Shown: piece by piece, positions 1-60,827 of the stretch
How the letters are laid out: each line of letters begins with the position of its first letter
Numbering within the stretch: the first letter of the stretch is position 1
NCBI GenBank assembly: GCA_025455065.1
Contig: JALONG010000047.1
Span: 1 to 60,827, forward strand
DNA from: Candidatus Kapaibacterium sp.
GTDB taxonomy: Bacteria; Bacteroidota; Ignavibacteria; Kapaibacteriales; UBA4661
DNA: 60,827 bases
Reading direction: 5' to 3'
The notes under the pieces: generated by a model
The model's input: only the letters and a program-made list of their open reading frames with translations
Database searches by the model: none
Told to the model about the DNA's origin: nothing
Translations under genes and position numbers: made by a program

Positions 1-144
1 CCACATTCATCCTTAAAGATGATGACACCAAACGAATTTTTTACCAATTTTTTCGCGCCCTAGGGCGTTTGTCTTGTCAACCCTTTTTAGGACGACGCAA
101 AAACTCAACACTTAGAACTCAACTCTCAACACTTCTTCAACCCA

Positions 145-654
145 ATGGGCGCAATCAAAACACCGAAAAACTCTGAAATCGTGATGACCGAATTGGTCTT
201 GCCAAACGACACGAATATGCTTGGAAACTTGCTTGGCGGACGGCTTATGCACTGGATAGACATTGCGGCGGCGCTGGCTGCGATGAAACACGCCGGACGC
301 ACGTGCGTAACGGCTTCGGTGGATGAAATCAACTTCGATGCACCGATTCGTTTGGGTGATGTGGTGAAACTGTATGCGTCGGTAAACCGTGCATTTCGGA
401 CATCGGTGGAAGTGGGCGTAAAAACAGTGCGTATGAACGTTGAGGGCGAGGAATTTCCCGTAAACAAAGCCTATTTAACGTTTGTAGCCTTGGACGCAGA
501 GCGCAAGCCGTGTCCCGTTCCAGCGCTTGTGATTGAAACGGAAGAAGAGCAGCGCCGCTTCGACGAAGCAGGGCTGCGCCGCGAATTGCGTTTGCGCCAC
601 CGTCAGCAAATCCAGCAATACCGCGAAGAACGCTTAGGCGAAGGGAAAAAGTAG
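145..654 (+). CDS. acyl-CoA thioesterase, YciA/ACOT hot-dog family
   Basis: A 169-residue cytosolic hot-dog-fold enzyme predicted to hydrolyse acyl-CoA thioesters to free acid and CoA. The hallmark is the N-terminal run VLPNDTNMLGNLLGGRLMHW (residues 18-37), the helix-leading segment of the YciA/BFIT/ACOT group, followed by DEINFDAPIRLGDVV, the usual strand that precedes the dimer interface. Family members are typically 130-170 residues, so it is full length with a charged, Arg/Glu-rich C-terminal tail (about residues 130-169). The start ATG is preceded by the repeated word CTCAACAC rather than a clear Shine-Dalgarno site. It precedes two tRNA genes on the same strand. Substrate chain length cannot be told from sequence. 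Confidence 0.88.
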   Translation: MGAIKTPKNSEIVMTELVLPNDTNMLGNLLGGRLMHWIDIAAALAAMKHAGRTCVTASVDEINFDAPIRLGDVVKLYASVNRAFRTSVEVGVKTVRMNVEGEEFPVNKAYLTFVALDAERKPCPVPALVIETEEEQRRFDEAGLRRELRLRHRQQIQQYREERLGEGKK

Positions 655-748
655 TTTTGGCAAAAGCCGCGAAAAAATGTTTGCGTAAAAGCGCGGAAGG
701 CTGTATATTTGAAGTCTTTCCCTAAAAAATTTCAGCCAAAAATCTCAC

Positions 749-835
749 GGAGAGGTGCCAGAGTGGTTGAATGGGCCGGTCTCGAAAACCGTTATAGGAG
801 CAATCCTATCGAGAGTTCGAATCTCTCCCTCTCCG
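749..835 (+). tRNA. tRNA-Ser (anticodon CGA)
   Basis: The 7-bp acceptor stem GGAGAGG/CCTCTCC pairs 749-755 with 828-834. The anticodon loop CTCGAAA gives CGA. A long variable arm (AGGAGCAATCCT) marks a class II tRNA, and the T arm GAGAGTTCGAATCTCTC is intact. The first anticodon-stem pair appears mismatched. CCA is not encoded (GCATCA follows). The amino acid follows from class II shape plus anticodon. Confidence 0.95.
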
Positions 836-866
836 CATCAATGCTTACTTATCGGTATTGCTTTTT

Positions 867-949
867 GCCCGGATGGCGGAATTGGCAGACGCGCTATATT
901 CAGGTTGTAGTATCCTCCGGATGTGCAGGTTCAAGTCCTGTTCCGGGCA
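867..949 (+). tRNA. tRNA-Leu (anticodon CAG)
   Basis: The acceptor stem GCCCGGA/TCCGGGC pairs 867-873 with 942-948. The anticodon stem CTATA/TGTAG encloses the loop TTCAGGT, giving CAG. The variable arm is long and the T arm reads CAGGTTCAAGTCCTG. CCA is not encoded (ACCG follows). Its 3' end plus the adjoining terminator is imperfectly duplicated at 7771-7814, which makes this gene the likely integration site of the island to its right. Confidence 0.95.
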
Positions 950-974
950 CCGAAAAACCACGAAAGCCGCTTCA
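929..974 (+). repeat. left att-like direct repeat (tRNA-Leu T arm, acceptor and terminator half)
   Basis: Aligning 929-974 with 7771-7814 by eye gives 38 identical positions of 46, with five mismatches and four single-base gaps. The shared words are GTTCA, CTGTTCCG, AAAAACC and AAAGCCGCTTCA. This is the pattern expected of tRNA-targeted integration, in which the 3' end of the tRNA is duplicated at the far end of an element. The terminator half on its own would be weak evidence, because similar stems occur elsewhere; the tRNA half is the stronger part. Confidence 0.55.
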
Positions 975-993
975 TTACTGAAGCGGCTTTTTT
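963..993 (+). terminator. Rho-independent terminator after tRNA-Leu
   Basis: A 12-bp perfect stem AAAGCCGCTTCA/TGAAGCGGCTTT (963-974 with 979-990) encloses the loop TTAC and is followed by a T-run. It ends the tRNA transcript. Nothing gene-like is visible from here to 1177. Confidence 0.88.
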
Positions 994-1177
994 GTTGTTT
1001 GCATCAAAAAAACTTATTTGCGGAAGATTTCAGCAATATCAGAGCAATAGCTGTCCCCAAAATGAGAGCATCTCACATTTTCACAACTTGCCGAAACAAC
1101 GGCTGATACGACCGTTTATCAGGCAATGCGTATTGATTTTCTCACAGAGAAACAACTCCTTCTACCGTTTATTCCTC

Positions 1178-2350
1178 TTATTTAAGGTTGTAACCTCGAA
1201 GACTCTGAGGGATTGCAGGAACACCAATTCTGCCCATATAGGACAAATATCTTTGACGTAGTTGATGGATATATGGCGCATTTAATTTGTACATTAAGGG
1301 ATTTCCTTCAACTTGGGTTTTAAGAATTAAAGCATTGCTGAAACTAATACATACAGGGCTTTGATAGACATTTTCATCAAAAGGAAATGAAGGTAGTATA
1401 TGATTTTTTATCTCCTTGTTGTTGAATATGGAATCATCTTTTTTCCTCTTCGAGGTAAAGTAATTATCTGATTCTGTTTTGTCAAAAGTTAAAAACTCTA
1501 ACAAGCCATCTTTCTTTTTAGCAATATCACATTCAGGGGTAAAAAGTATTCCATACTTACCGCCTTCAAACTTAAAAATATCTCCTGTCATTATCGGGGC
1601 AGAATCAATCAATTTTGTGTAATAAATTCTCTGATATAACTTTGCCAATGATTTTTCTTTTTCTGAGACAGCAATTTCTGGAGCGGTAACACAGTTAGAT
1701 AACGTTTCCAATAAAGATTTATTCTGAATAATGGATTCATTGAGTAAGTTTTGAAAAACTCCAATCACCTCTGCTTTGGGTTCTGCACCATCTTTTTCAC
1801 TGGTCTGATATATTTCTCGAATCCAATTTGGGTCTGCTTGCTCCAATTCGGAAAAAATACTCTGTGTAGATTGGTTTATTGCCTGGCTCCAAACGAATGG
1901 TACTGCTAAATGCTTGTTTTGTTGTTCAAGTTGCTCTATATCCCTTTCTATTTTCTCATATTCTTGCTGAATATTGTTTGTTGAACTTTTCTTTTGAAAA
2001 AATATTTTGTCCGGATATGAATTTTCCAACTCTTTCTGTATTTCAGGGTCAATTTCTTCTTGAGAATAGACATACACCAAAGAATAAATCGTACTGGATT
2101 TCAATAATTCGTAAGGCGTTTCATCGGGAGTTTCTACGGAGTCTTCACCATCAATATCCCGTTTAAAATTCCAATCAAGAATTAACGCCTTATATGTAGA
2201 TATAGATGGGATGGTTTTTTCTAGAGTTGTGAGATTGTCTATGGGCAAAACAGCGAACTTTCCAACTGAATTAAAATATTGAAATAATTCGTTTTCAGTC
2301 GTGTTTGAATCAAAAATATTGTCATCTGCAAATAGGATAACTCCGTGCAT
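1178..2350 (-). CDS. receiver-domain protein with uncharacterised C-terminal domain, partner of the adjacent kinase
   Basis: This is a 390-residue protein. The N-terminal ~125 residues read as a phosphoreceiver domain: acidic pair D9-D10 (LFADDN), phosphoacceptor candidate D59 in ALILDW, a Ser near 96 in VYVYSQ, and a Lys near 120 in KIFFQKK. It diverges from ordinary CheY-like domains and resembles receiver domains I recall being tied to prokaryotic conflict systems. The remaining ~260 residues hold a Gln/Glu-rich segment (about 128-150) and a domain with GDIFKFEGGKYGILFTPECD that I cannot assign; there is no DNA-binding HTH. It starts two bases after the kinase stop codon, so the two are certainly co-transcribed. 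The C-terminal domain is the likely output or effector. AT-rich composition suggests transfer. Confidence 0.8.
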   Translation of the reverse strand: MHGVILFADDNIFDSNTTENELFQYFNSVGKFAVLPIDNLTTLEKTIPSISTYKALILDWNFKRDIDGEDSVETPDETPYELLKSSTIYSLVYVYSQEEIDPEIQKELENSYPDKIFFQKKSSTNNIQQEYEKIERDIEQLEQQNKHLAVPFVWSQAINQSTQSIFSELEQADPNWIREIYQTSEKDGAEPKAEVIGVFQNLLNESIIQNKSLLETLSNCVTAPEIAVSEKEKSLAKLYQRIYYTKLIDSAPIMTGDIFKFEGGKYGILFTPECDIAKKKDGLLEFLTFDKTESDNYFTSKRKKDDSIFNNKEIKNHILPSFPFDENVYQSPVCISFSNALILKTQVEGNPLMYKLNAPYIHQLRQRYLSYMGRIGVPAIPQSLRGYNLK

Positions 2351-2352
2351 AT

Positions 2353-4578
2353 TTATTGTTCCTGATTGAATTTAACAATGAAATTAGCTCCTGATAATAC
2401 TTTATCCTTGTCTTCTTTGACAACCTCAATTTCTCCGTTAATGCGAAGTAAAATTTCTCTAACGATATATAACCCTAAACCACGTCCATTAGATTTCAAA
2501 GAAAAGAACTCGTCGAAAACTAAAGGTATTGCGTCCTCACGAACACCAGATCCATTGTCTGCAATTATTAACGAGCTGTTTTCACTGCTAAGTTTAATGA
2601 TGATTTCCTTTTGTTTGGACTCATTTTTATTGACCCAATAGATAGCATTATCAAGTAGGTTAATCAATATTTGAAGGATAAGCCCTGTATTTGTTCTTAC
2701 GACGACATCGTTATCTTTCTGTATCTTGACACTGATTTTACCTTCTAGGTCGCGTCTGAAGTATTTAACAACTTTTTCGACCATCTCATAAACACTCACG
2801 TCTTTAACAGTTTTTCGTTGATTCTTAAATAACGGTTGAATTATCTGCATTTCATCATAAACAAAGACTAAATTCTCATCTAATTCATCTAGTAAAGCAA
2901 TTACATCTTCATTTTTATAGTCCTGATTTTTTGCTTTTAATCTAAAATCTTTTACGTTATTCCTCATTTTTGATAAAAGAGTCAAAGCATCATGCGAGGA
3001 CTTTTCTACTGCCATACCCAGCCCTGCCAAGTCTTCAACAGTTTCCATGCGGTTTTTCATTATTGTACTATGTTGTTGCACCGTATCTAAGAATTTATTC
3101 GCCTTTTCAAGAATTTCAACATCATCTATTTTTTCTAAGCTCAATTTTAACGAGTTAAAAGATTTTAATACTCTCTCATTTGAATCCTTAAAGGCAGAAT
3201 TTCTTGTGATCCGCCCCCTCTGTTTGTCAATTTTTATTTCTGAATTGAATATATCTGTTACGGCACCCACAAGGTCAGTAAAATCACTCAAAACTCCACC
3301 CATATCCATTATGCCTTGTCTATTTGTAGAGTCTTTTAATAGCGGATTACCCTCTTGACTGATATAGACAAAGCCAGTTAAATCATTGTAACTTATAAAC
3401 TCCCCCGCTCTAATATTGCCTCTCAATTTGTCTAGATTGAGCCAATCAATTCCCGGTTCACCATAAGGATAAACCCTCAAACCGTCTCTCAAAACATAAA
3501 CGTAGTTGTCCTTGATAAACTTCTTAATATCTTGATTTAGAACCAATCCATCAGATCTGTTGGATAAGTCAAAAGCGTAAAATGTAAAACTAAACTGACC
3601 ACATATGGGGGGTCTCTCCTTAGGTTCAAACTGTTTCTCTATGAAATATGAAACATAGTTATTATTCGCTAATTCTTCCTTATTTAGGAGATTTATTTTG
3701 TTTTTCAACTCTCTGGCTGGAGCAATAGATTTATACTCAAAGGTTAATACGCCCTCTTTGGAAACAGTACCTATCATAGTAAATTCAGCGCGTTCAATCA
3801 CATCTTCAAACGTAATAACCTCTCCTGAAGAATACCTTTCGCCATCTTTGTAAATATCAATTTTAAAGTCAGTTTTGAATTCCACATCAAGTCTTTCTGC
3901 ATTCTTATCAGATGGAGGAATTAAACGCTGTATAGACTTGTACAAGTCTTTGAAATCCTTTGCCTTCCAGCTTTCTCTGAGGCAGTATATTCTTATGAGA
4001 GTTCCTTTTTCTTTTTTGATTTCTTCGGGAGGATTGTTCACATACCAAGTATTATTTACGTCTTCTAACAACTTGCTTTCCCCTAACGGTTGACTAAACA
4101 AATCTCCGTTCTCGGGGTCAAATTCTCTAAAATCCATTTCAAGTTTGATCTCATTTTGACCAAGTGCTTTGGTAAACAATTCAATTTTTTCGCCAAGTTT
4201 ATGTATAGCAAATCTTCCAATGCCCTTCTCCCCTTGAATTACTCTGCCCTTATTAGTTCTATTCAATTTTTGTTTTTTCTTATCTAACTTGTTAGGAGTC
4301 GCAGGACGTAACCAAACTTTTTCAATGGTATCAAGCGTCATTCCATCGCCATCATCTTCAATTTCAATATAAGGCTGGTTCTTTTCAGGTAATGACGCTT
4401 GTCCGTTCTCGTTCATGTTAATAAACCGAACTTGAACATTTTCAGCATCGGCATCATAGCAATTTTTAACCACCTCAATTACTGCTACTTTTTTATCAGT
4501 AATCAATTGGTCGCCAATGATGTTAATTAACCTTGCGTAGGGCTTAAAGGGCTGTTTGTTTTGGTGTAGTATTGCCAT
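2353..4578 (-). CDS. double-headed GHKL ATPase / histidine kinase
   Basis: A 741-residue cytosolic protein with two Bergerat-fold ATP-binding modules and no membrane segments. The N-terminal module is Hsp90/MORC-like: N-box EVVKNCYDADA (about 35-45), G1 box DDGDGM (75-80) and a glycine-rich lid GEKGIGRFA (117-125). A middle region of about 350 residues follows. The C-terminal half is histidine-kinase-like: a DHp-type helix with KSSHDALTLL (candidate phospho-His 529), N-box NLLDNA (640-645), DNGSG (674-678) and GRGLGLYI (698-705). The start at 4578 is one base beyond the methyltransferase stop. An ATG six codons upstream would overlap that gene. It probably senses through the N-terminal ATPase and phosphorylates the receiver encoded next. 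Confidence 0.85.
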   Translation of the reverse strand: MAILHQNKQPFKPYARLINIIGDQLITDKKVAVIEVVKNCYDADAENVQVRFINMNENGQASLPEKNQPYIEIEDDGDGMTLDTIEKVWLRPATPNKLDKKKQKLNRTNKGRVIQGEKGIGRFAIHKLGEKIELFTKALGQNEIKLEMDFREFDPENGDLFSQPLGESKLLEDVNNTWYVNNPPEEIKKEKGTLIRIYCLRESWKAKDFKDLYKSIQRLIPPSDKNAERLDVEFKTDFKIDIYKDGERYSSGEVITFEDVIERAEFTMIGTVSKEGVLTFEYKSIAPARELKNKINLLNKEELANNNYVSYFIEKQFEPKERPPICGQFSFTFYAFDLSNRSDGLVLNQDIKKFIKDNYVYVLRDGLRVYPYGEPGIDWLNLDKLRGNIRAGEFISYNDLTGFVYISQEGNPLLKDSTNRQGIMDMGGVLSDFTDLVGAVTDIFNSEIKIDKQRGRITRNSAFKDSNERVLKSFNSLKLSLEKIDDVEILEKANKFLDTVQQHSTIMKNRMETVEDLAGLGMAVEKSSHDALTLLSKMRNNVKDFRLKAKNQDYKNEDVIALLDELDENLVFVYDEMQIIQPLFKNQRKTVKDVSVYEMVEKVVKYFRRDLEGKISVKIQKDNDVVVRTNTGLILQILINLLDNAIYWVNKNESKQKEIIIKLSSENSSLIIADNGSGVREDAIPLVFDEFFSLKSNGRGLGLYIVREILLRINGEIEVVKEDKDKVLSGANFIVKFNQEQ

Positions 4579-4579
4579 G

Positions 4580-5851
4580 CTATACTTTTTTTGCAATTAG
4601 AATGTATTCTTCAGGATAGACAAGTTTACTATTGTTACTCTCAAGTTTTGAGAATCTACCTGTATTTTGGTCTCGAATGGTGGGAATGAGTTTATTCGGA
4701 ATACTCCTTTTGATCGTCTTAACTATTTTAAAATCTAATGAATTCAGTATTTCAGCAAAAACTTCTGCGGACTTAATTTTCACATCTTTAATCGTTGTAT
4801 TTCCTATCACTAAGCAAGCATAACCATCTTTTTTTAGAATTCTGTGCATTTCATTGCCTACCTCATTCATATCTTTAAAATAATTGGCAACTTCTTTTGC
4901 AGTACGTTTGTCTTTGCTTGAAAGAGTATTTACAATGTCGCTTGCAAGCACAGAATCACAACCAAGTTCTTGATTTAAGGAATAGAAAGTGCCGATGAAG
5001 TTTTTTCTAAATTTGGCGAGGTCTTTTATATACTCGTACCAATAGGCTGTGAGCTGATGTATATCTGCATATTCGTATGAGGTTACATAAGGCGGAGAAG
5101 TGATAATAGCACTAACAGAATTAGGTTTGATAGATGTTCGTCTTGCATCTTCCAATTTGATTTCACATTTAGTTCTTAGATGTCTGTCCTTGCTTAGTTG
5201 CGAATAAAATTCGGTATTCTTTTTTAGCATTTGTTTGGTGTGCAATCGAAATGCTGCAAACGGGTCTGATATTTTCTTATTTGGGTCAATCTGAGGCTTT
5301 GTGCTTGATTGTAACCACCGAGAACAATTCTTTAAGATATGCGATAGTGAAACGAGTAAAAAATCTTTTATTGTACCATCTCTGACTGCAAGTATTTTAC
5401 TGTATAAAAAAGCAATTTTGGCTTTGTTTTCTGATGTAAACCAGTAATCTATTCGTTCATGGACGTTACTATCTCTATAATCTTCTATCTTGAACTCATC
5501 GAAACTGCTGATGATTAGGTTATACCATTCTTCAAGTTTATCGGGGCTAATTGGGTTTATTTTCGCCTTTGTAATGAGTTCGGCAACTGGGTTAATATCT
5601 ACTCCTATTGATTTTCTCCCATGAATCTTTGCTTCCACCAAAGTTGTGCCGCATCCAGCAAACAAGTCGGCTATCAAGTCATCTTCTTTGGTATATTCTT
5701 CAATTAACTTTTTTACAAGATTAGGTAGGAACTTGGCAGGATACCTGTGATAGCCGTGTGTCCATTGCTCAACTGAACGAGCATTTTTAAAACACCAGTC
5801 AGAATCAACAAGTATATCTTCAAAAGATATGTTATCTAATTGTTTTTTCAT
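4580..5851 (-). CDS. DNA methyltransferase (N4-cytosine/N6-adenine type, TSPPY motif)
   Basis: A 423-residue SAM-dependent amino-methyltransferase acting on DNA bases. SAM motif I is DLFAGCGTT (62-70) and catalytic motif IV is TSPPY (251-255), with about 180 residues between them. That is a long insertion likely to hold the target-recognition part. The N-terminal HGYHRYPAKF segment is typical of COG0863-like methylases. TSPPY is more common in N4-cytosine enzymes, but N6-adenine cannot be excluded. ATG 5851 was chosen because the upstream 16 codons lack family features. It is the first gene of a tightly packed operon with the GHKL kinase and receiver protein, and no restriction endonuclease lies beside it. 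It may mark self DNA for the system. Confidence 0.85.
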   Translation of the reverse strand: MKKQLDNISFEDILVDSDWCFKNARSVEQWTHGYHRYPAKFLPNLVKKLIEEYTKEDDLIADLFAGCGTTLVEAKIHGRKSIGVDINPVAELITKAKINPISPDKLEEWYNLIISSFDEFKIEDYRDSNVHERIDYWFTSENKAKIAFLYSKILAVRDGTIKDFLLVSLSHILKNCSRWLQSSTKPQIDPNKKISDPFAAFRLHTKQMLKKNTEFYSQLSKDRHLRTKCEIKLEDARRTSIKPNSVSAIITSPPYVTSYEYADIHQLTAYWYEYIKDLAKFRKNFIGTFYSLNQELGCDSVLASDIVNTLSSKDKRTAKEVANYFKDMNEVGNEMHRILKKDGYACLVIGNTTIKDVKIKSAEVFAEILNSLDFKIVKTIKRSIPNKLIPTIRDQNTGRFSKLESNNSKLVYPEEYILIAKKV

Positions 5852-5941
5852 ATTCGTTATACGATTTTTCAGTAAGCAGTTTTTGACTCTACTACCCATC
5901 CGTTAAAACTACGAGCAGTTTATGTTTGAGCCTTGTGATTT

Positions 5942-6808
5942 TTACACCAGTTCCAAAGATTTGATATGCTCATTGATTTCCAATGCAACTGTTTCAGCAA
6001 GAGAATATTTTTCGTCTTCGTAGATAATATCAGGCTTTGAGGGCAGTTTTGCTATTAAACGTAAACTTCGGATTGCTTTTTCTCGCAGTTGCCCGTGTTC
6101 AGGCAAGCCCAATAGCAAAGTCACGTGAATAGGCTCTTCTGCATCTGCAAGAGCCGCAAGTTTACCATACCACTTAAACACCTTGTCTTCAATCGAATGC
6201 GCTTCCTGCAAATCAAGCGAAAGCGGTTGATATGCCCTATAAGTGCCATTTTTCCAACAATGGGAAAACAGTACCTCTATTTCTGGTGTACGAATTGTTT
6301 TGGGGTATAAGTGTTCCAAAATATTTTGTTCACGGAAAACGTCCTCAAACGATTTCCATACATCTTCATCGTTCTTGTTTTCTCGCTCTTTGCTCAGAAT
6401 ATTTTGCTGAACATACCTCTTAAAGAGGCTTTCAACAGTTTTTTCAAGGTTCATAGATAGTCCGCCGCCAACCACATCTATTTGAAACGCGGTATCATTT
6501 GGCGGCAGAATAGCAGAAATAATGTCGTTCAAAGCATGAGGCGTATTTTCAAACGGCAGTTCATTTACTTGACGGCTAAATTGCTTTTCAATGCGCATAA
6601 AACCTTGCCGCAGCTTTGCGATAACATTTTTGTAATGTGCAGAATCAAAATTAACAAACGCCTTTGACAAGCGGCTATATTGGGAAGATAATCGGGCTTG
6701 AAAAAAGTGCTGCGTCGGTGCGGAAACTATCACACCGATATTCAAACATTCGCCACTTACCACGTCATGCTTGTAGCGAACAAGAGCGTAATTATAGGGC
6801 GTTTTCAT
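5942..6808 (-). CDS. DUF3037-like protein, partner of HipA-like kinase
   Basis: A 288-residue soluble protein. The opening YNYALVRYKHDVVSGECLNI followed by GVIV is the recognisable signature of the DUF3037 family, which often sits next to HipA-like kinases. The molecular role of the family is not established. The start at 6808 is 13 bases after the HipA-like stop, indicating co-transcription; an upstream extension to 6922 would overlap the kinase gene and lacks family sequence. The final segment SLAETVALEINEHIKSLELV is helical. By analogy with toxin-antitoxin pairs it may regulate or target the kinase, which is inference only. Confidence 0.72.
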   Translation of the reverse strand: MKTPYNYALVRYKHDVVSGECLNIGVIVSAPTQHFFQARLSSQYSRLSKAFVNFDSAHYKNVIAKLRQGFMRIEKQFSRQVNELPFENTPHALNDIISAILPPNDTAFQIDVVGGGLSMNLEKTVESLFKRYVQQNILSKERENKNDEDVWKSFEDVFREQNILEHLYPKTIRTPEIEVLFSHCWKNGTYRAYQPLSLDLQEAHSIEDKVFKWYGKLAALADAEEPIHVTLLLGLPEHGQLREKAIRSLRLIAKLPSKPDIIYEDEKYSLAETVALEINEHIKSLELV

Positions 6809-6821
6809 GTTAGTAATAAGG

Positions 6822-7589
6822 TCAGTTCGTGGAAAAATTCGTCGCTGTGAGTGAGAATTGATTGGAGATGCGGCAATACCTTCTCTGTTTATAGGTATGC
6901 CATTCGGACGGCGCAGAAGCAATAATCTTGTCGGCTATCTTTTCTTGCCGCATTTGGTCAAACTTGCTGTGTAATTCCTTCCAGTCAAGCGGCTTTTGAT
7001 ACAAAGGTTTGAAAAAGAGGTGATTACGCAGCCATACTTCTTGCGTAATGCGCCACGCATCTTGTTTGGGAAAAATATCCAGCGCAAATGAAAATGCAAG
7101 TTCGTGGTCAATAGCAACCAGCGAATTATTTTTGAGCAGCAAATTGTGTTTATCTGTGCGCCTGTCGGGATTCTGAACAAAAGCATCAAACGCGAGAATA
7201 CGTGCGGCTTGTGGCTGTTCTTCAGCAGAAAGTTTTGCGCTTGGAATCCATTCTGAATACGAAGCAAGATAACGGCTTGCAAAATTCAGTCCGCCGCTTT
7301 TTCGCACACGCTCGGCAACGCTGCTATCGGGGATTCCTGCCGATAATGCGGTATCAATTTCGACGAAAAACGGCTCAGGACAAGCAATGTCAAGGTATTT
7401 TGCCAAAAGCGAACACGAATATTCTGCAAACGAACCAAGTTCCGCAAAATCCAAGCCGCCTTTGAGTTTGACAACCATATCGCCGACCTCGTTACCGTCT
7501 GCATCACAGCAATTAAACACACATGGTTTTGTTCTTCCTGTGCCAAGTTCGTGCCGAAATTCTGTTGCGTACAAGGTGGAGATACTCAT
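6822..7589 (-). CDS. HipA-like kinase (compact HipA_2-type)
   Basis: A 255-residue single-domain protein kinase-like enzyme, about half the length of classical HipA. VVKLKG (39-44) supplies the ATP-anchoring lysine. FVQNPDRRTDKHNLL (137-151) matches the HipA catalytic loop, and AIDHELAF (159-166) contains the metal-binding Asp. HipA relatives phosphorylate translation factors or other proteins to arrest growth; the target here is unknown. There is no HipB-like DNA-binding antitoxin. The downstream partner is the DUF3037-like gene, an arrangement seen in accessory regions. The last 30 residues (RRYCRISNQFSLTATNFSTN) are poorly conserved-looking. Composition is nearer the chromosomal average than in the methyltransferase operon. 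Confidence 0.8.
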   Translation of the reverse strand: MSISTLYATEFRHELGTGRTKPCVFNCCDADGNEVGDMVVKLKGGLDFAELGSFAEYSCSLLAKYLDIACPEPFFVEIDTALSAGIPDSSVAERVRKSGGLNFASRYLASYSEWIPSAKLSAEEQPQAARILAFDAFVQNPDRRTDKHNLLLKNNSLVAIDHELAFSFALDIFPKQDAWRITQEVWLRNHLFFKPLYQKPLDWKELHSKFDQMRQEKIADKIIASAPSEWHTYKQRRYCRISNQFSLTATNFSTN

Positions 7590-7770
7590 TTGGGAGAAAA
7601 GCAGATTTGGTGCGGGTAATGACCGTCAAAGTAGATTTCAAATATACTCACATTTTAGATTTTGAAGAACGGTAACGCGCAGTAACGAGAAATAATTTTC
7701 TTTAGTCGTGCAGTAAAGTATCAGTAATTTTATCAGTAATGCCATTGAAATCCTTGTAAAATCAAGAATA

Positions 7771-7836
7771 GTTCACATACTGTTCCGCACGTAAAAACCT
7801 CAAAAGCCGCTTCAAATCTTGTTTTGAAGCGGCTTT
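7771..7836. repeat. right att-like repeat plus terminator stem
   Basis: Positions 7771-7814 repeat the tRNA-Leu 3' end and terminator left arm (929-974) with 38 identities. The hairpin is completed by AAAGCCGCTTCAAA (7803-7816) pairing with TTTGAAGCGGCTTT (7823-7836), and T-rich stretches lie on both sides. It can therefore also terminate the flavoprotein transcript that ends at 7897. The surrounding gap 7590-7896 holds nothing else recognisable beyond short GCAGTAA/TCAGTAA words between 7650 and 7745. Confidence 0.55.
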
Positions 7837-7896
7837 GTTTTGAAGAAAAGAATAGTTGAGTGAGACGATTCAAGTGCTTTCTTTCCTCGTAAAACC

Positions 7897-9171
7897 TTAT
7901 TTCCTCGCAAACCGCCCCAAACGGAACTCTCGTGCGGTTTGTTTGCCGTCCAAAAGGATATTCGCGGCAAGTTCTCCAATCGCCGGAGCGTGCTTAAAAC
8001 CATGCCCCGAACCGCCTCCCACGATAAGTGCATTGTTCGCATCCGGCAAACGGTCAATGATAAAATCACCGTCCAGCGAGTTTTCGTACTGGCAAACACG
8101 CGCTTGGATAAGCGGTGCATTAGAAAGTGCCGGAAAGCGCATCCGCACAAAACGCCGCACCGCGCTTAAACCTTCCTCACTCGGCATACGGTCGCCGGTG
8201 GATGGATTAAACACAGCGCCCCGCGTGTCGTTAGCAACTTTGAAGCCACTGGAAAGCGTTTCTTTGCCCGAACCTTGAATACCATACATCGTTTCTCTGC
8301 CCGTCATATCTACCCAAACAGGGAATTTACTCACGCGCTTGTCCTCGAAATTCACACCGAAGTAAAAGACTTCCTGCCGCGTCGGACGCATGATTTCTTC
8401 CAACACTTCGGGAAACATCTCCCCAAGCCATGCACCGCAAGCAAACACATACAACGAAGCCCTTAGCACCGTTCCTTCGGCAAGCTGCACCGATTCCATT
8501 TCTCCGGCGCGAATGGTGGTTGTTTTTACGCCTGATTGACGGTATTCCCCGCCCTCTGCCAAAAACACCTCCAAAAGCGATTCACAGCAGCGCCGCGCAA
8601 GCAAATATCCCGCTTCCGGCTCAAAAAAGCCGCGCCGCACATTGTCAAGCACTGCCAAGGAGAACTTTTTGGAAAGTTCGTCAGGTGTGAGTTCGTCAAA
8701 GGGCATTTTCAGGTTTTTGAAGGCAGGAATGGACTGACGAAAAAATTTATCGTCCTCGCCCATAAGCCAGAGGCAGCCCGATTGCACAAACAATTCCCGT
8801 TTTGTCCGCTCTTCCAGCTTTTTCCACTGCACAAGCGATTTAGCAACCATTTCCACATACACCGCCGTCGCGCCGTATCCTGCACGAAGCGCCCGCGTTT
8901 CGTCGGCTGAGGATGCCCGCACATTTCCCACACCAAAAGCATCCACAAGCGTTACTTTCATTCCCCGCCGAAGCAGTGTTAATGCTGTCCACAAGCCAAA
9001 CACCCCTGCACCGACAACGATTGCGCTTGTCGGATTTCCTGCATTTGAATGTGCAGATTTTTGCAACAATGGCGAAGAAGAAAGAGGGTGAGCAGCTACT
9101 TCAGACGCGGAAGCGGTACTGAGAAGAGCGCCTGTGCTTATTGCGTGGCGGAGAAGTTCTCGTCTGGTCAT
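7897..9171 (-). CDS. FAD-dependent oxidase, monomeric sarcosine oxidase / N-methyltryptophan oxidase family
   Basis: A 424-residue flavoprotein predicted to oxidise a secondary or N-methyl amine to imine and H2O2. The dinucleotide fold begins at AIVVGAGVFGLW (about 50-61). The family motif with ETRALR follows, and near the C-terminus VCQYENSLDGDFIID and GGGSGHGFKHAP match the MSOX/MTOX pattern. Cys360 in VCQYENS aligns with the cysteine that covalently binds FAD in those enzymes. The N-terminus MTRRELLRHAISTGALL resembles a twin-arginine signal, which is unusual because MSOX enzymes are cytosolic, so export is possible. It lies upstream in transcription of nothing obvious and is separated from proline dehydrogenase by about 90 bases. 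Confidence 0.85.
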   Translation of the reverse strand: MTRRELLRHAISTGALLSTASASEVAAHPLSSSPLLQKSAHSNAGNPTSAIVVGAGVFGLWTALTLLRRGMKVTLVDAFGVGNVRASSADETRALRAGYGATAVYVEMVAKSLVQWKKLEERTKRELFVQSGCLWLMGEDDKFFRQSIPAFKNLKMPFDELTPDELSKKFSLAVLDNVRRGFFEPEAGYLLARRCCESLLEVFLAEGGEYRQSGVKTTTIRAGEMESVQLAEGTVLRASLYVFACGAWLGEMFPEVLEEIMRPTRQEVFYFGVNFEDKRVSKFPVWVDMTGRETMYGIQGSGKETLSSGFKVANDTRGAVFNPSTGDRMPSEEGLSAVRRFVRMRFPALSNAPLIQARVCQYENSLDGDFIIDRLPDANNALIVGGGSGHGFKHAPAIGELAANILLDGKQTAREFRLGRFARK

Positions 9172-9262
9172 AATGTGTGGTGATGGAATTTTACGATAGT
9201 GGAACTTGTCCCGTCATAGAACTGCTGCAACATAAAACGGGTTACCGGAATAGAAATATACC

Positions 9263-10162
9263 TTACCGCCCACCTGTGAACATAGCTTTGAAAATATGCC
9301 CCGCAACTTCGGGATTTTCCTTCAAGCGGCGCACCGAATAGCCGTACCAATCATGCCCAAACGGCACATAAATACGCATTTTGTGTCCAGCTTTGATGAG
9401 CGCGTCGCGCTTTTGCTCGCGCACACCAAGCAACATTTGAAACTCGTAGCGGTCGCTTTTGATGCCGCGTTTGGCGATTTCTTCTTGGGCGAAATCCAAC
9501 AAAATATCGTCATGTGTGGCAATGCCCACGTACATATTGTGGTCGAAGAGCAAGCGCAGAAGCCGTTTGTAGTTTTCCTGCACTTCTTCGCGCCCACGAA
9601 AAGCGATTTCTTCGGGTTCGATGTAAATGCCTTTGCAAAGCCGCACTGATGTTCCTGTTTTCGCCAATGAGCGAATATCGTCCTCGCTGCGGCGCATATA
9701 TGCTTGAATCACCACGCCCGTATTGGTCAAACCCTCGCTGTTGAGCCGATGATAGATGTCTATCGTCTTGGTTGTGTAGGGCGAATTTTCCATATCCAAA
9801 CGCACAAAACGCTTGATTTCTTGCGCTCTGGCAACGATTTTTCGCACGTTGTTGTAACAAAACTCATCGTCAATATCCAAACCAAGCGACGTTAATTTTA
9901 CCGACAAACCTGATTTCAAATCGTGTTGATTGATTGCTTCCAGAACATTCGATGACATCTGCGTTTCCTGTTCCGCTTGCGTACGAGAACTGACAAATTC
10001 GCCCAGCACATCAATCGTTCCGACGGCTCCGGCTTTGTTCAGCTTTTGTACTGTTTGAACGGCTTCCTGAATTGTTTCTCCGGCAATGTATCTATTGGAA
10101 ACCTGGCGAACAATAGCTTTGGGGACAATCGGCAGCGATTTTGCAATAAGTTGGTTCAGCAT
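9263..10162 (-). CDS. proline dehydrogenase (monofunctional)
   Basis: A 299-residue FAD enzyme converting L-proline to 1-pyrroline-5-carboxylate, the first step of proline catabolism, usually membrane-peripheral and coupled to quinones. Visible signatures are RLDMENSPYT, QAYMRRSEDD, VRLCKGIYIEP, ATHDD and FQMLLGVREQKRDAL, ending with the substrate-binding VRRLKENPEVAGH helix. Length fits monofunctional PRODH; the P5C dehydrogenase half of PutA is absent from this window. ATG 10162 was chosen because AGGAG lies seven bases upstream and the alternative start (10222) adds non-family residues. Confidence 0.93.
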   Translation of the reverse strand: MLNQLIAKSLPIVPKAIVRQVSNRYIAGETIQEAVQTVQKLNKAGAVGTIDVLGEFVSSRTQAEQETQMSSNVLEAINQHDLKSGLSVKLTSLGLDIDDEFCYNNVRKIVARAQEIKRFVRLDMENSPYTTKTIDIYHRLNSEGLTNTGVVIQAYMRRSEDDIRSLAKTGTSVRLCKGIYIEPEEIAFRGREEVQENYKRLLRLLFDHNMYVGIATHDDILLDFAQEEIAKRGIKSDRYEFQMLLGVREQKRDALIKAGHKMRIYVPFGHDWYGYSVRRLKENPEVAGHIFKAMFTGGR

Positions 10163-10309
10163 TTTTGACGCTCCTGTGAGGGAAAAAGTTGAAGAATGTG
10201 GTAATCGTACTGTTGGTGTCATTGTCTCAGTCTTCGATGCGGATTTACAGGATTGAAGAGTTTACAATACCGAAAACAACACCTTCAACATCGCATCAAT
10301 CCTGCAATA

Positions 10310-10960
10310 TCAATCCTGCAATTCCGGTACTTCTCGCAAAACAGTCTGCACACGCGCACCGCGCCGAATGATGGAGAAAGCATCATCGGTCATATCAATC
10401 ACGGTTGATTCGCCTTCAAAATGATAGACTTCCGATGCAATAACAACATCAACAAGCGACGCAAATTTTTCAATGAGTTCTTCCGGCGTTTCGATTTCTT
10501 CGTCGTCATCGGTTGCTACGCGAGCAGTAATGGAAATAAGCGGATTGCCGAGTTCTTTCAAGAGCGCAAGCGCAATCGGGTTTTCCGGCACACGAATCCC
10601 TGTGGTTTTACGCTTGGGATCCACCGCGTAGTGCGGAACGGCTTTCGTTGCCGGCAAAATAAACGTGTAGGGTCCCGGAATCAAGCGCTTAATCACACGA
10701 TACGCATGATTGCTCACTTTGGCAAATTCCGCAATATGCGAGAGCGAATCACACAAAAACGTCAGGTGCTTGTTTTCGGGCAAACGGCGGATTTGACGAA
10801 TCCGCGCAATGGCGTTTTTCTGGGACAAACAGCACCCAAGCGCAAAGCCCGTATCGGTCGGATACAGCATCACTGCTCCGCTCCGCAGCACATTGACTAT
10901 TTTGGCAATTTTGTATGATTCGGGTGTTTGAGGGTGCAATTCAACCGAAAGAGTTGGCAT
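10310..10960 (-). CDS. Sua5/YciO/YrdC family protein
   Basis: A 216-residue protein of the threonylcarbamoyl-AMP synthase superfamily, whose authentic TsaC/Sua5 members make the precursor for t6A37 of ANN-decoding tRNAs. Seen here are YPTDTGFALGC (about 33-43), the KHLTFLC segment, GPYTFIL and RKTTGIRVPENPI. The KxR/SxN ligand set of true TsaC is altered, with HLTF replacing the usual RP-type segment, so it looks closer to the YciO branch. YciO function is less certain than that of TsaC. Single gene, start ATG 10960. Confidence 0.82.
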   Translation of the reverse strand: MPTLSVELHPQTPESYKIAKIVNVLRSGAVMLYPTDTGFALGCCLSQKNAIARIRQIRRLPENKHLTFLCDSLSHIAEFAKVSNHAYRVIKRLIPGPYTFILPATKAVPHYAVDPKRKTTGIRVPENPIALALLKELGNPLISITARVATDDDEEIETPEELIEKFASLVDVVIASEVYHFEGESTVIDMTDDAFSIIRRGARVQTVLREVPELQD

Positions 10961-11053
10961 TATTACTCGTTTCTTTTGACCGAATACGAAACGTTCTGAG
11001 AGCAGATGTAAATGAGTTCGGAAAAGCTGCTATCTTACGCTCAAGAATGAATT

Positions 11054-11200
11054 ATGAGTGCAAAATACTATTTTTTGCCGTCAAATGCAGAAATGCTTCG
11101 ACAAATACTGTTTGAAAAGCGCATGAGCCTTCACACAGAATTACCGAAGCATCAACAATCAATCGTTGTCATTGACGAAACTGCACTGTTCTCTCTATGA
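11054..11200 (+). CDS. possible 48-residue orphan protein
   Basis: An uninterrupted frame from ATG 11054 to TGA 11200 reads MSAKYYFLPSNAEMLRQILF and ends in VIDETALFSL. It fills most of the space between the YciO gene start and the end of the TPR/barrel gene. No Shine-Dalgarno site or recognised family; chance occurrence is quite possible. Confidence 0.22.
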   Translation: MSAKYYFLPSNAEMLRQILFEKRMSLHTELPKHQQSIVVIDETALFSL

Positions 11201-11218
11201 CTTCGTTATTAAATTTTG

Positions 11219-12754
11219 CTAAAAATTTATTGCCAAACCAAGCCGCCCGTAAGCACCGATGCCGATAAGCAGGTCTCCTGTTGGTGTTTGTTGAAGAGGT
11301 GTGCTTCCTAAGAACGTCGCACCACCCGAAAGTTCAAGAAATACACCAACTTGACGGGTGAAATTATACTGCCCTCCAACTAAAACACCGCCGTATAAAC
11401 TGAGCGGGCTGAAAAACGGATTAAAATTTATCAATGCGCCAATGGACAAACCGGCATACACATCCACATAACGGTCGCGCACAAAGTGGTATACGGGGCG
11501 CAGCATGAGCGTATGATAGCTGATGGTTGTGACGCGTGTCACAGTGTCGCTCGTACCGCTTGTAATAGTTTTCAATGCTGTGTCTAGTCCGGGATAGTAA
11601 CCATACATCAAACCAATCGAAAAATTCGGTGTGATGAAAAAATCACCGCTGACCGTCAAAAGCGGAAACGAGATAGGAGGCGCGTTTCCATAAACATTTT
11701 CTGTCGTCGTACTCCCGGAAACAGTTCGCTGCGTAATTAAACCTCGCGTATTGAGGTTATATCCCGCTCCGATGCCAATTTGCAGCGTAAACGTAGGCAG
11801 CGTATAAACATCGGTAACGACGGATCGTGCAGTATTGGATGTGCTGCGCGTTATCGGTTCGGGACGCGGCTTTTTATCGGTTTGAAAGGGCGAAAACTCT
11901 GCTTGCGGCTTGCCGCCGTCAGGAACTTGGCGTGGCATCGTTCGGGCTATCACGCCCGGTGAACTTTCCGTTGCTGCCGCAGACGGTGTTGAAGGCGCAT
12001 ACGTTACGGTGCCTCCCGGACTAGGAATAGAGCGGTCTTCCAGCGCACGAATTTTATTTTCCAATGCCAAAACACGCTCGGTAAGCTGACGATTCAAGTT
12101 CCGCTCACGCTCCAAATCGCTGCTTGGCGCAGGCGCAGCCATGTACGGACGGGCGCTGCCTGTCGGGGGCGGAATGCTGCGGTAGGGCTGTGCTTGACTC
12201 GGCGGAGCGCCTTGATTCATCGGGCTTGGAGCAAGGTTTGCAGGCGGACGGGAACGGTCATTGCGATTCACATCGTCAATAAGCGCCTGTGTCGCACGTT
12301 GGCTGCCGTCGGGCTGTTTGATTAAGCCGTTGAAAATGTCGGAGGCTCGCTGCAATGCTGACAATGCAGCCGTTCTGTCGCCGATGTCTCGGTACACCAA
12401 GCCGAGATATTCGTATCCCGTTGCTTCCCAATAGCGGTTACCTGCTTTTTGCGCAAGTTCGATGCCGCGCTGGATGTACTTTTGCGCAAGGTCGTAATTC
12501 CGTGCTTCGCGGTAAGAGCTGCCAATTTTTAGGGAGCGCTGCGCATCGGCAAGCCACGTGCGGGGATTACCCGAAACGCGCTGCGACTGCGGAGGAAGCG
12601 GTCTGGAAGAAACGCGCGGCGAAATGGGGCGTGGGCGCGACGGTTGTGAAAACGCCGTGTGGAGGAATTGTGGTTGCACAATGCCGATAAGGGCTTCACC
12701 AAGCCAGAACGCCAGCACCAATGCGGTACAGCGAGTGAATGAAAAGGTTTTCAT
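11219..12754 (-). CDS. TPR protein with C-terminal outer-membrane beta-barrel
   Basis: A 511-residue envelope protein. It has an N-terminal signal/anchor (about 5-28) and a Pro/Arg-rich linker. Tetratricopeptide-like helices at about 65-140 contain YWEATGYEYLGLVYRDIGD. A low-complexity Pro/Ser region with a short coiled coil (LNRQLTERVLALENKIRALE) follows. The C-terminal ~180 residues (from VYTLPTFTLQIGIGAGYNLN) have alternating hydrophobic strands and end in GLAINF, as in outer-membrane porin-like barrels. It is the second of two tandem paralogues: the TPR block is clearly homologous to the gene at 12775-14040, whose stop lies 20 bases upstream. Role unknown, probably envelope scaffolding or transport. 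Confidence 0.75.
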   Translation of the reverse strand: MKTFSFTRCTALVLAFWLGEALIGIVQPQFLHTAFSQPSRPRPISPRVSSRPLPPQSQRVSGNPRTWLADAQRSLKIGSSYREARNYDLAQKYIQRGIELAQKAGNRYWEATGYEYLGLVYRDIGDRTAALSALQRASDIFNGLIKQPDGSQRATQALIDDVNRNDRSRPPANLAPSPMNQGAPPSQAQPYRSIPPPTGSARPYMAAPAPSSDLERERNLNRQLTERVLALENKIRALEDRSIPSPGGTVTYAPSTPSAAATESSPGVIARTMPRQVPDGGKPQAEFSPFQTDKKPRPEPITRSTSNTARSVVTDVYTLPTFTLQIGIGAGYNLNTRGLITQRTVSGSTTTENVYGNAPPISFPLLTVSGDFFITPNFSIGLMYGYYPGLDTALKTITSGTSDTVTRVTTISYHTLMLRPVYHFVRDRYVDVYAGLSIGALINFNPFFSPLSLYGGVLVGGQYNFTRQVGVFLELSGGATFLGSTPLQQTPTGDLLIGIGAYGRLGLAINF

Positions 12755-12774
12755 AGCGTCAATCCTTGATGAAG

Positions 12775-14040
12775 TTATTTTTTACCAATCAAAAGGCAGA
12801 AGTACGCGCCTTCGCTTTCGCATTCGTACATCGTTACCAAAAACGTGTGAACGCCGCCGTATTCGTTGTTCCAAGCGAGTTTTGCGAGAGCTTCGCGGGT
12901 GTTGGACGGGCGATTGCGGAGTGCATCATCAGGCTGCTGGGCAGTGGTTGTCTCGCCGGAACGGGGTTGCGGCTGCGTTTGTGTGCTGTCGCTTGCGGGG
13001 CGAGGCTCTGTACGGTTTTCCGGGCGGGTTTCCGTATTGCTTGAAGAAGCATTAGACGGAGCGGGATTTGGCATCGTGCCGGTAAACCGAATATCTTTTT
13101 TCTCCAGCACCACGCCCTGCTGATTGATAATGCGAACATCAATATCACGCGCTTTCGGAGCGCATCCATCGCCTATAATCACGTATTGACCAAGCGGCAT
13201 CGTAATATCAATTTTCGCGGATTCGCCGCGTCGCAAATAACCTACAATGACCGTTCCATCAACTCTTGCGCCTCCTCCGGTAATGCGCACATCACGTGTC
13301 GAGAAATCAATCGGTGCATAACCGTTCAGCCAGAGCGTACTTTCGCGGTAGCGTGCAATTCCCTCTAAATCTCGCTTACAATCGCTCATATCCACCGACA
13401 TCGGGCTTTTGAGCGACATTCCGGGATTAGCACTCAAGCCTGCTTCCAACTGACGAATACGCGCTTCCAAGTCGCTGATTTTTGCTTGCAGCGCACGGTT
13501 TTCGTCTTGCAAACGGCGATTTTCGTCCATCATGCGCGGGTCCCCTACAATCTGTGGCGGCGGCATGACCTGACGGGCGCTGCTGCCTTGCTCGACATCG
13601 GCGATGATGCTGCGCAAAACCTCGTCGCTGCCTTGATTATTCCGCATCGTTACAACGCGGTCATAAAGCGAGGCGGCTGTACGCAAGTATTCAAGCGCCA
13701 TTTGGCGGTCGCCCATATCGCGGTAGAGCAAGCCTAAATACTCGTACCCTGTTGCTTCCCAATACGGATTGCGATTGCGAACCATGTCTAAACCGCGCTT
13801 GAGATAGGTCTGCGCAAGGTCGAAATTCCGTGCTTCGCGGTAACTATTGCCAAGTTTCAAATAACGCACACCGAGATTATCCGCCGACGGTGCGGTGCGG
13901 CGTGGTGTGGTGGGCATTGTACCCGCTTCGATGGGGCTTTGCGCCAAAAGATGCGCAGGGGCAGCAAGCGAAAAAGCAAGACCGCACGTGGTCATTGCGA
14001 CCAATGCGCCCTGCACCAATGCGGTATGCAGCGTTTTCAT
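12775..14040 (-). CDS. secreted TPR / coiled-coil protein, paralogue of the next gene
   Basis: A 421-residue exported protein with signal peptide ending around HLLAQ (residue ~31). A TPR pair contains YREARNFDLAQTYLKRGLD and YWEATGYEYLGLLYRDMGD, followed by the coiled coil LQDENRALQAKISDLEARIR. A beta-rich domain (about 215-325, GTVIVGYLRRGESAKIDITM) and a Pro/Thr/Gln-rich linker lead to a final aromatic motif. ATG 14040 was preferred because GGAGA lies seven bases upstream and a signal peptide follows. The open frame runs 83 codons further upstream only because it reads through the palindromic repeat at 14179-14258. Function unknown; it forms an operon with its barrel-bearing paralogue. Confidence 0.75.
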   Translation of the reverse strand: MKTLHTALVQGALVAMTTCGLAFSLAAPAHLLAQSPIEAGTMPTTPRRTAPSADNLGVRYLKLGNSYREARNFDLAQTYLKRGLDMVRNRNPYWEATGYEYLGLLYRDMGDRQMALEYLRTAASLYDRVVTMRNNQGSDEVLRSIIADVEQGSSARQVMPPPQIVGDPRMMDENRRLQDENRALQAKISDLEARIRQLEAGLSANPGMSLKSPMSVDMSDCKRDLEGIARYRESTLWLNGYAPIDFSTRDVRITGGGARVDGTVIVGYLRRGESAKIDITMPLGQYVIIGDGCAPKARDIDVRIINQQGVVLEKKDIRFTGTMPNPAPSNASSSNTETRPENRTEPRPASDSTQTQPQPRSGETTTAQQPDDALRNRPSNTREALAKLAWNNEYGGVHTFLVTMYECESEGAYFCLLIGKK

Positions 14041-14178
14041 CAGATGTCTCCGAAAATGTGAAAAGTTTTTGGTCTTGTATGCGAGATTGTGAAACTGGTC
14101 ATGGTTGTGTGCCGGAGCGTGGATGTTGAGAGGCAAGGAATCAGCAAAGATGAAGAAGATATTTATCTTGCTACCATA

Positions 14179-14258
14179 AGTGGCACAGACATTTTTGTCT
14201 GTGCGTGTATTGGCGCTGTTTGTAGCAGCCTCGCACAGACAAAAATGTCTGTGCCACT
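14179..14258. repeat. 80-bp inverted palindromic repeat pair (type A)
   Basis: Two inverted copies of the hairpin unit AGTGGCACAGACATTTTTG... (14179-14204 and 14233-14258) flank a 28-base centre. Each unit is itself a 10-bp hairpin, so the whole can fold as one long stem or as two hairpins. It lies in the divergent gap 14041-14552 between the TPR gene and uvrB. The rest of that gap is AT-rich and shows no gene. Confidence 0.9.
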
Positions 14259-14552
14259 GAAGGCTTATCAACACTTGCTTTCGCCTCATGCCAAATTATT
14301 CCGACAATTCCTCAACATCCACGTTCCTTGACGTTTCGTTATTGCAAACGATACGATTTTTTTTATCAAAAAGCAAAACTTGTGCCAAATGAATGACCAA
14401 GCGCTTTTGCGGCTGCAATCTCAAAAAAGGAAATGAACGAAAAAAACGAAAAATTTGCCCTTTTTGCGTAAGTTTGATATTCATAGCAATTATACTGCTT
14501 GATATTCTGCGACAAATTTCTGCTACACCGCATCCACAAAGGCTTTTCCACT

Positions 14553-16592
14553 ATGCAAGGCTTCCAACTTGTTTCCAATTACAAACCCACCGGCGACCAA
14601 CCTGAAGCTATTCGCCAACTTACCGAAGGCATTGAGCGCGGTGATAGGCATCAAACTCTGCTCGGCGTAACGGGTTCCGGTAAAACATTTACCGTTGCCA
14701 ATATGATTCAAAACGTGCAACGCCCGACGCTGGTTATCTCCCATAACAAAACGCTTGCAGCACAGTTGTATGCGGAGTTCAAGCAGTTTTTCCCCAACAA
14801 TGCCGTCGAATTTTTTATCAGTTATTACGATTATTACCAACCTGAAGCATATGTGCCGACGACGGACACCTACATCGAAAAAGATTTCGCTATCAACGAC
14901 GAAATAGACCGCCTCCGCCTTCGCGCCACAAGTGCCTTAGTGGAAGGTCGGCGTGATGTGATTGTCGTGTCGTCGGTTTCGTGCATTTACGGTTTGGGGC
15001 GCAAAGAATCGTTTCAGGAAATGCTCATGGCGCTGCGCAAAGGGATGCGTATTGACCGTCAGCAGATGATTCGCCGCCTTGCCGATATGTACTATTCGCG
15101 GAACGATTTCGAGTTTGGGCGCGGCACATTTCGTGTGCGCGGCGATGTGATTGACATTATGCCCGCCTACGAAGACAGCATCGCTATTCGCGTGGAACTC
15201 TTTGGCGATGAAATTGACCGTCTGTCGCTCATTACGCCGATTGACGGGAAAGTGATTGACACGCTGGAAGCCACAACGCTATATCCGGCGCGGCTTTTCG
15301 CCAGCACGGAGCGTGAAGTCGAACAGGCAATTTTGCTCATTCAAAACGAACTCCGCGACCGTTTGAAGGAACTGTACGATATGGGAAAACTTCTGGAAGC
15401 GCAGCGTTTGGAGCAGCGCACGATGTTCGACCTTGAAATGATGCGGGAAGTGGGCTACTGTTCGGGCATTGAGAATTATTCCATGCACCTTTCGGGACGC
15501 AGTTTTGGTGAGCGTCCGGTGTGTTTGCTGGATTATTTTCCCGAAGATTATGTAACGATTATAGACGAAAGCCACGTAACGTTGCCGCAAGTCCGCGCCA
15601 TGTACAACGGCGACCGCGCCCGTAAAGGCACACTCGTCGAACACGGATTCCGCCTGCCCTCGGCAATGGAAAACCGTCCGCAGCGCTTCGATGAATTTAA
15701 TGAGGTGGTGAACCAAATGGTCTATGTCAGCGCCACGCCGGGCGATTACGAATTGGAGCAATCCGGCGGCGTTGTTGTCGAGCAGGTCATTCGACCGACG
15801 GGGCTTCTTGACCCCGAAATCAGCGTGCGTCCTATCAAAAGTCAAGTGGATGACTTATTGAATGAAATTCGTAAACGCCAGCAAAAGAAAGAACGGGTGT
15901 TGGTTACGACGCTTACCAAACGTATGGCGGAAGATTTGACGGGCTATTTGCGGAATTTGAATGTGGAAATTGCTTACATTCACTCCGACGTGGACGCATT
16001 AGAGCGGGTTGAGATTCTACGCGATTTACGCTTGGGAAAATACGAGGTGCTTGTGGGCGTGAACCTTCTCCGCGAAGGTTTGGATATGCCGGAAGTCTCG
16101 CTGGTGGCAATTCTGGATGCCGACAAAGAAGGTTTTCTGCGCTCGGAGCGGTCATTGCTCCAAACCGCAGGCAGAACGGCGCGGAATGCTGAAGGGTTGG
16201 TGATTCTCTACGCCGACCGCGTTACTAATTCTATGCGAAAACTAATGGACGAAACCAATCGTCGCCGCGCTTTGCAAATAGCCTACAACACCAAGCACGG
16301 TATTGACCCGAAAACAGTGTACAAATCGCTGGAAGAAATCCTGCAAGGCACATCCATTGCGGACATCAACGCTAAACGCACCGAAAAACGCCGCGTTGCC
16401 GAACTTGCCGACATTCAAAAGAAAACCGCGCCAATCCTGAAACTGATGACTCCCGAACAGCGCTCAAGCCTCATCACGCAACTCCGCGAAGAAATGAAAA
16501 CCGCAGCCCGCGACCTTGATTTCGAGCGTGCTGCCGAATTGCGCGATGAAATCAAACGTTTGGAGGAAGCGGAGGCGATGGCGATGGCGTGA
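14553..16592 (+). CDS. uvrB: UvrB, excinuclease ABC subunit B
   Basis: A 679-residue DNA damage-recognition helicase-like subunit of nucleotide excision repair, loaded by UvrA2 and recruiting UvrC. Walker A is GVTGSGKT (38-45). The beta-hairpin that probes the helix contains [12 protein letters not shown]. The Walker B/DEAD-equivalent is [12 protein letters not shown]. Helicase motifs V-VI include [20 protein letters not shown] and QTAGRTARN. The C-terminal UVR domain is [17 protein letters not shown], which binds UvrC. Length is normal. Start 14553 gives the family N-terminus [20 protein letters not shown]; an upstream ATG at 14499 adds unrelated residues. An ACCAA-type repeat starts directly after the stop codon. 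Confidence 0.98.
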
Positions 16593-16706
16593 GATTGGTT
16601 ACTTGGTCATTAGCCATTATTGGTTGCTTCGTCATTGGTCCGTCGTGAACGCAAGTATTAAAGCTGCACACAAGCAGAATGACCAATGGCTAATGGCTAA
16701 TGGCTA
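16593..16706. repeat. ACCAA-type low-complexity repeat, inverted halves
   Basis: Directly after the uvrB stop, 16593-16641 reads on the minus strand as units such as GACCAATGACGAAGCAACCA and TGACCAAGTAACCAA. The same units appear on the plus strand at about 16678-16706 (AATGACCAATGGCTAATGGC). The two halves are therefore partly complementary. Related sequence occurs at 41928-41976, 42302-42418 and 58650-58729. Confidence 0.65.
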
Positions 16707-16755
16707 CAATTTTGCCACAATTTTTTTTACAATTTCATCACTTTTCCAACAAACC

Positions 16756-18033
16756 ATGTCCATAAACCTCACCACCGCCGAAGAAGCCGTGTCCGTCATC
16801 AAATCAGGACAACGAGTGTTTATCCACAGCGTAGCCGCCGCGCCGCAGCGTTTGATTGCCGCTATGACCGCCCGTGCATCGGAATTGCGTGATGTGGAAA
16901 TTGTTCACCTCCACACCGAAGGCACAGCGCCGTACGCTGCTCCGGGCATGGAGGAGCATTTCCGCATCAATGCGCTTTTTGTCGGACCCAATATGCGCAA
17001 AGCCGTTGAAGAGGGTCGCGCCGACTATATTCCCGTGTTTTTGAGTGAAGCGCCCTTGCTCTTTCGGCGCGGGATTTTGCCGCTGGATGTGGCGATGATT
17101 CAAGTGTCGCCGCCGAATAAGCACGGATATTGTTCGCTTGGCGTGTCGGTAGATATTGCGCGGGCGGCAGTGGAATGTGCGAAGATTATCATTGCGCAAA
17201 TCAACCCCCAAATGCCACATACGCACGGCGACGGCTTTCTGCACATCAGTAAAATTCATGCTGCTGTCGAAGTAGATGAGCCGCTCCCGACGATTGAAAT
17301 TCCCCCGCACACCGCCGTAGAGACGGCTATCGGGAATTATTGTGCATCGCTTGTAGAAGACGGTGCAACGCTGCAAATGGGCATTGGTGCTATTCCCGAT
17401 GCGGTTTTGGCAGCGCTTGGCAATCACAAAGGCTTGGGGATTCATACCGAAATGTTTGCCGATGGCGTGATTCCGCTTGTGGAAAAAGGTGTGATTACGG
17501 GCGAACACAAGGCTACGCACCCGGGCAAGATTGTAACAGGCTTCGTGATGGGAACAAAGCGCGTCTATGACTTCGTTGATGATAATCCGTTCACGGTATT
17601 TTTGGACAGTCAGTACGTGAACGACACGCACGTTATTCGCCGCAATCCCAAAGTAACGGCTATCAATAGCGCGATTGAGGTAGATTTGACGGGGCAGGTT
17701 TGCGCGGATTCTATCGGAACACGCCAATTTTCCGGCGTTGGCGGGCAGATGGATTTTATTCGCGGGGCATCGCTCTCCGAAGGCGGAAAGCCGATTATTG
17801 CTCTTCCTTCGACCACTTCCAAAGGCGAAACCCGCATTACGCCTTATCTCAAGGAAGGTGCAGGCGTTGTTACCACCAGAGCGCATGTCCACTACGTTGT
17901 TACCGAATACGGCATTGCGAATCTGTATGGAAAAAATATGCGCCAGCGTGCAAAAGCGCTTATTGAGATTGCGCACCCCGACCACCGCGCAGCATTGGAA
18001 GAAGAAGCAATGAAGCGCTTTCATCGCTTCTAA
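16756..18033 (+). CDS. acetyl-CoA hydrolase/transferase family (4-hydroxybutyrate CoA-transferase-like)
   Basis: A 425-residue class I CoA-transferase-type enzyme that moves CoA between acetyl-CoA and a short-chain acid, or hydrolyses acetyl-CoA. Diagnostic stretches are LQMGIGAIPDAVLAAL, GIHTEMFADGVIPL (the Glu is the expected CoA-thioester-forming residue), NPKVTAINSAIEVDLTGQV, GVGGQMDFIRGA and ITPYLKEGAGVVTTRAHVHY. It most resembles 4-hydroxybutyrate/butyrate CoA-transferases. Start 16756 follows ACAAACC and gives the family N-terminus; longer frames run through the ACCAA repeat. With the thiolase and acyl-CoA dehydrogenase elsewhere in the window it fits short-chain acyl-CoA metabolism. 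Exact acid substrate unknown. Confidence 0.9.
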   Translation: MSINLTTAEEAVSVIKSGQRVFIHSVAAAPQRLIAAMTARASELRDVEIVHLHTEGTAPYAAPGMEEHFRINALFVGPNMRKAVEEGRADYIPVFLSEAPLLFRRGILPLDVAMIQVSPPNKHGYCSLGVSVDIARAAVECAKIIIAQINPQMPHTHGDGFLHISKIHAAVEVDEPLPTIEIPPHTAVETAIGNYCASLVEDGATLQMGIGAIPDAVLAALGNHKGLGIHTEMFADGVIPLVEKGVITGEHKATHPGKIVTGFVMGTKRVYDFVDDNPFTVFLDSQYVNDTHVIRRNPKVTAINSAIEVDLTGQVCADSIGTRQFSGVGGQMDFIRGASLSEGGKPIIALPSTTSKGETRITPYLKEGAGVVTTRAHVHYVVTEYGIANLYGKNMRQRAKALIEIAHPDHRAALEEEAMKRFHRF

Positions 18034-18070
18034 ATTCATGATAAATGTGCTTTGATGTTACGCTCTGAGC

Positions 18071-19945
18071 TTACACCAACTGCTCTTTGTACTGCAAGCG
18101 ATACAATTTTGCATACAAGCCGTTTTGTGCCAAGAGTTCTTGGTGATTCCCGCTTTCATAGACTTTTCCGTGATGGAGAACAACGATATTATCCGCCTTT
18201 TGAATCGTGGAAAGGCGGTGCGCAATCACAATCGAAGTGCGCCCTTTGAGCAAGGTCTGGATTGCCTCTTCGATAAGCTGCTCCGTTGCTGTATCTACAC
18301 TGGATGTGGCTTCATCCAAAATCAAAATATCGGGATTTGCCGCCAATGCGCGGGCAAAAGAAATCAGTTGTTTTTGCCCGACAGAAAGCGTTGCACCGCG
18401 CTCCATGACTTGCGTGTCGTAGCCTTCGGGAAGTTTTTCGATAAACTCTGCCGCGCCAACAGCCGCCGCAGCCGCTTGAATACTTGCACGGGAGATTGCT
18501 TCATTCCCCAACGAGATATTTTCCGCAACAGAGCGCGAAAAAAGAAACACATCCTGCAAGACAATAGCCATGCGCTTTCGGAGTGATAATTGCTGAATGT
18601 CGCGTATGCTGCGCCCGTCTATCACAATGTCCCCGCCTTGAAACTCGTAAAAGCGCGTGAGTAGGTTCATCAGCGAAGATTTTCCCGCACCCGTCGCACC
18701 GACGATTGCGAGTGTTTGCCCCTTTTTCACGGTGAAGGAAACATCGCACAGCACCTTCTTTGTGCCGTCGTAGCTGAAGGTAACATCGTTGAAATTAATT
18801 GCCTCGCGTAAAGGCTGCATCGGGACTGCGCCCGGGTTGTCGCGTACAAAGGACTCCTCATCCAAAAGCTGAAAAATACGCTCCGACGAAGCCATTGCGC
18901 TTTGGAGCGTGTTGTATTTGTCGGATAATTCACGAATGGGGCGAAAGAACATCTCGCCAAACATCGAAAATGCTATCACCTCGCCAACAGTCATTGTGCC
19001 TTGCAAAATATGCCCCGCAGCGTACCAAATCACGATTGCCAGCGATACGGTACTCATCATTTCCACAAACGGGAAAAAGACCGCATAGTAAAAAACCGAT
19101 TTTACATGCGCTTCGGTGTGGGCAGCATTGATGCTGTCAAATTCCTTGCGTTGGCGCTCTTCTTGGGAGAAAATTTGGATGATGTTCATGCCCGTAATAT
19201 ACTCGTTCAAGAAGGCATTCATGCGGGCTACTTGGGTGCGAATGGTGCGAAATTCTCGCCGAACAGCCTTACGGAAAATGTTCGTTCCATACAGCAAAAT
19301 CGGCACGACGACGATTGTCGCCAAGGCAAGTTGCCAATTCGTGTAAAACATCATCACAATAATCCAGAAAATCATAAACACATTCGCTACCATCATCACC
19401 AAACCGGAGGAAAAAACTTCATTCAGCACTTCAACATCATTGGTAACACGAGTAACCAAGCGCCCTATGGGTGTTGTGTCATAATAGCGCATGGAAATTT
19501 CCTGCAAGCGGCGGAACAGCCTCATTCGCACATCCAAAATCGTCGTCTGTCCGATACGCTGCATAAGTTTCGTCAGAGCGTACTGCAAGATTCCTTGCGC
19601 TATGAGCAGAGCGATGATAATAAGAATCATGCCGTAAAGCCCATTTTGGTCTTTGGTGGCAATGTAATTGTCCACACTGTATTGGCTCAGTTTCGGACGC
19701 ACGGGACCAATCGCCGCCACGATAATCGTCAGCATAAGTACGCCCAAAACGGCGTTTTTATGAGGTCTCAAGAACTCCAAGAGCCTTTTCAGCAAACTGC
19801 CGTCAATGCCTTTCGACATCGCATCTTCGGCTGTATCAGCATTTTTGGGCTTGGATTGAGGTTTTGAGCCGTTTTTTGATATTCCGTTTTGTGGTTTCCC
19901 GTTTGAGGAGGGCGTTTGTGCGGAAGAATTTCCGTTGGTACTCAT
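18071..19945 (-). CDS. ABC transporter, fused permease and ATPase (exporter half-transporter)
   Basis: A 624-residue type IV ABC exporter half-molecule that dimerises in the inner membrane. A hydrophilic Asn/Ser/Lys-rich N-terminal extension (1-45) precedes six membrane helices (about 65-350). The nucleotide-binding domain has Walker A GATGAGKSS, Q-loop VLQDVFLFS, signature LSVGQKQ (variant of LSGGQ) and Walker B ILILDEATSSVD, with switch His in IAHRLSTI. It resembles MsbA/YheI/LmrA-type multidrug or lipid exporters. ATG 19945 is preferred; the frame extends 50 codons upstream without family sequence. The substrate cannot be deduced. Confidence 0.92.
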   Translation of the reverse strand: MSTNGNSSAQTPSSNGKPQNGISKNGSKPQSKPKNADTAEDAMSKGIDGSLLKRLLEFLRPHKNAVLGVLMLTIIVAAIGPVRPKLSQYSVDNYIATKDQNGLYGMILIIIALLIAQGILQYALTKLMQRIGQTTILDVRMRLFRRLQEISMRYYDTTPIGRLVTRVTNDVEVLNEVFSSGLVMMVANVFMIFWIIVMMFYTNWQLALATIVVVPILLYGTNIFRKAVRREFRTIRTQVARMNAFLNEYITGMNIIQIFSQEERQRKEFDSINAAHTEAHVKSVFYYAVFFPFVEMMSTVSLAIVIWYAAGHILQGTMTVGEVIAFSMFGEMFFRPIRELSDKYNTLQSAMASSERIFQLLDEESFVRDNPGAVPMQPLREAINFNDVTFSYDGTKKVLCDVSFTVKKGQTLAIVGATGAGKSSLMNLLTRFYEFQGGDIVIDGRSIRDIQQLSLRKRMAIVLQDVFLFSRSVAENISLGNEAISRASIQAAAAAVGAAEFIEKLPEGYDTQVMERGATLSVGQKQLISFARALAANPDILILDEATSSVDTATEQLIEEAIQTLLKGRTSIVIAHRLSTIQKADNIVVLHHGKVYESGNHQELLAQNGLYAKLYRLQYKEQLV

Positions 19946-20082
19946 GGAGGTTGTATGGTGTGTGGTTAATCGTGTTCGCCGCATTGTTCTGCGTATTGTT
20001 CTGGAGGCAGAACGGTGTAAATTACGAGGATAACGCCTCAGAAACAAGCAAAATTCAGTGTTCCTCACCCTTGTAAAAACGC

Positions 20083-20121
20083 AACAAGCGTACATCCATT
20101 GTCAATGTACGCTTGTTTTTC
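20083..20121. terminator. bidirectional terminator-like hairpin
   Basis: AACAAGCGTACAT (20083-20095) pairs with ATGTACGCTTGTT (20105-20117) in a perfect 13-bp stem. T-rich sequence lies on the plus-strand side and AAAAACG (T-run on the minus strand) on the other. It would end the minus-strand transcript of the nucleotidyltransferase fusion. Confidence 0.8.
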
Positions 20122-20171
20122 ATTTCTGTTGCACCAACATCTATCAAACCTCTTCGTAGAGCAGGAGCAAC

Positions 20172-22676
20172 TTACTCGTCCCGCCACTGCTCCACAAGTT
20201 TGATATGCGCGTCCGCAGCCGCTTGTGCGGTGGCTTTGTCGGCAGCTTCGGCGGTTACGTGGAAGATTCCGCGCTCTTTGTCGGGCAGGAACAGCACCGA
20301 AACATCACCGTCGAAAATCTTCACGCCGTCAATAAGTTCACGTTTTTTGCCTTCGCTGTATTCCATAGAGCGGCGCATAATGAGACCTTTTTTCTCCCAA
20401 GGGCAAGGCGCTTGGCGGTTGGATTGATAACGTTTAGGCAGTTCTTTTTCCACTTCGGCAATCGTTTTTCCGGTCTTTGCAAGCATATCCAAAATTTTGC
20501 CGATAGCAAACATCGAATCACTCGCAAAGAAAAACTCCGTGAAAATAAGTCGTCCGCGCATATCGCCCAAAAACAAAATGTCTTTGTCGCGGGTAGCTTC
20601 CATCATTGCAGAGTGCGAGTTCGGGATGCGTACCACCGTTACGTTGTTGTATGCCTTTGCGGCTTCTTCGATTTCACTCGAAGCCACAACCGACACAGCA
20701 ATCTTATACGGAGTGCGGTCTTTATTTGTTTCCATAAAAAGTTTTGCCACTATCGGCAGCAAACGTTTGTCGTACCAATTCCCGCTTGCGTCCACGACGG
20801 AAATTTTCTCTACGCCCGGATCAATGATAAAGCCGATTTCGTATTTGAGCGAAATCATCACTTGGCTCATCTGCTCACGTGCAGACTTGGATTGCTCATC
20901 ACCGCGAATTGCACGGCGCGAATCAATGTACCCGTTTAAGCCGACAACTTGGCACTGCAACTCGCCCAGAAGACGCGGAAAAATCGCGGAAGTCATGCCA
21001 TACGCATAATCAACAACGATGCTGAATTGGCGTTCGGCAATTTTCTTCACGTCAATCGCGCCTGTGTATGCGGCGTTGTACGCTTCTACCGTGCGCTCGG
21101 GGAAAATTAAACCGCCGATTTGCTCAGGGTCCACGCGCTTGATGTCCTCACCGAAAAAGAGGCGTTCAATTTTTTTCAGCGCTCCGGTTTGCATATCGCG
21201 CCCGTCGGCATTGAGCAAGATAATATCCACTTGCTTGGGGTAATACGGCGATTGGCGCACGTGGAAGCCTGCAACAGCCTTGCCTTCGCGGAGTGCTTGG
21301 CGCGTGAGCGGAAGCGGTGTTGTCTGCAAATCAATGACGTGCGTTCCCACCGACATCAAACCCGCCGCCATTGCACGTTTGACCATGCGACAGACTTCAT
21401 TCGCATCGCGGCTGCCGATTACGGTTTTGTCCGAACCAAGCGAGTTTCCAAGCGCTGCGCCGAACTTTGCGCCGAACTCAGGATTCATCTCGATATTCGA
21501 CGCGCCCGTTACGCGAGCATCAGTAAAAAGGTCGCGCATCCACTTTTCTTCTTGCACAAGGCTTCTGGTCAGGATTGCGCGGGATTCGACTTCTTTTTGG
21601 GGCCAAAGTTTGATGTTGGAAGCGAGTTTCGCATAATCACCAATGCGGCAGCCGTCCGAAATAAACACGCTTTCGCCGATGGTAACGTAATCGCCAATCG
21701 TTACATCATTCGTAACAACATCGTTTGCAAGCGAGGCATAATCACCGATTCGTGTCCGTTCCCAAACGACAGAATTATCAATCTTCGCGCCGTAACCCAC
21801 ATGGCAGCCGTCGCCAAGCGAGGAATTGGTGATTTCCGCACGAGGACCGACCACAACATTTTCACCGATAATGACCGTTCCCGACAATTTCGCTGTTTCG
21901 TGGATGACCGCCGAAGCCGCAACGTAGCTGCCTCCGCGCTTTTCGCCTTTGATTTCCACCTTCACTTTGCCCGTAATCGCGTCGGACTGCGCTTGCTGGT
22001 ATTGGTCGAGATTGCCTACATCCTGCCAATAGCCCGTTGCCGTGTAACCATAGAGCGGAAGCCCTTGTTGGAGCATGAGCGGGAAGAGGTCTTTGCTAAA
22101 ATCGAAATCTTTTTGGTAGGGGATAAGGTCTAAAACGTCCGGCTCAAGAATGTAGATACCGGTGTTTATCGTGTCGGAGAAAACTTCGCCCCATGAGGGT
22201 TTTTCCAAAAAGCGGTTAATTTTGCCGTCTTTGTCGGTCATCACAATCCCGAATGCAAGCGGGTTTGCGGCTTGCGTGAGAACAATCGTCGCTTTCGCTT
22301 TTTTCTCTTCGTGAAATTTGATAGCAGCACCTAAGTCAAAATCCGTCAAAACATCGCCGGAGATAACAATGAAGCGGTCTGTGAGGTGTTCTTGTGCATA
22401 CCGCACTGCGCCTGCCGTGCCATAATCCGCCATTGCCTGCATATACTTCATCGAAATTCCAAAATTTGAGCCTGTACCGAAATAGGACGTAATTTTTTCA
22501 GGCTGGAAATAAAGCAGCGACACAATATCGGTGATATTATTTTTTTTGAGCAGATTGACGATATGCTCCATCATCGGCACATTCATCATCGGAACCATCG
22601 GTTTCGGTAAGTTCATGGTAATCGGGCGCAAGCGTGTGCCGAAGCCTCCCGCCATAATGACAGCTTTTTTCATCAT
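20172..22676 (-). CDS. nucleotidyltransferase - hexapeptide repeat - phosphomannomutase-like fusion
   Basis: An 834-residue bifunctional-looking enzyme for activated-sugar supply. Residues ~1-235 form an NTP-transferase with MAGGFGTRLRPIT and KPMVP; 245-360 are left-handed beta-helix hexapeptide repeats. From ~385 a phosphoglucomutase/phosphomannomutase-like half follows. This half is divergent. The usual TASHNP serine loop is replaced by HVRQSPYYP, which keeps a serine. The DGDxDR metal loop reads DPGVEKISVVD, lacking the canonical aspartates. Mannose-1-phosphate guanylyltransferase activity is the likeliest call for the front half, while the mutase half may be regulatory or inactive. Such fusions are known in several phyla. 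Single gene, divergent from the epimerase at 23039. Confidence 0.85.
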   Translation of the reverse strand: MMKKAVIMAGGFGTRLRPITMNLPKPMVPMMNVPMMEHIVNLLKKNNITDIVSLLYFQPEKITSYFGTGSNFGISMKYMQAMADYGTAGAVRYAQEHLTDRFIVISGDVLTDFDLGAAIKFHEEKKAKATIVLTQAANPLAFGIVMTDKDGKINRFLEKPSWGEVFSDTINTGIYILEPDVLDLIPYQKDFDFSKDLFPLMLQQGLPLYGYTATGYWQDVGNLDQYQQAQSDAITGKVKVEIKGEKRGGSYVAASAVIHETAKLSGTVIIGENVVVGPRAEITNSSLGDGCHVGYGAKIDNSVVWERTRIGDYASLANDVVTNDVTIGDYVTIGESVFISDGCRIGDYAKLASNIKLWPQKEVESRAILTRSLVQEEKWMRDLFTDARVTGASNIEMNPEFGAKFGAALGNSLGSDKTVIGSRDANEVCRMVKRAMAAGLMSVGTHVIDLQTTPLPLTRQALREGKAVAGFHVRQSPYYPKQVDIILLNADGRDMQTGALKKIERLFFGEDIKRVDPEQIGGLIFPERTVEAYNAAYTGAIDVKKIAERQFSIVVDYAYGMTSAIFPRLLGELQCQVVGLNGYIDSRRAIRGDEQSKSAREQMSQVMISLKYEIGFIIDPGVEKISVVDASGNWYDKRLLPIVAKLFMETNKDRTPYKIAVSVVASSEIEEAAKAYNNVTVVRIPNSHSAMMEATRDKDILFLGDMRGRLIFTEFFFASDSMFAIGKILDMLAKTGKTIAEVEKELPKRYQSNRQAPCPWEKKGLIMRRSMEYSEGKKRELIDGVKIFDGDVSVLFLPDKERGIFHVTAEAADKATAQAAADAHIKLVEQWRDE

Positions 22677-23038
22677 AGAGCAATGCAGAATAGAAGTTGA
22701 AGAGAATAAACGAGTAATAAATGACTATTATTGGCGAAAAGGAATGAGGGAAACATCCCTGAATAGCGCTCCAATCCTGAGAATGAGAGCAAATGTACAC
22801 ACAACCTTTTTTCGTGAACACGCAAGGACGCGCTTTGTAAGTGAACGCGAATAAACTAAAGAATTTTTTGCAATGCTCAAATCAAAAACACGTGGAGGCA
22901 AAGTTTTTTTTCTTCTGCTTGTATTCATGCGACAAAGTAGGTGAAAATCACGGAAAAACTTGGCTGTGCCAAGCAAATTTTGTACGTTAAGCCGTTTGAA
23001 AAGCCAAACAGTAATTGTTCATTTTTTTTCTGACCATT
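22677..23038. other. divergent intergenic region without a recognised gene
   Basis: This 362-base AT-rich gap lies between two divergently transcribed genes and presumably holds both promoters. I see poly-A/T tracts around 22903-22912 and 23021-23029, but no palindromic repeat, RNA gene or convincing open frame. Confidence 0.5.
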
Positions 23039-23968
23039 ATGCAAACAATTCTTGGTGCGGGCGGAGCTATCGGGGTAGAATTAGCAAAGGCTCTCGCCGA
23101 TTACACCAGCGACATTCGCCTTGTCAGCCGCAATCCCAAAGCCATTAACTCCACAGATACGCTCTTTTCGGCAGACTTATCGAAGCCGGAGCAGATTTCA
23201 AGCGCTGTTCAAGGCAGCGATGTTTGCTATCTCGCTATCGGTTTTCCCTATAGCACGACTGTTTGGCAAACGGAATGGGTGCGGCTCATGCAAAACGTCA
23301 TCAATGCTTGCGCGGAGCATAAGGCAAAGTTGGTCTTTTTCGATAATGTGTACGCTATCGGTGGCGACAATGTGAAACACATTACCGAAGCCTCGCCTAT
23401 TAGTCCCACGAGCAAAAAAGGCGAGGTGCGAGCTGATGTGGACAGGCTTGTGCTGGATGCGGCAGAACGTGGGAAAATCCAAGCAATTATCGCCCGTGCG
23501 CCCGATTTTTTCAGCGAAATCAAAACGCAAAGCCTTTTGATGAATATGGTCTATGATAATTTCGCCAAAGGCAAGGCTGCACAGTGGTTTTGCAATGCCG
23601 ATGTGCCACACAGCACAGGCTATACGCCGGATTTAGCACGTGGAACGGCGATGCTCGGCAACACGCCCGATGCCTTCAACCAAGTTTGGAATCTGCCCGT
23701 TTACAACCACGCACCGACGGGACGCGAGTGGGCGGCGATGTTTGCCGAAGAAATGCACGTCAAAAACCGTATTCAAGTGCTGCCTATGTGGGGTTTGCGC
23801 GGTTTGGGGCTGTTTGTGCCGATTTTGAAAGAAATGGTCGAAATGTGTTACCAATACGACCGCGAATACTTTTTCGATTCTTCCAAATTTACCTCGCGCT
23901 TTGCCTACACGCCCACGGACAACAAGGAAGCAATAAAGCGCACCATTGCTCGTTTGAAGCAAGGGTAA
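23039..23968 (+). CDS. NAD(P)-dependent epimerase/dehydratase family protein (extended SDR)
   Basis: A 309-residue Rossmann-fold protein. The nucleotide-binding motif is the variant MQTILGAGGAIGVELAKAL (GxGGxxG) at the very N-terminus. VYAIGGDNVKHITEASPI contains the YxxxG/K-like region of atypical SDRs, and the YDFNFAKGKAAQWF-type segment (about 175-190) lies before a substrate-binding C-terminal part. It resembles atypical SDRs annotated as NAD-dependent epimerases or NmrA-like proteins. The usual YxxxK catalytic pair is not obvious, so catalysis is uncertain. ATG 23039 places the glycine motif five residues in, as expected. Confidence 0.75.
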   Translation: MQTILGAGGAIGVELAKALADYTSDIRLVSRNPKAINSTDTLFSADLSKPEQISSAVQGSDVCYLAIGFPYSTTVWQTEWVRLMQNVINACAEHKAKLVFFDNVYAIGGDNVKHITEASPISPTSKKGEVRADVDRLVLDAAERGKIQAIIARAPDFFSEIKTQSLLMNMVYDNFAKGKAAQWFCNADVPHSTGYTPDLARGTAMLGNTPDAFNQVWNLPVYNHAPTGREWAAMFAEEMHVKNRIQVLPMWGLRGLGLFVPILKEMVEMCYQYDREYFFDSSKFTSRFAYTPTDNKEAIKRTIARLKQG

Positions 23969-23999
23969 TGATTAACACAAGGTAGGCACTCAAACAGTA

Positions 24000-24080
24000 A
24001 GTGGCACAGGCATTTTTGCCTGTGCGAGTATTGGTGCTAATTGTGAGCCATTTCGCACAGACAAAAATGTCTGTGCCACT
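24000..24080. repeat. 81-bp inverted palindromic repeat pair (type A, with compensatory change)
   Basis: The left unit reads GTGGCACAGGCATTTTTGCC and the right unit is the reverse complement of the GTGGCACAGACATTTTTG form. In the left unit both stem positions have changed together (A to G and T to C relative to the locus at 14179), so the hairpin is preserved. It sits between the epimerase and thiolase genes. Confidence 0.9.
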
Positions 24081-24150
24081 TACACTTTGTATGGTTATTT
24101 TTTCGACAATCCTTAGAATAGAACAACATTTTCAACCCAAACACCGCACC

Positions 24151-25350
24151 ATGTCTAACGTTTACATCATCGAACCTCTTCGCACACCTGTCGGCAAATA
24201 CGGCGGGATTCTTTCTTCTGTTCGCCCCGATGACCTCGCTGCACACGTGATTGCAAGCCTTGTTGAGCGCACTGCCATTCCGCCTGAGGCGATTGACGAT
24301 GTTATCATGGGCTGTTCCAACCAAGCAGGTGAGGACAACCGCAACGTCGCACGAATAGCATTGTTGCTTGCGGGATTGCCGGAATCGGTGCCGGGCGTAA
24401 CGGTGAACCGCCTGTGTGCATCGTCGTTGGAGGCTGTGATACAAGGCGCACGGGCAATTCAAACGGGCGATGCGGAAATGGTCATTGCCGGAGGCGTAGA
24501 ATCTATGAGTCGTGCGCCGCTTGCAATGCCGAAGAATGTGAGTGGACAAGCGGCGTTTGGGAATGTGATTGCTTACGACACGGCGCTTGGCTGGCGTTTC
24601 CCGAATGAGCGCTTAAAAGCGAAATTCCCGCTTGAATCAATGGGCGAAACCGCAGAAAACCTTGCCGAACACTATGCTATCAGCCGTGCGGAGCAGGACG
24701 AATTTGCGCTGGAATCACACCACAAAGCCGCAGAAGCCCGTAACAACGGCATTTTCGCAGAGGAAATTGTGCCTGTGCCGATTGTTGCTAAATCCGGCAC
24801 GACTTTCGCCGAACACGACGAACAGCCACGCGCCGACGCAAGCACGGAAGCACTTTCCAAACTCAAAGCCGCATTTCGCACAGGCGGAACGGTCACGGCG
24901 GGCAATTCGTCATCGCTTAACGACGGTGCAGCAGCGATGCTTCTTGCAAGCGAGTCAGCCGTCAAGAAGTACGGTTTGAAGCCGATGGCGCGGTATGTGT
25001 CTTCGGGCGCAGCAGGAGTAAGTCCGCGTATGATGGGCATTGGTCCAGTAGAAGCGATTCCGAAAGCGCTGCGCCGTGCGGGATTGAGTTTGGACGATAT
25101 TGGACGTGTGGAAATCAACGAGGCATTTGCCGCGCAAGTGCTGGCGTGTGTTCGCGGCTTGAATCTGGACAAAGCGCGTTTGAATGTACATGGCGGAGCA
25201 ATCGCAATAGGGCATCCGCTCGGTATGAGTGGCGCAAGGCTTGTGGGAGGGCTGGTGCGCGGGATGCAACGGGACGGAGTGCGCTATGGAGCGGCTTCGC
25301 TGTGTGTAGGTGTTGGACAGGGTTTGGCGGCAGTATTTGAGCGGTGTTGA
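24151..25350 (+). CDS. acetyl-CoA acyltransferase (thiolase)
   Basis: A 399-residue degradative-type thiolase catalysing CoA-dependent cleavage of 3-ketoacyl-CoA, or its reverse condensation. [12 protein letters not shown] carries the acyl-accepting Cys89. [29 protein letters not shown] (His base) and [10 protein letters not shown] (second active-site Cys) complete the catalytic set. It resembles FadA/PcaF more than biosynthetic AtoB, but the substrate is not fixed by sequence. Start ATG 24151 gives [19 protein letters not shown]; the frame is open further upstream only through the palindromic repeat. Confidence 0.95.
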
Positions 25351-25414
25351 GTTTTTTTTGAAGTAAGTGAGAACTTGCTTTTGAGCGAAAAAGTTTTATC
25401 TTGAGGGTCTTGTA

Positions 25415-25513
25415 ATACCAATTTACGTTGAGGATTGTGCATTATTTTTTCAATACTTTTCTCTGGAAGCAGCATAAATACTCGCACAGACAAGAATGTC
25501 CGTGCCACTGAAG
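25415..25513 (-). repeat. 99-bp truncated copy of the MITE-like element
   Basis: Starting at the inverted-terminal word ATACCAATTTACGTTGA, this matches the reverse complement of 36057-36155 with three mismatches in 99 bases, then stops just after the palindromic unit, so its other end is missing. It lies in the convergent gap 25351-25715. The remainder of that gap (25514-25715) shows only a short unassigned open stretch that reads GFGLVLMPFGSRWARGGE before a stop near 25617. Confidence 0.85.
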
Positions 25514-25715
25514 TTGTATGTTTCAGGCACGCACAGTATGACGGCTCCACTTCAGAACATGGCTTTGGGCTTGTACTTATGCCGTTTGGAAGTAGATGGG
25601 CGCGTGGTGGGGAGTAAGAGTGTGGTTATCGCGCCGTAACGAATTACCACAAAATAAGTTTCCAAATGCAAGTATTCAAAATCAAGCATTTATGCGCATG
25701 ACAAGCGCCCTTTTG

Positions 25716-27473
25716 TTACCAAACAATATACATCGCCACTAATATCAACAGTGCCGCAATAGAACGCATTATGAGGAGCAAGGAACGATGGTCGAGCGTG
25801 TAATTGCGCAGGCGATACAACAGATAATTGGCGTTGCGGGCATAATCAAATTGCAAATTGCCGTCAGAAACCGAAAACGCCTGAATATATCGGGCTTGGA
25901 AGGGTGTATTGACTAAGATGCTACCCCAAATTAGTGCAATAGCCAGCAAAAACATGATAAATGCCGACGCACGGAATACCACCGACTTTCCACTGCCCGC
26001 CACAGTGAGTGTACCTTCAATCGGTTTACTTTCGATGCCGTATTCATCAATACTGGCAATTCGATAATAATAATTCCCCGAATCCAAACGCATCGAAACG
26101 GAATCGCCATTTTGAAAAACATGACGGTAAACCAATGACGTAAATGCTTCGTCGTTGGCAATTTCCAAGCGCGTCATCGGCGCTCTACGCTGCCACTGAA
26201 AAATCACAGGCGAAGGGATTGCCAGAAGCCCTGCAAATGCCGGATCAGGGGCAATAAGTTCCGGTGTTGCGGGAATACGCCGAATTGTTCCCGCCCCGCC
26301 TGCGCCTTGCATAGAAAAGCCGAAACCGCTTTCCACTTCAATCGTAGAATCATTGCCCGATGCAGAATTCATCCTCACCCTTGCATTGCCGCCTTCAAAA
26401 ACCGATACCGTCGCACGTTTATTGCTGTCCACCGAGATTTTACCGGCATTGTCGCGGTCAAATTCAATCGCGGATTCATCGGTTTTTACCAAAAATTTGT
26501 CGGCAGCATTGCTCTGCCCATTTAATTTCACAAACAGATTTCCCTTAATCAGCCGCACGTTTTCTTGCGGTTTGTCGGCAGCCCGGTCGCGGTCAGGGCT
26601 TAAAATTTGCATCGAAGTATTTTCGCTAATCTGAATTTTGCTTTTGTCTTTGAAGGTAATTTCAGCACGCGAATTTTCACCGGTATTAATACGGTGATAT
26701 TCATGAACTTCATCCGCCGAACGTGCATTGTGGAAGGCTAATTCCCAGGGAGCGCGTAACTGCACTTTTCCGTCCATATCAGTCAGATTACCGATACCCT
26801 CAGCAGCCTGACCTGTCTCGGTTGTCAATGCCTTTTGCGTAACCGAAGAAATACCGACAATCTCCACACGACGATTTTGCGACCGCCCTTTTTCATCAGT
26901 GTTTGATTTAATCGGGCTTCTATCACCAAAACCTTTCGTCTGAATACGCGAAGGCAAAATACCATAGGTCTGCACGAGATATTGTTTTGCTGAAGCAGCA
27001 CGTTCATTTGACAACTGCATATTTTTTGCCGCGTCACCTTCGGACGAGGCGTGTCCGCGAATTTCAATCTCCAAATCCGGTCTGGCAATCAAGTATTCCC
27101 CAAGTGCGTTAAAAAACGGCAAACTCGTAGGTTCGAGCGCTGCGCTGCCCACTTTGAAGGCGGAATCCTGCACCGATAATTTCCCTCCGGGACCTAAATC
27201 AAACGCAATAATACGTACTGGATTCGGCGAAATCTGGTTTGTTGAACGATTTGTCGCACGGGGAACATCACCATTGAGAACAGGCTGACGGACTACGACA
27301 CTAGGCGCGGCACTTGGCGCAACATCAGGTTTCGTCGCTTGTTTACGTGTTTGAGAGGAAGATTGAGAGGCAGACTGTGCATATAGGATGACAGTTACAG
27401 CATTTTGCAGCATTACAAAAGCAATAACAGCAACAAAAGCATGAAGATGACAACGCTTGTCTCGGTCGAACAT
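25716..27473 (-). CDS. OmpA-like / FecR domain fusion with C-terminal membrane helices
   Basis: A 585-residue envelope protein of unusual architecture. A signal or anchor segment (about 12-33) and a Ser/Gln-rich linker precede an OmpA C-terminal-like peptidoglycan-binding domain (about 85-205) with IEIRGHASSEGDAAKNMQLS, QTKGFGDRSPI and RRVEI. A FecR-like domain (about 220-370) includes VQLRAPWELAFHN and SKIQISENTSMQIL. A fibronectin-like stretch follows, then two hydrophobic helices (about 505-527 and 566-585). Peptidoglycan attachment combined with a FecR fold suggests an envelope sensor or anchoring role. FecR partners (sigma factor, TonB receptor) are not adjacent. Confidence 0.8.
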   Translation of the reverse strand: MFDRDKRCHLHAFVAVIAFVMLQNAVTVILYAQSASQSSSQTRKQATKPDVAPSAAPSVVVRQPVLNGDVPRATNRSTNQISPNPVRIIAFDLGPGGKLSVQDSAFKVGSAALEPTSLPFFNALGEYLIARPDLEIEIRGHASSEGDAAKNMQLSNERAASAKQYLVQTYGILPSRIQTKGFGDRSPIKSNTDEKGRSQNRRVEIVGISSVTQKALTTETGQAAEGIGNLTDMDGKVQLRAPWELAFHNARSADEVHEYHRINTGENSRAEITFKDKSKIQISENTSMQILSPDRDRAADKPQENVRLIKGNLFVKLNGQSNAADKFLVKTDESAIEFDRDNAGKISVDSNKRATVSVFEGGNARVRMNSASGNDSTIEVESGFGFSMQGAGGAGTIRRIPATPELIAPDPAFAGLLAIPSPVIFQWQRRAPMTRLEIANDEAFTSLVYRHVFQNGDSVSMRLDSGNYYYRIASIDEYGIESKPIEGTLTVAGSGKSVVFRASAFIMFLLAIALIWGSILVNTPFQARYIQAFSVSDGNLQFDYARNANYLLYRLRNYTLDHRSLLLIMRSIAALLILVAMYIVW

Positions 27474-27673
27474 AGCTGAGAAAATAATAGCAATAGCAAA
27501 AGAAGAAACAGAATAACGTGCAATTTACGAACAGAAGCCGCGCTTGGCAAGAATTATCCTCGAATTATCCTTACGACAGAAACGTTTGTGCGGAAATCTC
27601 CCATTGGTTAGTTCTAGGAAAGTGTGTATTTTTGCGGTTTATGTCCTTTTGCTTGCACAAACTTTTCTTCTTC

Positions 27674-28312
27674 ATGGATCCATTGGAAACAATCATCAGC
27701 TTTTTTCTCCACCTTGACAAACATCTTGGAGAAATCATTAGCCAATATGGAACAACCACATACGCTATTTTGTTCACGATTATTTTTGCCGAAACAGGCT
27801 TAGTTTTTGCGCCATTCCTGCCGGGTGATTCGCTACTTTTTGCCGCAGGTGCGCTTGCCGCAGCCACAGGTGTTTTAGACCCCGCATTGTTAGTAGCGTT
27901 GCTCTGGATTGCGGCAATTTTGGGCGACTCGGTTAATTACTCCGTTGGCAAAGTATTCGGACTGAAAGTCTTACAACGTTTTCCCTTCATCAAACAAGAG
28001 CATATCACCTACACCGAAAAATTTTACGAAAAACATGGCGGAAAAACGATTATTCTCGCTCGCTTTTTGCCCATAGTCCGTACATTTGCGCCATTTGTCG
28101 CCGGTATTGGGGCAATGAACTACACACGCTTCATTATTTACAATATCGTTGGCGGTTTGGCGTGGGTGGCATCGTTTATTTACTTGGGTTTTTATTTCGG
28201 AAATATCCCGGTTGTAAAACGGAATTTTTCGCTTGTCATTGTTGGTATTATCATCGTTTCGGTGATGCCGGGCGTGATTGAATTTATCCGCCATCGGTTG
28301 AAAAAAGCGTAA
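27674..28312 (+). CDS. DedA family membrane protein
   Basis: A 212-residue inner-membrane protein of the DedA/VTT superfamily, now associated with lipid (undecaprenyl phosphate or phospholipid) translocation across the membrane. Seen are GLVFAPFLPGDSLLFAAGAL, the helix ending LGDSVNYSVGKVFG, FYEKHGGKTIILARFLPIVR and TFAPFVAGIGAM, all DedA signatures. ATG 27674 gives MDPLETIISFFLHLDKHLG, the family N-terminus. Four bases after its stop begins the region of miaB, so the two may be co-transcribed. Confidence 0.93.
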   Translation: MDPLETIISFFLHLDKHLGEIISQYGTTTYAILFTIIFAETGLVFAPFLPGDSLLFAAGALAAATGVLDPALLVALLWIAAILGDSVNYSVGKVFGLKVLQRFPFIKQEHITYTEKFYEKHGGKTIILARFLPIVRTFAPFVAGIGAMNYTRFIIYNIVGGLAWVASFIYLGFYFGNIPVVKRNFSLVIVGIIIVSVMPGVIEFIRHRLKKA

Positions 28313-28355
28313 ATTTTTGCATCAATCTCTTTCAAAGCATTTTCGATTCTTCACC

Positions 28356-29831
28356 ATGTTCGATTTACCCATTCTCGAAACACCGCTTCCGACAACGGTT
28401 TCCCCCACAATCGCACCTGAACTCACTACACTTACGCCAAGTTTGCATGACAACGTGCTTCCAAGCACCATGAAATCAGGTACGAGCGCCAATGCACCAA
28501 AAGTGTATGTCGAGACCTACGGCTGCCAAATGAACGTCAGTGATTCCGAAATCGTCAAAGGCGTGATGCACACAAGCGGCTATGCGCTTACCGACAAGCC
28601 CGATGATGCCGATGTTATCTTCGTCAATACCTGCGCTATTCGGGACAATGCGGAAAAGAAAATCCACGAGCGCCTCATGCACCTCAAATACTTCAAAAAA
28701 CGCCGCCGCGACTTGGTTGTAGGCGTTTTAGGCTGCATGGCGGAGCGTATGCGTGATGAACTCATGGAAACCAAACAAATTGTGGATTTGGTTGTCGGAC
28801 CCGATGAATACCGCCGTCTGCCGGAACTTGTTGAACGCGCCGGAACCGGCGAAAAAGGGATTGCCGTAAAACTCTCCCGCGTGGAAACCTACGACGATAT
28901 TGAGCCGGTGCGCACGGACGGCATCAGCGCTTGGATTACGATTATGCGCGGCTGCGACAAATTTTGTACGTTCTGTGTCGTGCCGTTTACGCGGGGCAGA
29001 GAGCGCTCCAGAGCGGCACACTTGATTGTGGATGAAGCAAAACGTCTCCAAGACGCAGGGTTCAAGGAAATCACCTTGCTTGGACAAAATGTAAACAGCT
29101 ATCACGACGAAACTACAAACATAGATTTTGCTGACCTTCTGCGTGATACCGCCCGCGCCGCACCGAATATGCGCATCCGCTACACCACGTCGCATCCTTA
29201 CGATATGAGCGATAAGCTCATTGCAACGATGGCAGAGTATGACAACATTTGCAAGTATATTCATTTGCCGGTGCAATCAGGCTCAGACCGCGTATTGCAG
29301 GCGATGAACCGACATTACACCGTTGAGCATTACAAAGAGCGTATGCGAAAAATCAAAGAGTTTATGCCGCATTGCGCTCTTTCAACCGATATTATCGTCG
29401 GCTTCCCAACGGAAACCGAAGAAGAGCATCAAATGACGGTGGAACTCATGCGCGAAGTTCGCTACGACGGTGCGTATATGTTCCTATATTCGCCCAGAGA
29501 GCGCACAAAGGCTTGGAAAATGGAGGATGATGTGCCTTACGACGTAAAAGTACACCGTTTGGACGAAATCGTGAAGCAGCAACAGCGCATTGCAGGTGAA
29601 ATCAATCAACTCGCCGTCGGCACAACGGAACACGTCTTGGTCGAAGGTCCGAGCAAGCGCAATCCCGATACCGAATGGCAAGGGCGCACCGACACAAATA
29701 AAATCGTCATCTTCCCGCACCTAACCGACAAAAATGCAAGTATTCATGCGGGTTATGTCGTGGGTGACATGGTAAAAGTGAAGGTAGAACGTGCATCGGC
29801 GGCAGCGTTTTTTGGGCAGATTGTGGGGTAA
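28356..29831 (+). CDS. miaB: MiaB, tRNA-2-methylthio-N6-dimethylallyladenosine synthase
   Basis: A 491-residue radical-SAM methylthiotransferase that adds the 2-methylthio group to i6A37 of tRNA. Order of parts: N-terminal UPF0004 domain with auxiliary-cluster cysteines in VETYGCQMN, FVNTCAIRDNA and VLGCMAERM; radical-SAM motif MRGCDKFCTFCVVPFTRGRE; and C-terminal TRAM domain (from about 420, VEGPSKRNPDTEWQGRTDTN). The first ~45 residues (TPLPTTVSPTIAPE...) are a low-complexity extension not needed by the family. ATG 28470 is an alternative start. Confidence 0.96.
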   Translation: MFDLPILETPLPTTVSPTIAPELTTLTPSLHDNVLPSTMKSGTSANAPKVYVETYGCQMNVSDSEIVKGVMHTSGYALTDKPDDADVIFVNTCAIRDNAEKKIHERLMHLKYFKKRRRDLVVGVLGCMAERMRDELMETKQIVDLVVGPDEYRRLPELVERAGTGEKGIAVKLSRVETYDDIEPVRTDGISAWITIMRGCDKFCTFCVVPFTRGRERSRAAHLIVDEAKRLQDAGFKEITLLGQNVNSYHDETTNIDFADLLRDTARAAPNMRIRYTTSHPYDMSDKLIATMAEYDNICKYIHLPVQSGSDRVLQAMNRHYTVEHYKERMRKIKEFMPHCALSTDIIVGFPTETEEEHQMTVELMREVRYDGAYMFLYSPRERTKAWKMEDDVPYDVKVHRLDEIVKQQQRIAGEINQLAVGTTEHVLVEGPSKRNPDTEWQGRTDTNKIVIFPHLTDKNASIHAGYVVGDMVKVKVERASAAAFFGQIVG

Positions 29832-29861
29832 TGACTCTTTTCATCACCCCCTGTAAACCTT

Positions 29862-30752
29862 ATGAAATCTGACTCCCTCTTTTACACACTATTCCGGCAT
29901 TTACCCGAAATTCTTTTCACCTTAGTTGGCAAAAATGTTTCGGAGCCTCATCAATACACATTTCATTCGGTAGAAGTCAAAGCGTTGTCGTTCCGACTGG
30001 ACGGTATTTTAGCACTACCAAATTTTCGAGAAGAGTTCTTTTTCGTGGAAGTACAGTACCGAAAAGATACTGATTTTTACGCACGGCTCTTTGCTGAAAT
30101 CATGCTCTTTTTACGCCAGTATAAACCCGAAGGCGATTGGCAAGCGGTGGTTATTTTCGCAAAACGTAGCTCAGACCCGCATATTCCCAAGCATTACAGA
30201 GAATTTGCCGATTCGGGAAGGGTGCGGATTATTTATCTCGACGAGTTGCCAAGCGAGATTTTACGCAACTATCCGATGAATATTCTCCATCTGATTGAAC
30301 TTCCGGCAGATATGCCAACCTTAGTCCGTGCTTCAAAGAATGTGATTCAGACAATTAAACAAGCATTGCCACCGTCCGAAACGCAAGAGGCGATTATTGA
30401 TTTGGTTATATCCGTTTTTTCAGCAAAATTTCCAACTCTTACACTTCAGGAGATAGATACCATGCTACGAGAACCCCTTTGGTCTGATTTCCAAAAATCA
30501 CGTGTTTATCAGGACATTCTGGCAGAAGGACGTGAACAAGGATTGCAACAAGGATTGCAACAAGGATTGCAACAAGGATTGCAGGACAATATCCAAAAAA
30601 TTCGTCAGGAAAAAGAAAGCATCGCACGAAAACTCTTAGCGTTCGGTTTGTCCATTGAGCAAATTGCCGAAGCAACAGGCTTAACAGCCGCAGAAATTCA
30701 GCGTTTGCAGAAGAACAAACGCAGTAAAAAACCACCAACCCAGCCATCATAA
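29862..30752 (+). CDS. Rpn/DUF2887-type PD-(D/E)XK nuclease-like protein
   Basis: A 296-residue protein of the recombination-promoting nuclease/putative transposase group, closest by eye to the DUF2887 branch. The N-terminal half has the PD-(D/E)XK-like core: KALSFRLDGILALP, then FFFVEVQYRKDTDFYARLFAE, in which D, E-x-Q and nearby K/R residues line up. The C-terminus carries a GLQQ tandem repeat (residues ~226-241) and a helical segment ending TGLTAAEIQRLQKNK. Rpn proteins nick DNA and promote recA-independent recombination and are often high in copy in genomes. No mobile-element ends flank it. AT-richer than miaB. Confidence 0.78.
   Translation: MKSDSLFYTLFRHLPEILFTLVGKNVSEPHQYTFHSVEVKALSFRLDGILALPNFREEFFFVEVQYRKDTDFYARLFAEIMLFLRQYKPEGDWQAVVIFAKRSSDPHIPKHYREFADSGRVRIIYLDELPSEILRNYPMNILHLIELPADMPTLVRASKNVIQTIKQALPPSETQEAIIDLVISVFSAKFPTLTLQEIDTMLREPLWSDFQKSRVYQDILAEGREQGLQQGLQQGLQQGLQDNIQKIRQEKESIARKLLAFGLSIEQIAEATGLTAAEIQRLQKNKRSKKPPTQPS
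30537..30584 (+). repeat. 12-bp tandem repeat inside the Rpn-like gene, four copies
   Basis: Four head-to-tail copies of CAAGGATTGCAA (the last ends CAG) encode GLQQ repeats. Three perfect copies in a row suggest recent slippage. Copy-number change keeps the reading frame. Confidence 0.95.
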
Positions 30753-30854
30753 TTCATCATAATATCCTTCATTTCAGAGAGTTGATATTGTTTGAATGTA
30801 CGTTGTTTACGTCATTCACACTGTTTACGTTGTTCCACTTTTCGGGAGAAAAAT

Positions 30855-31847
30855 ATGCTTAGTCGCGTCGCCGATTCGATGTATTGGATGTGTCGTTATA
30901 TTGAGCGAGCGGAAAACACGGCTCGTTTTATCGCCGTCAATTTTATTTTAGCGCTGGATGCCCCCGACCCGAAGGGCGCACAGTGGATGCCTTTGGTGAT
31001 GGCTTCCGGCGATAACGCACTGTTTGAAAAAAAGTATGGCAAAGAGGCTTCCAAAGAGAATGTGATGAATTTCCTCATGTTCGACACGGAAAACCCGAAT
31101 TCGATTTTGTCCTGCTTGACGGCAGCCCGCGAGAATGCTCGCTCCATACGCGAAATTATTTCGTCGGAAATGTGGGAACAGGTAAATAAATTTTATCTAC
31201 TCGTCCGCGACCTCGCCACGCAAGCCCGCACAGATTTTAGCCTCATTGCCAATCAGTTTGAGATGTTTACGCAGATGAAAATGGCTGCGCACTTGTTTGA
31301 GGGAATCATGGCTGCCACGATGTCGCACAACGAAGCGTGGCATTTCGGGCGTTTGGGGCGATTTCTCGAAAGAGCCGATAAAACCTCGCGTATCTTGGAT
31401 GTGAAGTATTTTCTTTTGCTACCCGATGTTGCCGATGTTGGCTCGTCGCTGGACACCATCCAATGGGCGGCTGTCCTCAAGTCTGCAAGCGGCTTGGAGA
31501 TGTATCGCAAAATTTATCATCGGATAGACCCTGTTAATGTAGCAGAATTTCTCATTTTGAACGATGTTTTTCCCCGCGCCATCCGCTATGCCGTCAGCCG
31601 CGCACAGCGCTCGCTGTCGTCTGTTACGGGTAATCCGATTGGGCGCTTCGACATTCCACCCGAACGACTTCTCGGCAAACTCCATTCTGAACTTGAATTT
31701 ACCGACATCAAAGAGATTTTTTCCAAAGGAATGCACGAGTGTTTGGACGATATTCAAATCAAACTGAACGACATTGGCGGCAGTGTAAGCGAGGCGTTTT
31801 TTACGCTTCACTCCCTGGAAATGATGCAGTCACAAAGCCAGAATTAA
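30855..31847 (+). CDS. alpha-E domain protein (DUF403 family)
   Basis: A 330-residue all-helical protein. The start MLSRVADSMYWMCRYIERAENTARF is the unmistakable alpha-E signature, and SLDTIQWAAVLKSASGLEMYRK and FPRAIRYAVSRAQRSL are also conserved. GGGAGA seven bases before ATG 30855 supports that start. Alpha-E proteins normally accompany a circularly permuted ATP-grasp and a transglutaminase-like protein in a predicted peptide-synthesis/tagging system. Neither partner is present here, which is unusual. A 46-residue membrane protein follows 20 bases downstream. Confidence 0.92.
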   Translation: MLSRVADSMYWMCRYIERAENTARFIAVNFILALDAPDPKGAQWMPLVMASGDNALFEKKYGKEASKENVMNFLMFDTENPNSILSCLTAARENARSIREIISSEMWEQVNKFYLLVRDLATQARTDFSLIANQFEMFTQMKMAAHLFEGIMAATMSHNEAWHFGRLGRFLERADKTSRILDVKYFLLLPDVADVGSSLDTIQWAAVLKSASGLEMYRKIYHRIDPVNVAEFLILNDVFPRAIRYAVSRAQRSLSSVTGNPIGRFDIPPERLLGKLHSELEFTDIKEIFSKGMHECLDDIQIKLNDIGGSVSEAFFTLHSLEMMQSQSQN

Positions 31848-31866
31848 CACCTTTTTCGTGAGAACA

Positions 31867-32007
31867 ATGAGCGTCATCGAATCCTACAAATCGCTTCCAA
31901 ACCGCACCAAAGCTCTCATCTTTGTATCTTTTGTCCTTGGTATGGTTGTCGGTAAACTATTTTCCAATTATCTCGGCGGCTTTATTGACGGCTTGTTGGG
32001 CAAATAA
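31867..32007 (+). CDS. 46-residue small membrane protein
   Basis: ATG 31867 to TAA 32007 encodes a single hydrophobic helix (ALIFVSFVLGMVVGKLF, about 16-32) after a polar N-terminus (MSVIESYKSLPNRTK), with a glycine-rich tail. It lies 20 bases behind the alpha-E stop and 32 bases before the acyl-CoA dehydrogenase, so it is probably translated in the same operon. I do not recognise a family. The topology looks like a one-pass inner-membrane peptide. Confidence 0.6.
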   Translation: MSVIESYKSLPNRTKALIFVSFVLGMVVGKLFSNYLGGFIDGLLGK

Positions 32008-32038
32008 CCATTTTACTCATTCTTCCAAACGGGGAACC

Positions 32039-33247
32039 ATGACCATCTTCACAACCGAGCGCGTCGCACGCCTTCTTCCGCGTGTAAGGGAAATTGTTCT
32101 GGAAGAAATCATTCCTCTGGAAAGCGCATATCTGCACGGTTCTTTTCGCACGTTAGAGCCTCAACTCAACGCCCTGCGCAAGCGCGTCAAAGCAGAAGGC
32201 TTATGGACACCGCATTTGCCGACTTCCGAAGGCGGACTTGGGCTGACGCTCACCGAATTTGGCATGATTAGCGAAGCACTGGGTCACAGCCCGCTTGGAC
32301 ACTACGTTTTCAACTGTCAAGCGCCAGACATCGGCAATATGGAACTTTTGCATCAATTCGCCACCGATGCGCAAAAACACACGTTTTTAGAGCCGCTCAT
32401 TCGCGGTGATATTCGCTCGTGTTTTGCGATGACCGAACCCGAATTTGCCGGCTCAAATCCCGTGAATATGGCGACAACAGCCGTCCGCGAGGGTGACGAA
32501 TACGTTATTAACGGACACAAGTGGTTTACCTCGTCTGCTGACGGCTCGGCGTTTGCCGTTACGATGGCAGTTACAAATCCCGCAGAAGCGCCGCACAAAC
32601 GCGCAAGTATGATTATCGTTCCGACCGCAACGCCCGGCTTCCACCTTGTGCGCAATATCAAAATCATGGGCGACGAAGGCGACAGTTACGCCAGTCACGC
32701 CGAAGTGCGCTTTGAGAATTGCCGTGTTCCTGTGGTGAATTTGCTGGTGAAAGAAGGCGCAGGCTTCGCATTAGCGCAACATCGCTTAGGTCCGGGACGT
32801 ATCCACCATTGCATGCGCTTTATCGGCATTTGCGAACGTGCTTTCGATATGATGTGTAAATATGCGGTCTCGCGGGAACTTGGTAACGGCAAACCGCTTG
32901 CAAGCAAGCAAATTATCCAATCATGGATTGCTGAAAGCCGTGCAGAGATAGAAGCAGCGCGGTATATGGTGCTGCACACCGCCGACGGCATTGACAAACA
33001 CGGCGCTCAAGTGATGAAAGAATCTATTTCGACGATTAAATTTTTCGTAGCAAATGTTCTGCAACACGTTCTCGACCGCGCTATTCAAACGCACGGAGCG
33101 CTTGGAATCACAGACGACACGGTGCTTGCGTATTGGTACAGACATGAACGCGCCGCCCGCATTTACGACGGTCCTGACGAAGTGCATAAAACCGTGCTTG
33201 CGCGGACGATTTTGAAGCAATATGGGTATGATGTGGAAAGTGCATAA
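32039..33247 (+). CDS. acyl-CoA dehydrogenase family protein
   Basis: A 402-residue FAD enzyme oxidising acyl-CoA to trans-2-enoyl-CoA and passing electrons to ETF. CFAMTEPEFAGSNPVNMATT is the FAD/substrate-binding signature, KWFTSSADGSAFAVTMAV the central beta domain and IKIMGDEGDSYASHAEVRFE the next conserved stretch. IQTHGALGITDDTVLAYWYR and the final ARIYDGPDEVHKTVLARTIL complete the C-terminal helical domain. The arrangement resembles the ACAD10/11-like branch. ATG 32039 follows a GGGGAA word. It is placed after the alpha-E gene and before a TonB-receptor-like gene. Confidence 0.93.
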   Translation: MTIFTTERVARLLPRVREIVLEEIIPLESAYLHGSFRTLEPQLNALRKRVKAEGLWTPHLPTSEGGLGLTLTEFGMISEALGHSPLGHYVFNCQAPDIGNMELLHQFATDAQKHTFLEPLIRGDIRSCFAMTEPEFAGSNPVNMATTAVREGDEYVINGHKWFTSSADGSAFAVTMAVTNPAEAPHKRASMIIVPTATPGFHLVRNIKIMGDEGDSYASHAEVRFENCRVPVVNLLVKEGAGFALAQHRLGPGRIHHCMRFIGICERAFDMMCKYAVSRELGNGKPLASKQIIQSWIAESRAEIEAARYMVLHTADGIDKHGAQVMKESISTIKFFVANVLQHVLDRAIQTHGALGITDDTVLAYWYRHERAARIYDGPDEVHKTVLARTILKQYGYDVESA

Positions 33248-33303
33248 CGACTGTGCCGTAAATACCACTCTCCTTCACGCAAACCGCACAAATACTGCCT
33301 TGC

Positions 33304-33431
33304 GTAGCACAGACATTCTTGTCTGTGCCTCTAACGCCGTCGTGCGTAATCATGGGAATATCTCACACAACAGCCATTTGAAAACTATACGCTGCGCGTA
33401 TCAATGGCACAGACAAGAATGTCTGTGCTAC
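33304..33431. repeat. 128-bp inverted palindromic repeat pair (type B)
   Basis: The outer units GTAGCACAGACATTCTTG... (33304-33328) and ...CAAGAATGTCTGTGCTAC (to 33431) are inverted. The interior carries second-level hairpin remnants: TAACGCCGTCGTGCGTAAT near 33331 and ATACGCTGCGCGTAT near 33388. The same layout occurs at 39973-40104 and 59259-59385. It overlaps the likely 5' end of the following gene. Confidence 0.9.
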
Positions 33432-35663
33432 GGTGTTTTTCCGGCATTTTTCGCGTTATCGCTCATGCTGCTCTTGAGCTTGCAAACATTCGCGTTTACT
33501 CAAACAAACCTTCCCTTACCCTCCAAAACCCGCACCGCACCGCAATTTGAACAAACAACAAACGCAACAACGGTAACACGTGCGACAATAACAACAAACG
33601 CTACGACGCTTACAACCGCTTCATCATCAGCACTACAAACGCTTTTGCAGGAAAAACGCAATGTCAGCACAGCCTCTGTGCGCCTATTTACGCCGTTTCG
33701 TGAACATGGACGCATGATGATTACCTCCACTGAAGCATTTATCACCGTTCCCAAGCGCTCGGTGCAATGGCAGGATTACACGGGCTTGCCGGACATACTT
33801 GCAGAGCGCTTGCCAACGGCGTTTCCGCTCTTTGTGGGATTACAAGGTGCGTACAATCATCTTTCGCTTTTGGGTGCAGGTTCGCGTGACGTTGCGGTGA
33901 TGATGAACGGTCGCCAGATGCGCAGTGCCTCGCTTGGAGCAACGTTTCTCGACCAATTACCGCCCGAAATGGCGGAACAAACCGAAGTTTTTATCGGCTC
34001 TGAAGCGGTAATTTTGGCAAACAATGCTTCCGGTGCGGCATTGAACATTCAGGAAGTGCGGCATGACACGAAAAACCTCTTTTTGCGCTTGTGGTATCAG
34101 CAATTCGGCGACCAATTTACGGCGGCAGATGTCGAAATTAGCAACAACATCGCACCAAACCTCAATCTTACGCTCGGCGCACGAACACAAGATGCACGGC
34201 GTATTTACAACAACACGGGAAATCGGCTCTGGAACGCCCGTGCTATCTTGCGTTGGAATCCTTCTTCGACTGCCAGCATTTCGCTCACGTACTTGCTGAC
34301 TAGCCAACAACTCGCGCAAAATGGTGGTTTGTTCTCAACAATCACCTCCAACACCATCACATCGCTGCCGCTTTTTAACGAACTCCAAGAAAACACGCTC
34401 CGGCACGATTTGACACTGACAGGAAGCGCTTATCTTACGCCTGATTCGACGCTGGCAGCAACGCTTTCGGCATTTACAACGGTTGACGGCAGAGCGCTTG
34501 TGAAGGCGAGTTTGCAGGGCGGAAACACGATTGGTGGAGGCTCAGTGTTTGCATTAGACGAAACTATCGCACAATCAACTTCGACTAATCTCAGCATCGG
34601 AGCCACAGGGCGCATAGAAACTCGTGTGTCGCTCTTTTCGGCTCTGGAAGCATCACTCGTTGCCGGAGGAACGGTAGCGCTTCACACCATTCCTGAAACG
34701 ATTTATTGGGGAAGCGAGGCACGAAGCGGCTTACGACCCGTGCGAACACAAGGCGAACTTACGGCATTCGGGCGCTTGGGGTTTACCTTGCTGCAAAGTC
34801 TGGAAGTGAGTGGTGGTGCGCGGTTGGGGGTTATTGGTAATCGCCCAGTTTTTGCTCTTGGCGCAAAAGCCTCATTGTTCCTACTTCGCACCACAACAAA
34901 CAGCATCCAATTTTGGGCAGACGCATCGCAAAGCCTCCGCACACCGTCACTTGCGGAAGAAGGCGCAGCGCGGCTTGCATCACCCACATTGCTTAATTCC
35001 GAATCACATCTTTTGGGCATGGCGGGTTTGCGTTTTCGAGACAATGCACCGCAAACAGAATTTTCGGCTGAGGCGCTAGCATTTGCGAGGCTTGTGGGAA
35101 ATCCGATTGTGTATGATTCAGCAAACATCACCGAGCGTGTGCGTGGTATTACAACCGTCACATTCTCAACCCTATCCACCATAAAAGCCTACAACGCTGA
35201 TTCCCGCTTAGTTTTGGGTGCGTCTTTGACTGCAACATGGCATAAGCGCAACCTCTGGGGAAATTTCGGTTTTGTGGCAAACGGCTTTGTGAACGGTACA
35301 CTTTCTCAGACCAACAATCAAGCCGATGGGCGCTTCCCGCTTCTCTACGCCGGAGCAACGGCACAAGTGGAAATCACTTTCGGGCGCGATGTACTGCGGG
35401 CTGGTGTGCGTGTGCGAGCAATGACGGCATTTCGTGGGGAGCGCTTTTCGCCGATGCTCTGGGGCTATATTCCCGGCACTGATGAGCAAGGTTTGGCGGG
35501 AAACGGCATTGATATTGTCGCGGGGGCGGAAATTTTCGGCAATCTTTTTTTACGAGCAACTTACCAAAACGTGCTTAATTCCACAGTCTTCACCGTTGCG
35601 GGGTATCCGCAGTATCCCTCAGTTCTCAGGTTTACGGTTTCTGCACCGATTTTGGGGAATTGA
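33378..35663 (+). CDS. TonB-dependent-receptor-like outer-membrane barrel with atypical 5' end
   Basis: A protein of about 760 residues with a hydrophobic signal core (VFPAFFALSLMLLLSLQTFAF), a Thr/Ala-rich linker, a plug-like segment (LPDILAERLPTAFPLFVGLQ, VMMNGRQMRS, SEAVILANNASGAALNI) and a long beta-strand-rich barrel. The TonB box, if any, is not evident. The start codon is unclear. The frame is open back to 33222, inside the preceding gene, and the only in-frame initiators between are TTG 33300, GTG 33342 and TTG 33378, all in or beside the palindromic repeat. TTG 33378 is used provisionally because it puts a short n-region before the signal core. The first ~16 residues would then be repeat-derived. 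Confidence 0.68.
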   Translation: MKTIRCAYQWHRQECLCYGVFPAFFALSLMLLLSLQTFAFTQTNLPLPSKTRTAPQFEQTTNATTVTRATITTNATTLTTASSSALQTLLQEKRNVSTASVRLFTPFREHGRMMITSTEAFITVPKRSVQWQDYTGLPDILAERLPTAFPLFVGLQGAYNHLSLLGAGSRDVAVMMNGRQMRSASLGATFLDQLPPEMAEQTEVFIGSEAVILANNASGAALNIQEVRHDTKNLFLRLWYQQFGDQFTAADVEISNNIAPNLNLTLGARTQDARRIYNNTGNRLWNARAILRWNPSSTASISLTYLLTSQQLAQNGGLFSTITSNTITSLPLFNELQENTLRHDLTLTGSAYLTPDSTLAATLSAFTTVDGRALVKASLQGGNTIGGGSVFALDETIAQSTSTNLSIGATGRIETRVSLFSALEASLVAGGTVALHTIPETIYWGSEARSGLRPVRTQGELTAFGRLGFTLLQSLEVSGGARLGVIGNRPVFALGAKASLFLLRTTTNSIQFWADASQSLRTPSLAEEGAARLASPTLLNSESHLLGMAGLRFRDNAPQTEFSAEALAFARLVGNPIVYDSANITERVRGITTVTFSTLSTIKAYNADSRLVLGASLTATWHKRNLWGNFGFVANGFVNGTLSQTNNQADGRFPLLYAGATAQVEITFGRDVLRAGVRVRAMTAFRGERFSPMLWGYIPGTDEQGLAGNGIDIVAGAEIFGNLFLRATYQNVLNSTVFTVAGYPQYPSVLRFTVSAPILGN

Positions 35664-36016
35664 ATGCTCACGAGTGACACGCATCGGCATAAATTTTGAA
35701 TAAGCCAAGCGACGATTATGTTCCGGTAAATGCTTTGATAAAATCTTCATAAAACCCGTATAGAGCCTCCCACTGAGCCTGTCAAAGCGTTACCTGAGAT
35801 TTTTTTGTCAATGAAATTCGGTCAAAATTCGAGATTCGGTCAAAATTCTTTGGTTTAGAAAAATCACCGCGAAAAGGGACAAAAAAAAGAGAACGAACTA
35901 GAGGTTCACTTGCTCCTGACCTCAGCGAAGAAGAATTTCACGGCAAGTAACGGACGGAAAACAATCGTCACGGCAGCAGATGTTAGGAAACACAGGAAAC
36001 GTAAACAATGGGAGTG
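35664..36016. other. intergenic region with an unassigned open stretch
   Basis: The word ATTCGGTCAAAATTC occurs twice in tandem near 35816-35850. An open frame without a normal start codon runs 35798-35950 and ends RTRGSLAPDLSEEEFHGK. It may be a decayed 3' gene end; I do not recognise it. The rest carries no gene. Confidence 0.35.
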
Positions 36017-36155
36017 ATACCAATTTGAGTTGATAACTGTGCAAAAAAAAATCCGGCTTCAGTGGCACAGACATTCTTGTCTGTGCGAGTATTTATGCTG
36101 CTTCCAGAGAAAAGCATTGAAAAAACAATGCACAATCCTCAACGTAAATTGGTAT
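36017..36155. mobile_element. 139-bp MITE-like element with inverted ends, containing one palindromic unit
   Basis: The left end ATACCAATTTGAGTTGATAA and the reverse complement of the right end, ATACCAATTTACGTTGAGGA, match at 16 of 20 positions, and TGTGCA is shared a few bases further in. Inside lies one copy of the palindromic unit (36061-36086) next to AATCCGGCTTC, a flank also seen at 48320-48330. The right end abuts the uracil-DNA glycosylase stop codon. No coding capacity. A 99-bp partial copy is at 25415-25513. Confidence 0.7.
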
Positions 36156-36157
36156 GA

Positions 36158-37003
36158 TTACGAGGATTTTCCTGTAAGATTATCATACATTTTGCGGACT
36201 AACTGCACATCTTCCCATGTAGAGCGCTTCCATTCAGGGTTGCGGAGTAGTGCTGCGGGGTGATACGTCGCAATAAGCGGAATCCCGCGATATTCCAGCG
36301 TTTTTCCGCGAATTGCGCCCATCGTGTGTTTGGCTTTCAAAAGCGTGTTCACAGCAGTAAGCCCAAGTGCCAGCATGAGTTTGGGCTGAATAAGTTCAAT
36401 TTGCTTGTACAAATATGGCTCACATTGCTCGACTTCATCGGCTTCAGGGCGGCGATTTTCGGGCGGTCGGCATTTGATGATATTCGCAATATAGACTTCA
36501 TCACGGGAAAAATTGACTGCCTCTAAAATTTTGGTCAATAGCTGTCCGCCGCGCCCCACAAACGGCTCTCCCTGAGCATCCTCATCTGCTCCGGGCGCTT
36601 CACCGATAACTAGCAGGTCTGCATCGGGATTGCCGACACCAAAGACAAATTTTGTGCGCGTTGTGCCGAGTTTGCAATTCAAACACGTATGGATATTCTC
36701 GTACAAAACAGGTAACGAAGGCGCATCGCGCCAAGCGGGATTAACTGTTGGGGCTGCATCATTTCCTTGCAAGGCAGTTTTTATGCTTGTTTCGGCTTGA
36801 GACTGGTGTTTTTTCACAGATTCCTCGTGATGTTGTTCTGACAAAACAGCCAACGACGACGATAACGGTATATTATGCGTAGCAGATGTCGTCGAGGGCA
36901 TCGGCTCAATGTACGCAAGATTACCGCCAAGTGCTTGTCGCTGCTCTAAATACCGCTCTATTTTGAGGAAAAGAGGCGCGTTACTGTCTTGTGTTGAAGC
37001 CAT
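36158..37003 (-). CDS. uracil-DNA glycosylase, family 4 (iron-sulfur type)
   Basis: A 281-residue base-excision-repair enzyme that removes uracil from DNA. The catalytic core starts near residue 105: CLNCKLGTTRTKFVFGVG (two Fe-S cysteines), GEAPGADEDAQGEPFVGRGG (family-4 motif A), YIANIIKCRPPENRRP, LALGLTAVNTLL and motif B ATYHPAALLRNP. The other cluster cysteines lie in IKCRPPENRRP and VEQCEPYLY. The first ~100 residues are a variable, Ser/Gln/His-rich extension typical of bacterial type-4 enzymes. The stop codon lies two bases from the end of the MITE-like element. Confidence 0.93.
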   Translation of the reverse strand: MASTQDSNAPLFLKIERYLEQRQALGGNLAYIEPMPSTTSATHNIPLSSSLAVLSEQHHEESVKKHQSQAETSIKTALQGNDAAPTVNPAWRDAPSLPVLYENIHTCLNCKLGTTRTKFVFGVGNPDADLLVIGEAPGADEDAQGEPFVGRGGQLLTKILEAVNFSRDEVYIANIIKCRPPENRRPEADEVEQCEPYLYKQIELIQPKLMLALGLTAVNTLLKAKHTMGAIRGKTLEYRGIPLIATYHPAALLRNPEWKRSTWEDVQLVRKMYDNLTGKSS

Positions 37004-37158
37004 GATTGGGAGTTTTTTACGGGTGCGAATGATAAAAGTTACCGAGACTAAAAATTTTTGTGTAATTTAGAGGCTGTTTTGTTAATTCACAAATAATTAC
37101 GCAAAATCAACTTTTGCATTTTTCCTTTTCTCGTTCTTCCCAATAATCGTTTTTCGCT

Positions 37159-38094
37159 ATGAGTACAAGCAAAGAGCAGCGTTCAGAAAACCCCCAAGTG
37201 TTTCTATTTGTCGGTATTGGTTTATTGGTCATGTTGGCAATTATTTTTGCCGGCTTTTATGCCGAAGCCTATATCAATCCTTGGGTAAAGGGCAATCCTG
37301 AGCGGTATGGCGAAACCGTTCTCAAAACACCAACACCTAAAGTTATTGACCCCAATCCTCAACCGACAAACTCGCTCGACGAAGTAATGACAATGAAGCT
37401 TCCCGCTCCGCCAGATGACCCCAATTTGAAAGTGCGCGATGGCTTGATGCTTTGGTTACGGGCGGATGCCGTGCCAAAGGGGACAAAAGTCAGTGACCTT
37501 GTTTCCATTCTCCCCGACGCTTCGCCACTTCGCAATGATGCCCGTCAGGTTTATCCTATCAGCCGTCCACGCTATGCTCAAGGTGATATTAATGGTGTAG
37601 ATGCTCTTCATTTTGACGCAAAAAATTCGTTCTACTACTTTGAAAACAACTTTGGCATAAGCCCTGTAAGTGTTTTTGCGGTGTGGCAGCGCAAAGAGTA
37701 CGGTGGTAGTGGAGCAGTTTTTCAACGCCTGTATTCAAGCGGCGGGTATGGCACAGATTACGAAAATGCGAAGTCTTGCCCACCGGGGCAACCCGCATAC
37801 AACGGTATTTATTGCAGCGCTTTCGACCCTAAGGGCGATGGCACAGATATTATTGATGCAAGCGGGCAACCACTTGCACCTCAGACAGCACCAACCTTCC
37901 ATAAAAATATTTCTACTACGCCCGTTGATTTGCGCCGTTTCACCATTGGTCGCTTGAATAGCGGTCCTGTACAGTTTTTCTCGGGGCAGTTGGGTGAAAT
38001 TATTCTTTACAACCGTGCGTTGTCCGATGCCGAACAAAAGCAAGTAGAAACCTATCTCAAAACGAAGTACAAACTCAATGCGAAGGCGCAATAA
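37159..38094 (+). CDS. membrane-anchored LamG/concanavalin-like protein
   Basis: A 311-residue protein with one N-terminal membrane helix (about 14-33, VFLFVGIGLLVMLAIIFAGF) and an Asn/Pro linker. A jelly-roll domain of the LamG/concanavalin A type follows: VRDGLMLWLRADAVPKGTKV, ALHFDAKNSFYYFEN and the closing FFSGQLGEIILYNRALSDAE, which is the classical end of LamG-like domains. It may bind carbohydrate or mediate adhesion at the cell surface. ATG 37159. Partner unknown. Confidence 0.8.
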   Translation: MSTSKEQRSENPQVFLFVGIGLLVMLAIIFAGFYAEAYINPWVKGNPERYGETVLKTPTPKVIDPNPQPTNSLDEVMTMKLPAPPDDPNLKVRDGLMLWLRADAVPKGTKVSDLVSILPDASPLRNDARQVYPISRPRYAQGDINGVDALHFDAKNSFYYFENNFGISPVSVFAVWQRKEYGGSGAVFQRLYSSGGYGTDYENAKSCPPGQPAYNGIYCSAFDPKGDGTDIIDASGQPLAPQTAPTFHKNISTTPVDLRRFTIGRLNSGPVQFFSGQLGEIILYNRALSDAEQKQVETYLKTKYKLNAKAQ

Positions 38095-38137
38095 GCCTTC
38101 TAACGCTTGAATGTGAAGTCCATAGATTAAAGACTTT

Positions 38138-38201
38138 AGAACAGAACACAGATAGAACAGCACACAGATAGAACAACACACAGGTAGAACAACACACAGA
38201 A
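38138..38201 (+). repeat. 16-bp tandem repeat, four copies, in the osmC leader
   Basis: Four consecutive units close to AGAACAACACACAGAT (second, third and fourth differ at one to three positions) end 14 bases before ATG 38216. They occupy the expected 5' leader/promoter of the OsmC gene, so copy-number change could alter spacing. Confidence 0.9.
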
Positions 38202-38215
38202 CACTTTGTAAAACC

Positions 38216-38647
38216 ATGACCAAAAAAGCAACTTTGCAACTCGACGGTGTGATGCGTCTTGTCGGCACCAACGAAACAGGGCTGACAACGGCATTTGATG
38301 TTTCCCCCGAACACGGCGGACAAAACACTGCCGCATCGCCGATGGAAGTGTTTCTACAATCGGCGGCGGCGTGCTCCGGCATGGATATTTTGAGTATTAT
38401 TCGCAAAAAGCGTAAAACCGTTGGTAATCTCCGCATTGAAATTGAAGGAGAACGCGCTGAGGAGCATCCGCACGTCTATACTTCGATTCAAGTGCATTAC
38501 ATTCTGACAAGCCCCGATGCAAGCGAAGCAGATATGCACCGTGCGTGTGAGCTTTCGCAAGACCAGTATTGTAGCGCTTTTGCAATGATTAAACGAAGCG
38601 GCTGCGCTGTGACGTGGAAATCCACCGTAGAGCGCCCGACGGCATAA
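38216..38647 (+). CDS. OsmC family protein
   Basis: A 143-residue OsmC/Ohr-fold protein. MEVFLQSAAACSGMDILSII contains the first conserved cysteine and Glu, and SQDQYCSAFAMIKRSG the second cysteine, the pair that reduces organic hydroperoxides in OsmC/Ohr enzymes. Overall it is nearer the YhfA branch of OsmC than true Ohr. ATG 38216 follows the 16-bp tandem repeats. Probable role in peroxide or redox defence; substrate untested. Confidence 0.9.
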   Translation: MTKKATLQLDGVMRLVGTNETGLTTAFDVSPEHGGQNTAASPMEVFLQSAAACSGMDILSIIRKKRKTVGNLRIEIEGERAEEHPHVYTSIQVHYILTSPDASEADMHRACELSQDQYCSAFAMIKRSGCAVTWKSTVERPTA

Positions 38648-38752
38648 AGACTTTACAAGAATTTTCGATAACTACGAAGTATTGATGCGGTTTTCCGTGA
38701 TACGGTTGCCCACGCAATACCACCTTTTCTCCATTTCAATTTGATGATAACT

Positions 38753-39937
38753 ATGAGCAAATCAGCACTTGATTACATCGTGCCAAAGACGGCGGCAGCT
38801 CGTGCCCGTTACAAACCGGGCAACCGCCCTTCGTTTGCGCACTTTGTCGAAGATTATATCAACCAAGAAGTTGATATTCAGGGCAACTTCTTTGATTTTA
38901 TGACTTTGCGTAATGGCTATTTCAGCTATGGCATCACCGCTCACCACCTTGGCTTCATCGTGCGCCGCATGATTCCTGAGGTGCTTATTCACTCCAAAAA
39001 ACAAGATGAGCGCATTGTCCGCGACCACTACGACCGTGGCAACGACTTTTTCCGCTCTTTCCTTGGTCCTCGCATGGTTTATACAAGCGGCTTTTTCGTG
39101 GATTTGGAAACAGATACGCTGGAAATGGCACAAGACCGCAAAATGCAAATGGTCTGCCAAAAATTGCATATGAAAGAAGGCGACCGCCATTTAGACATCG
39201 GTTGCGGCTGGGGAACGCTTGTCACCTACTCTGCAAAGCATTTTGGCGCTAATTCTACCGGCGTAACGATTGCTCAAGAAGGCTATAATTGGGGTATGAA
39301 GCAAATCGCCGATAACGGCGTAAGCGACCGTTCACGCATCTTGCGCATGGATTACCGTGATATTCCCAAGCAAAAATTTGACAAAATTACGTGCTTGGAA
39401 ATGGGCGAACACGTTGGTATTCGCAAGTTCCAAGGCTTTATCAATCAAATTTACGGGTTGTTGGAAGATGACGGAAAATTCTACATCCAACAAGCAGGCT
39501 TGCGTGCGAATCCGGGTATTTTCTCTACCGGACAGCATTGGGAAGATTTGATTTGGGGCTTGTTTATGAATGAATACATTTTCTCCGGCGCTGATGCCAG
39601 CACACCGCTTGCATTCTTGGTTCGTGCATTGCAAGATGCAAATTTTGAAGTGAACACCGTTGAAAATCTCGGTATTCATTATTCGCACACCATTCACAAA
39701 TGGTACGATAATTGGCTCGAAAACGAAGAATACATCAACAGCACCTACGGTGTGTGGTGGTTCCGCCTTTGGCAAATTTTCTTGCGCTGGTCAGTAGATA
39801 TTGGCGCACAAGGTTCTTCCACGTGCTGGGCGATTATTGCGCACAAGAACTTCAACGAAACCAATCGTAATGAGTACATTGGTAAATTGAATCTCGGCGA
39901 ACGCGCATCGGAACTTGCTGTTCCCACAACGCTCTAA
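38753..39937 (+). CDS. cyclopropane-fatty-acid-synthase superfamily methyltransferase, similar to sphingolipid C9-methyltransferases
   Basis: A 394-residue SAM-dependent lipid methyltransferase. VRDHYDRGNDFFRSFLGPRM, MVYTSGFF, the SAM motif LDIGCGWGTLVTYSAKHFGA, MDYRDIPKQKFDKITCLEMG and EHVGIRKF place it in the CFA-synthase superfamily. YIFSGADASTPLAFLVRALQ and NLGIHYSHTIHKWYDNWLEN are strongly reminiscent of fungal glucosylceramide C9-methyltransferases as I remember them, rather than of ordinary bacterial Cfa. No membrane helices are evident, whereas the fungal enzyme has two. The true substrate (unsaturated phospholipid chain or sphingoid base) is open. ATG 38753 is preferred over TTG 38741 and ATG 38744. 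Confidence 0.85.
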   Translation: MSKSALDYIVPKTAAARARYKPGNRPSFAHFVEDYINQEVDIQGNFFDFMTLRNGYFSYGITAHHLGFIVRRMIPEVLIHSKKQDERIVRDHYDRGNDFFRSFLGPRMVYTSGFFVDLETDTLEMAQDRKMQMVCQKLHMKEGDRHLDIGCGWGTLVTYSAKHFGANSTGVTIAQEGYNWGMKQIADNGVSDRSRILRMDYRDIPKQKFDKITCLEMGEHVGIRKFQGFINQIYGLLEDDGKFYIQQAGLRANPGIFSTGQHWEDLIWGLFMNEYIFSGADASTPLAFLVRALQDANFEVNTVENLGIHYSHTIHKWYDNWLENEEYINSTYGVWWFRLWQIFLRWSVDIGAQGSSTCWAIIAHKNFNETNRNEYIGKLNLGERASELAVPTTL

Positions 39938-39972
39938 GAAATTGCACAAAAATACGTGAACAAATATTCTTC

Positions 39973-40104
39973 GTAGCACAGACATTCCTGTCTGTGTCCC
40001 TAACGCCGACAGGCGTAATGACTGACCGAATATCGTTGTTAATACTGATTTTCAAGACTATTCGCTTTGCTCATTTTGAACACAGACAAGAATGTCTGTG
40101 CCAC
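39973..40104. repeat. 132-bp inverted palindromic repeat pair (type B)
   Basis: The outer units GTAGCACAGACATTCCTG... (from 39973) and ...CAAGAATGTCTGTGCCAC (to 40104) face each other. Next to the left unit lies the second-level hairpin TAACGCCGACAGGCGTAAT, shared with the loci at 33304 and 59259. It lies between the lipid methyltransferase and a terminator. Confidence 0.9.
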
Positions 40105-40155
40105 AGTGAAGATTATTCTCTTACTTTTTGGCAGTTCTTAACAGCCTCACGAAAA

Positions 40156-40198
40156 AAGAGCCTTGCACTTTGACCCAAAGAGCAAGGCTCTTCTTTTT
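40156..40198 (+). terminator. Rho-independent terminator
   Basis: AAGAGCCTTGC (40156-40166) pairs with GCAAGGCTCTT (40182-40192), followed by CTTTTTGT. It ends transcription from the lipid methyltransferase, 22 bases before the next start codon. Confidence 0.88.
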
Positions 40199-40219
40199 GT
40201 CCCTTTTCTTTCTCCACTC

Positions 40220-40681
40220 ATGGACATACGACGCTTTTTTCACGGACGGAATATCACGATTGTTGTGAGCGTGGCGATTTTAGTCGGCTTTGTGCTGCTC
40301 ATTGTCGCTTCGGCGCTGCACAAAAGCCTTATGCCTTCGGTCAATCCTATCATTGAGCGTTCTGACGACCTCGTGCGACAAGGCGACCAAATTCAGGTAA
40401 ATTTGCTTAACGGCTGCGGCGACCAAGGCGTAGCGCGGCGTATGATGAATTACCTTCGTGCCTCCGGCTTTGATGTGGTAGAAATTGATAATTACTCGCG
40501 CTTTTCCGTACAACGCTCGTTTGTGATTGACCGCGTTGGCGATTCGGTTTCTGCCATGAAAACCGCAAAAGCGCTCGGCATTGCTGATTCTCTACGGGTT
40601 TTGAGGCTTGATTCCTCGCTCTATGTCCGTGCGAGTGTCGTTATCGGGAAGGATTATCGCCTCTTGAAGCCGTTTCAATAA
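40220..40681 (+). CDS. LytR C-terminal domain protein, membrane anchored
   Basis: A 153-residue protein with one N-terminal membrane helix (about 12-34, ITIVVSVAILVGFVLLIVAS) and a LytR_C domain: IQVNLLNGCGDQGVARRMMN, then VVEIDNYSRFSVQRSFVIDR and the closing SVVIGKDYRLLKPF. In LCP proteins this domain follows the phosphotransferase domain; here it stands alone, as in many Bacteroidota-group genomes. Role unclear, probably periplasmic. ATG 40220 lies just after a terminator, so it needs its own promoter there. Confidence 0.85.
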   Translation: MDIRRFFHGRNITIVVSVAILVGFVLLIVASALHKSLMPSVNPIIERSDDLVRQGDQIQVNLLNGCGDQGVARRMMNYLRASGFDVVEIDNYSRFSVQRSFVIDRVGDSVSAMKTAKALGIADSLRVLRLDSSLYVRASVVIGKDYRLLKPFQ

Positions 40682-40766
40682 CTCTGAGAGAACACCGTAT
40701 CAAAACTCTAACAAGTGCATTGTAGCCTCTTTATTCCTCATTTTTTTCACCGTATTTTCTACTGTT

Positions 40767-41246
40767 ATGAACCATCGTTTTTTCTTCGCCGCGCTCATCG
40801 CGTTTGTGTTTGCTGCCTTGCCGACATTTGCCCAAACCATGACGCATGAACAACTTGCGGAAAAGCATAAAGCCCTTGAAGCGGAACACCGCCAAATGGA
40901 AAAAGAACATCGTCAAATGGAGAAAGAGCATCAAAAAATGATGCGCGAGCATGACAAAATCAGCAAAGGGAAGGATACTGACCATACATCCATCGAAAAA
41001 GAGCATCGGAAAATGATGCGCGAGCATGATGCCATCGTAAAGCAGCACGAAAAACTTATTCGCAAACACGCTGCGTTGGAAAAACGCCATAAATCCGGCA
41101 AACTCAGCGCAGAGCAAGTTGCCAAAGACCATGAAATGCTGGAAAAAGAGCATGAAACCATGAAGCAGGAGCATGAAAAGATGAAACAAGAGCATGAAAA
41201 AATGAAACAAGAACACGCAAAAATGCTCGAAGAACACAAGAAATAA
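40767..41246 (+). CDS. secreted His-rich heptad coiled-coil protein
   Basis: A 159-residue protein with a signal peptide (1-23, ending PTFAQ). It is otherwise one long coiled coil made of seven-residue units such as MEKEHRQ, MMREHDK and MKQEHEK, with a histidine after Glu in nearly every heptad, 16 or more in total. The 3' part contains about three 21-bp near-tandem DNA copies (41148-41218). Such regular EH spacing could create metal-binding ladders or a charge-patterned fibre. I do not recognise a family. It ends in a branched terminator and precedes a sigma-factor gene. Confidence 0.8.
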   Translation: MNHRFFFAALIAFVFAALPTFAQTMTHEQLAEKHKALEAEHRQMEKEHRQMEKEHQKMMREHDKISKGKDTDHTSIEKEHRKMMREHDAIVKQHEKLIRKHAALEKRHKSGKLSAEQVAKDHEMLEKEHETMKQEHEKMKQEHEKMKQEHAKMLEEHKK

Positions 41247-41268
41247 TTTTCTTTGCCGATAGCACAAT

Positions 41269-41321
41269 ATCCGACTGCAAGACCTGATACTATCAGGTTT
41301 CTCTGCCGTCGGATTTTTTTT
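41269..41321 (+). terminator. branched terminator
   Basis: The outer stem ATCCGAC (41269-41275) / GTCGGAT (41308-41314) encloses a second hairpin ACCTGATAC/TATCAGGT (41282-41298). Eight T residues follow. It terminates the coiled-coil gene. Confidence 0.88.
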
Positions 41322-41418
41322 GCCCTCTTTCTGCAACTTTTTTCCGACCTTGTGCATCTTCCCTCTAAAGCCGTTCATATTGACTGAGACTTTTTGCACG
41401 AATGACCGATTTGCACGA

Positions 41419-41970
41419 ATGACCGAAACGCCTGTTCATACGCCATTGGACACAACCCAACACGCCAGATTTTGTGCGCTTGTCGAGCCACATATCGAAG
41501 CAGTCGGGCGTTTTGTTCATGCACTTACCCGCAACCGCGAAGAAGCACGGGATATTGTCTCTGATGTACTTCTAACGGCGTTGGAAAAAATTGACACCCT
41601 CAAAAGCGAGCAGGCATCTGCTTCGTGGCTGTTTTCGATTGCCCGAAACACGGTTTATCAGCGCAAACGACGGCAAAAGTTCTGGGGGTTTTTCGATGAA
41701 AAACAAGCCGCAGAACGCCCTTCCGAAGCCGCACAGCCGGATGTTTCCGCCGACGTTGCGCTCTTGCACGAAGCATTAGCAACGCTTCCCGAAGCACAGC
41801 GCGAAGCAATCACCCTTTTTGAAATCGCAGGACTTTCGCTGGAAGAAATCCGCGACATTCAAGGCGGGACGCTTTCCGGCGTGAAGTCGCGTGTCAGCCG
41901 CGCACGCGAGACTCTCAAACAACGCTTGACCAATGACCAAATGACCAAGCAACCAATGACTAAGAACTAA
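41419..41970 (+). CDS. ECF-type RNA polymerase sigma factor
   Basis: A 183-residue sigma-70 family regulator. Region 2 reads VGRFVHALTRNREEARDIVS followed by DVLLTALEKI and SWLFSIARNTVYQRKRRQ. Region 4 reads LATLPEAQREAITLFEIAGL followed by EEIRDIQGGTLSGVKSRVSRA. The last ~12 residues (LTNDQMTKQPMTKN) are encoded by ACCAA-type repeat DNA and lie beyond region 4. ATG 41419 is chosen. The following gene starts eight bases after the stop and has an anti-sigma-like N-terminus with one membrane helix, so the pair may form a sigma/anti-sigma module. Confidence 0.9.
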   Translation: MTETPVHTPLDTTQHARFCALVEPHIEAVGRFVHALTRNREEARDIVSDVLLTALEKIDTLKSEQASASWLFSIARNTVYQRKRRQKFWGFFDEKQAAERPSEAAQPDVSADVALLHEALATLPEAQREAITLFEIAGLSLEEIRDIQGGTLSGVKSRVSRARETLKQRLTNDQMTKQPMTKN

Positions 41971-41976
41971 GTAAGC
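41928..41976 (+). repeat. ACCAA-type repeat at the sigma-factor 3' end
   Basis: Units GACCAAT, GACCAAAT, GACCAAGC, AACCAAT and GACTAAG follow each other and run over the stop codon into the short gap before the next gene. Closely similar to the minus strand of 16593-16641. Confidence 0.7.
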
Positions 41977-41977
41977 A

Positions 41978-43984
41978 ATGAACCTCGAAGAATACTTTAC
42001 CAGCGCCCGCCGCGAAAAACCGCCTCTCCACAAGGATGAAGTGAGCAGCATCCTTGCAGAGAAGGTGAAGCAGCGCTCAGAGAACGACGATGCTCACCGT
42101 CGTTCCAAGAGCGTCTTCCCTCGCGGTGCAGTGCAGATTTTTTCATTTCTTTCCCCCAAAGGTTGGATTATGCTTTCCATGCTCACAAGTGCCGTTGTAG
42201 CACTCATGCTGCTTCTGCCCACAAAACCCCAAAATGCACGTGTTGATGCGCTTTCCAAGCCCAACACCCAAATAACACAAGGCTCAACCAACGATAAAAC
42301 GCTAACGACTAAGAACCAAACCCCAAACAACCAAGTAACCAAGCCCCAAGCAACCAACAACCAAGCCCCAAGTAACCAAGTAACCAGCAACCAACAACCA
42401 AAAACTACTAACCAAGCCGCCGACAGCCTTCCTGCGCCATACGACTTTGTTCCTGTAGATGACCCGCCAATAATTGACGTTACTGATTTGAAAACGAAGA
42501 TTACCTACCCCGAAGCCGCAAAAAAGCTGGGAATTGAAGGAAAAGTGAATGTTCGTGTGCTGATTTTACCGAATGGAAAAGTTTCGGAACGTACATTTAT
42601 TGAAACGTCCGATGCACGAATGTTGGATAGTGCTGCCCTCAAGGCAGTTTTTAATGCAAAATGGATACCTGCGAAGCACGAAGGTAAGGCGGTTGCTTGC
42701 TGGGTGAGTATGCCGCTTGTCTTTCGGAATCCTGAGCGTACAGGCACGAAGGCTGTTTCTAAAGCACAGATGCTCACACTTACCGAAAACGAGCTAAAGA
42801 ACATAGGAGTAGAGCTACAAGAAGAAGACATCATCCAAATTTTAGGCTGGAAAAAGTCTCGTGAAGATGTCTTGCAAATGCGCGTTAGCATTGCATCGCA
42901 CATTACGCCGAAACTTATGGAGGATAGCGTTTTTACAGAATATGTTCACAACCTCCGCAAGCAAGGCAAATATTCGCTTGCAGCCGAGTGGGAGCGTATC
43001 CAGTGGGAACATGGTAAACGATCACTACACGGTCTTTATTGGGATAGCACAAAAAATTCAAATAAATCCGGCTTGGCGACGATAGTTTCCTCCCAAAAAC
43101 AAGAATCGTTTAATTCCCCTGAGTTCCGTCAAAAAGCCCGTCAATTCTCGCTTCCACGCCTTGTTACCGATGGGCATAACTATCGTTATTTTGTTGATTT
43201 GTCAGATTTTCCTTTTTTGGTTAAGATGAGAGAAGCCACGAAGAAAGTGCAAGCATTTTACAAAAAATCTCAAGTACTGAAGATGGATACAACCCAAATT
43301 CTTGACTCTCTCAAGAAACTTGTTCCTAGACCTAGTACCAATATTTATGATTCACTTATGGCTGCAACAGATAGTTTAGAAAAAGTCAGGCTCTCACGCA
43401 GACTCACTGAAGAAATTCGCAAAGAGGAATTACAACGACAGCAAGAAGAACAACAATTCGAGCAAGAAAAATCCGACATCAGCAAACTCATCGGCATCCG
43501 CATCACAAGCAAACAAGCACGTTCCGAAGGTGATGAATACCTGCTTTGGTACGAACCCACACCGGAGTTTATCGCCCTTTTGCCGGAGCGTTACCGCGTG
43601 GGATTGGAGCGCGAAGTGGAAGCGGCAAAGAAATATGCAACAAAGTGCGACATTCCCACCGAAGAAGAGCGCAAGGCTGTTCCGGGCTATTTTGATTCGT
43701 GGCGCTCTTGCGACGGGACACTCAAAATCACGAGTATTTTCCCCAACCCCGCCGATGTGCAAGCAACCGTGCGCTTTACCTTGCAAGAAGCGCGGAGCAT
43801 TACGATTACGGTGCATAATTTGAACGGTGAACGCCTCGCAATCCTAGCGCCTACACCTGTTTTACCTGCCGGCGAACACGAATTGCCGCTTGATTTCACG
43901 GGGCGGAATATCGGTGTGTATTTGTTAGCACTTTCGACCGATAAAAACGAGACGGCGATAAAGCGGGTGATGATTGTGCGATAA
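41978..43984 (+). CDS. membrane-anchored TonB-domain protein with C-terminal type IX-like sorting domain
   Basis: A 668-residue protein. Residues 1-60 are cytoplasmic and anti-sigma-like in position. One membrane helix follows (about 63-80, WIMLSMLTSAVVALMLLL), then an N/Q/T/P-rich linker made from ACCAA repeats (about 95-146). A TonB C-terminal domain (about 165-252) has ITYPEAAKKLGIEGKVNVRV and ADAAALKAVFNAKWIPAKH-like sequence. A long helical middle carries a coiled coil (about 470-505), and the final ~85 residues (from FPNPADVQATVRFTLQEA to AIKRVMIVR) form a type A sorting-domain-like module. Such sorting domains normally belong to exported surface proteins, so coexistence with an inner-membrane helix is odd. 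Probably co-transcribed with the sigma factor. Confidence 0.8.
   Translation: MNLEEYFTSARREKPPLHKDEVSSILAEKVKQRSENDDAHRRSKSVFPRGAVQIFSFLSPKGWIMLSMLTSAVVALMLLLPTKPQNARVDALSKPNTQITQGSTNDKTLTTKNQTPNNQVTKPQATNNQAPSNQVTSNQQPKTTNQAADSLPAPYDFVPVDDPPIIDVTDLKTKITYPEAAKKLGIEGKVNVRVLILPNGKVSERTFIETSDARMLDSAALKAVFNAKWIPAKHEGKAVACWVSMPLVFRNPERTGTKAVSKAQMLTLTENELKNIGVELQEEDIIQILGWKKSREDVLQMRVSIASHITPKLMEDSVFTEYVHNLRKQGKYSLAAEWERIQWEHGKRSLHGLYWDSTKNSNKSGLATIVSSQKQESFNSPEFRQKARQFSLPRLVTDGHNYRYFVDLSDFPFLVKMREATKKVQAFYKKSQVLKMDTTQILDSLKKLVPRPSTNIYDSLMAATDSLEKVRLSRRLTEEIRKEELQRQQEEQQFEQEKSDISKLIGIRITSKQARSEGDEYLLWYEPTPEFIALLPERYRVGLEREVEAAKKYATKCDIPTEEERKAVPGYFDSWRSCDGTLKITSIFPNPADVQATVRFTLQEARSITITVHNLNGERLAILAPTPVLPAGEHELPLDFTGRNIGVYLLALSTDKNETAIKRVMIVR
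42302..42418 (+). repeat. ACCAA-type repeat inside the TonB-domain gene
   Basis: CCAA recurs every seven or eight bases (units AACCAAGT, AACCAAC, GCCCCAA). It encodes an N/Q/T/P-rich linker, and the word CAACCAACAACCAAAAACT is shared exactly with the unrelated RND gene (58650-58729). Confidence 0.85.
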
Positions 43985-44071
43985 GAAAGGCAGAGCAATC
44001 CCTTCTGCCGCCCTCTCGAAGACGAAAGGGAGCGGTAGGGGCGGGAAATACCTGAACGGATGCCAATATTG

Positions 44072-44188
44072 TTATTCAGGCTCTAAGCTGCTGACGGTAT
44101 CACTATCACGGTTAAAAACGCCCGCTAAGTCCTTGATTTTATCTTGTTGGTCACCCAGCCGAATCGCATGAATACAATCTTTTTGTCT
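44072..44188 (-). pseudogene. possible remnant of a helix-turn-helix protein (transposase-like C-terminus)
   Basis: On the minus strand an open stretch ends at a TAA (44074-44072) and reads GDQQDKIKDLAGVFNRDSDT then VSSLEPE. The segment IKDLAGVFNRDSDTVSSL looks like a helix-turn-helix of the kind found at the C-terminus of some transposases and DnaA-like proteins. No start codon. The preceding frame (VFLGKVVHKCEVEDKKIVF) would need a frameshift to join. Apart from the hairpin at 44254 the gap 43985-44328 holds nothing else I recognise. Confidence 0.22.
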
Positions 44189-44253
44189 TCAACTTCGCAC
44201 TTGTGAACAACTTTACCAAGAAACACCCGAAAGACTTCTGTCAGAAAACCTGT

Positions 44254-44303
44254 ACAACACAAGAGCCGCTTGAAATCGTGATTTCAAGCGGCTCTTGTGT
44301 TGT
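44254..44303. terminator. long perfect palindrome between convergent genes
   Basis: The 23-base arms at 44254-44276 and 44281-44303 are perfectly complementary around the loop CGTG, with core AAGAGCCGCTTGAAAT. There is no strong T-run directly after the stem, but the position between two convergent genes fits a bidirectional terminator. The core resembles the terminators at 963 and 7803. Confidence 0.75.
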
Positions 44304-44328
44304 GTACTCAAGTAAATCTGAAATTGTC

Positions 44329-46302
44329 TTATCGTTTGCGATTTTTATCCTTTGCCGATGCGCTGCCGTTGTGTTGTCCGGGTAAACTGCGTCCTTGCCC
44401 TGCCGCCTCTTGTGCTTCACGAAGGCGTTTTTGCAACCAACCTTCTTTTTTCGGCATTTTCTTCAAATCTTCCAACGTCAGTTTGTTCTTGGCAAAGTGT
44501 GTTGCGTAGTATTGCTGCGCCACGCTGAGGATGTTGAACATGAAGTAATAGAGCGACAAACCCGAAGGAAGAGCGCTAAAACCAAAGGTCATCATCACCG
44601 GCATCATGTAAACCATTGCGCGTTGTTGCGGATCTTTGACAGTGGCGTATTGCTGGGCAAACATCGCCAAGCCTGATGCAATCGCCAAACCGGAGACAAT
44701 ATCCACATTCAACAATGGCAATTTGAAGGGCAAACGCAAGATTTCATCGGCAACAGACAGGTCGGTAATCCAGCCAAAAAACGGCGTTTGACGCAAACTA
44801 ATATCCGATGAAAATACACTGTAAAGCGCCGTAAAAATCGGAATTTGCAAGAGCAAGGGCAAACACCCACCCGCAGGGTTGATGCCGTATTGCCCGTAAA
44901 GAGCCATTGTTTCTTGTTGTTGCTTTTGGAGGTCGTCTTTGTATTTCGCCTTGATTTTTTCCATTTCCGGCGCAAGAAGTTGCATCTTTTGTGCTGTTTT
45001 GGTCTGCCCGACGGTGAGCGGGTGCAAGAGCAGTTTCATCACGAGCGAGAAAATAATAATCGCCAATCCATAATTCGAGATGATGAACTTATACACAAAA
45101 CTCAGTAAAGGCAGAATGAAGTATTCACCCACAGGGCGAGCGATATACTGCATCCCTAAAAATGATTGCATTGCGAAGTTAAACGCCGATTCCAAGCCGT
45201 AGGGCTTCAAAATGTCGTAATCCACCGGACCGATATACACCGTGAAATTATCCACACGATTACTGCGGTACGGTACGTCAATTTTCATGTCGTAGTATTC
45301 CCAAATGCCTTCTTGCGGCATATCAGCTTTGTACCCTGTAAGCGTGGTTTGGAGGGTTTCTTGGTTGAGTTCGGCAGATGGCTTGATTGCTGCAAGGAAA
45401 TACTTCGATTTAATTGCAGCGAAATCCAGCACACCGTTGGTTTCCACAGGCTTCGGCTCTACTCCCGCGTCAATTTCCGATGCAGTGCGGTTTTGCTCCA
45501 GCCAGGCTTTTGCTTGGCTTGATTCATCCACGCTATTCTTTTCTTGATACTGCAAGCCATTTTGCCAAAGCAGGGAGTATTTTCTGTCCACAACGCCGTC
45601 CATACCTGCTATGCGCACAGCAAGATTGGTGTGATAACGATTGCCGTAGAATGTGTATGTTTTTTCGATAACACCGCCGTTTGCAAACGCCAGTGTCGCA
45701 ACAATGCTCACGGAATCGTTACCTTTGATACGCACATAATTACCGCTTCCGGCGGGGGTTTTCAGCGCGAAGTAGAGTTCGCGGGTGTCCACGATATTGC
45801 TTTCGCGTGTGGCATTTGGGTCGTCGTTTTTGTCGGTAAAGCGGATGCCGAGAGCGCCGAACTGGTTTTTGTAAGGAATAATCTGCACCGTATCGCCAAA
45901 CCATGATTTGTACTCTTTCAAGCGCCATGAGCGTAGTGTGCCGCCTTGAGCAATGATGCGGGTTTTGAGCAAATCATTTTCAACAACGATAGATTCATTC
46001 GCACCGGACAAATGTTTGTCATAGAGCATACCGTACTTGGTATTGCGCGGTGCATTGGGGTTAGCTCCCGTAGAAGCGCTTGAATACTGCGATGACGCGG
46101 TTTTCGCGGTGGCGGAACTTTGTTGTTGATTTTGCTTTGCAGCGTCTTGTGAAGCGCTTTGCTGGGCGGTGTTTTTCTGCGCGGCGCTTTGTTGCTGGTT
46201 TTTCTGCGGCGGCGTGGGAGGGATGTTGATCGAAGTCCACGTCATGTATGCCGCAATGATAATGCCAATCATCAAAAAGCCGATAAGTTGCTTACGGTCC
46301 AT
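44329..46302 (-). CDS. yidC: YidC membrane protein insertase
   Basis: A 657-residue inner-membrane insertase for Sec-dependent and independent proteins. N-terminal helix MDRKQLIGFLMIGIIIAAYM; a Gln/Ser/Ala-rich linker (about 25-80); a periplasmic beta-sandwich (about 90-350) starting IVVENDLLKTRIIAQGGTLR; then the five-helix core with NYGLAIIIFSLVMKLLLHPL and MQLLAPEMEKIKAKYKDDLQ. GGCLPLLLQIPIFTALYSVF and the final conserved helices with ALPSGLSLYYFMFNILSV follow. The C-terminal tail is basic (AKDKNRKR), as expected for ribosome contact. ATG 46302 gives the family N-terminus. Confidence 0.97.
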   Translation of the reverse strand: MDRKQLIGFLMIGIIIAAYMTWTSINIPPTPPQKNQQQSAAQKNTAQQSASQDAAKQNQQQSSATAKTASSQYSSASTGANPNAPRNTKYGMLYDKHLSGANESIVVENDLLKTRIIAQGGTLRSWRLKEYKSWFGDTVQIIPYKNQFGALGIRFTDKNDDPNATRESNIVDTRELYFALKTPAGSGNYVRIKGNDSVSIVATLAFANGGVIEKTYTFYGNRYHTNLAVRIAGMDGVVDRKYSLLWQNGLQYQEKNSVDESSQAKAWLEQNRTASEIDAGVEPKPVETNGVLDFAAIKSKYFLAAIKPSAELNQETLQTTLTGYKADMPQEGIWEYYDMKIDVPYRSNRVDNFTVYIGPVDYDILKPYGLESAFNFAMQSFLGMQYIARPVGEYFILPLLSFVYKFIISNYGLAIIIFSLVMKLLLHPLTVGQTKTAQKMQLLAPEMEKIKAKYKDDLQKQQQETMALYGQYGINPAGGCLPLLLQIPIFTALYSVFSSDISLRQTPFFGWITDLSVADEILRLPFKLPLLNVDIVSGLAIASGLAMFAQQYATVKDPQQRAMVYMMPVMMTFGFSALPSGLSLYYFMFNILSVAQQYYATHFAKNKLTLEDLKKMPKKEGWLQKRLREAQEAAGQGRSLPGQHNGSASAKDKNRKR

Positions 46303-46393
46303 AATGGAAAAATGAGGAATAATTGATTGTGAATTACAACTGAGCCTGGGCAAGGAATCATCTTATCGAAAGACGTATTATCCTTGCGTTGTA

Positions 46394-48166
46394 TTATTTT
46401 TTCACCGCGACCGCCACACCTACTTCGGTAAGTTGTTTATCGGCAACTTCCGACGGGCAGTTATCCATAAGCGACAAACCGCTTGCCGTTTTGGGGAACG
46501 CAATAACGTCGCGGATATTCGTTGTTCCGGCAAGAAGCATCGTGAGCCTATCTACACCGAGAGCAATGCCGCCATGCGGCGGTGCACCAAATTTCAGCGC
46601 ATCCAGCAAAAAGCCAAATTTCGATTCCGCTTCTTCTTTACCGATGCCTAAAAGCTCAAACATACGCTGCTGTACAGGGTTTTGGTGAATACGAATACTG
46701 CCGCCGCCTGCTTCGTAGCCGTTAATAACAAGGTCATGTGCCACAGCTCGTGCTGCTTCAGGCTTTGTGTCCAAAAGTGGGATGTCTTCGTGCATGGGCG
46801 ATGTGAAGGGGTGATGCCGCGCAATGTAGCGTTTGTCCTCGTCGGAATACTCCAAAAGCGGGAAATCCAGCACCCAATGGAACGAATACGTGTTTTTCAC
46901 TTGCTCCAAAATGCCCTGGCGACGCGCCACTTCGTTCCGCAATGCACCTAAAATCGTGTAGGTGCGCTCGTATTCGCCAACGCCGAAGAGCAGCAAATCT
47001 CCCTCCTGAGCGCCTGATGTTTCCTTGATTGCAGCAATTTGGGCATCGGTGAAAAACTTCGCAATCGGCGAATTTACGCCTTCTGCCGTGAACTTCATCC
47101 ACGCCAACCCCTTCGCGCCGTATTTTTTTGCAAATTCCGTCAGTTCATCCAGTGTTTTGCGGGAATACTCCGCACAGCCTTCGGCACGGAGGCAAGCAAC
47201 AATGCCGCCTGCGGCAACAGCATCGGTAAACACACCAAACGTCGAATCCTTCACAATATCCGTCAGCGTCGCAAGGTGCATACCGAAGCGCAAATCGGGC
47301 TTGTCGCTGCCGTAGCGCGTCAAAGCCTCTTCAAAACTCATGCGGCGGAAAGGAAGAGCTACGTCAATATTCAAAATTTGTTTCCAAAGCCGCGCAATGA
47401 AGCCTTCAATCAGCGCCAAAACATCGTTCTGGTCAATAAAGGTCATTTCCACGTCAATTTGCGTAAACTCCGGTTGGCGGTCAGCGCGTAAATCCTCGTC
47501 GCGGAAGCATTTTACAATCTGCATATAACGGTCGAAACCGGAGACCATGAGAAGTTGCTTAAAAAGCTGCGGGGATTGCGGAAGCGCATAAAATTTGCCT
47601 TTGTGCAAGCGGCTGGGAACCAAGAAATCACGCGCTCCTTCGGGTGTGGATTTGGTAAGCGTGGGTGTTTCTACTTCGAGAAAGTTGTTCTCCGCGAAAT
47701 ATTCATGCGTGATTTGGTAGAGTTTGTTCCGAATGATAAAGTTGCGCTGCAAATCCGGGCGGCGTAAATCCATGTAACGATAGGTTAAACGCAAGTCTTC
47801 ACCGGCTTCAGAGCCTTCTAAAATTTCAAACGGCGGCAATTCTGCACGATTGATAAGTTGAATATCGCTGGTCAGCACTTCAATCTCGCCCGTCGGCATA
47901 TTCGGATTGATACTTTCGCGTTTGCGCACTTTTCCCTTAATGGCAACGACATACTCCGCGCCGAGTTCCCGTGCGGTTGCCGTAACCCGCTCGTCATGCT
48001 CAGGTATAACAACCACCTGCGTCAGGCCGTAACGGTCGCGCACGTCAATAAAAATCAGCCCGCCAAGGTCGCGGACACGCGCCACCCAGCCGTTTAATAC
48101 TACGTCGTGACCAATATGTTCAGGGCGCAGCGAGCCACAATCAACAGTGCGTTTCCAAAAACTCAT
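46394..48166 (-). CDS. aspS: aspartyl-tRNA synthetase
   Basis: A 590-residue class IIb synthetase charging tRNA-Asp (and possibly tRNA-Asn). N-terminal OB-fold: HDVVLNGWVARVRDLGGLIF. Catalytic domain: motif 2 FRDEDLRADRQPEFTQIDVE and ALPQSPQLFKQLLMVSGFDR. The bacterial GAD insertion spans about 285-400 (SKFFTDAQIAAIKE-like), and motif 3 is GIALGVDRLTMLL. Length is typical of bacterial AspRS. Whether it is discriminating or not depends on GatCAB presence, which is outside the window. Confidence 0.97.
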   Translation of the reverse strand: MSFWKRTVDCGSLRPEHIGHDVVLNGWVARVRDLGGLIFIDVRDRYGLTQVVVIPEHDERVTATARELGAEYVVAIKGKVRKRESINPNMPTGEIEVLTSDIQLINRAELPPFEILEGSEAGEDLRLTYRYMDLRRPDLQRNFIIRNKLYQITHEYFAENNFLEVETPTLTKSTPEGARDFLVPSRLHKGKFYALPQSPQLFKQLLMVSGFDRYMQIVKCFRDEDLRADRQPEFTQIDVEMTFIDQNDVLALIEGFIARLWKQILNIDVALPFRRMSFEEALTRYGSDKPDLRFGMHLATLTDIVKDSTFGVFTDAVAAGGIVACLRAEGCAEYSRKTLDELTEFAKKYGAKGLAWMKFTAEGVNSPIAKFFTDAQIAAIKETSGAQEGDLLLFGVGEYERTYTILGALRNEVARRQGILEQVKNTYSFHWVLDFPLLEYSDEDKRYIARHHPFTSPMHEDIPLLDTKPEAARAVAHDLVINGYEAGGGSIRIHQNPVQQRMFELLGIGKEEAESKFGFLLDALKFGAPPHGGIALGVDRLTMLLAGTTNIRDVIAFPKTASGLSLMDNCPSEVADKQLTEVGVAVAVKK

Positions 48167-48330
48167 AAATAACTCTTCGTTAGTGAAGGAAAATCAGTTG
48201 TTCAAGCAATCGTTCATTTTTTTGCAAGACTACAAATGTACGGAAAAATGGGCAAACAACGCGAAAGGGATTTTGAAAATACAAAATTGCCACATCGCCG
48301 CCGCCGCAACCGTTCATAAAATCCGGCTCC

Positions 48331-48412
48331 AGTGGCACAGGCATTTTTGCCTGTGCGGAATAATCTGCAAACAGCACCAAACCACGCACAGGCAGAAATG
48401 CCTTTGCCACTA
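48331..48412. repeat. 82-bp inverted palindromic repeat pair (type A)
   Basis: The left unit AGTGGCACAGGCATTTTTGC and the inverted right unit GGCAGAAATGCCTTTGCCAC carry the G/C version of the variable stem pair. The left flank AATCCGGCTCC also flanks the copy inside the MITE-like element at 36050. The gap 48167-48529 otherwise holds only the terminator at 48441. Confidence 0.88.
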
Positions 48413-48440
48413 AATTGTTAAAATTATACACTTAAAATGC

Positions 48441-48480
48441 AGCAACGCCGCACAAATACTCATTTGTACGGCGTTGTTGC
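48441..48480 (-). terminator. terminator after rplT
   Basis: AGCAACGCCG(C)ACAAAT and its partner ATTTGT(A)CGGCGTTGTTGC form a long hairpin with one mismatch around the loop ACTC. On the minus strand it is followed by GCATTTTAAG. It ends the infC-rpmI-rplT operon. Confidence 0.8.
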
Positions 48481-48529
48481 TTTGGGTATGTGGTTGTTGA
48501 AACGTACTTCGCAAGTATGCTTTGGCTTT

Positions 48530-48877
48530 TTATGCTTTGACTTTTTCAACGATTTTTGCAAATGCTTCCGGTTGGTTCATTGCAAGGTCGGCGAGCATTT
48601 TGCGGTCAAGTTTGATTTCTTTTTCATTGAGCAAGTGAATCAAACGTGAGTAGCTGAGACCATTTGCGCGGGCAGCAGCGTTGATACGGGTAATCCACAA
48701 ACTGCGGAACTCACGCTTTTTCGCTTTACGGTCACGGTAAGCGTATTGCCAGCCTTTTTCTATGTGGTGCTTGGCGATAGTCCAGACTTTGCTTCGAGCG
48801 CCCCAGTAGCCTTTGGCATACTCAAGCATTTTTTTGCGACGCGCACGTGACGCGACTTTATTTTTTGAACGTGGCAT
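48530..48877 (-). CDS. rplT: 50S ribosomal protein L20
   Basis: A 115-residue large-subunit assembly protein. [60 protein letters not shown] and [20 protein letters not shown] are the L20 signatures. ATG 48877 gives the standard N-terminus; longer frames add unrelated residues. Third gene of infC-rpmI-rplT. In other bacteria L20 represses this operon through a leader structure. The 209-base rpmI-rplT gap contains a small hairpin, ATTCCTTGCAAGAAGGAAT, at 48898-48916, whose role is unknown. Confidence 0.98.
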
Positions 48878-49086
48878 GGTAAAAATCCTTTTGGAGGAAT
48901 TCCTTGCAAGAAGGAATGTTGGTAAATACGTTTGTTGTCTTTGAACGATGAGCCGTTTGAGTAGAAATCGCAGAAAACCTTGATTCTCTCTGCTGGCGCA
49001 ACGCGCGTATTTTGCGGGAGGCAAGATTTATGATGAAAATACTTGCTTCGCAGAGTTTTTGCTGAACGCGGTCAGACAATCATTCA

Positions 49087-49281
49087 TTAGATATTCAGCA
49101 AATACTTGATGTTCGACATATCGCTCACAGCAACGAGCGCACCTTGACCGATACGGCGGCGGCGCTTGGCATTTTTGCCCATGAGAATATGGCGATGGAA
49201 AGCGCGACGGCGGCTAATTTTACCGGTACCGGTAATTTTGAAGCGTTTTTTTGCAGCGCTATTGGTCTTCATTTTTGGCAT
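49087..49281 (-). CDS. rpmI: 50S ribosomal protein L35
   Basis: A 64-residue large-subunit protein: MPKMKTNSAAKKRFKITGTG, then ISRRRAFHRHILMGKNAKRR and the short tail DMSNIKYLLNI. Length and sequence are normal for L35. ATG 49281 is the family start. Located between infC and rplT in the conserved order. Confidence 0.98.
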   Translation of the reverse strand: MPKMKTNSAAKKRFKITGTGKISRRRAFHRHILMGKNAKRRRRIGQGALVAVSDMSNIKYLLNI

Positions 49282-49405
49282 GGAATTCTGCGCAAAAAAG
49301 TGGAAATACGGTGAGTTAAAACATAACAGTTGGGAAGTGCCACACAAGCATACCCGTCTTGCAAGGCGCTTCAGTACAAGTGTTCAAATGTTCAAAAGGA
49401 TTGTC

Positions 49406-49957
49406 TTATTCAGCAACTTTTTTTGTACCGGGAATTTTCTTTTCCGGTGAAAGGATGACTGAGCAGGTAGAGCCTTCCATTTTGATTTCTTGGTCAATTT
49501 TGGAAACGTCTTCGAGCGAAGCAACGAAGCGCTTGAGCATTTCGATTCCAAGCGCAGAGTGGACGATTTCCCGACCACGAAACATCACGCTTGCCTTCAC
49601 CTTGTCGCCGTCCAGCAAAAATTCGCGGGCGTGGCGCGTTTTGAAATCAAAATCGTGCGTGTCGGTGGCAGCTTTGAAGCGGATTTCCTTCAAATGCTGT
49701 TGGTGTTGGCTTTTCTTTTGCTGCTTTTCGCGTTTTTGCAGTTCATAGCGGTATTTGCCGAGGTCAATCACCTTACAAACAGGCGGTTCGGCTTTCGGGG
49801 CAATTTCAATAAGGTCTAAACCCTGCTGTACAGCTACATCCAGCGCCTCACGCGCGGACATGATGCCGATAATCTGCCCGTCTTCATCCACTACGCGGAC
49901 ACGCGCAGCATCAATTTCGTCATTCACACGAACATTTAAGTCGTGTTTTTTGTTCAT
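49406..49957 (-). CDS. infC: translation initiation factor IF-3
   Basis: A 183-residue factor that binds 30S, prevents premature 50S joining and proofreads initiation. NVRVNDEIDAARVRVVDEDG and IGIMSAREALDVAVQQGLDL form the N-domain, and VDLGKYRYELQKREKQQKK-like sequence the linker. FKAATDTHDFDFKTRHAREF and LDGDKVKASVMFRGREIVHS form the C-domain. ATG 49957 is used. infC often starts at a rare codon, and a TTG 11 codons upstream would add GKFRSTRRPP, so the start is not certain. First gene of infC-rpmI-rplT. Confidence 0.96.
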   Translation of the reverse strand: MNKKHDLNVRVNDEIDAARVRVVDEDGQIIGIMSAREALDVAVQQGLDLIEIAPKAEPPVCKVIDLGKYRYELQKREKQQKKSQHQQHLKEIRFKAATDTHDFDFKTRHAREFLLDGDKVKASVMFRGREIVHSALGIEMLKRFVASLEDVSKIDQEIKMEGSTCSVILSPEKKIPGTKKVAE

Positions 49958-50235
49958 CGGCGGTCGCCGTGTGCTTCTAAATTTACCCAAGTAATGTTGT
50001 TGCGATAATGAAACAAAATTTTGTTTGCAAACGATTGGTTTAGCAATGTCAAATGATTTTTGATACAAACTTCAAATATCGTACTTTTTTCGTGATTATC
50101 AAAAATTTTTCTCTCCTGATATGCCCAAGTATCGCGTTTTTAGTGGGAATTGCGTAAATTTGTGTCTGCTCTTCCTAAAATTTTCATTTTCAACCATGAG
50201 CAAATTTTCCCCAGACTCACCAACACCGAATAACC

Positions 50236-51732
50236 ATGCGCGAACTGAACGACCAAGAACTCCGCCGCCGCGAAGAACTCGAACACCTGCTGCAAAGCGG
50301 CATCAATCCTTATCCGTATTCCTTCGACAAAACCCACGATTCCACACACATTCTTCAGAATTTCAAGGACGACACGGCTGATGATTTCAAGAACGTAGCC
50401 GTTGCGGGACGCATTATGGCGCTGCGCAGAATGGGCAAGGCGAGTTTTTGTCATATTCAAGATGCTTCGGGGCGTATTCAAATCTATCTGCGCACAGGTG
50501 ATATTCCCAATTACGATGATTTCAAACTGTACGACATTGGTGATATTATCGGTGTAAAAGGCTATGTTTTCCGCACAAAAGTAGGCGAAATCAGCGTTCA
50601 CGGGTCGGAACTTGTGATGCTTTGTAAATCGCTCACCCCAATTCCGATTGCGAAAGAAGGCGAAGACGAAGCGGGAAATAAAATCATGTACGATGCCTTC
50701 GCAGACAAGGAGCTGCGCTATCGCCAGCGTTACAAAGACCTTGTTGTAAACCCACAAATACGCGATGTGTTTGTCAAACGCAGCAAAATTATTACCGCCA
50801 TGCGCCGCTATTTCGATGAACGCGGCTGGTTGGAAGTGGAAACGCCTGTTTTACAGCCACTTTATGGCGGTGCGCTGGCGCGTCCTTTCACCACGCATCA
50901 CAACACGCTTGACACGACACTCTATCTCCGTATTGCAGATGAATTATACCTGAAACGCCTCATTGTAGGCGGCTTCGAGGGCGTGTACGAAATCAGCAAA
51001 AATTTCCGCAACGAGGGTATGGACAAAACGCATAACCCCGAATTTACGATGATGGAAATTTACGTTGCTTACAAAGATGTCTTTTGGATGATGGAAATGG
51101 TGGAAAATTTGCTTGCACACATTGCCGAAACAGCGCTTGGAAGCATGGATGTGGAGGTTGCGGGACAACAAATTTCCCTCAAACCGCCATTTCGCCGATT
51201 ACCCCTCTTGGAGAGCATCAAAGAATACACGGGCAAGGACGTAAGTGGCTTGGACACGTCAGCGTTGCACACTGTGGCAAAAGAACTTGGCGTAGAAATT
51301 GACCCCAAAGCATCGGCGGGAAAAGTGATTGATGAAATTTTCAGCGAAAAAGTTGAACATCACCTTGTTCAGCCCACGTACATCATTGATTACCCGCTTG
51401 AAATGTCGCCTCTGGCAAAAAAACACCGCTCTAAAGAAGGTTTGACCGAGCGTTTTGAACTCTTCATCAACGGACAAGAATTTGCCAATGCGTATTCGGA
51501 ACTCAATGACCCAATAGACCAACGCCAACGCCTTGAGGAACAATCACGCTTCCGCGCAGGCGGCGATGATGAAGCAATGACGCTGGACGAGGATTTCCTG
51601 CACGCACTCGAAATCGGGATGCCGCCCACAGCAGGCTTGGGTATTGGCATTGACCGCCTTGTGATGCTGCTCACCAATCAAGATTCCATCCGCGATGTAC
51701 TGTTTTTCCCGCAAATGAAGCGTTTGGAATAA
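50236..51732 (+). CDS. lysS: lysyl-tRNA synthetase (class II)
   Basis: A 498-residue class IIb synthetase. Anticodon-binding OB fold: [20 protein letters not shown]. Motif 2: [28 protein letters not shown]-type segment: [20 protein letters not shown]. Motif 3: [20 protein letters not shown]. Standard length. Start ATG 50236 is the family N-terminus [19 protein letters not shown]. It lies divergently from infC with about 280 bases between them, likely containing both promoters. Confidence 0.98.
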
Positions 51733-51861
51733 TGAGTGGAACGATAAAGTGTTGTGAACGGACTAAACCCATGCTAAAATCTCTTTCCTAATCCCCTGAC
51801 AATTCGTATTTTCGCCCTCAATGAGTGATAAACCTTTTTTCACAACCCCCTTCAATACCCG

Positions 51862-52743
51862 ATGATTACAAGCATGACAGGCTTCGGCGCAGGCGAAGCA
51901 TCCGCAAACGGCATTAGTGTTAGCGTGGAAGTACGCAGTTTGAACAGTCGTTTTCTGGAAATTTTCTCAAATCTGCCCAAAAAACTTTACTTCAAAGAAT
52001 TTGAACTCCGCGAGATTGCCAAAAGCAAACTTTCACGCGGCAAAGTCAATATCACCATTGCAATCGAATACGGTCCCGGTGCAGAATCTACACCCGTTAA
52101 AGCTAATCTCGACCTTGCCGAAGCGTATTACAACGAACTGCAAGAAATCCGTAAACGGCTTAAAATCAAAGATGCCGTGAGTTTGGAAGATGTCGTGCGC
52201 TTTACCGATATTTTCAAAAGCAATGATTCAAGCGAATCCAGCGAAAAAGAATGGACACTTATCGCAAAGGCGCTGAATATCGCCCTCGACAAACTGAACC
52301 AAATGCGCCAGCAGGAAGGGCGCGAACTCAGCCGCGATTTGCATACGGTGATGAAAAACATCGAACGCAACGTCGAAAAAATTGAGAAAATGGCGCAAGA
52401 ACGCCTTCCTCTGGAACGCCAACGCTTACGCGAAAAGGTTGCGAAAATTTTCGACAGCGACGAACTTGATATGCAGCGCCTCGAAATGGAAATCGTCCTT
52501 TTAGCCGACAAATACGATATTGCCGAAGAATGTGTGCGGATGCAAAGCCACATCAAATTTTTCCACGAAGCGCTCAAAGGCAATGAACAAGCCGGTCGCA
52601 CGATTAACTTCCTGCTCCAAGAGATGAACCGCGAAGTAAACACCATGGGGTCGAAGGCGAATGATGCCGCACTCGCACAAACCGTTGTGGCGACAAAAGA
52701 AGATTTGGAGCGCCTCCGCGAGCAAATTCAAAATGTTGAGTAA
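51862..52743 (+). CDS. YicC family endoribonuclease-like protein
   Basis: A 293-residue YicC/YloC protein. MITSMTGFGAGEASANGISV is the near-invariant N-terminus, followed by EVRSLNSRFLEIFSNLPKKL. The C-terminal DUF1732 part contains QRLEMEIVLLADKYDIAEEC and the ending GRTINFLLQEMNREVNTMGS with KANDAA. E. coli YicC cleaves RNA and its Bacillus relative YloC is an endoribonuclease; the cellular substrate here is unknown. It follows lysS by about 130 bases and ends before a half-palindrome and a terminator. Confidence 0.95.
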   Translation: MITSMTGFGAGEASANGISVSVEVRSLNSRFLEIFSNLPKKLYFKEFELREIAKSKLSRGKVNITIAIEYGPGAESTPVKANLDLAEAYYNELQEIRKRLKIKDAVSLEDVVRFTDIFKSNDSSESSEKEWTLIAKALNIALDKLNQMRQQEGRELSRDLHTVMKNIERNVEKIEKMAQERLPLERQRLREKVAKIFDSDELDMQRLEMEIVLLADKYDIAEECVRMQSHIKFFHEALKGNEQAGRTINFLLQEMNREVNTMGSKANDAALAQTVVATKEDLERLREQIQNVE

Positions 52744-52762
52744 GGTAATTTATCGTTATGAC

Positions 52763-52787
52763 GTGGCACAGACACTCTAGTCTGTGC
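52763..52787 (+). repeat. single palindromic unit
   Basis: GTGGCACAGACACTCTAGTC followed by TGTGC: one hairpin unit of the family, loop altered to CTCT, without a partner. It sits just after the yicC-family stop. Confidence 0.85.
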
Positions 52788-52804
52788 GATTTCCAAGCAT
52801 AGTC

Positions 52805-52849
52805 AAGGCTCTTGAATCCCAGCGTTAATGCGGGTTGAGAGCCTTTTTT
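52805..52849 (+). terminator. Rho-independent terminator
   Basis: AAGGCTCT (52805-52812) pairs with AGAGCCTT (52838-52845), extended internally by CCC/GGG, followed by a T-run. It ends the yicC-family transcript 20 bases before the glycosyltransferase start. Confidence 0.85.
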
Positions 52850-52869
52850 CTGTAAAACTGCTTCAATTC

Positions 52870-54087
52870 ATGCGCATCCTCGCTATCCTCTCCCGCGTCC
52901 CTTTTCCCCTCACCGACGGTGGTGCTATTCTCAGCTATAACACGCTTAAACACTTGCATAAAGCGGGGCATGATGTTCAAATCCTCGCGCTGAACACCAA
53001 AAAACATCATCAATCACCAGACGTTCTGCGAGATATTGCGGCTTCGGTGCAAACCCTTGATATTGACACGGACATTCATGCTTCGGAAGCTCTTCAGAGC
53101 TTGCTTCATGGGGAATCATATATTGCCAAGCGCTTTGAATCCAATGCTTTTGCCAAAATGCTCCAAAAGGCGCTTCAAACCTCACACTTTGACATCATTC
53201 ACCTCGACCACACACTCACGGGCTGGTATGCTCACATAGCAAAAGAAGCCCTGCAGGGGCTGAAGCCCGCACCAAAGGTTGTTTTGCGGACGCACAACGT
53301 TGAATACACTATTCAAGAACGCCTCGCAAAGCATGAACAAAATGCGCTTCGCAAATGGTATCGCAAGCACGAAGCCAAGCAGATGAAAAAGGTCGAAAAG
53401 CGCATATTTGCTGAGTGTGACGGCGTTGTCGCCATAACGCCCGAAGATGCGGCAATTATACGGCAAATGGGCTACAATGGTGCGTTGGAAGTAATTCCTG
53501 CCGGAGCAGATACGACTGAATTTACCCGTAACCCTGATGTTAAGCGCCTCCCAAAGACGTTGTGCTATATCGGCGGTATGGATTGGCTGCCGAATGTGGA
53601 AGCGATGCGCTATTTTGTGCGTGAAGTCATGCCACTCGTCAGAGAAACTATGCCGGAAATGGTGCTACACATAGCGGGAAAGCGCATGACGGACGAAGTG
53701 CGAAATTTTGCCAATGAGCGGGGTGTGTTCGTTCATCCTGACGTGCCGTCCGCATCGGTGTTCCTCCAAACGCATGAAATCTTGGTTGTACCGCTTTTGA
53801 GCGGTGGCGGCATGAGGCTAAAAATCGTGGAAGCAATGGCGCTCGGAATGCCGATTATTTCCACACGCATCGGCGCGGAAGGTGTCAATGTGCGGGACGG
53901 CGAGAATATTCTTTTTGCCGAAACACCGCAAGAATTTCTCGCGGCAATCCAAACACTGAGTAATGATGACGCTTTCAGGGAACATTTAGGAAGCAATGCC
54001 CGAAAAACAGCCTTAGAGCAATACACGTGGGAAGCAGTCGTGAAGCGGCAAATAGCGTTTTACGAACGCCTCTGCTCACGCCAATAA
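52870..54087 (+). CDS. glycosyltransferase, GT4-like (GT-B fold)
   Basis: A 405-residue sugar transferase. MRILAILSRVPFPLTDGGAI is the N-terminal Rossmann entry with its glycine loop; VLRTHNVEYTIQERLA is typical of GT4 enzymes annotated near polysaccharide clusters. VIPAGADTTEFTRNPD begins the C-terminal nucleotide-sugar domain, and LLSGGGMRLKIVEAMALGMP plus STRIGAEGV is the donor-binding motif with the EX7E-like Glu. No membrane helices. Acceptor and sugar are unknown, and it stands alone rather than in a capsule cluster. Confidence 0.92.
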   Translation: MRILAILSRVPFPLTDGGAILSYNTLKHLHKAGHDVQILALNTKKHHQSPDVLRDIAASVQTLDIDTDIHASEALQSLLHGESYIAKRFESNAFAKMLQKALQTSHFDIIHLDHTLTGWYAHIAKEALQGLKPAPKVVLRTHNVEYTIQERLAKHEQNALRKWYRKHEAKQMKKVEKRIFAECDGVVAITPEDAAIIRQMGYNGALEVIPAGADTTEFTRNPDVKRLPKTLCYIGGMDWLPNVEAMRYFVREVMPLVRETMPEMVLHIAGKRMTDEVRNFANERGVFVHPDVPSASVFLQTHEILVVPLLSGGGMRLKIVEAMALGMPIISTRIGAEGVNVRDGENILFAETPQEFLAAIQTLSNDDAFREHLGSNARKTALEQYTWEAVVKRQIAFYERLCSRQ

Positions 54088-54155
54088 TCAAACTCGAACT
54101 TGCGGGCTGTCCGCTTCCACGTTCTTACGTTGACGGGCTGTCCACTCCTTTTTTC

Positions 54156-55475
54156 TCATTCCCCAATCAGCAGCCGTATTTTCGCCGCAATCATCATCTG
54201 CTCTTCTTGTGCCATCACCAAATCTTCCTCCTTCATCGTCAGCATTTGTGCGCTTCTCAAAACATCGTTGATATTTGCTTGATTTGTTTGAAAACTCGCC
54301 GTATAGCGCTCTACCGCTTGCCGATACGCCGGAATGATGATGCGAATTAAATCACGTGCCGTTTCCATTGCATGGAGCAACATCTGTTCCTGCTCGGCAA
54401 CTTCCCCCGTGATTTCGCGCTGCATTGCCTCGCGTTCGGCTTGGAGAGCGCTGTGACGGGCTTGCAATTCCGCCTGCTTTGCGTCAATTCTCGCCGACGA
54501 CCACGGCGCGAAGGGTAGCGTGATAGAGGTCATCAGGCTGTACATCCAATCGGTGCGATTTTGCGGCATCAAGGTTCCATGCGGTGTTACGAGGCTTGAC
54601 AATTCCGAACTTCCCATCGTCAAAATCATTCCCTGTGGCATCCGCATTATCATTCCTTGCACCATAACATCGGGCAAGCGTTCTTGTTCGGCGGCTCTGT
54701 GTTCGGCTTCGGTCATTCGTTCCATGCTAGACATGGTGCGGAGTGTGGGATTTTGCTTGGCAATGGTTTGCTGCGCTTGATAACTTTTGGCGAGAAGATT
54801 CTCCAAATCCTGATTCCATGCAGCATCCAAGACAGGTACAATCTCCGCATCCGCCTGTGAACGCCCCAAAAGCCTGTTTAATCTTGCCGACGTGCCGCGC
54901 CGCTCAAACACGATTCCGTGAAATTTCGACTGCTCCGCAGCGAGTTCGGCTCGCAAGAGCAGAATTTCGCCCATGTCGGCTTTCCCTGCAACGATGCGGC
55001 TTTCAGCCGACTGAAGCAAATTTGCCAACATGACCGTTGTGCGCCCGCGCAAGTCTTTTTGCCTATCCAAACGCCAAAGCCGTGCGTAGAGTTCGCGCAC
55101 CATTGCACGGATTTTTGCAATAATTTCCCCTTTTTTCTCGCGCTCGGTTTGAGCCGCTTGTAACTCTGCACGCCGCATTCCGTCACGCTTTTCAGCAAAC
55201 ATCAGCATTTGTGACAATCCCAAATTATTGGAAATGGAACGGTTCAATATATCAAAATTTCCTGCCGGAGTTTGTGCAAATTCCAGCGAAAGCGTCGGTG
55301 CAGGCAGCGCAGAGACAGATTCTGCGCGGTATTCAGCACCAAGCGCCCGTGCATCGGCAGCGCGGAGAAGCGGGTGATTCTGAAGAGCCTCGCGGAGCAA
55401 GGAATCAAGCGGCTGTGCGGTGATATTGCCAACAGTGAACAGGAATACAATCACAAGCACTGCATAACGAACCAC
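54156..55475 (-). CDS. TolC-like outer-membrane efflux protein
   Basis: A 439-residue outer-membrane factor of the TolC/CzcC group. The signal peptide (VVRYAVLVIVFLFTVGNITA) directly follows the start. LRAADARALGAEYRAESVSA and SLSLEFAQTP-like sequence begin the first helical repeat, and two long coiled-coil repeats (TERVL-type, QAELQARHSALQAEREAMQR) follow. GTG 55475 is proposed as the start because it gives a normal signal peptide; the frame is open to an ATG at 55652 through a palindromic repeat half. It lies just downstream of the metal RND pump gene, which it probably serves. Confidence 0.85.
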   Translation of the reverse strand: MVRYAVLVIVFLFTVGNITAQPLDSLLREALQNHPLLRAADARALGAEYRAESVSALPAPTLSLEFAQTPAGNFDILNRSISNNLGLSQMLMFAEKRDGMRRAELQAAQTEREKKGEIIAKIRAMVRELYARLWRLDRQKDLRGRTTVMLANLLQSAESRIVAGKADMGEILLLRAELAAEQSKFHGIVFERRGTSARLNRLLGRSQADAEIVPVLDAAWNQDLENLLAKSYQAQQTIAKQNPTLRTMSSMERMTEAEHRAAEQERLPDVMVQGMIMRMPQGMILTMGSSELSSLVTPHGTLMPQNRTDWMYSLMTSITLPFAPWSSARIDAKQAELQARHSALQAEREAMQREITGEVAEQEQMLLHAMETARDLIRIIIPAYRQAVERYTASFQTNQANINDVLRSAQMLTMKEEDLVMAQEEQMMIAAKIRLLIGE

Positions 55476-55476
55476 A

Positions 55477-55525
55477 GTAGCACAGACATTCTTGTCTGTG
55501 CCACTAATACGCGAAGCGTATAATC
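55477..55525 (-). repeat. half copy of the type B palindromic repeat at the tolC-like gene start
   Basis: GTAGCACAGACATTCTTGTC, then TGTGCCAC and the second-level hairpin ATACGCGAAGCGTAT. Only one half is present, ending two bases from the proposed GTG start, so the 5' leader of this gene is repeat-derived. Confidence 0.85.
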
Positions 55526-55694
55526 TTCGAGGTTGTTCCGTGCTGGATGTGGCATCGGCGCGAGTCGTTGAACCCCGCACTATCACAGCCACGAAGAATG
55601 CAGATACGTTGTGGAATGAGATAAAAGAGTTTGTATGAATGAGATTTTTCATAGGTAGTTTAGTTGAAAAATTATCGGAAAATATGCGATTTTA

Positions 55695-58600
55695 TTACTC
55701 GTGCATCCACTCCGCCATTGACGAAACCGTTAGTGAACCTCGCTTCAATGCTCGCTCTTTCATCATCACAAACAAGACTGGCGTAATAATGAGAACGTGA
55801 ACGGCAGAAGTCAGCAAGCCGCCAATCATCGGCGCAGTGAGCGGTTTCATCACATCCGCGCCTGTGCCGCTCGACCACATCACGGGAATAAGGCTTATCA
55901 TTGCGGTTAGCACGGTCATCAGTTTCGGGCGAAGGCGCAAAATAGAGCCTTCCAGAGCCGCATCGTGAATATCGGCATTGGTAATTTCCCCGCGTTCACC
56001 TCGCTGAAAAGCGCGTAAACGCTTGTCCAAAGCCTCATGCAGATACACCACCATCACCACGCCTGTTTCCGTCGCAACGCCGTAAAGCGCTATAAAACCT
56101 ACCCATACCGCCACCGAAAAATTATAGCCCAGCGCATAAACCGTATAAACGCCGCCAATCAGCGCGAACGGCACGGAAAGCATGACCACGCCTGCTTCTT
56201 TGTAGTCTTTCAGCGTGAAATAAAGCAGCACAAAAATCACCAAAAACACTATCGGCATAATGAGAGCAATCGTGCGCTGTGCGCGGACTTTATGCTCATA
56301 CTGACCGCTCCATTCCATGCTGTACCCTGCGGGAAGCGCCAAATCCTGCTCTATGACACGCTTTGCGTCCTCAACAACGCTGCCCATATCGCGCCCGCGA
56401 GCGTTCAAAAACACCACTGAGCGCAAATTCCCGTTTTCGCTGGCAATCATCGCGGGGGCGTGAGTGATAGTAATATCCGCAAGCGCTGAAAGCGGCATAA
56501 ATACTCGCCCTGAAGCGTTTCCGTCGGAGAACAAATTCGCTGGAGCAAAACTGCTTTGATTCGCACTACCTTGATTTGATGAGCCTTGTGAAGATGCTTG
56601 CATACTGCCCATCCCGGAAGTCTCACCGTTACTTGCATTTTGCGAAGAGCCTTGCGAAACATTTTGTGAAAAATTTTGCGCAGGCGCTTGCATACTTGCT
56701 TGTGCGGCATTAGGTGAAAAGTTTACGGGAATAAGCAGGCGCTTCAAGTCGTCGGGGTGGCTTCGGAACTCGCTTGCATAGCGCGCCCTCACGGGAAAGC
56801 GCATTCTTCCTTCGATGATAACACCAAGATTCTGTCCGCCGATTGCCGTTTCGACAATATCCTGAATATCGCCAATCGTCATGCCGTACCGCGCCGCAGC
56901 CTCCGTTTTAACGCTGATGTCGAGATACGCACCGCGCTGACCGCGCTCTGCTGCTATATCCGCAGCGCCTTCCACCGATTGCAAGATTTCTTCGGCGCGA
57001 ATGGCAAGGTGTTCCAAGGTGTCCAAATTTTTCCCGTAAATTTTCAATCCAATATCGGTGCGAACACCTGTGGAGAGCATATTGATGCGGTTTACAATCG
57101 GTTGCGTCCAACCGTTGCGCACACCCGGAATTTGCAATTTTTTGTCAAGTTCGGCAATAATGTCTTTTTTGGTTATGCCTTCGCGCCAGAGATGACGCGG
57201 CTTCAGAAGGATAATCGTTTCAATCATACTCACCGGAGCGTTATCGGTCGCAGTTTCGGCGCGTCCCAATTTTCCCAAAACGTGTTCAACCTCAGGAACG
57301 GTGCGGATTACGCGGTCTTGCGTTTGCAAAATACGATTCACCTCCGGCAGCGAAGCATTGGGCAGCGTTACAGGCATAAACAAGATGCTGCCTTCATCCA
57401 GAGGCGGCATAAATTCTGAGCCGACGGAAAGCGCCATCGGAACGGCAAGGGCAAGTGCCAGCAAATTCAGTCCCAGAGCGGTTTTGCGGTATTGCAGCGC
57501 TGCGCGGATAAGGGGTGCATACATCCACTTGAACAAGCGCGTCAGGTGATTTGCGTCTTCGGGACGAAATTTCCCGTGCATAAGCAGCGTCATCAGCACT
57601 GGAATCAGCGTCAGCACAACGATTGCCGAACCAAGCATCGTGAAGGTTTTTGTGTAGGCAAGCGGATGAAAGAGCTTGCCTTCTTGCCCTGTGAGCAAAA
57701 AGACAGGCAGAAACGACACCAAAATAATCAACTCCGAAAAGAAAATCGCCCGCCCGACTTGCTTGGCGGAATCAATCGAAATGCGCTTAAAATCATCACT
57801 TGTGAGCGTTATACCTTCCGAAGCCGCTCTCGCCGTAGCATTAGCTAAATTTCTGTACGCATTTTCCACCAGCACAATCGAAGAATCCACAATAACGCCA
57901 ATCGCTAAAATAATCCCCCCTAACGACATAATGTTCGACGTGATGCCAAACGCATACATAAACATAAACGCCAGCAAGACCGAAATTGGGATTTCGATGA
58001 TGATGCGAACAATGCTCCGAAAATGCAGCAAAAAAAGCGCAACCACCACTGCCACAACGAGCGCAGCCTCTAATAATGCGCGTTCCAGCGTTCCAACGGC
58101 TTCGTCAATCAGCGTTGAGCGGTCGTAGGAGGCTCGTATTTCCACGCCTGCGGGGAGTCCGGGAGAAATTTGCGTGATTTTCTCTTTCACACGCTGAATC
58201 ACCTCACGAGCATTTGCGCCGCTTCGCATAACCACAATCCCGCCAACTGCCTCACCTTCGCCGTTTTGGTCTAACGCCCCTCGACGAATTTCCGCGCCAA
58301 GTTGCACCGTTGCGACGTTTTTGAGTGGAATCGGTGTACCGCCGTTGCCCGTGCGAATGAGTGCATTGTCAAGGTCTGCGCGGGAGCGGATGTAGCCTTG
58401 TCCACGCACGAAATACTCAGCACCGCTTACTTCCACAAGTTTTCCGCCGACTTCATTGTTATTACGTTGAATAGCGCTTACAACCTCGTTCATCGTCACA
58501 TTATACGCCCTGAGCCTCATGGGATCTACGTCCACTTGATACTGCCGCACAAAACCGCCAATACTCGCCACTTCCGCAACCCCCTCCACCGCAGCAAGTT

Positions 58601-59192
58601 TATAGCGAATGTACCAATCCTGCACGGCGCGGAGTTCGGCGAGGTCGAGTTTGGTTGTTGGTTGGTTGTTGGTTGTTAGTTTTTGGTTGTTGGTTGTTGG
58701 TTGTTCGTGTGTTGAGGGTTGCTGTTTGGGGCTTGGAGATAGCGTATTTGCTTGATTTTGGACGGTGTACCAGAAAATATGCCCAACGCCTGTGCCGTCG
58801 GGACCGAGCGTTGGGACTGCGCCTTTGGGTAATTGTGCTTGCAAGATGCTCAGGCGCTCTGCTACGCGGTTGCGAGCAAAATAGAGGTCGGTGTCATCAT
58901 CAAAAATGACAAAGACAAATGACATTCCGAACATTGAACTTCCTCGCACCGCTTTCACGCCAGCCAAGCCCTGAAGCGCCGTTGTGAGCGGATAAGTGAT
59001 TTGGTCTTCGATAATTTGCGGAGAGCGCCCCATCCACTCGGTGAACACGATAACTTGGTTTTCCGAAAGGTCGGGAAGCGCATCAACAGGGAGTTTGAGC
59101 GTAGCATACACGCCGAATCCCGTCACAATCAAGTACGCCAGAAGCACGATGAATCGGTTGCGAGCGCTCCAATCAATGATGCGTTCTATCAT
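55695..59192 (-). CDS. CusA/CzcA-type heavy-metal efflux RND transporter
   Basis: A 1165-residue inner-membrane proton-driven pump that exports metal cations (Cu/Ag or Co/Zn/Cd class not resolved). MIERIIDWSARNRFIVLLAY begins the family; GGIILAIGVIVDSSIVLVEN and VGFIALYGVATETGVVMVVY are the signatures of the fourth and tenth helix regions. DVAEVASIGG-type sequence and LPNASLPEV lie in the periplasmic loops. Two insertions are atypical: an N/Q/T-rich run after WYTVQNQAN, made of ACCAA repeats at the point where relatives go straight to LDLAELR, and a Ser/Gln/Asn-rich run (about 895-940, ASMQAPAQNFSQ...). No adaptor (CusB-like) gene lies beside it. Confidence 0.93.
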   Translation of the reverse strand: MIERIIDWSARNRFIVLLAYLIVTGFGVYATLKLPVDALPDLSENQVIVFTEWMGRSPQIIEDQITYPLTTALQGLAGVKAVRGSSMFGMSFVFVIFDDDTDLYFARNRVAERLSILQAQLPKGAVPTLGPDGTGVGHIFWYTVQNQANTLSPSPKQQPSTHEQPTTNNQKLTTNNQPTTKLDLAELRAVQDWYIRYKLAAVEGVAEVASIGGFVRQYQVDVDPMRLRAYNVTMNEVVSAIQRNNNEVGGKLVEVSGAEYFVRGQGYIRSRADLDNALIRTGNGGTPIPLKNVATVQLGAEIRRGALDQNGEGEAVGGIVVMRSGANAREVIQRVKEKITQISPGLPAGVEIRASYDRSTLIDEAVGTLERALLEAALVVAVVVALFLLHFRSIVRIIIEIPISVLLAFMFMYAFGITSNIMSLGGIILAIGVIVDSSIVLVENAYRNLANATARAASEGITLTSDDFKRISIDSAKQVGRAIFFSELIILVSFLPVFLLTGQEGKLFHPLAYTKTFTMLGSAIVVLTLIPVLMTLLMHGKFRPEDANHLTRLFKWMYAPLIRAALQYRKTALGLNLLALALAVPMALSVGSEFMPPLDEGSILFMPVTLPNASLPEVNRILQTQDRVIRTVPEVEHVLGKLGRAETATDNAPVSMIETIILLKPRHLWREGITKKDIIAELDKKLQIPGVRNGWTQPIVNRINMLSTGVRTDIGLKIYGKNLDTLEHLAIRAEEILQSVEGAADIAAERGQRGAYLDISVKTEAAARYGMTIGDIQDIVETAIGGQNLGVIIEGRMRFPVRARYASEFRSHPDDLKRLLIPVNFSPNAAQASMQAPAQNFSQNVSQGSSQNASNGETSGMGSMQASSQGSSNQGSANQSSFAPANLFSDGNASGRVFMPLSALADITITHAPAMIASENGNLRSVVFLNARGRDMGSVVEDAKRVIEQDLALPAGYSMEWSGQYEHKVRAQRTIALIMPIVFLVIFVLLYFTLKDYKEAGVVMLSVPFALIGGVYTVYALGYNFSVAVWVGFIALYGVATETGVVMVVYLHEALDKRLRAFQRGERGEITNADIHDAALEGSILRLRPKLMTVLTAMISLIPVMWSSGTGADVMKPLTAPMIGGLLTSAVHVLIITPVLFVMMKERALKRGSLTVSSMAEWMHE
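58650..58729 (-). repeat. ACCAA-type repeat inside the RND transporter gene
   Basis: On the minus strand CAACCAACAACCAAAAACT and neighbouring AACCAAC/CCCCAA units recur, encoding an N/Q/T/P-rich insertion. Shares an exact 19-base word with the unrelated gene at 42302-42418. Confidence 0.85.
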
Positions 59193-59258
59193 GATGAAAT
59201 GTATAGTGTTGGTTGTTGGAGTAGAGATTATACAGAACAACTGTTGAGAAGGCTTTAT

Positions 59259-59385
59259 TAGCACAGACATTGCTGCCTGTGTCCGAAATGAGCGGAGCAA
59301 ATTATCTTCAAAGCCAGTCTTTACGCTGCTTTCGGTAAATACGCCTATCGGCGTTAGGGGACACAGACAAGAATGTCTGTGCTAC
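59259..59385. repeat. 127-bp inverted palindromic repeat pair (type B)
   Basis: The left unit TAGCACAGACATTGCTGCCT (stem partly decayed) and the right unit CAAGAATGTCTGTGCTAC face each other. ACGCCTATCGGCGTTAGGG inside corresponds to the second-level hairpin at 39997. It sits between the RND gene and the small HYC-type gene. Confidence 0.88.
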
Positions 59386-59417
59386 AGAAGATTGTCCACG
59401 TATTTTTTTGTCCAATT

Positions 59418-59837
59418 CTAAATCAACAGCGCACGGTGCAGCATGGGAATATCACATATTCGGGGAGGCGAGAAATCAAGGCGCAGAGCGCTTGTCTGCG
59501 GGGTAGCGGGAAAATATAGCGAGGCAGGAGCGAAGGAGAGAATTGCCACACAAACAAGCTGTGATGCGGTTTGTGGAGTATTGAGCAGAAAAGTATCAGT
59601 TGTTTGGAGTGTTGTTACTGTTTCGGCACAGCAGTCTTTGGGGCAGCAATCATGCGGGCTTTCGGCGGAATCGCCTTCTTCGTCATCGTGATTGCACTCG
59701 CAGGCTTGTTGCGCAAAAAGCGAGACAGAATCAAGTTCGCCGGAGCAGTAATGATAAACCACATTCGCACCGCTTGTCGAAATAAGCAGCGCTAATGCGA
59801 GAATGCTCGGCAGTATGGAACGAAGAATGGTCATCAT
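59418..59837 (-). CDS. small Cys-rich exported protein (HYC/CC family)
   Basis: A 139-residue protein with a signal peptide (about 1-24, ILPSILALALLISTSGANVV). A short acidic/Cys cluster follows: VYHYCSGELDSVSLF, then CECNHDDEEGDSAESPHDCC and PKDCC. Most of the remainder is Ser/Thr-rich with a hydrophobic stretch. The HYC...CC pattern matches a small family I recall next to copper/heavy-metal efflux genes in Bacteroidota-group genomes. Its position just upstream of the RND pump fits. Either ATG 59837 or 59834 may be used. Likely a periplasmic or outer-membrane metal-binding accessory, not proven. Confidence 0.75.
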   Translation of the reverse strand: MMTILRSILPSILALALLISTSGANVVYHYCSGELDSVSLFAQQACECNHDDEEGDSAESPHDCCPKDCCAETVTTLQTTDTFLLNTPQTASQLVCVAILSFAPASLYFPATPQTSALRLDFSPPRICDIPMLHRALLI

Positions 59838-59864
59838 CTGACAAATATACGTTTTTTTTCGCAT

Positions 59865-60827
59865 TTACGCGAGATTCAGCACAGCGACCGATTCAATGTG
59901 ATACGTGTGCGGAAACATATCCACCGGCTGAATCGCATCAATGCTATACTTCTCGGCAAACAGGGCGCAATCACGGGCTTGTGTGGCGGGGTTGCAACTC
60001 ACATAGACAATACGTGGCGGTGCAAGTGCCAGAAGATTCGCAACCACGTCTTGGTGCAATCCCGCACGGGGTGGATCAACAATCACCACATCGGGCGCAG
60101 GCAGGCGTGATAAAATCTGCTTCTGCACGGCTTTTTGCATATCTTCGATATAAAATTCAACATTGGTAATGCCATTGGAGAGCGCATTGGCTCTTGCGTC
60201 GCGGACTGCACTTTCGACAATCTCAATTCCTGCCACAAACTTCGCTTCCCGTGCGGCAGCAAGCGTTATTGAACCTGTGCCGCAGTACAAATCCCACACT
60301 GTTTTTTGTGACAAATCCCCCGCGTAATCCAGCGCAACGCGGAAAAGGCGCTCCGCTTGGCGGGTATTGGTTTGGAAAAAGGAAAAAGGCGAAATGCGAT
60401 ACTGCACACCCAAGAGCGTTTCGGTGATAAAGCCGCTTCCATGCACCGTGCGCGGCTCGCCTCCGGCAACGGTTGCTTTCGATGTCGTAACGGAGTGAAT
60501 AGCAGTGCTGACTTCGGGGAACAGTGTGACAAAATCATGCTCAAACCAAGTAATCATGCGCTCGTCAGCCTCGTTCTGCACGGGCGATGTCACGAGAATA
60601 ATCATCATTTCGCTGGTTGCTGTGGAATTTCGCACAACCAAATTTCGCAAAAAACCTTCGTGGGAGCGCGTTTGAAAAACGCTCACATCCCGCTCCAATG
60701 CTGCTTTGCGGACAGCGTTCAGAATACGATTGGAAGCATCACTTTGCAAAAAACATTCCTCCACATCCAAGACTTTATCAAACCTGCCCGGAATATGCAG
60801 CCCCAGCGCAAAATCCCTGCGTACGTC
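59865..60827 (-). CDS. RlmD/TrmA-family 23S rRNA (uracil-C5)-methyltransferase, 5' end outside window
   Basis: The visible part covers about 321 codons of a class I SAM methyltransferase acting on uracil C5 in rRNA (RlmD/RlmCD type). FSFFQTNTRQAERLF, DLYCGTGSITLAAA (SAM motif), IVDPPRAGLHQDVV and YVSCNPATQARDCA (the Cys is the covalent nucleophile) are all present. Upstream of the first TTG the frame continues to the window edge with ALGLHIPGRFDKVLDVEEC, a family segment, so the gene is cut by the window, not truncated. A TRAM domain and Fe-S cysteines may lie beyond the edge. Confidence 0.92.
   Translation of the reverse strand, partial: DVRRDFALGLHIPGRFDKVLDVEECFLQSDASNRILNAVRKAALERDVSVFQTRSHEGFLRNLVVRNSTATSEMMIILVTSPVQNEADERMITWFEHDFVTLFPEVSTAIHSVTTSKATVAGGEPRTVHGSGFITETLLGVQYRISPFSFFQTNTRQAERLFRVALDYAGDLSQKTVWDLYCGTGSITLAAAREAKFVAGIEIVESAVRDARANALSNGITNVEFYIEDMQKAVQKQILSRLPAPDVVIVDPPRAGLHQDVVANLLALAPPRIVYVSCNPATQARDCALFAEKYSIDAIQPVDMFPHTYHIESVAVLNLA

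Follow-up and report, generated by a model that had tools for sequence, protein, structure and literature searches.

Passages of two papers on fungal sphingolipids (PMC5954224, PMC3887071) describe a Delta8-desaturase that acts before a C9-methyltransferase; the C8-C9 double bond is formed first and a methyl group is then placed at C9, and deletion of the desaturase left the glucosylceramide (GlcCer) saturated and unmethylated. The fungal C9-methyltransferases (EC 2.1.1.317) include NCU07859/scumbo of N. crassa, MTS1 of C. albicans, and MT1/MT2 of F. graminearum. In passages of the literature, C9-methylation of sphingolipids was termed 'fungus specific' (PMC5954224) and 'only found in fungi' (PMC9325734). 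One passage of PMC13161914 counted the enzyme among the 'fungal-specific rare enzymes', and another passage of the same paper placed it among the enzymes that are reduced in flagellated fungi when set against animals and early diverging eukaryotes. A passage of PMC11765627 cited a 9-methyl base from giant scallops and placed branched bases in fungi, sea cucumbers, Bacteroides, and other organisms. The 9-methyl sphingoid lipid is not strictly a fungal mark. Among the open-licence papers listed in our search, none dealt with bacterial C9-methylation as judged by the title or the start of the abstract.

We analyzed a whole contig of 60,827 nucleotides (hereafter, the window; contig C15) from the 5.6-Mb, 131-contig genome of a Candidatus Kapaibacterium sp., whose closest named relatives were Ignavibacteria/Kapaibacterium MAGs in the Bacteroidota/Chlorobiota group. 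Our preferred reading, in which we place about even confidence, is that the product of one gene of the window is a CMAS-family C-methyltransferase that depends on SAM, acts on a desaturated membrane-lipid chain, and gives it a methyl branch, with a sphingoid base or ceramide as the most likely substrate. In the mechanism that we propose, a partner membrane desaturase encoded in the same genome would make a C-C double bond in the lipid chain, and the methyltransferase would move the methyl group of SAM onto that double bond; the resulting cation would be discharged with no cyclopropane ring closed, and the product would be a methyl-branched chain. Fungi use a Delta8-desaturase first and a C9-methyltransferase second, and by analogy the substrate would most likely be a sphingoid base or ceramide starting from the probable serine palmitoyltransferase (SPT) of the genome.

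The methyltransferase and its bacterial clade

The methyltransferase gene (38753..39937, forward strand) was found to be an open reading frame of 394 amino acids plus a stop codon, with an ATG start and no internal stops; a start at the in-frame TTG at 38741 would lengthen the protein by four residues. The ATG reading was supported by near relatives that aligned from residue 1, for example L005 and L006 over residues 1-394. A Pfam scan revealed a single CMAS domain (PF02353, 208 bits, residues 80-357), and a CMAS-type SAM methyltransferase domain was therefore present. The motif LDIGCGWG (residues 147-154; 39191..39214, forward strand), which we take to be the SAM-binding motif, was invariant in 13/13 sequences of an alignment that comprised the window protein and 12 relatives. 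An initial annotation of the window had pointed to two segments, and both were found in the protein, FSGADASTPLAF (residues 277-288) and HYSHTIHKWYDNW (residues 309-321). In the same alignment, 14 of their 25 positions were invariant (F277, G279-S283, P285, L286, H309, Y310, T313, W317, N320, and W321); because of this invariance and the score of 208 bits against CMAS, the two segments cannot be put down to chance. The two segments and longer motifs may be nearer to the fungal C9-methyltransferases than to the common bacterial cyclopropane synthases, as that annotation had suggested. Full-text searches of open-licence papers for motif strings gave, among the papers listed, none that was by its title on a fungal C9-methyltransferase.

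The AlphaFold model of the methyltransferase showed a mean pLDDT of 85.1 with 13 sequences in the alignment. Its top structural matches in the PDB were the Cfa synthases of A. aeolicus, L. acidophilus, and E. coli together with mycolic-acid methyltransferases, and its PDB relatives by sequence were Cfa synthases, at best with 168.9 bits. The protein missed all of the NCBIfam Cfa cut-offs (186.9, 179.9, and 161.5 bits against cut-offs of 400, 650, and 600, respectively) and also missed the mycolic model NF040660 (110.2 bits, cut-off 390). In a tree built by a quick method from 59 of 64 rows (L007, L010, L013, L020, and L182 were dropped, and the rows comprised neither fungal nor mycolic enzymes), 34 clade rows were divided from 25 Cfa rows by a single separating branch with an SH-aLRT of 100 and a stem of 1.75 changes per column; the tree carried a long-branch warning, and several of the long branches were plasmid-derived Cfa rows. 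The initial annotation had set the protein apart from the common bacterial cyclopropane synthases. The missed cut-offs, the separate branch, and a Gln in the position that corresponds to His266 of E. coli Cfa bear this out, and in the tree without fungal rows the protein did not fall among ordinary Cfa enzymes. By its sequence, the methyltransferase is not an ordinary cyclopropane synthase and forms one branch with its bacterial relatives; we class it as a CMAS-superfamily variant rather than as an established C9-methyltransferase.

A scan of genome contigs yielded 35 loci with relatives that were 47-91% identical over the best segment and belonged to Kapabacteria/Ignavibacteria, Flavobacteriales, Saprospiraceae (with Aureispira), Myxococcota, and Spirochaetota; the deltaproteobacterial relatives were Polyangiaceae and one other deltaproteobacterial MAG. 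In a sample of 395 genomes of the phylum, 118 matched at E 1e-25 or better, 12 contained clade members, and 106 held CMAS-type matches outside the clade only. The clade members were at least 54% identical, and the next among the matches listed reached at most 35%. In the source genome, the window gene was the only full-length CMAS match found; three other matches were weaker, with partial profile cover and open frames of 192-291 amino acids. One clade gene match (L053, in G026) contained one in-frame TAA, which may reflect a match that overran the end of the gene itself, and another, in G058, was split over two contigs (L054 and L055). Carriage by viruses or plasmids was considered and rejected. 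Viral contigs returned no relative to the single methyltransferase query or to the partner desaturase query, and the nine viral relatives returned to the clade-alignment query, at 27-32%, were by identity not clade-like; 266 plasmid records matched, all below 60% identity (22.8-35.6% among the 40 matches listed).

An OsmC-family gene (38216..38647, forward strand) lies directly upstream of the methyltransferase gene and was found beside it in 5/37 neighbourhoods (the window, L005, L006, L007, and L015). We do not think that it is part of the methyltransferase function. Only near relatives have this OsmC gene in common with the window, together with a UDG gene and a protein that matches no Pfam family, and for this reason the OsmC/UDG neighbourhood was given no operon meaning. 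Downstream of the methyltransferase, positions 39960-40110 of the window contain two short stretches that look palindromic by eye, with ACAGACATTCCTGTCTGT and ACAGACAAGAATGTCTGT, and positions 40767-41246 encode a 159-amino acid protein that consists mostly of repeated EH/KH-rich heptads (for example, KEHRQMEKEH) and has no Pfam match.

A proposed partner desaturase and a probable serine palmitoyltransferase

Five PF00487 matches in the source genome corresponded to four proteins, and the Pfam scan found a cytochrome b5 domain in none of the four. Delta8-sphingolipid desaturases typically carry such a domain. The partner desaturase (L073; G000:C54:120330-121262) contains 311 amino acids and three His boxes. 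It is 49% identical to a desaturase on a Saprospiraceae contig (L028:4083-4979), which is located 9 bp upstream of a clade gene (L028:4989-6173) on the same strand. A related desaturase, 33% identical to that of Saprospiraceae, stands tail to tail with a clade gene on a Flavobacteriales contig (L166). Adjacency of the desaturase and the methyltransferase was seen in only 2/37 neighbourhoods, as grouped by blastp clusters. The Flavobacteriales region (L166:14520-18741) contains an FAD/NAD-binding oxidoreductase (543 amino acids) and the membrane desaturase in a row, followed by the methyltransferase tail to tail. The partner desaturase sequence had no meaningful match in the PDB, and the mean pLDDT of its structure model was 38.2.

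In the phylum sample, the partner desaturase was present in 22/395 genomes, namely in 12/12 clade-bearing genomes compared with 10/383 others (Fisher 2.5e-17), and by genus in 9/9 clade-bearing compared with 7/161 others; these statistics ignore ancestry. Among these matches, that of G337 consisted of two overlapping pieces in different frames, and that of G059 was partial. In this sample, the desaturase was seen without the methyltransferase, whereas the methyltransferase was never seen without the desaturase, as would be expected if the methyltransferase needs the product of the desaturase; the fungal pathway follows the same logic. As a control, a DesA-like desaturase of the source genome (L074) was found in 50/395 genomes, including 11/12 clade-bearing genomes and 39/383 others, and part of the signal is thus common to desaturases in general. 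Only the conditional counts favour the partner desaturase over the control: within the L074-positive genomes, the partner desaturase occurred in 11/11 clade-bearing compared with 7/39 other genomes (p 8.5e-7), and within the partner-positive genomes, L074 occurred in 11/12 compared with 7/10 (p 0.23). About 3 kb from L074, on contig C112 (about 84 kb), is a gene for a CrtW-like beta-carotene ketolase (L075), which scored 300 bits against NF045690 (cut-off 350).

At closer range, the partner desaturase was present in 14/15 clade-bearing genomes of the window's order (G058 was without it) and in 10/46 others, and when the window's own genus was removed, the counts were 6/7 and 10/46 (p 0.002). 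Within families the link was thin (4/4 compared with 2/6 in f2, p 0.07; 1/2 compared with 3/7 in f9). We also counted 25 clade-bearing genomes across phyla, a set of clade-bearing genomes only; 24 of them had a desaturase match, which was at least 37% identical to that of the window genome in 21 and 28-30% identical in three. Distance correlations over 18 genomes were 0.81 for the methyltransferase and desaturase, 0.71 for the methyltransferase and SPT, and 0.77 for the desaturase and SPT; the mirror-tree correlation was rejected as evidence, as it was not specific.

A PF00155 search of the source genome gave 15 places, among which G000:C112:14580-15803 was the candidate SPT. Its two top PDB sequences, both serine palmitoyltransferases, scored 374.5 bits each, ahead of 257.1 bits for the entry that followed, and its best NCBIfam model was the SPT model NF047600 (472.7 bits, compared with 375 for the next model), although the cut-off of 640 was missed. 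The source genome probably encodes SPT. The sphingolipid proposal of the initial annotation, which would fall if the pathway were absent, has thus been upheld in part: a probable SPT is present in the same genome, but its score lies under the curated cut-off.

In the window's order, 60/61 genomes had an SPT match (E of 1e-40 or better), and 58/61 had a close ortholog (at least 66% identity); the ortholog was missing from G002, G022, and G045. As G002 bears the methyltransferase, SPT was counted in 14/15 clade-bearing genomes of the order. In the phylum sample, SPT matches at E 1e-90 or better were present in 12/12 clade-bearing genomes, which is weak evidence alone because 301/395 genomes have such a match (approximately 4% by chance). 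The 25 genomes across phyla were taken from 25/35 scan loci (L005-L010, L015, L020, L038, and L039 were left out), and 19 of them contained an SPT-like gene of at least 44% identity, 18 in full length and one, in G061, cut at a contig end. An NCBIfam check of 2/19 of these genes (L112 and L116) gave the SPT model as the best in both. The best SPT-query match was of the Kbl type in G062, G063, and G072, and the models tied in G081-G083; the weaker matches of G062, G063, G081, and G082 were classified in part. Among clade-bearing genomes, SPT was thus seen in 14/15 of the order and in 12/12 of the phylum sample, but in 6/25 genomes across phyla it was not seen or was unclear. With 19/25 genomes SPT-like, three Kbl, and three ambiguous, the sphingolipid step is the weakest part of our explanation.

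Unsaturated phospholipid acyl chains are methylated in the pathways to 10- or 11-methyl and furan fatty acids. The main rival to a sphingoid substrate is that the same desaturase provides a phospholipid acyl chain, which is methylated with sphingolipids uninvolved, a reading that we consider possible and a serious contender, if less probable than our own. The plasmid Cfa relatives of Roseovarius and Sulfitobacter, which are kin of bacteria with the furan fatty-acid pathway, were only 26.9% and 26.6% identical (two among the matches listed), and in the phylum sample 22/22 genomes with the partner desaturase also had SPT matches (E of 1e-90 or better), compared with 301/395 overall; both observations argue against this rival. 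In contrast, the Flavobacteriales genomes G062 and G063 contain the methyltransferase, in G062 beside a desaturase, and their classified SPT-query matches are of the Kbl type, apart from one further match of G063 that is of the BioF type. The co-occurrence of the second, DesA-like desaturase L074 also favours the phospholipid, and a passage of PMC11387697 describes phospholipid acyl chains as the substrates of the Cfa relatives.

Several features were observed around the SPT genes. SPT is followed by a same-strand short-chain dehydrogenase at L159:12046-14033, L160:9659-11646, L161:3536-5519, and L162:3452-5425; on the basis of a Pfam scan of the L159 copy, this dehydrogenase is a candidate 3-ketosphinganine reductase. 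At L164:4706-7090 (reverse strand), an SPT-type enzyme and a C-terminal GNAT domain share one frame of 795 amino acids (Pfam scan of L164 only), possibly a fusion of SPT and an N-acyltransferase. Long open frames at SPT matches were also present in G068, G071, G073, G074, G075, G237, and G277, and frames of 801-847 amino acids were seen at SPT matches. Proximity of SPT and the desaturase, at approximately 2-10 kb (L159 in G070, L160 in G052, L162 in G010, and, by coordinates, G067), was rejected as evidence; unrelated genes lie between them, G052 has no methyltransferase match, and G010 and G052 belong to the same family. We found no paper on SPT in Saprospiraceae in the open-licence literature, and no title among the open-licence papers listed concerned the lipids of Kapabacteria; a paper on Black Sea sphingolipids (PMC11334938) mentions neither Kapabacteria nor Ignavibacteria.

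The active site compared with E. coli Cfa

According to a passage of PMC11387697, E. coli Cfa holds a bicarbonate, believed to be the proton acceptor, by Glu239, His266, and Tyr317. We compared the corresponding places in 38 clade rows (the window protein, 33 scan loci, and 4 phylum-sample loci; the partial L038 and L039 were excluded) and 20 Cfa rows; two of the 38 clade rows, L014 and L169, are identical over the tree columns. Two of the ligands were retained on the forward strand of the window: Glu219 (39407..39409), at the place of Glu239, was Glu in 38/38 clade and 17/20 Cfa rows, and Tyr310 (39680..39682), at the place of Tyr317, was Tyr in 38/38 and 20/20. The third place, that of His266, is occupied by Gln246 (39488..39490, forward strand), which was Gln in 38/38 clade rows, whereas the 20 Cfa rows contained His in 15, Gln in two, Leu in two, and Ile in one. 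The bicarbonate ligand set of Cfa is thus incomplete in the window protein. Gln at this place is not by itself diagnostic of the clade because the Cfa rows L178 and L186 also carry it. Ser112 (39086..39088, forward strand), at the place of Cys139, was Ser in 35/38 clade rows (Gly in two and Thr in one), compared with Cys in 18/20 Cfa rows, and the place of Ile268 was Ala in 37/38 clade rows and Ile in 18/20 Cfa rows. Additionally, an insert of about residues 251-272 (39503..39568, forward strand) precedes the GADAS segment in the alignment; its length varies within the clade, and it was absent from the five Cfa rows shown. The stretch after the EHV segment comprised 163-192 residues in six clade members compared with 132-143 residues in four Cfa rows.

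The bicarbonate site of Cfa is thus changed in the clade from His to Gln, with Ser in place of Cys and Ala in place of Ile nearby; we infer that a base site altered in this way would fit the transfer of a methyl group with no ring closed. The alternative, a cyclopropane fatty acid synthase that has diverged in sequence but keeps the ordinary activity, draws on the CMAS domain, the Cfa-like fold, and the retained equivalents of Glu239 and Tyr317; moreover, the gene is the sole full-length CMAS match found in its genome, and 5/20 Cfa rows also lack His266. We regard this alternative as unlikely, since the near-uniform Gln, Ser, and Ala of the clade, the three missed Cfa cut-offs, and the separate branch all speak against it, and since the clade tracks a desaturase of 22 genomes while 106/395 genomes have only non-clade CMAS. 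It is highly improbable that shared ancestry or lifestyle explains the co-occurrence with the desaturase and SPT and that another unsaturated lipid (a carotenoid, hopanoid, or hydrocarbon) is the substrate: the CrtW-like ketolase of the same genome, the neglect of ancestry in the counts, and a methyltransferase-desaturase correlation little above the other two would suit such a reading, but the association persists by genus and within the control-desaturase genomes, the desaturase is at least 37% identical in 21/25 genomes over phyla (counted in clade-bearing genomes only), and one desaturase-methyltransferase gene pair is separated by a gap of 9 bp. We therefore keep to a methyltransferase of desaturated chains, most likely of sphingoid bases or ceramides, as the preferred reading.

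Comparison with known systems

With the Cfa synthases (E. coli 6BQC, A. aeolicus 7QOS, and L. acidophilus 5Z9O), the window protein has in common its domain and fold, the ligands Glu and Tyr, and the N-terminal part. It differs in its low identity (24-28% in the structure alignments), in the clade replacements of His266 by Gln, Cys139 by Ser, and Ile268 by Ala, and in the insert, the longer stretch after EHV, and the separate branch of the clade. The mycolic acid methyltransferases (UmaA, MmaA1, MmaA4, and CmaA1) share the fold of the catalytic domain, with a TM-score for CmaA1 of 0.86-0.93 by target length, but the identity was only 21-26% among the chains listed. The CmaAs are described in a passage of PMC11387697 as being without the N-terminal domain of the Cfa synthases.

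In fungi, the pathway starts with SPT, and the C9-methyltransferase follows a desaturase; this is the order that we propose here. As given in passages of PMC9325734, NCU07859 is annotated as Cfa-like, contains 525 residues with an EHV segment at 341, and includes two transmembrane segments, residues 53-75 and residues 87-109. With residue 341 taken as the Glu, EHV is followed in NCU07859 by 182 residues, as compared with 163-192 in the six clade members. Six residues of NCU07859, hand-translated from a published primer, look similar by eye to the loop that L036 and L037 have after YTS(G). In contrast, the part before EHV is approximately 122 residues shorter in the clade, and transmembrane segments like those of NCU07859 were absent, as 0/34 clade proteins reached a Kyte-Doolittle mean of 1.6 in a 19-residue window. 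A further difference from the fungal Delta8 step is that no desaturase of the cytochrome b5 type was present among the four of the source genome.

Such a clade in bacteria, together with a partner desaturase, would broaden the known lipid chemistry of bacteria, supply anchor-free enzymes for structure work, and open the origin of the fungal C9-methyltransferase to testing. We put forward, as a conjecture that is more doubtful than plausible, that several bacterial phyla carry a desaturase and methyltransferase module that methyl-branches sphingoid bases, and that the clade is the source or the sister of the fungal C9-methyltransferase, whose anchors would have been gained later.
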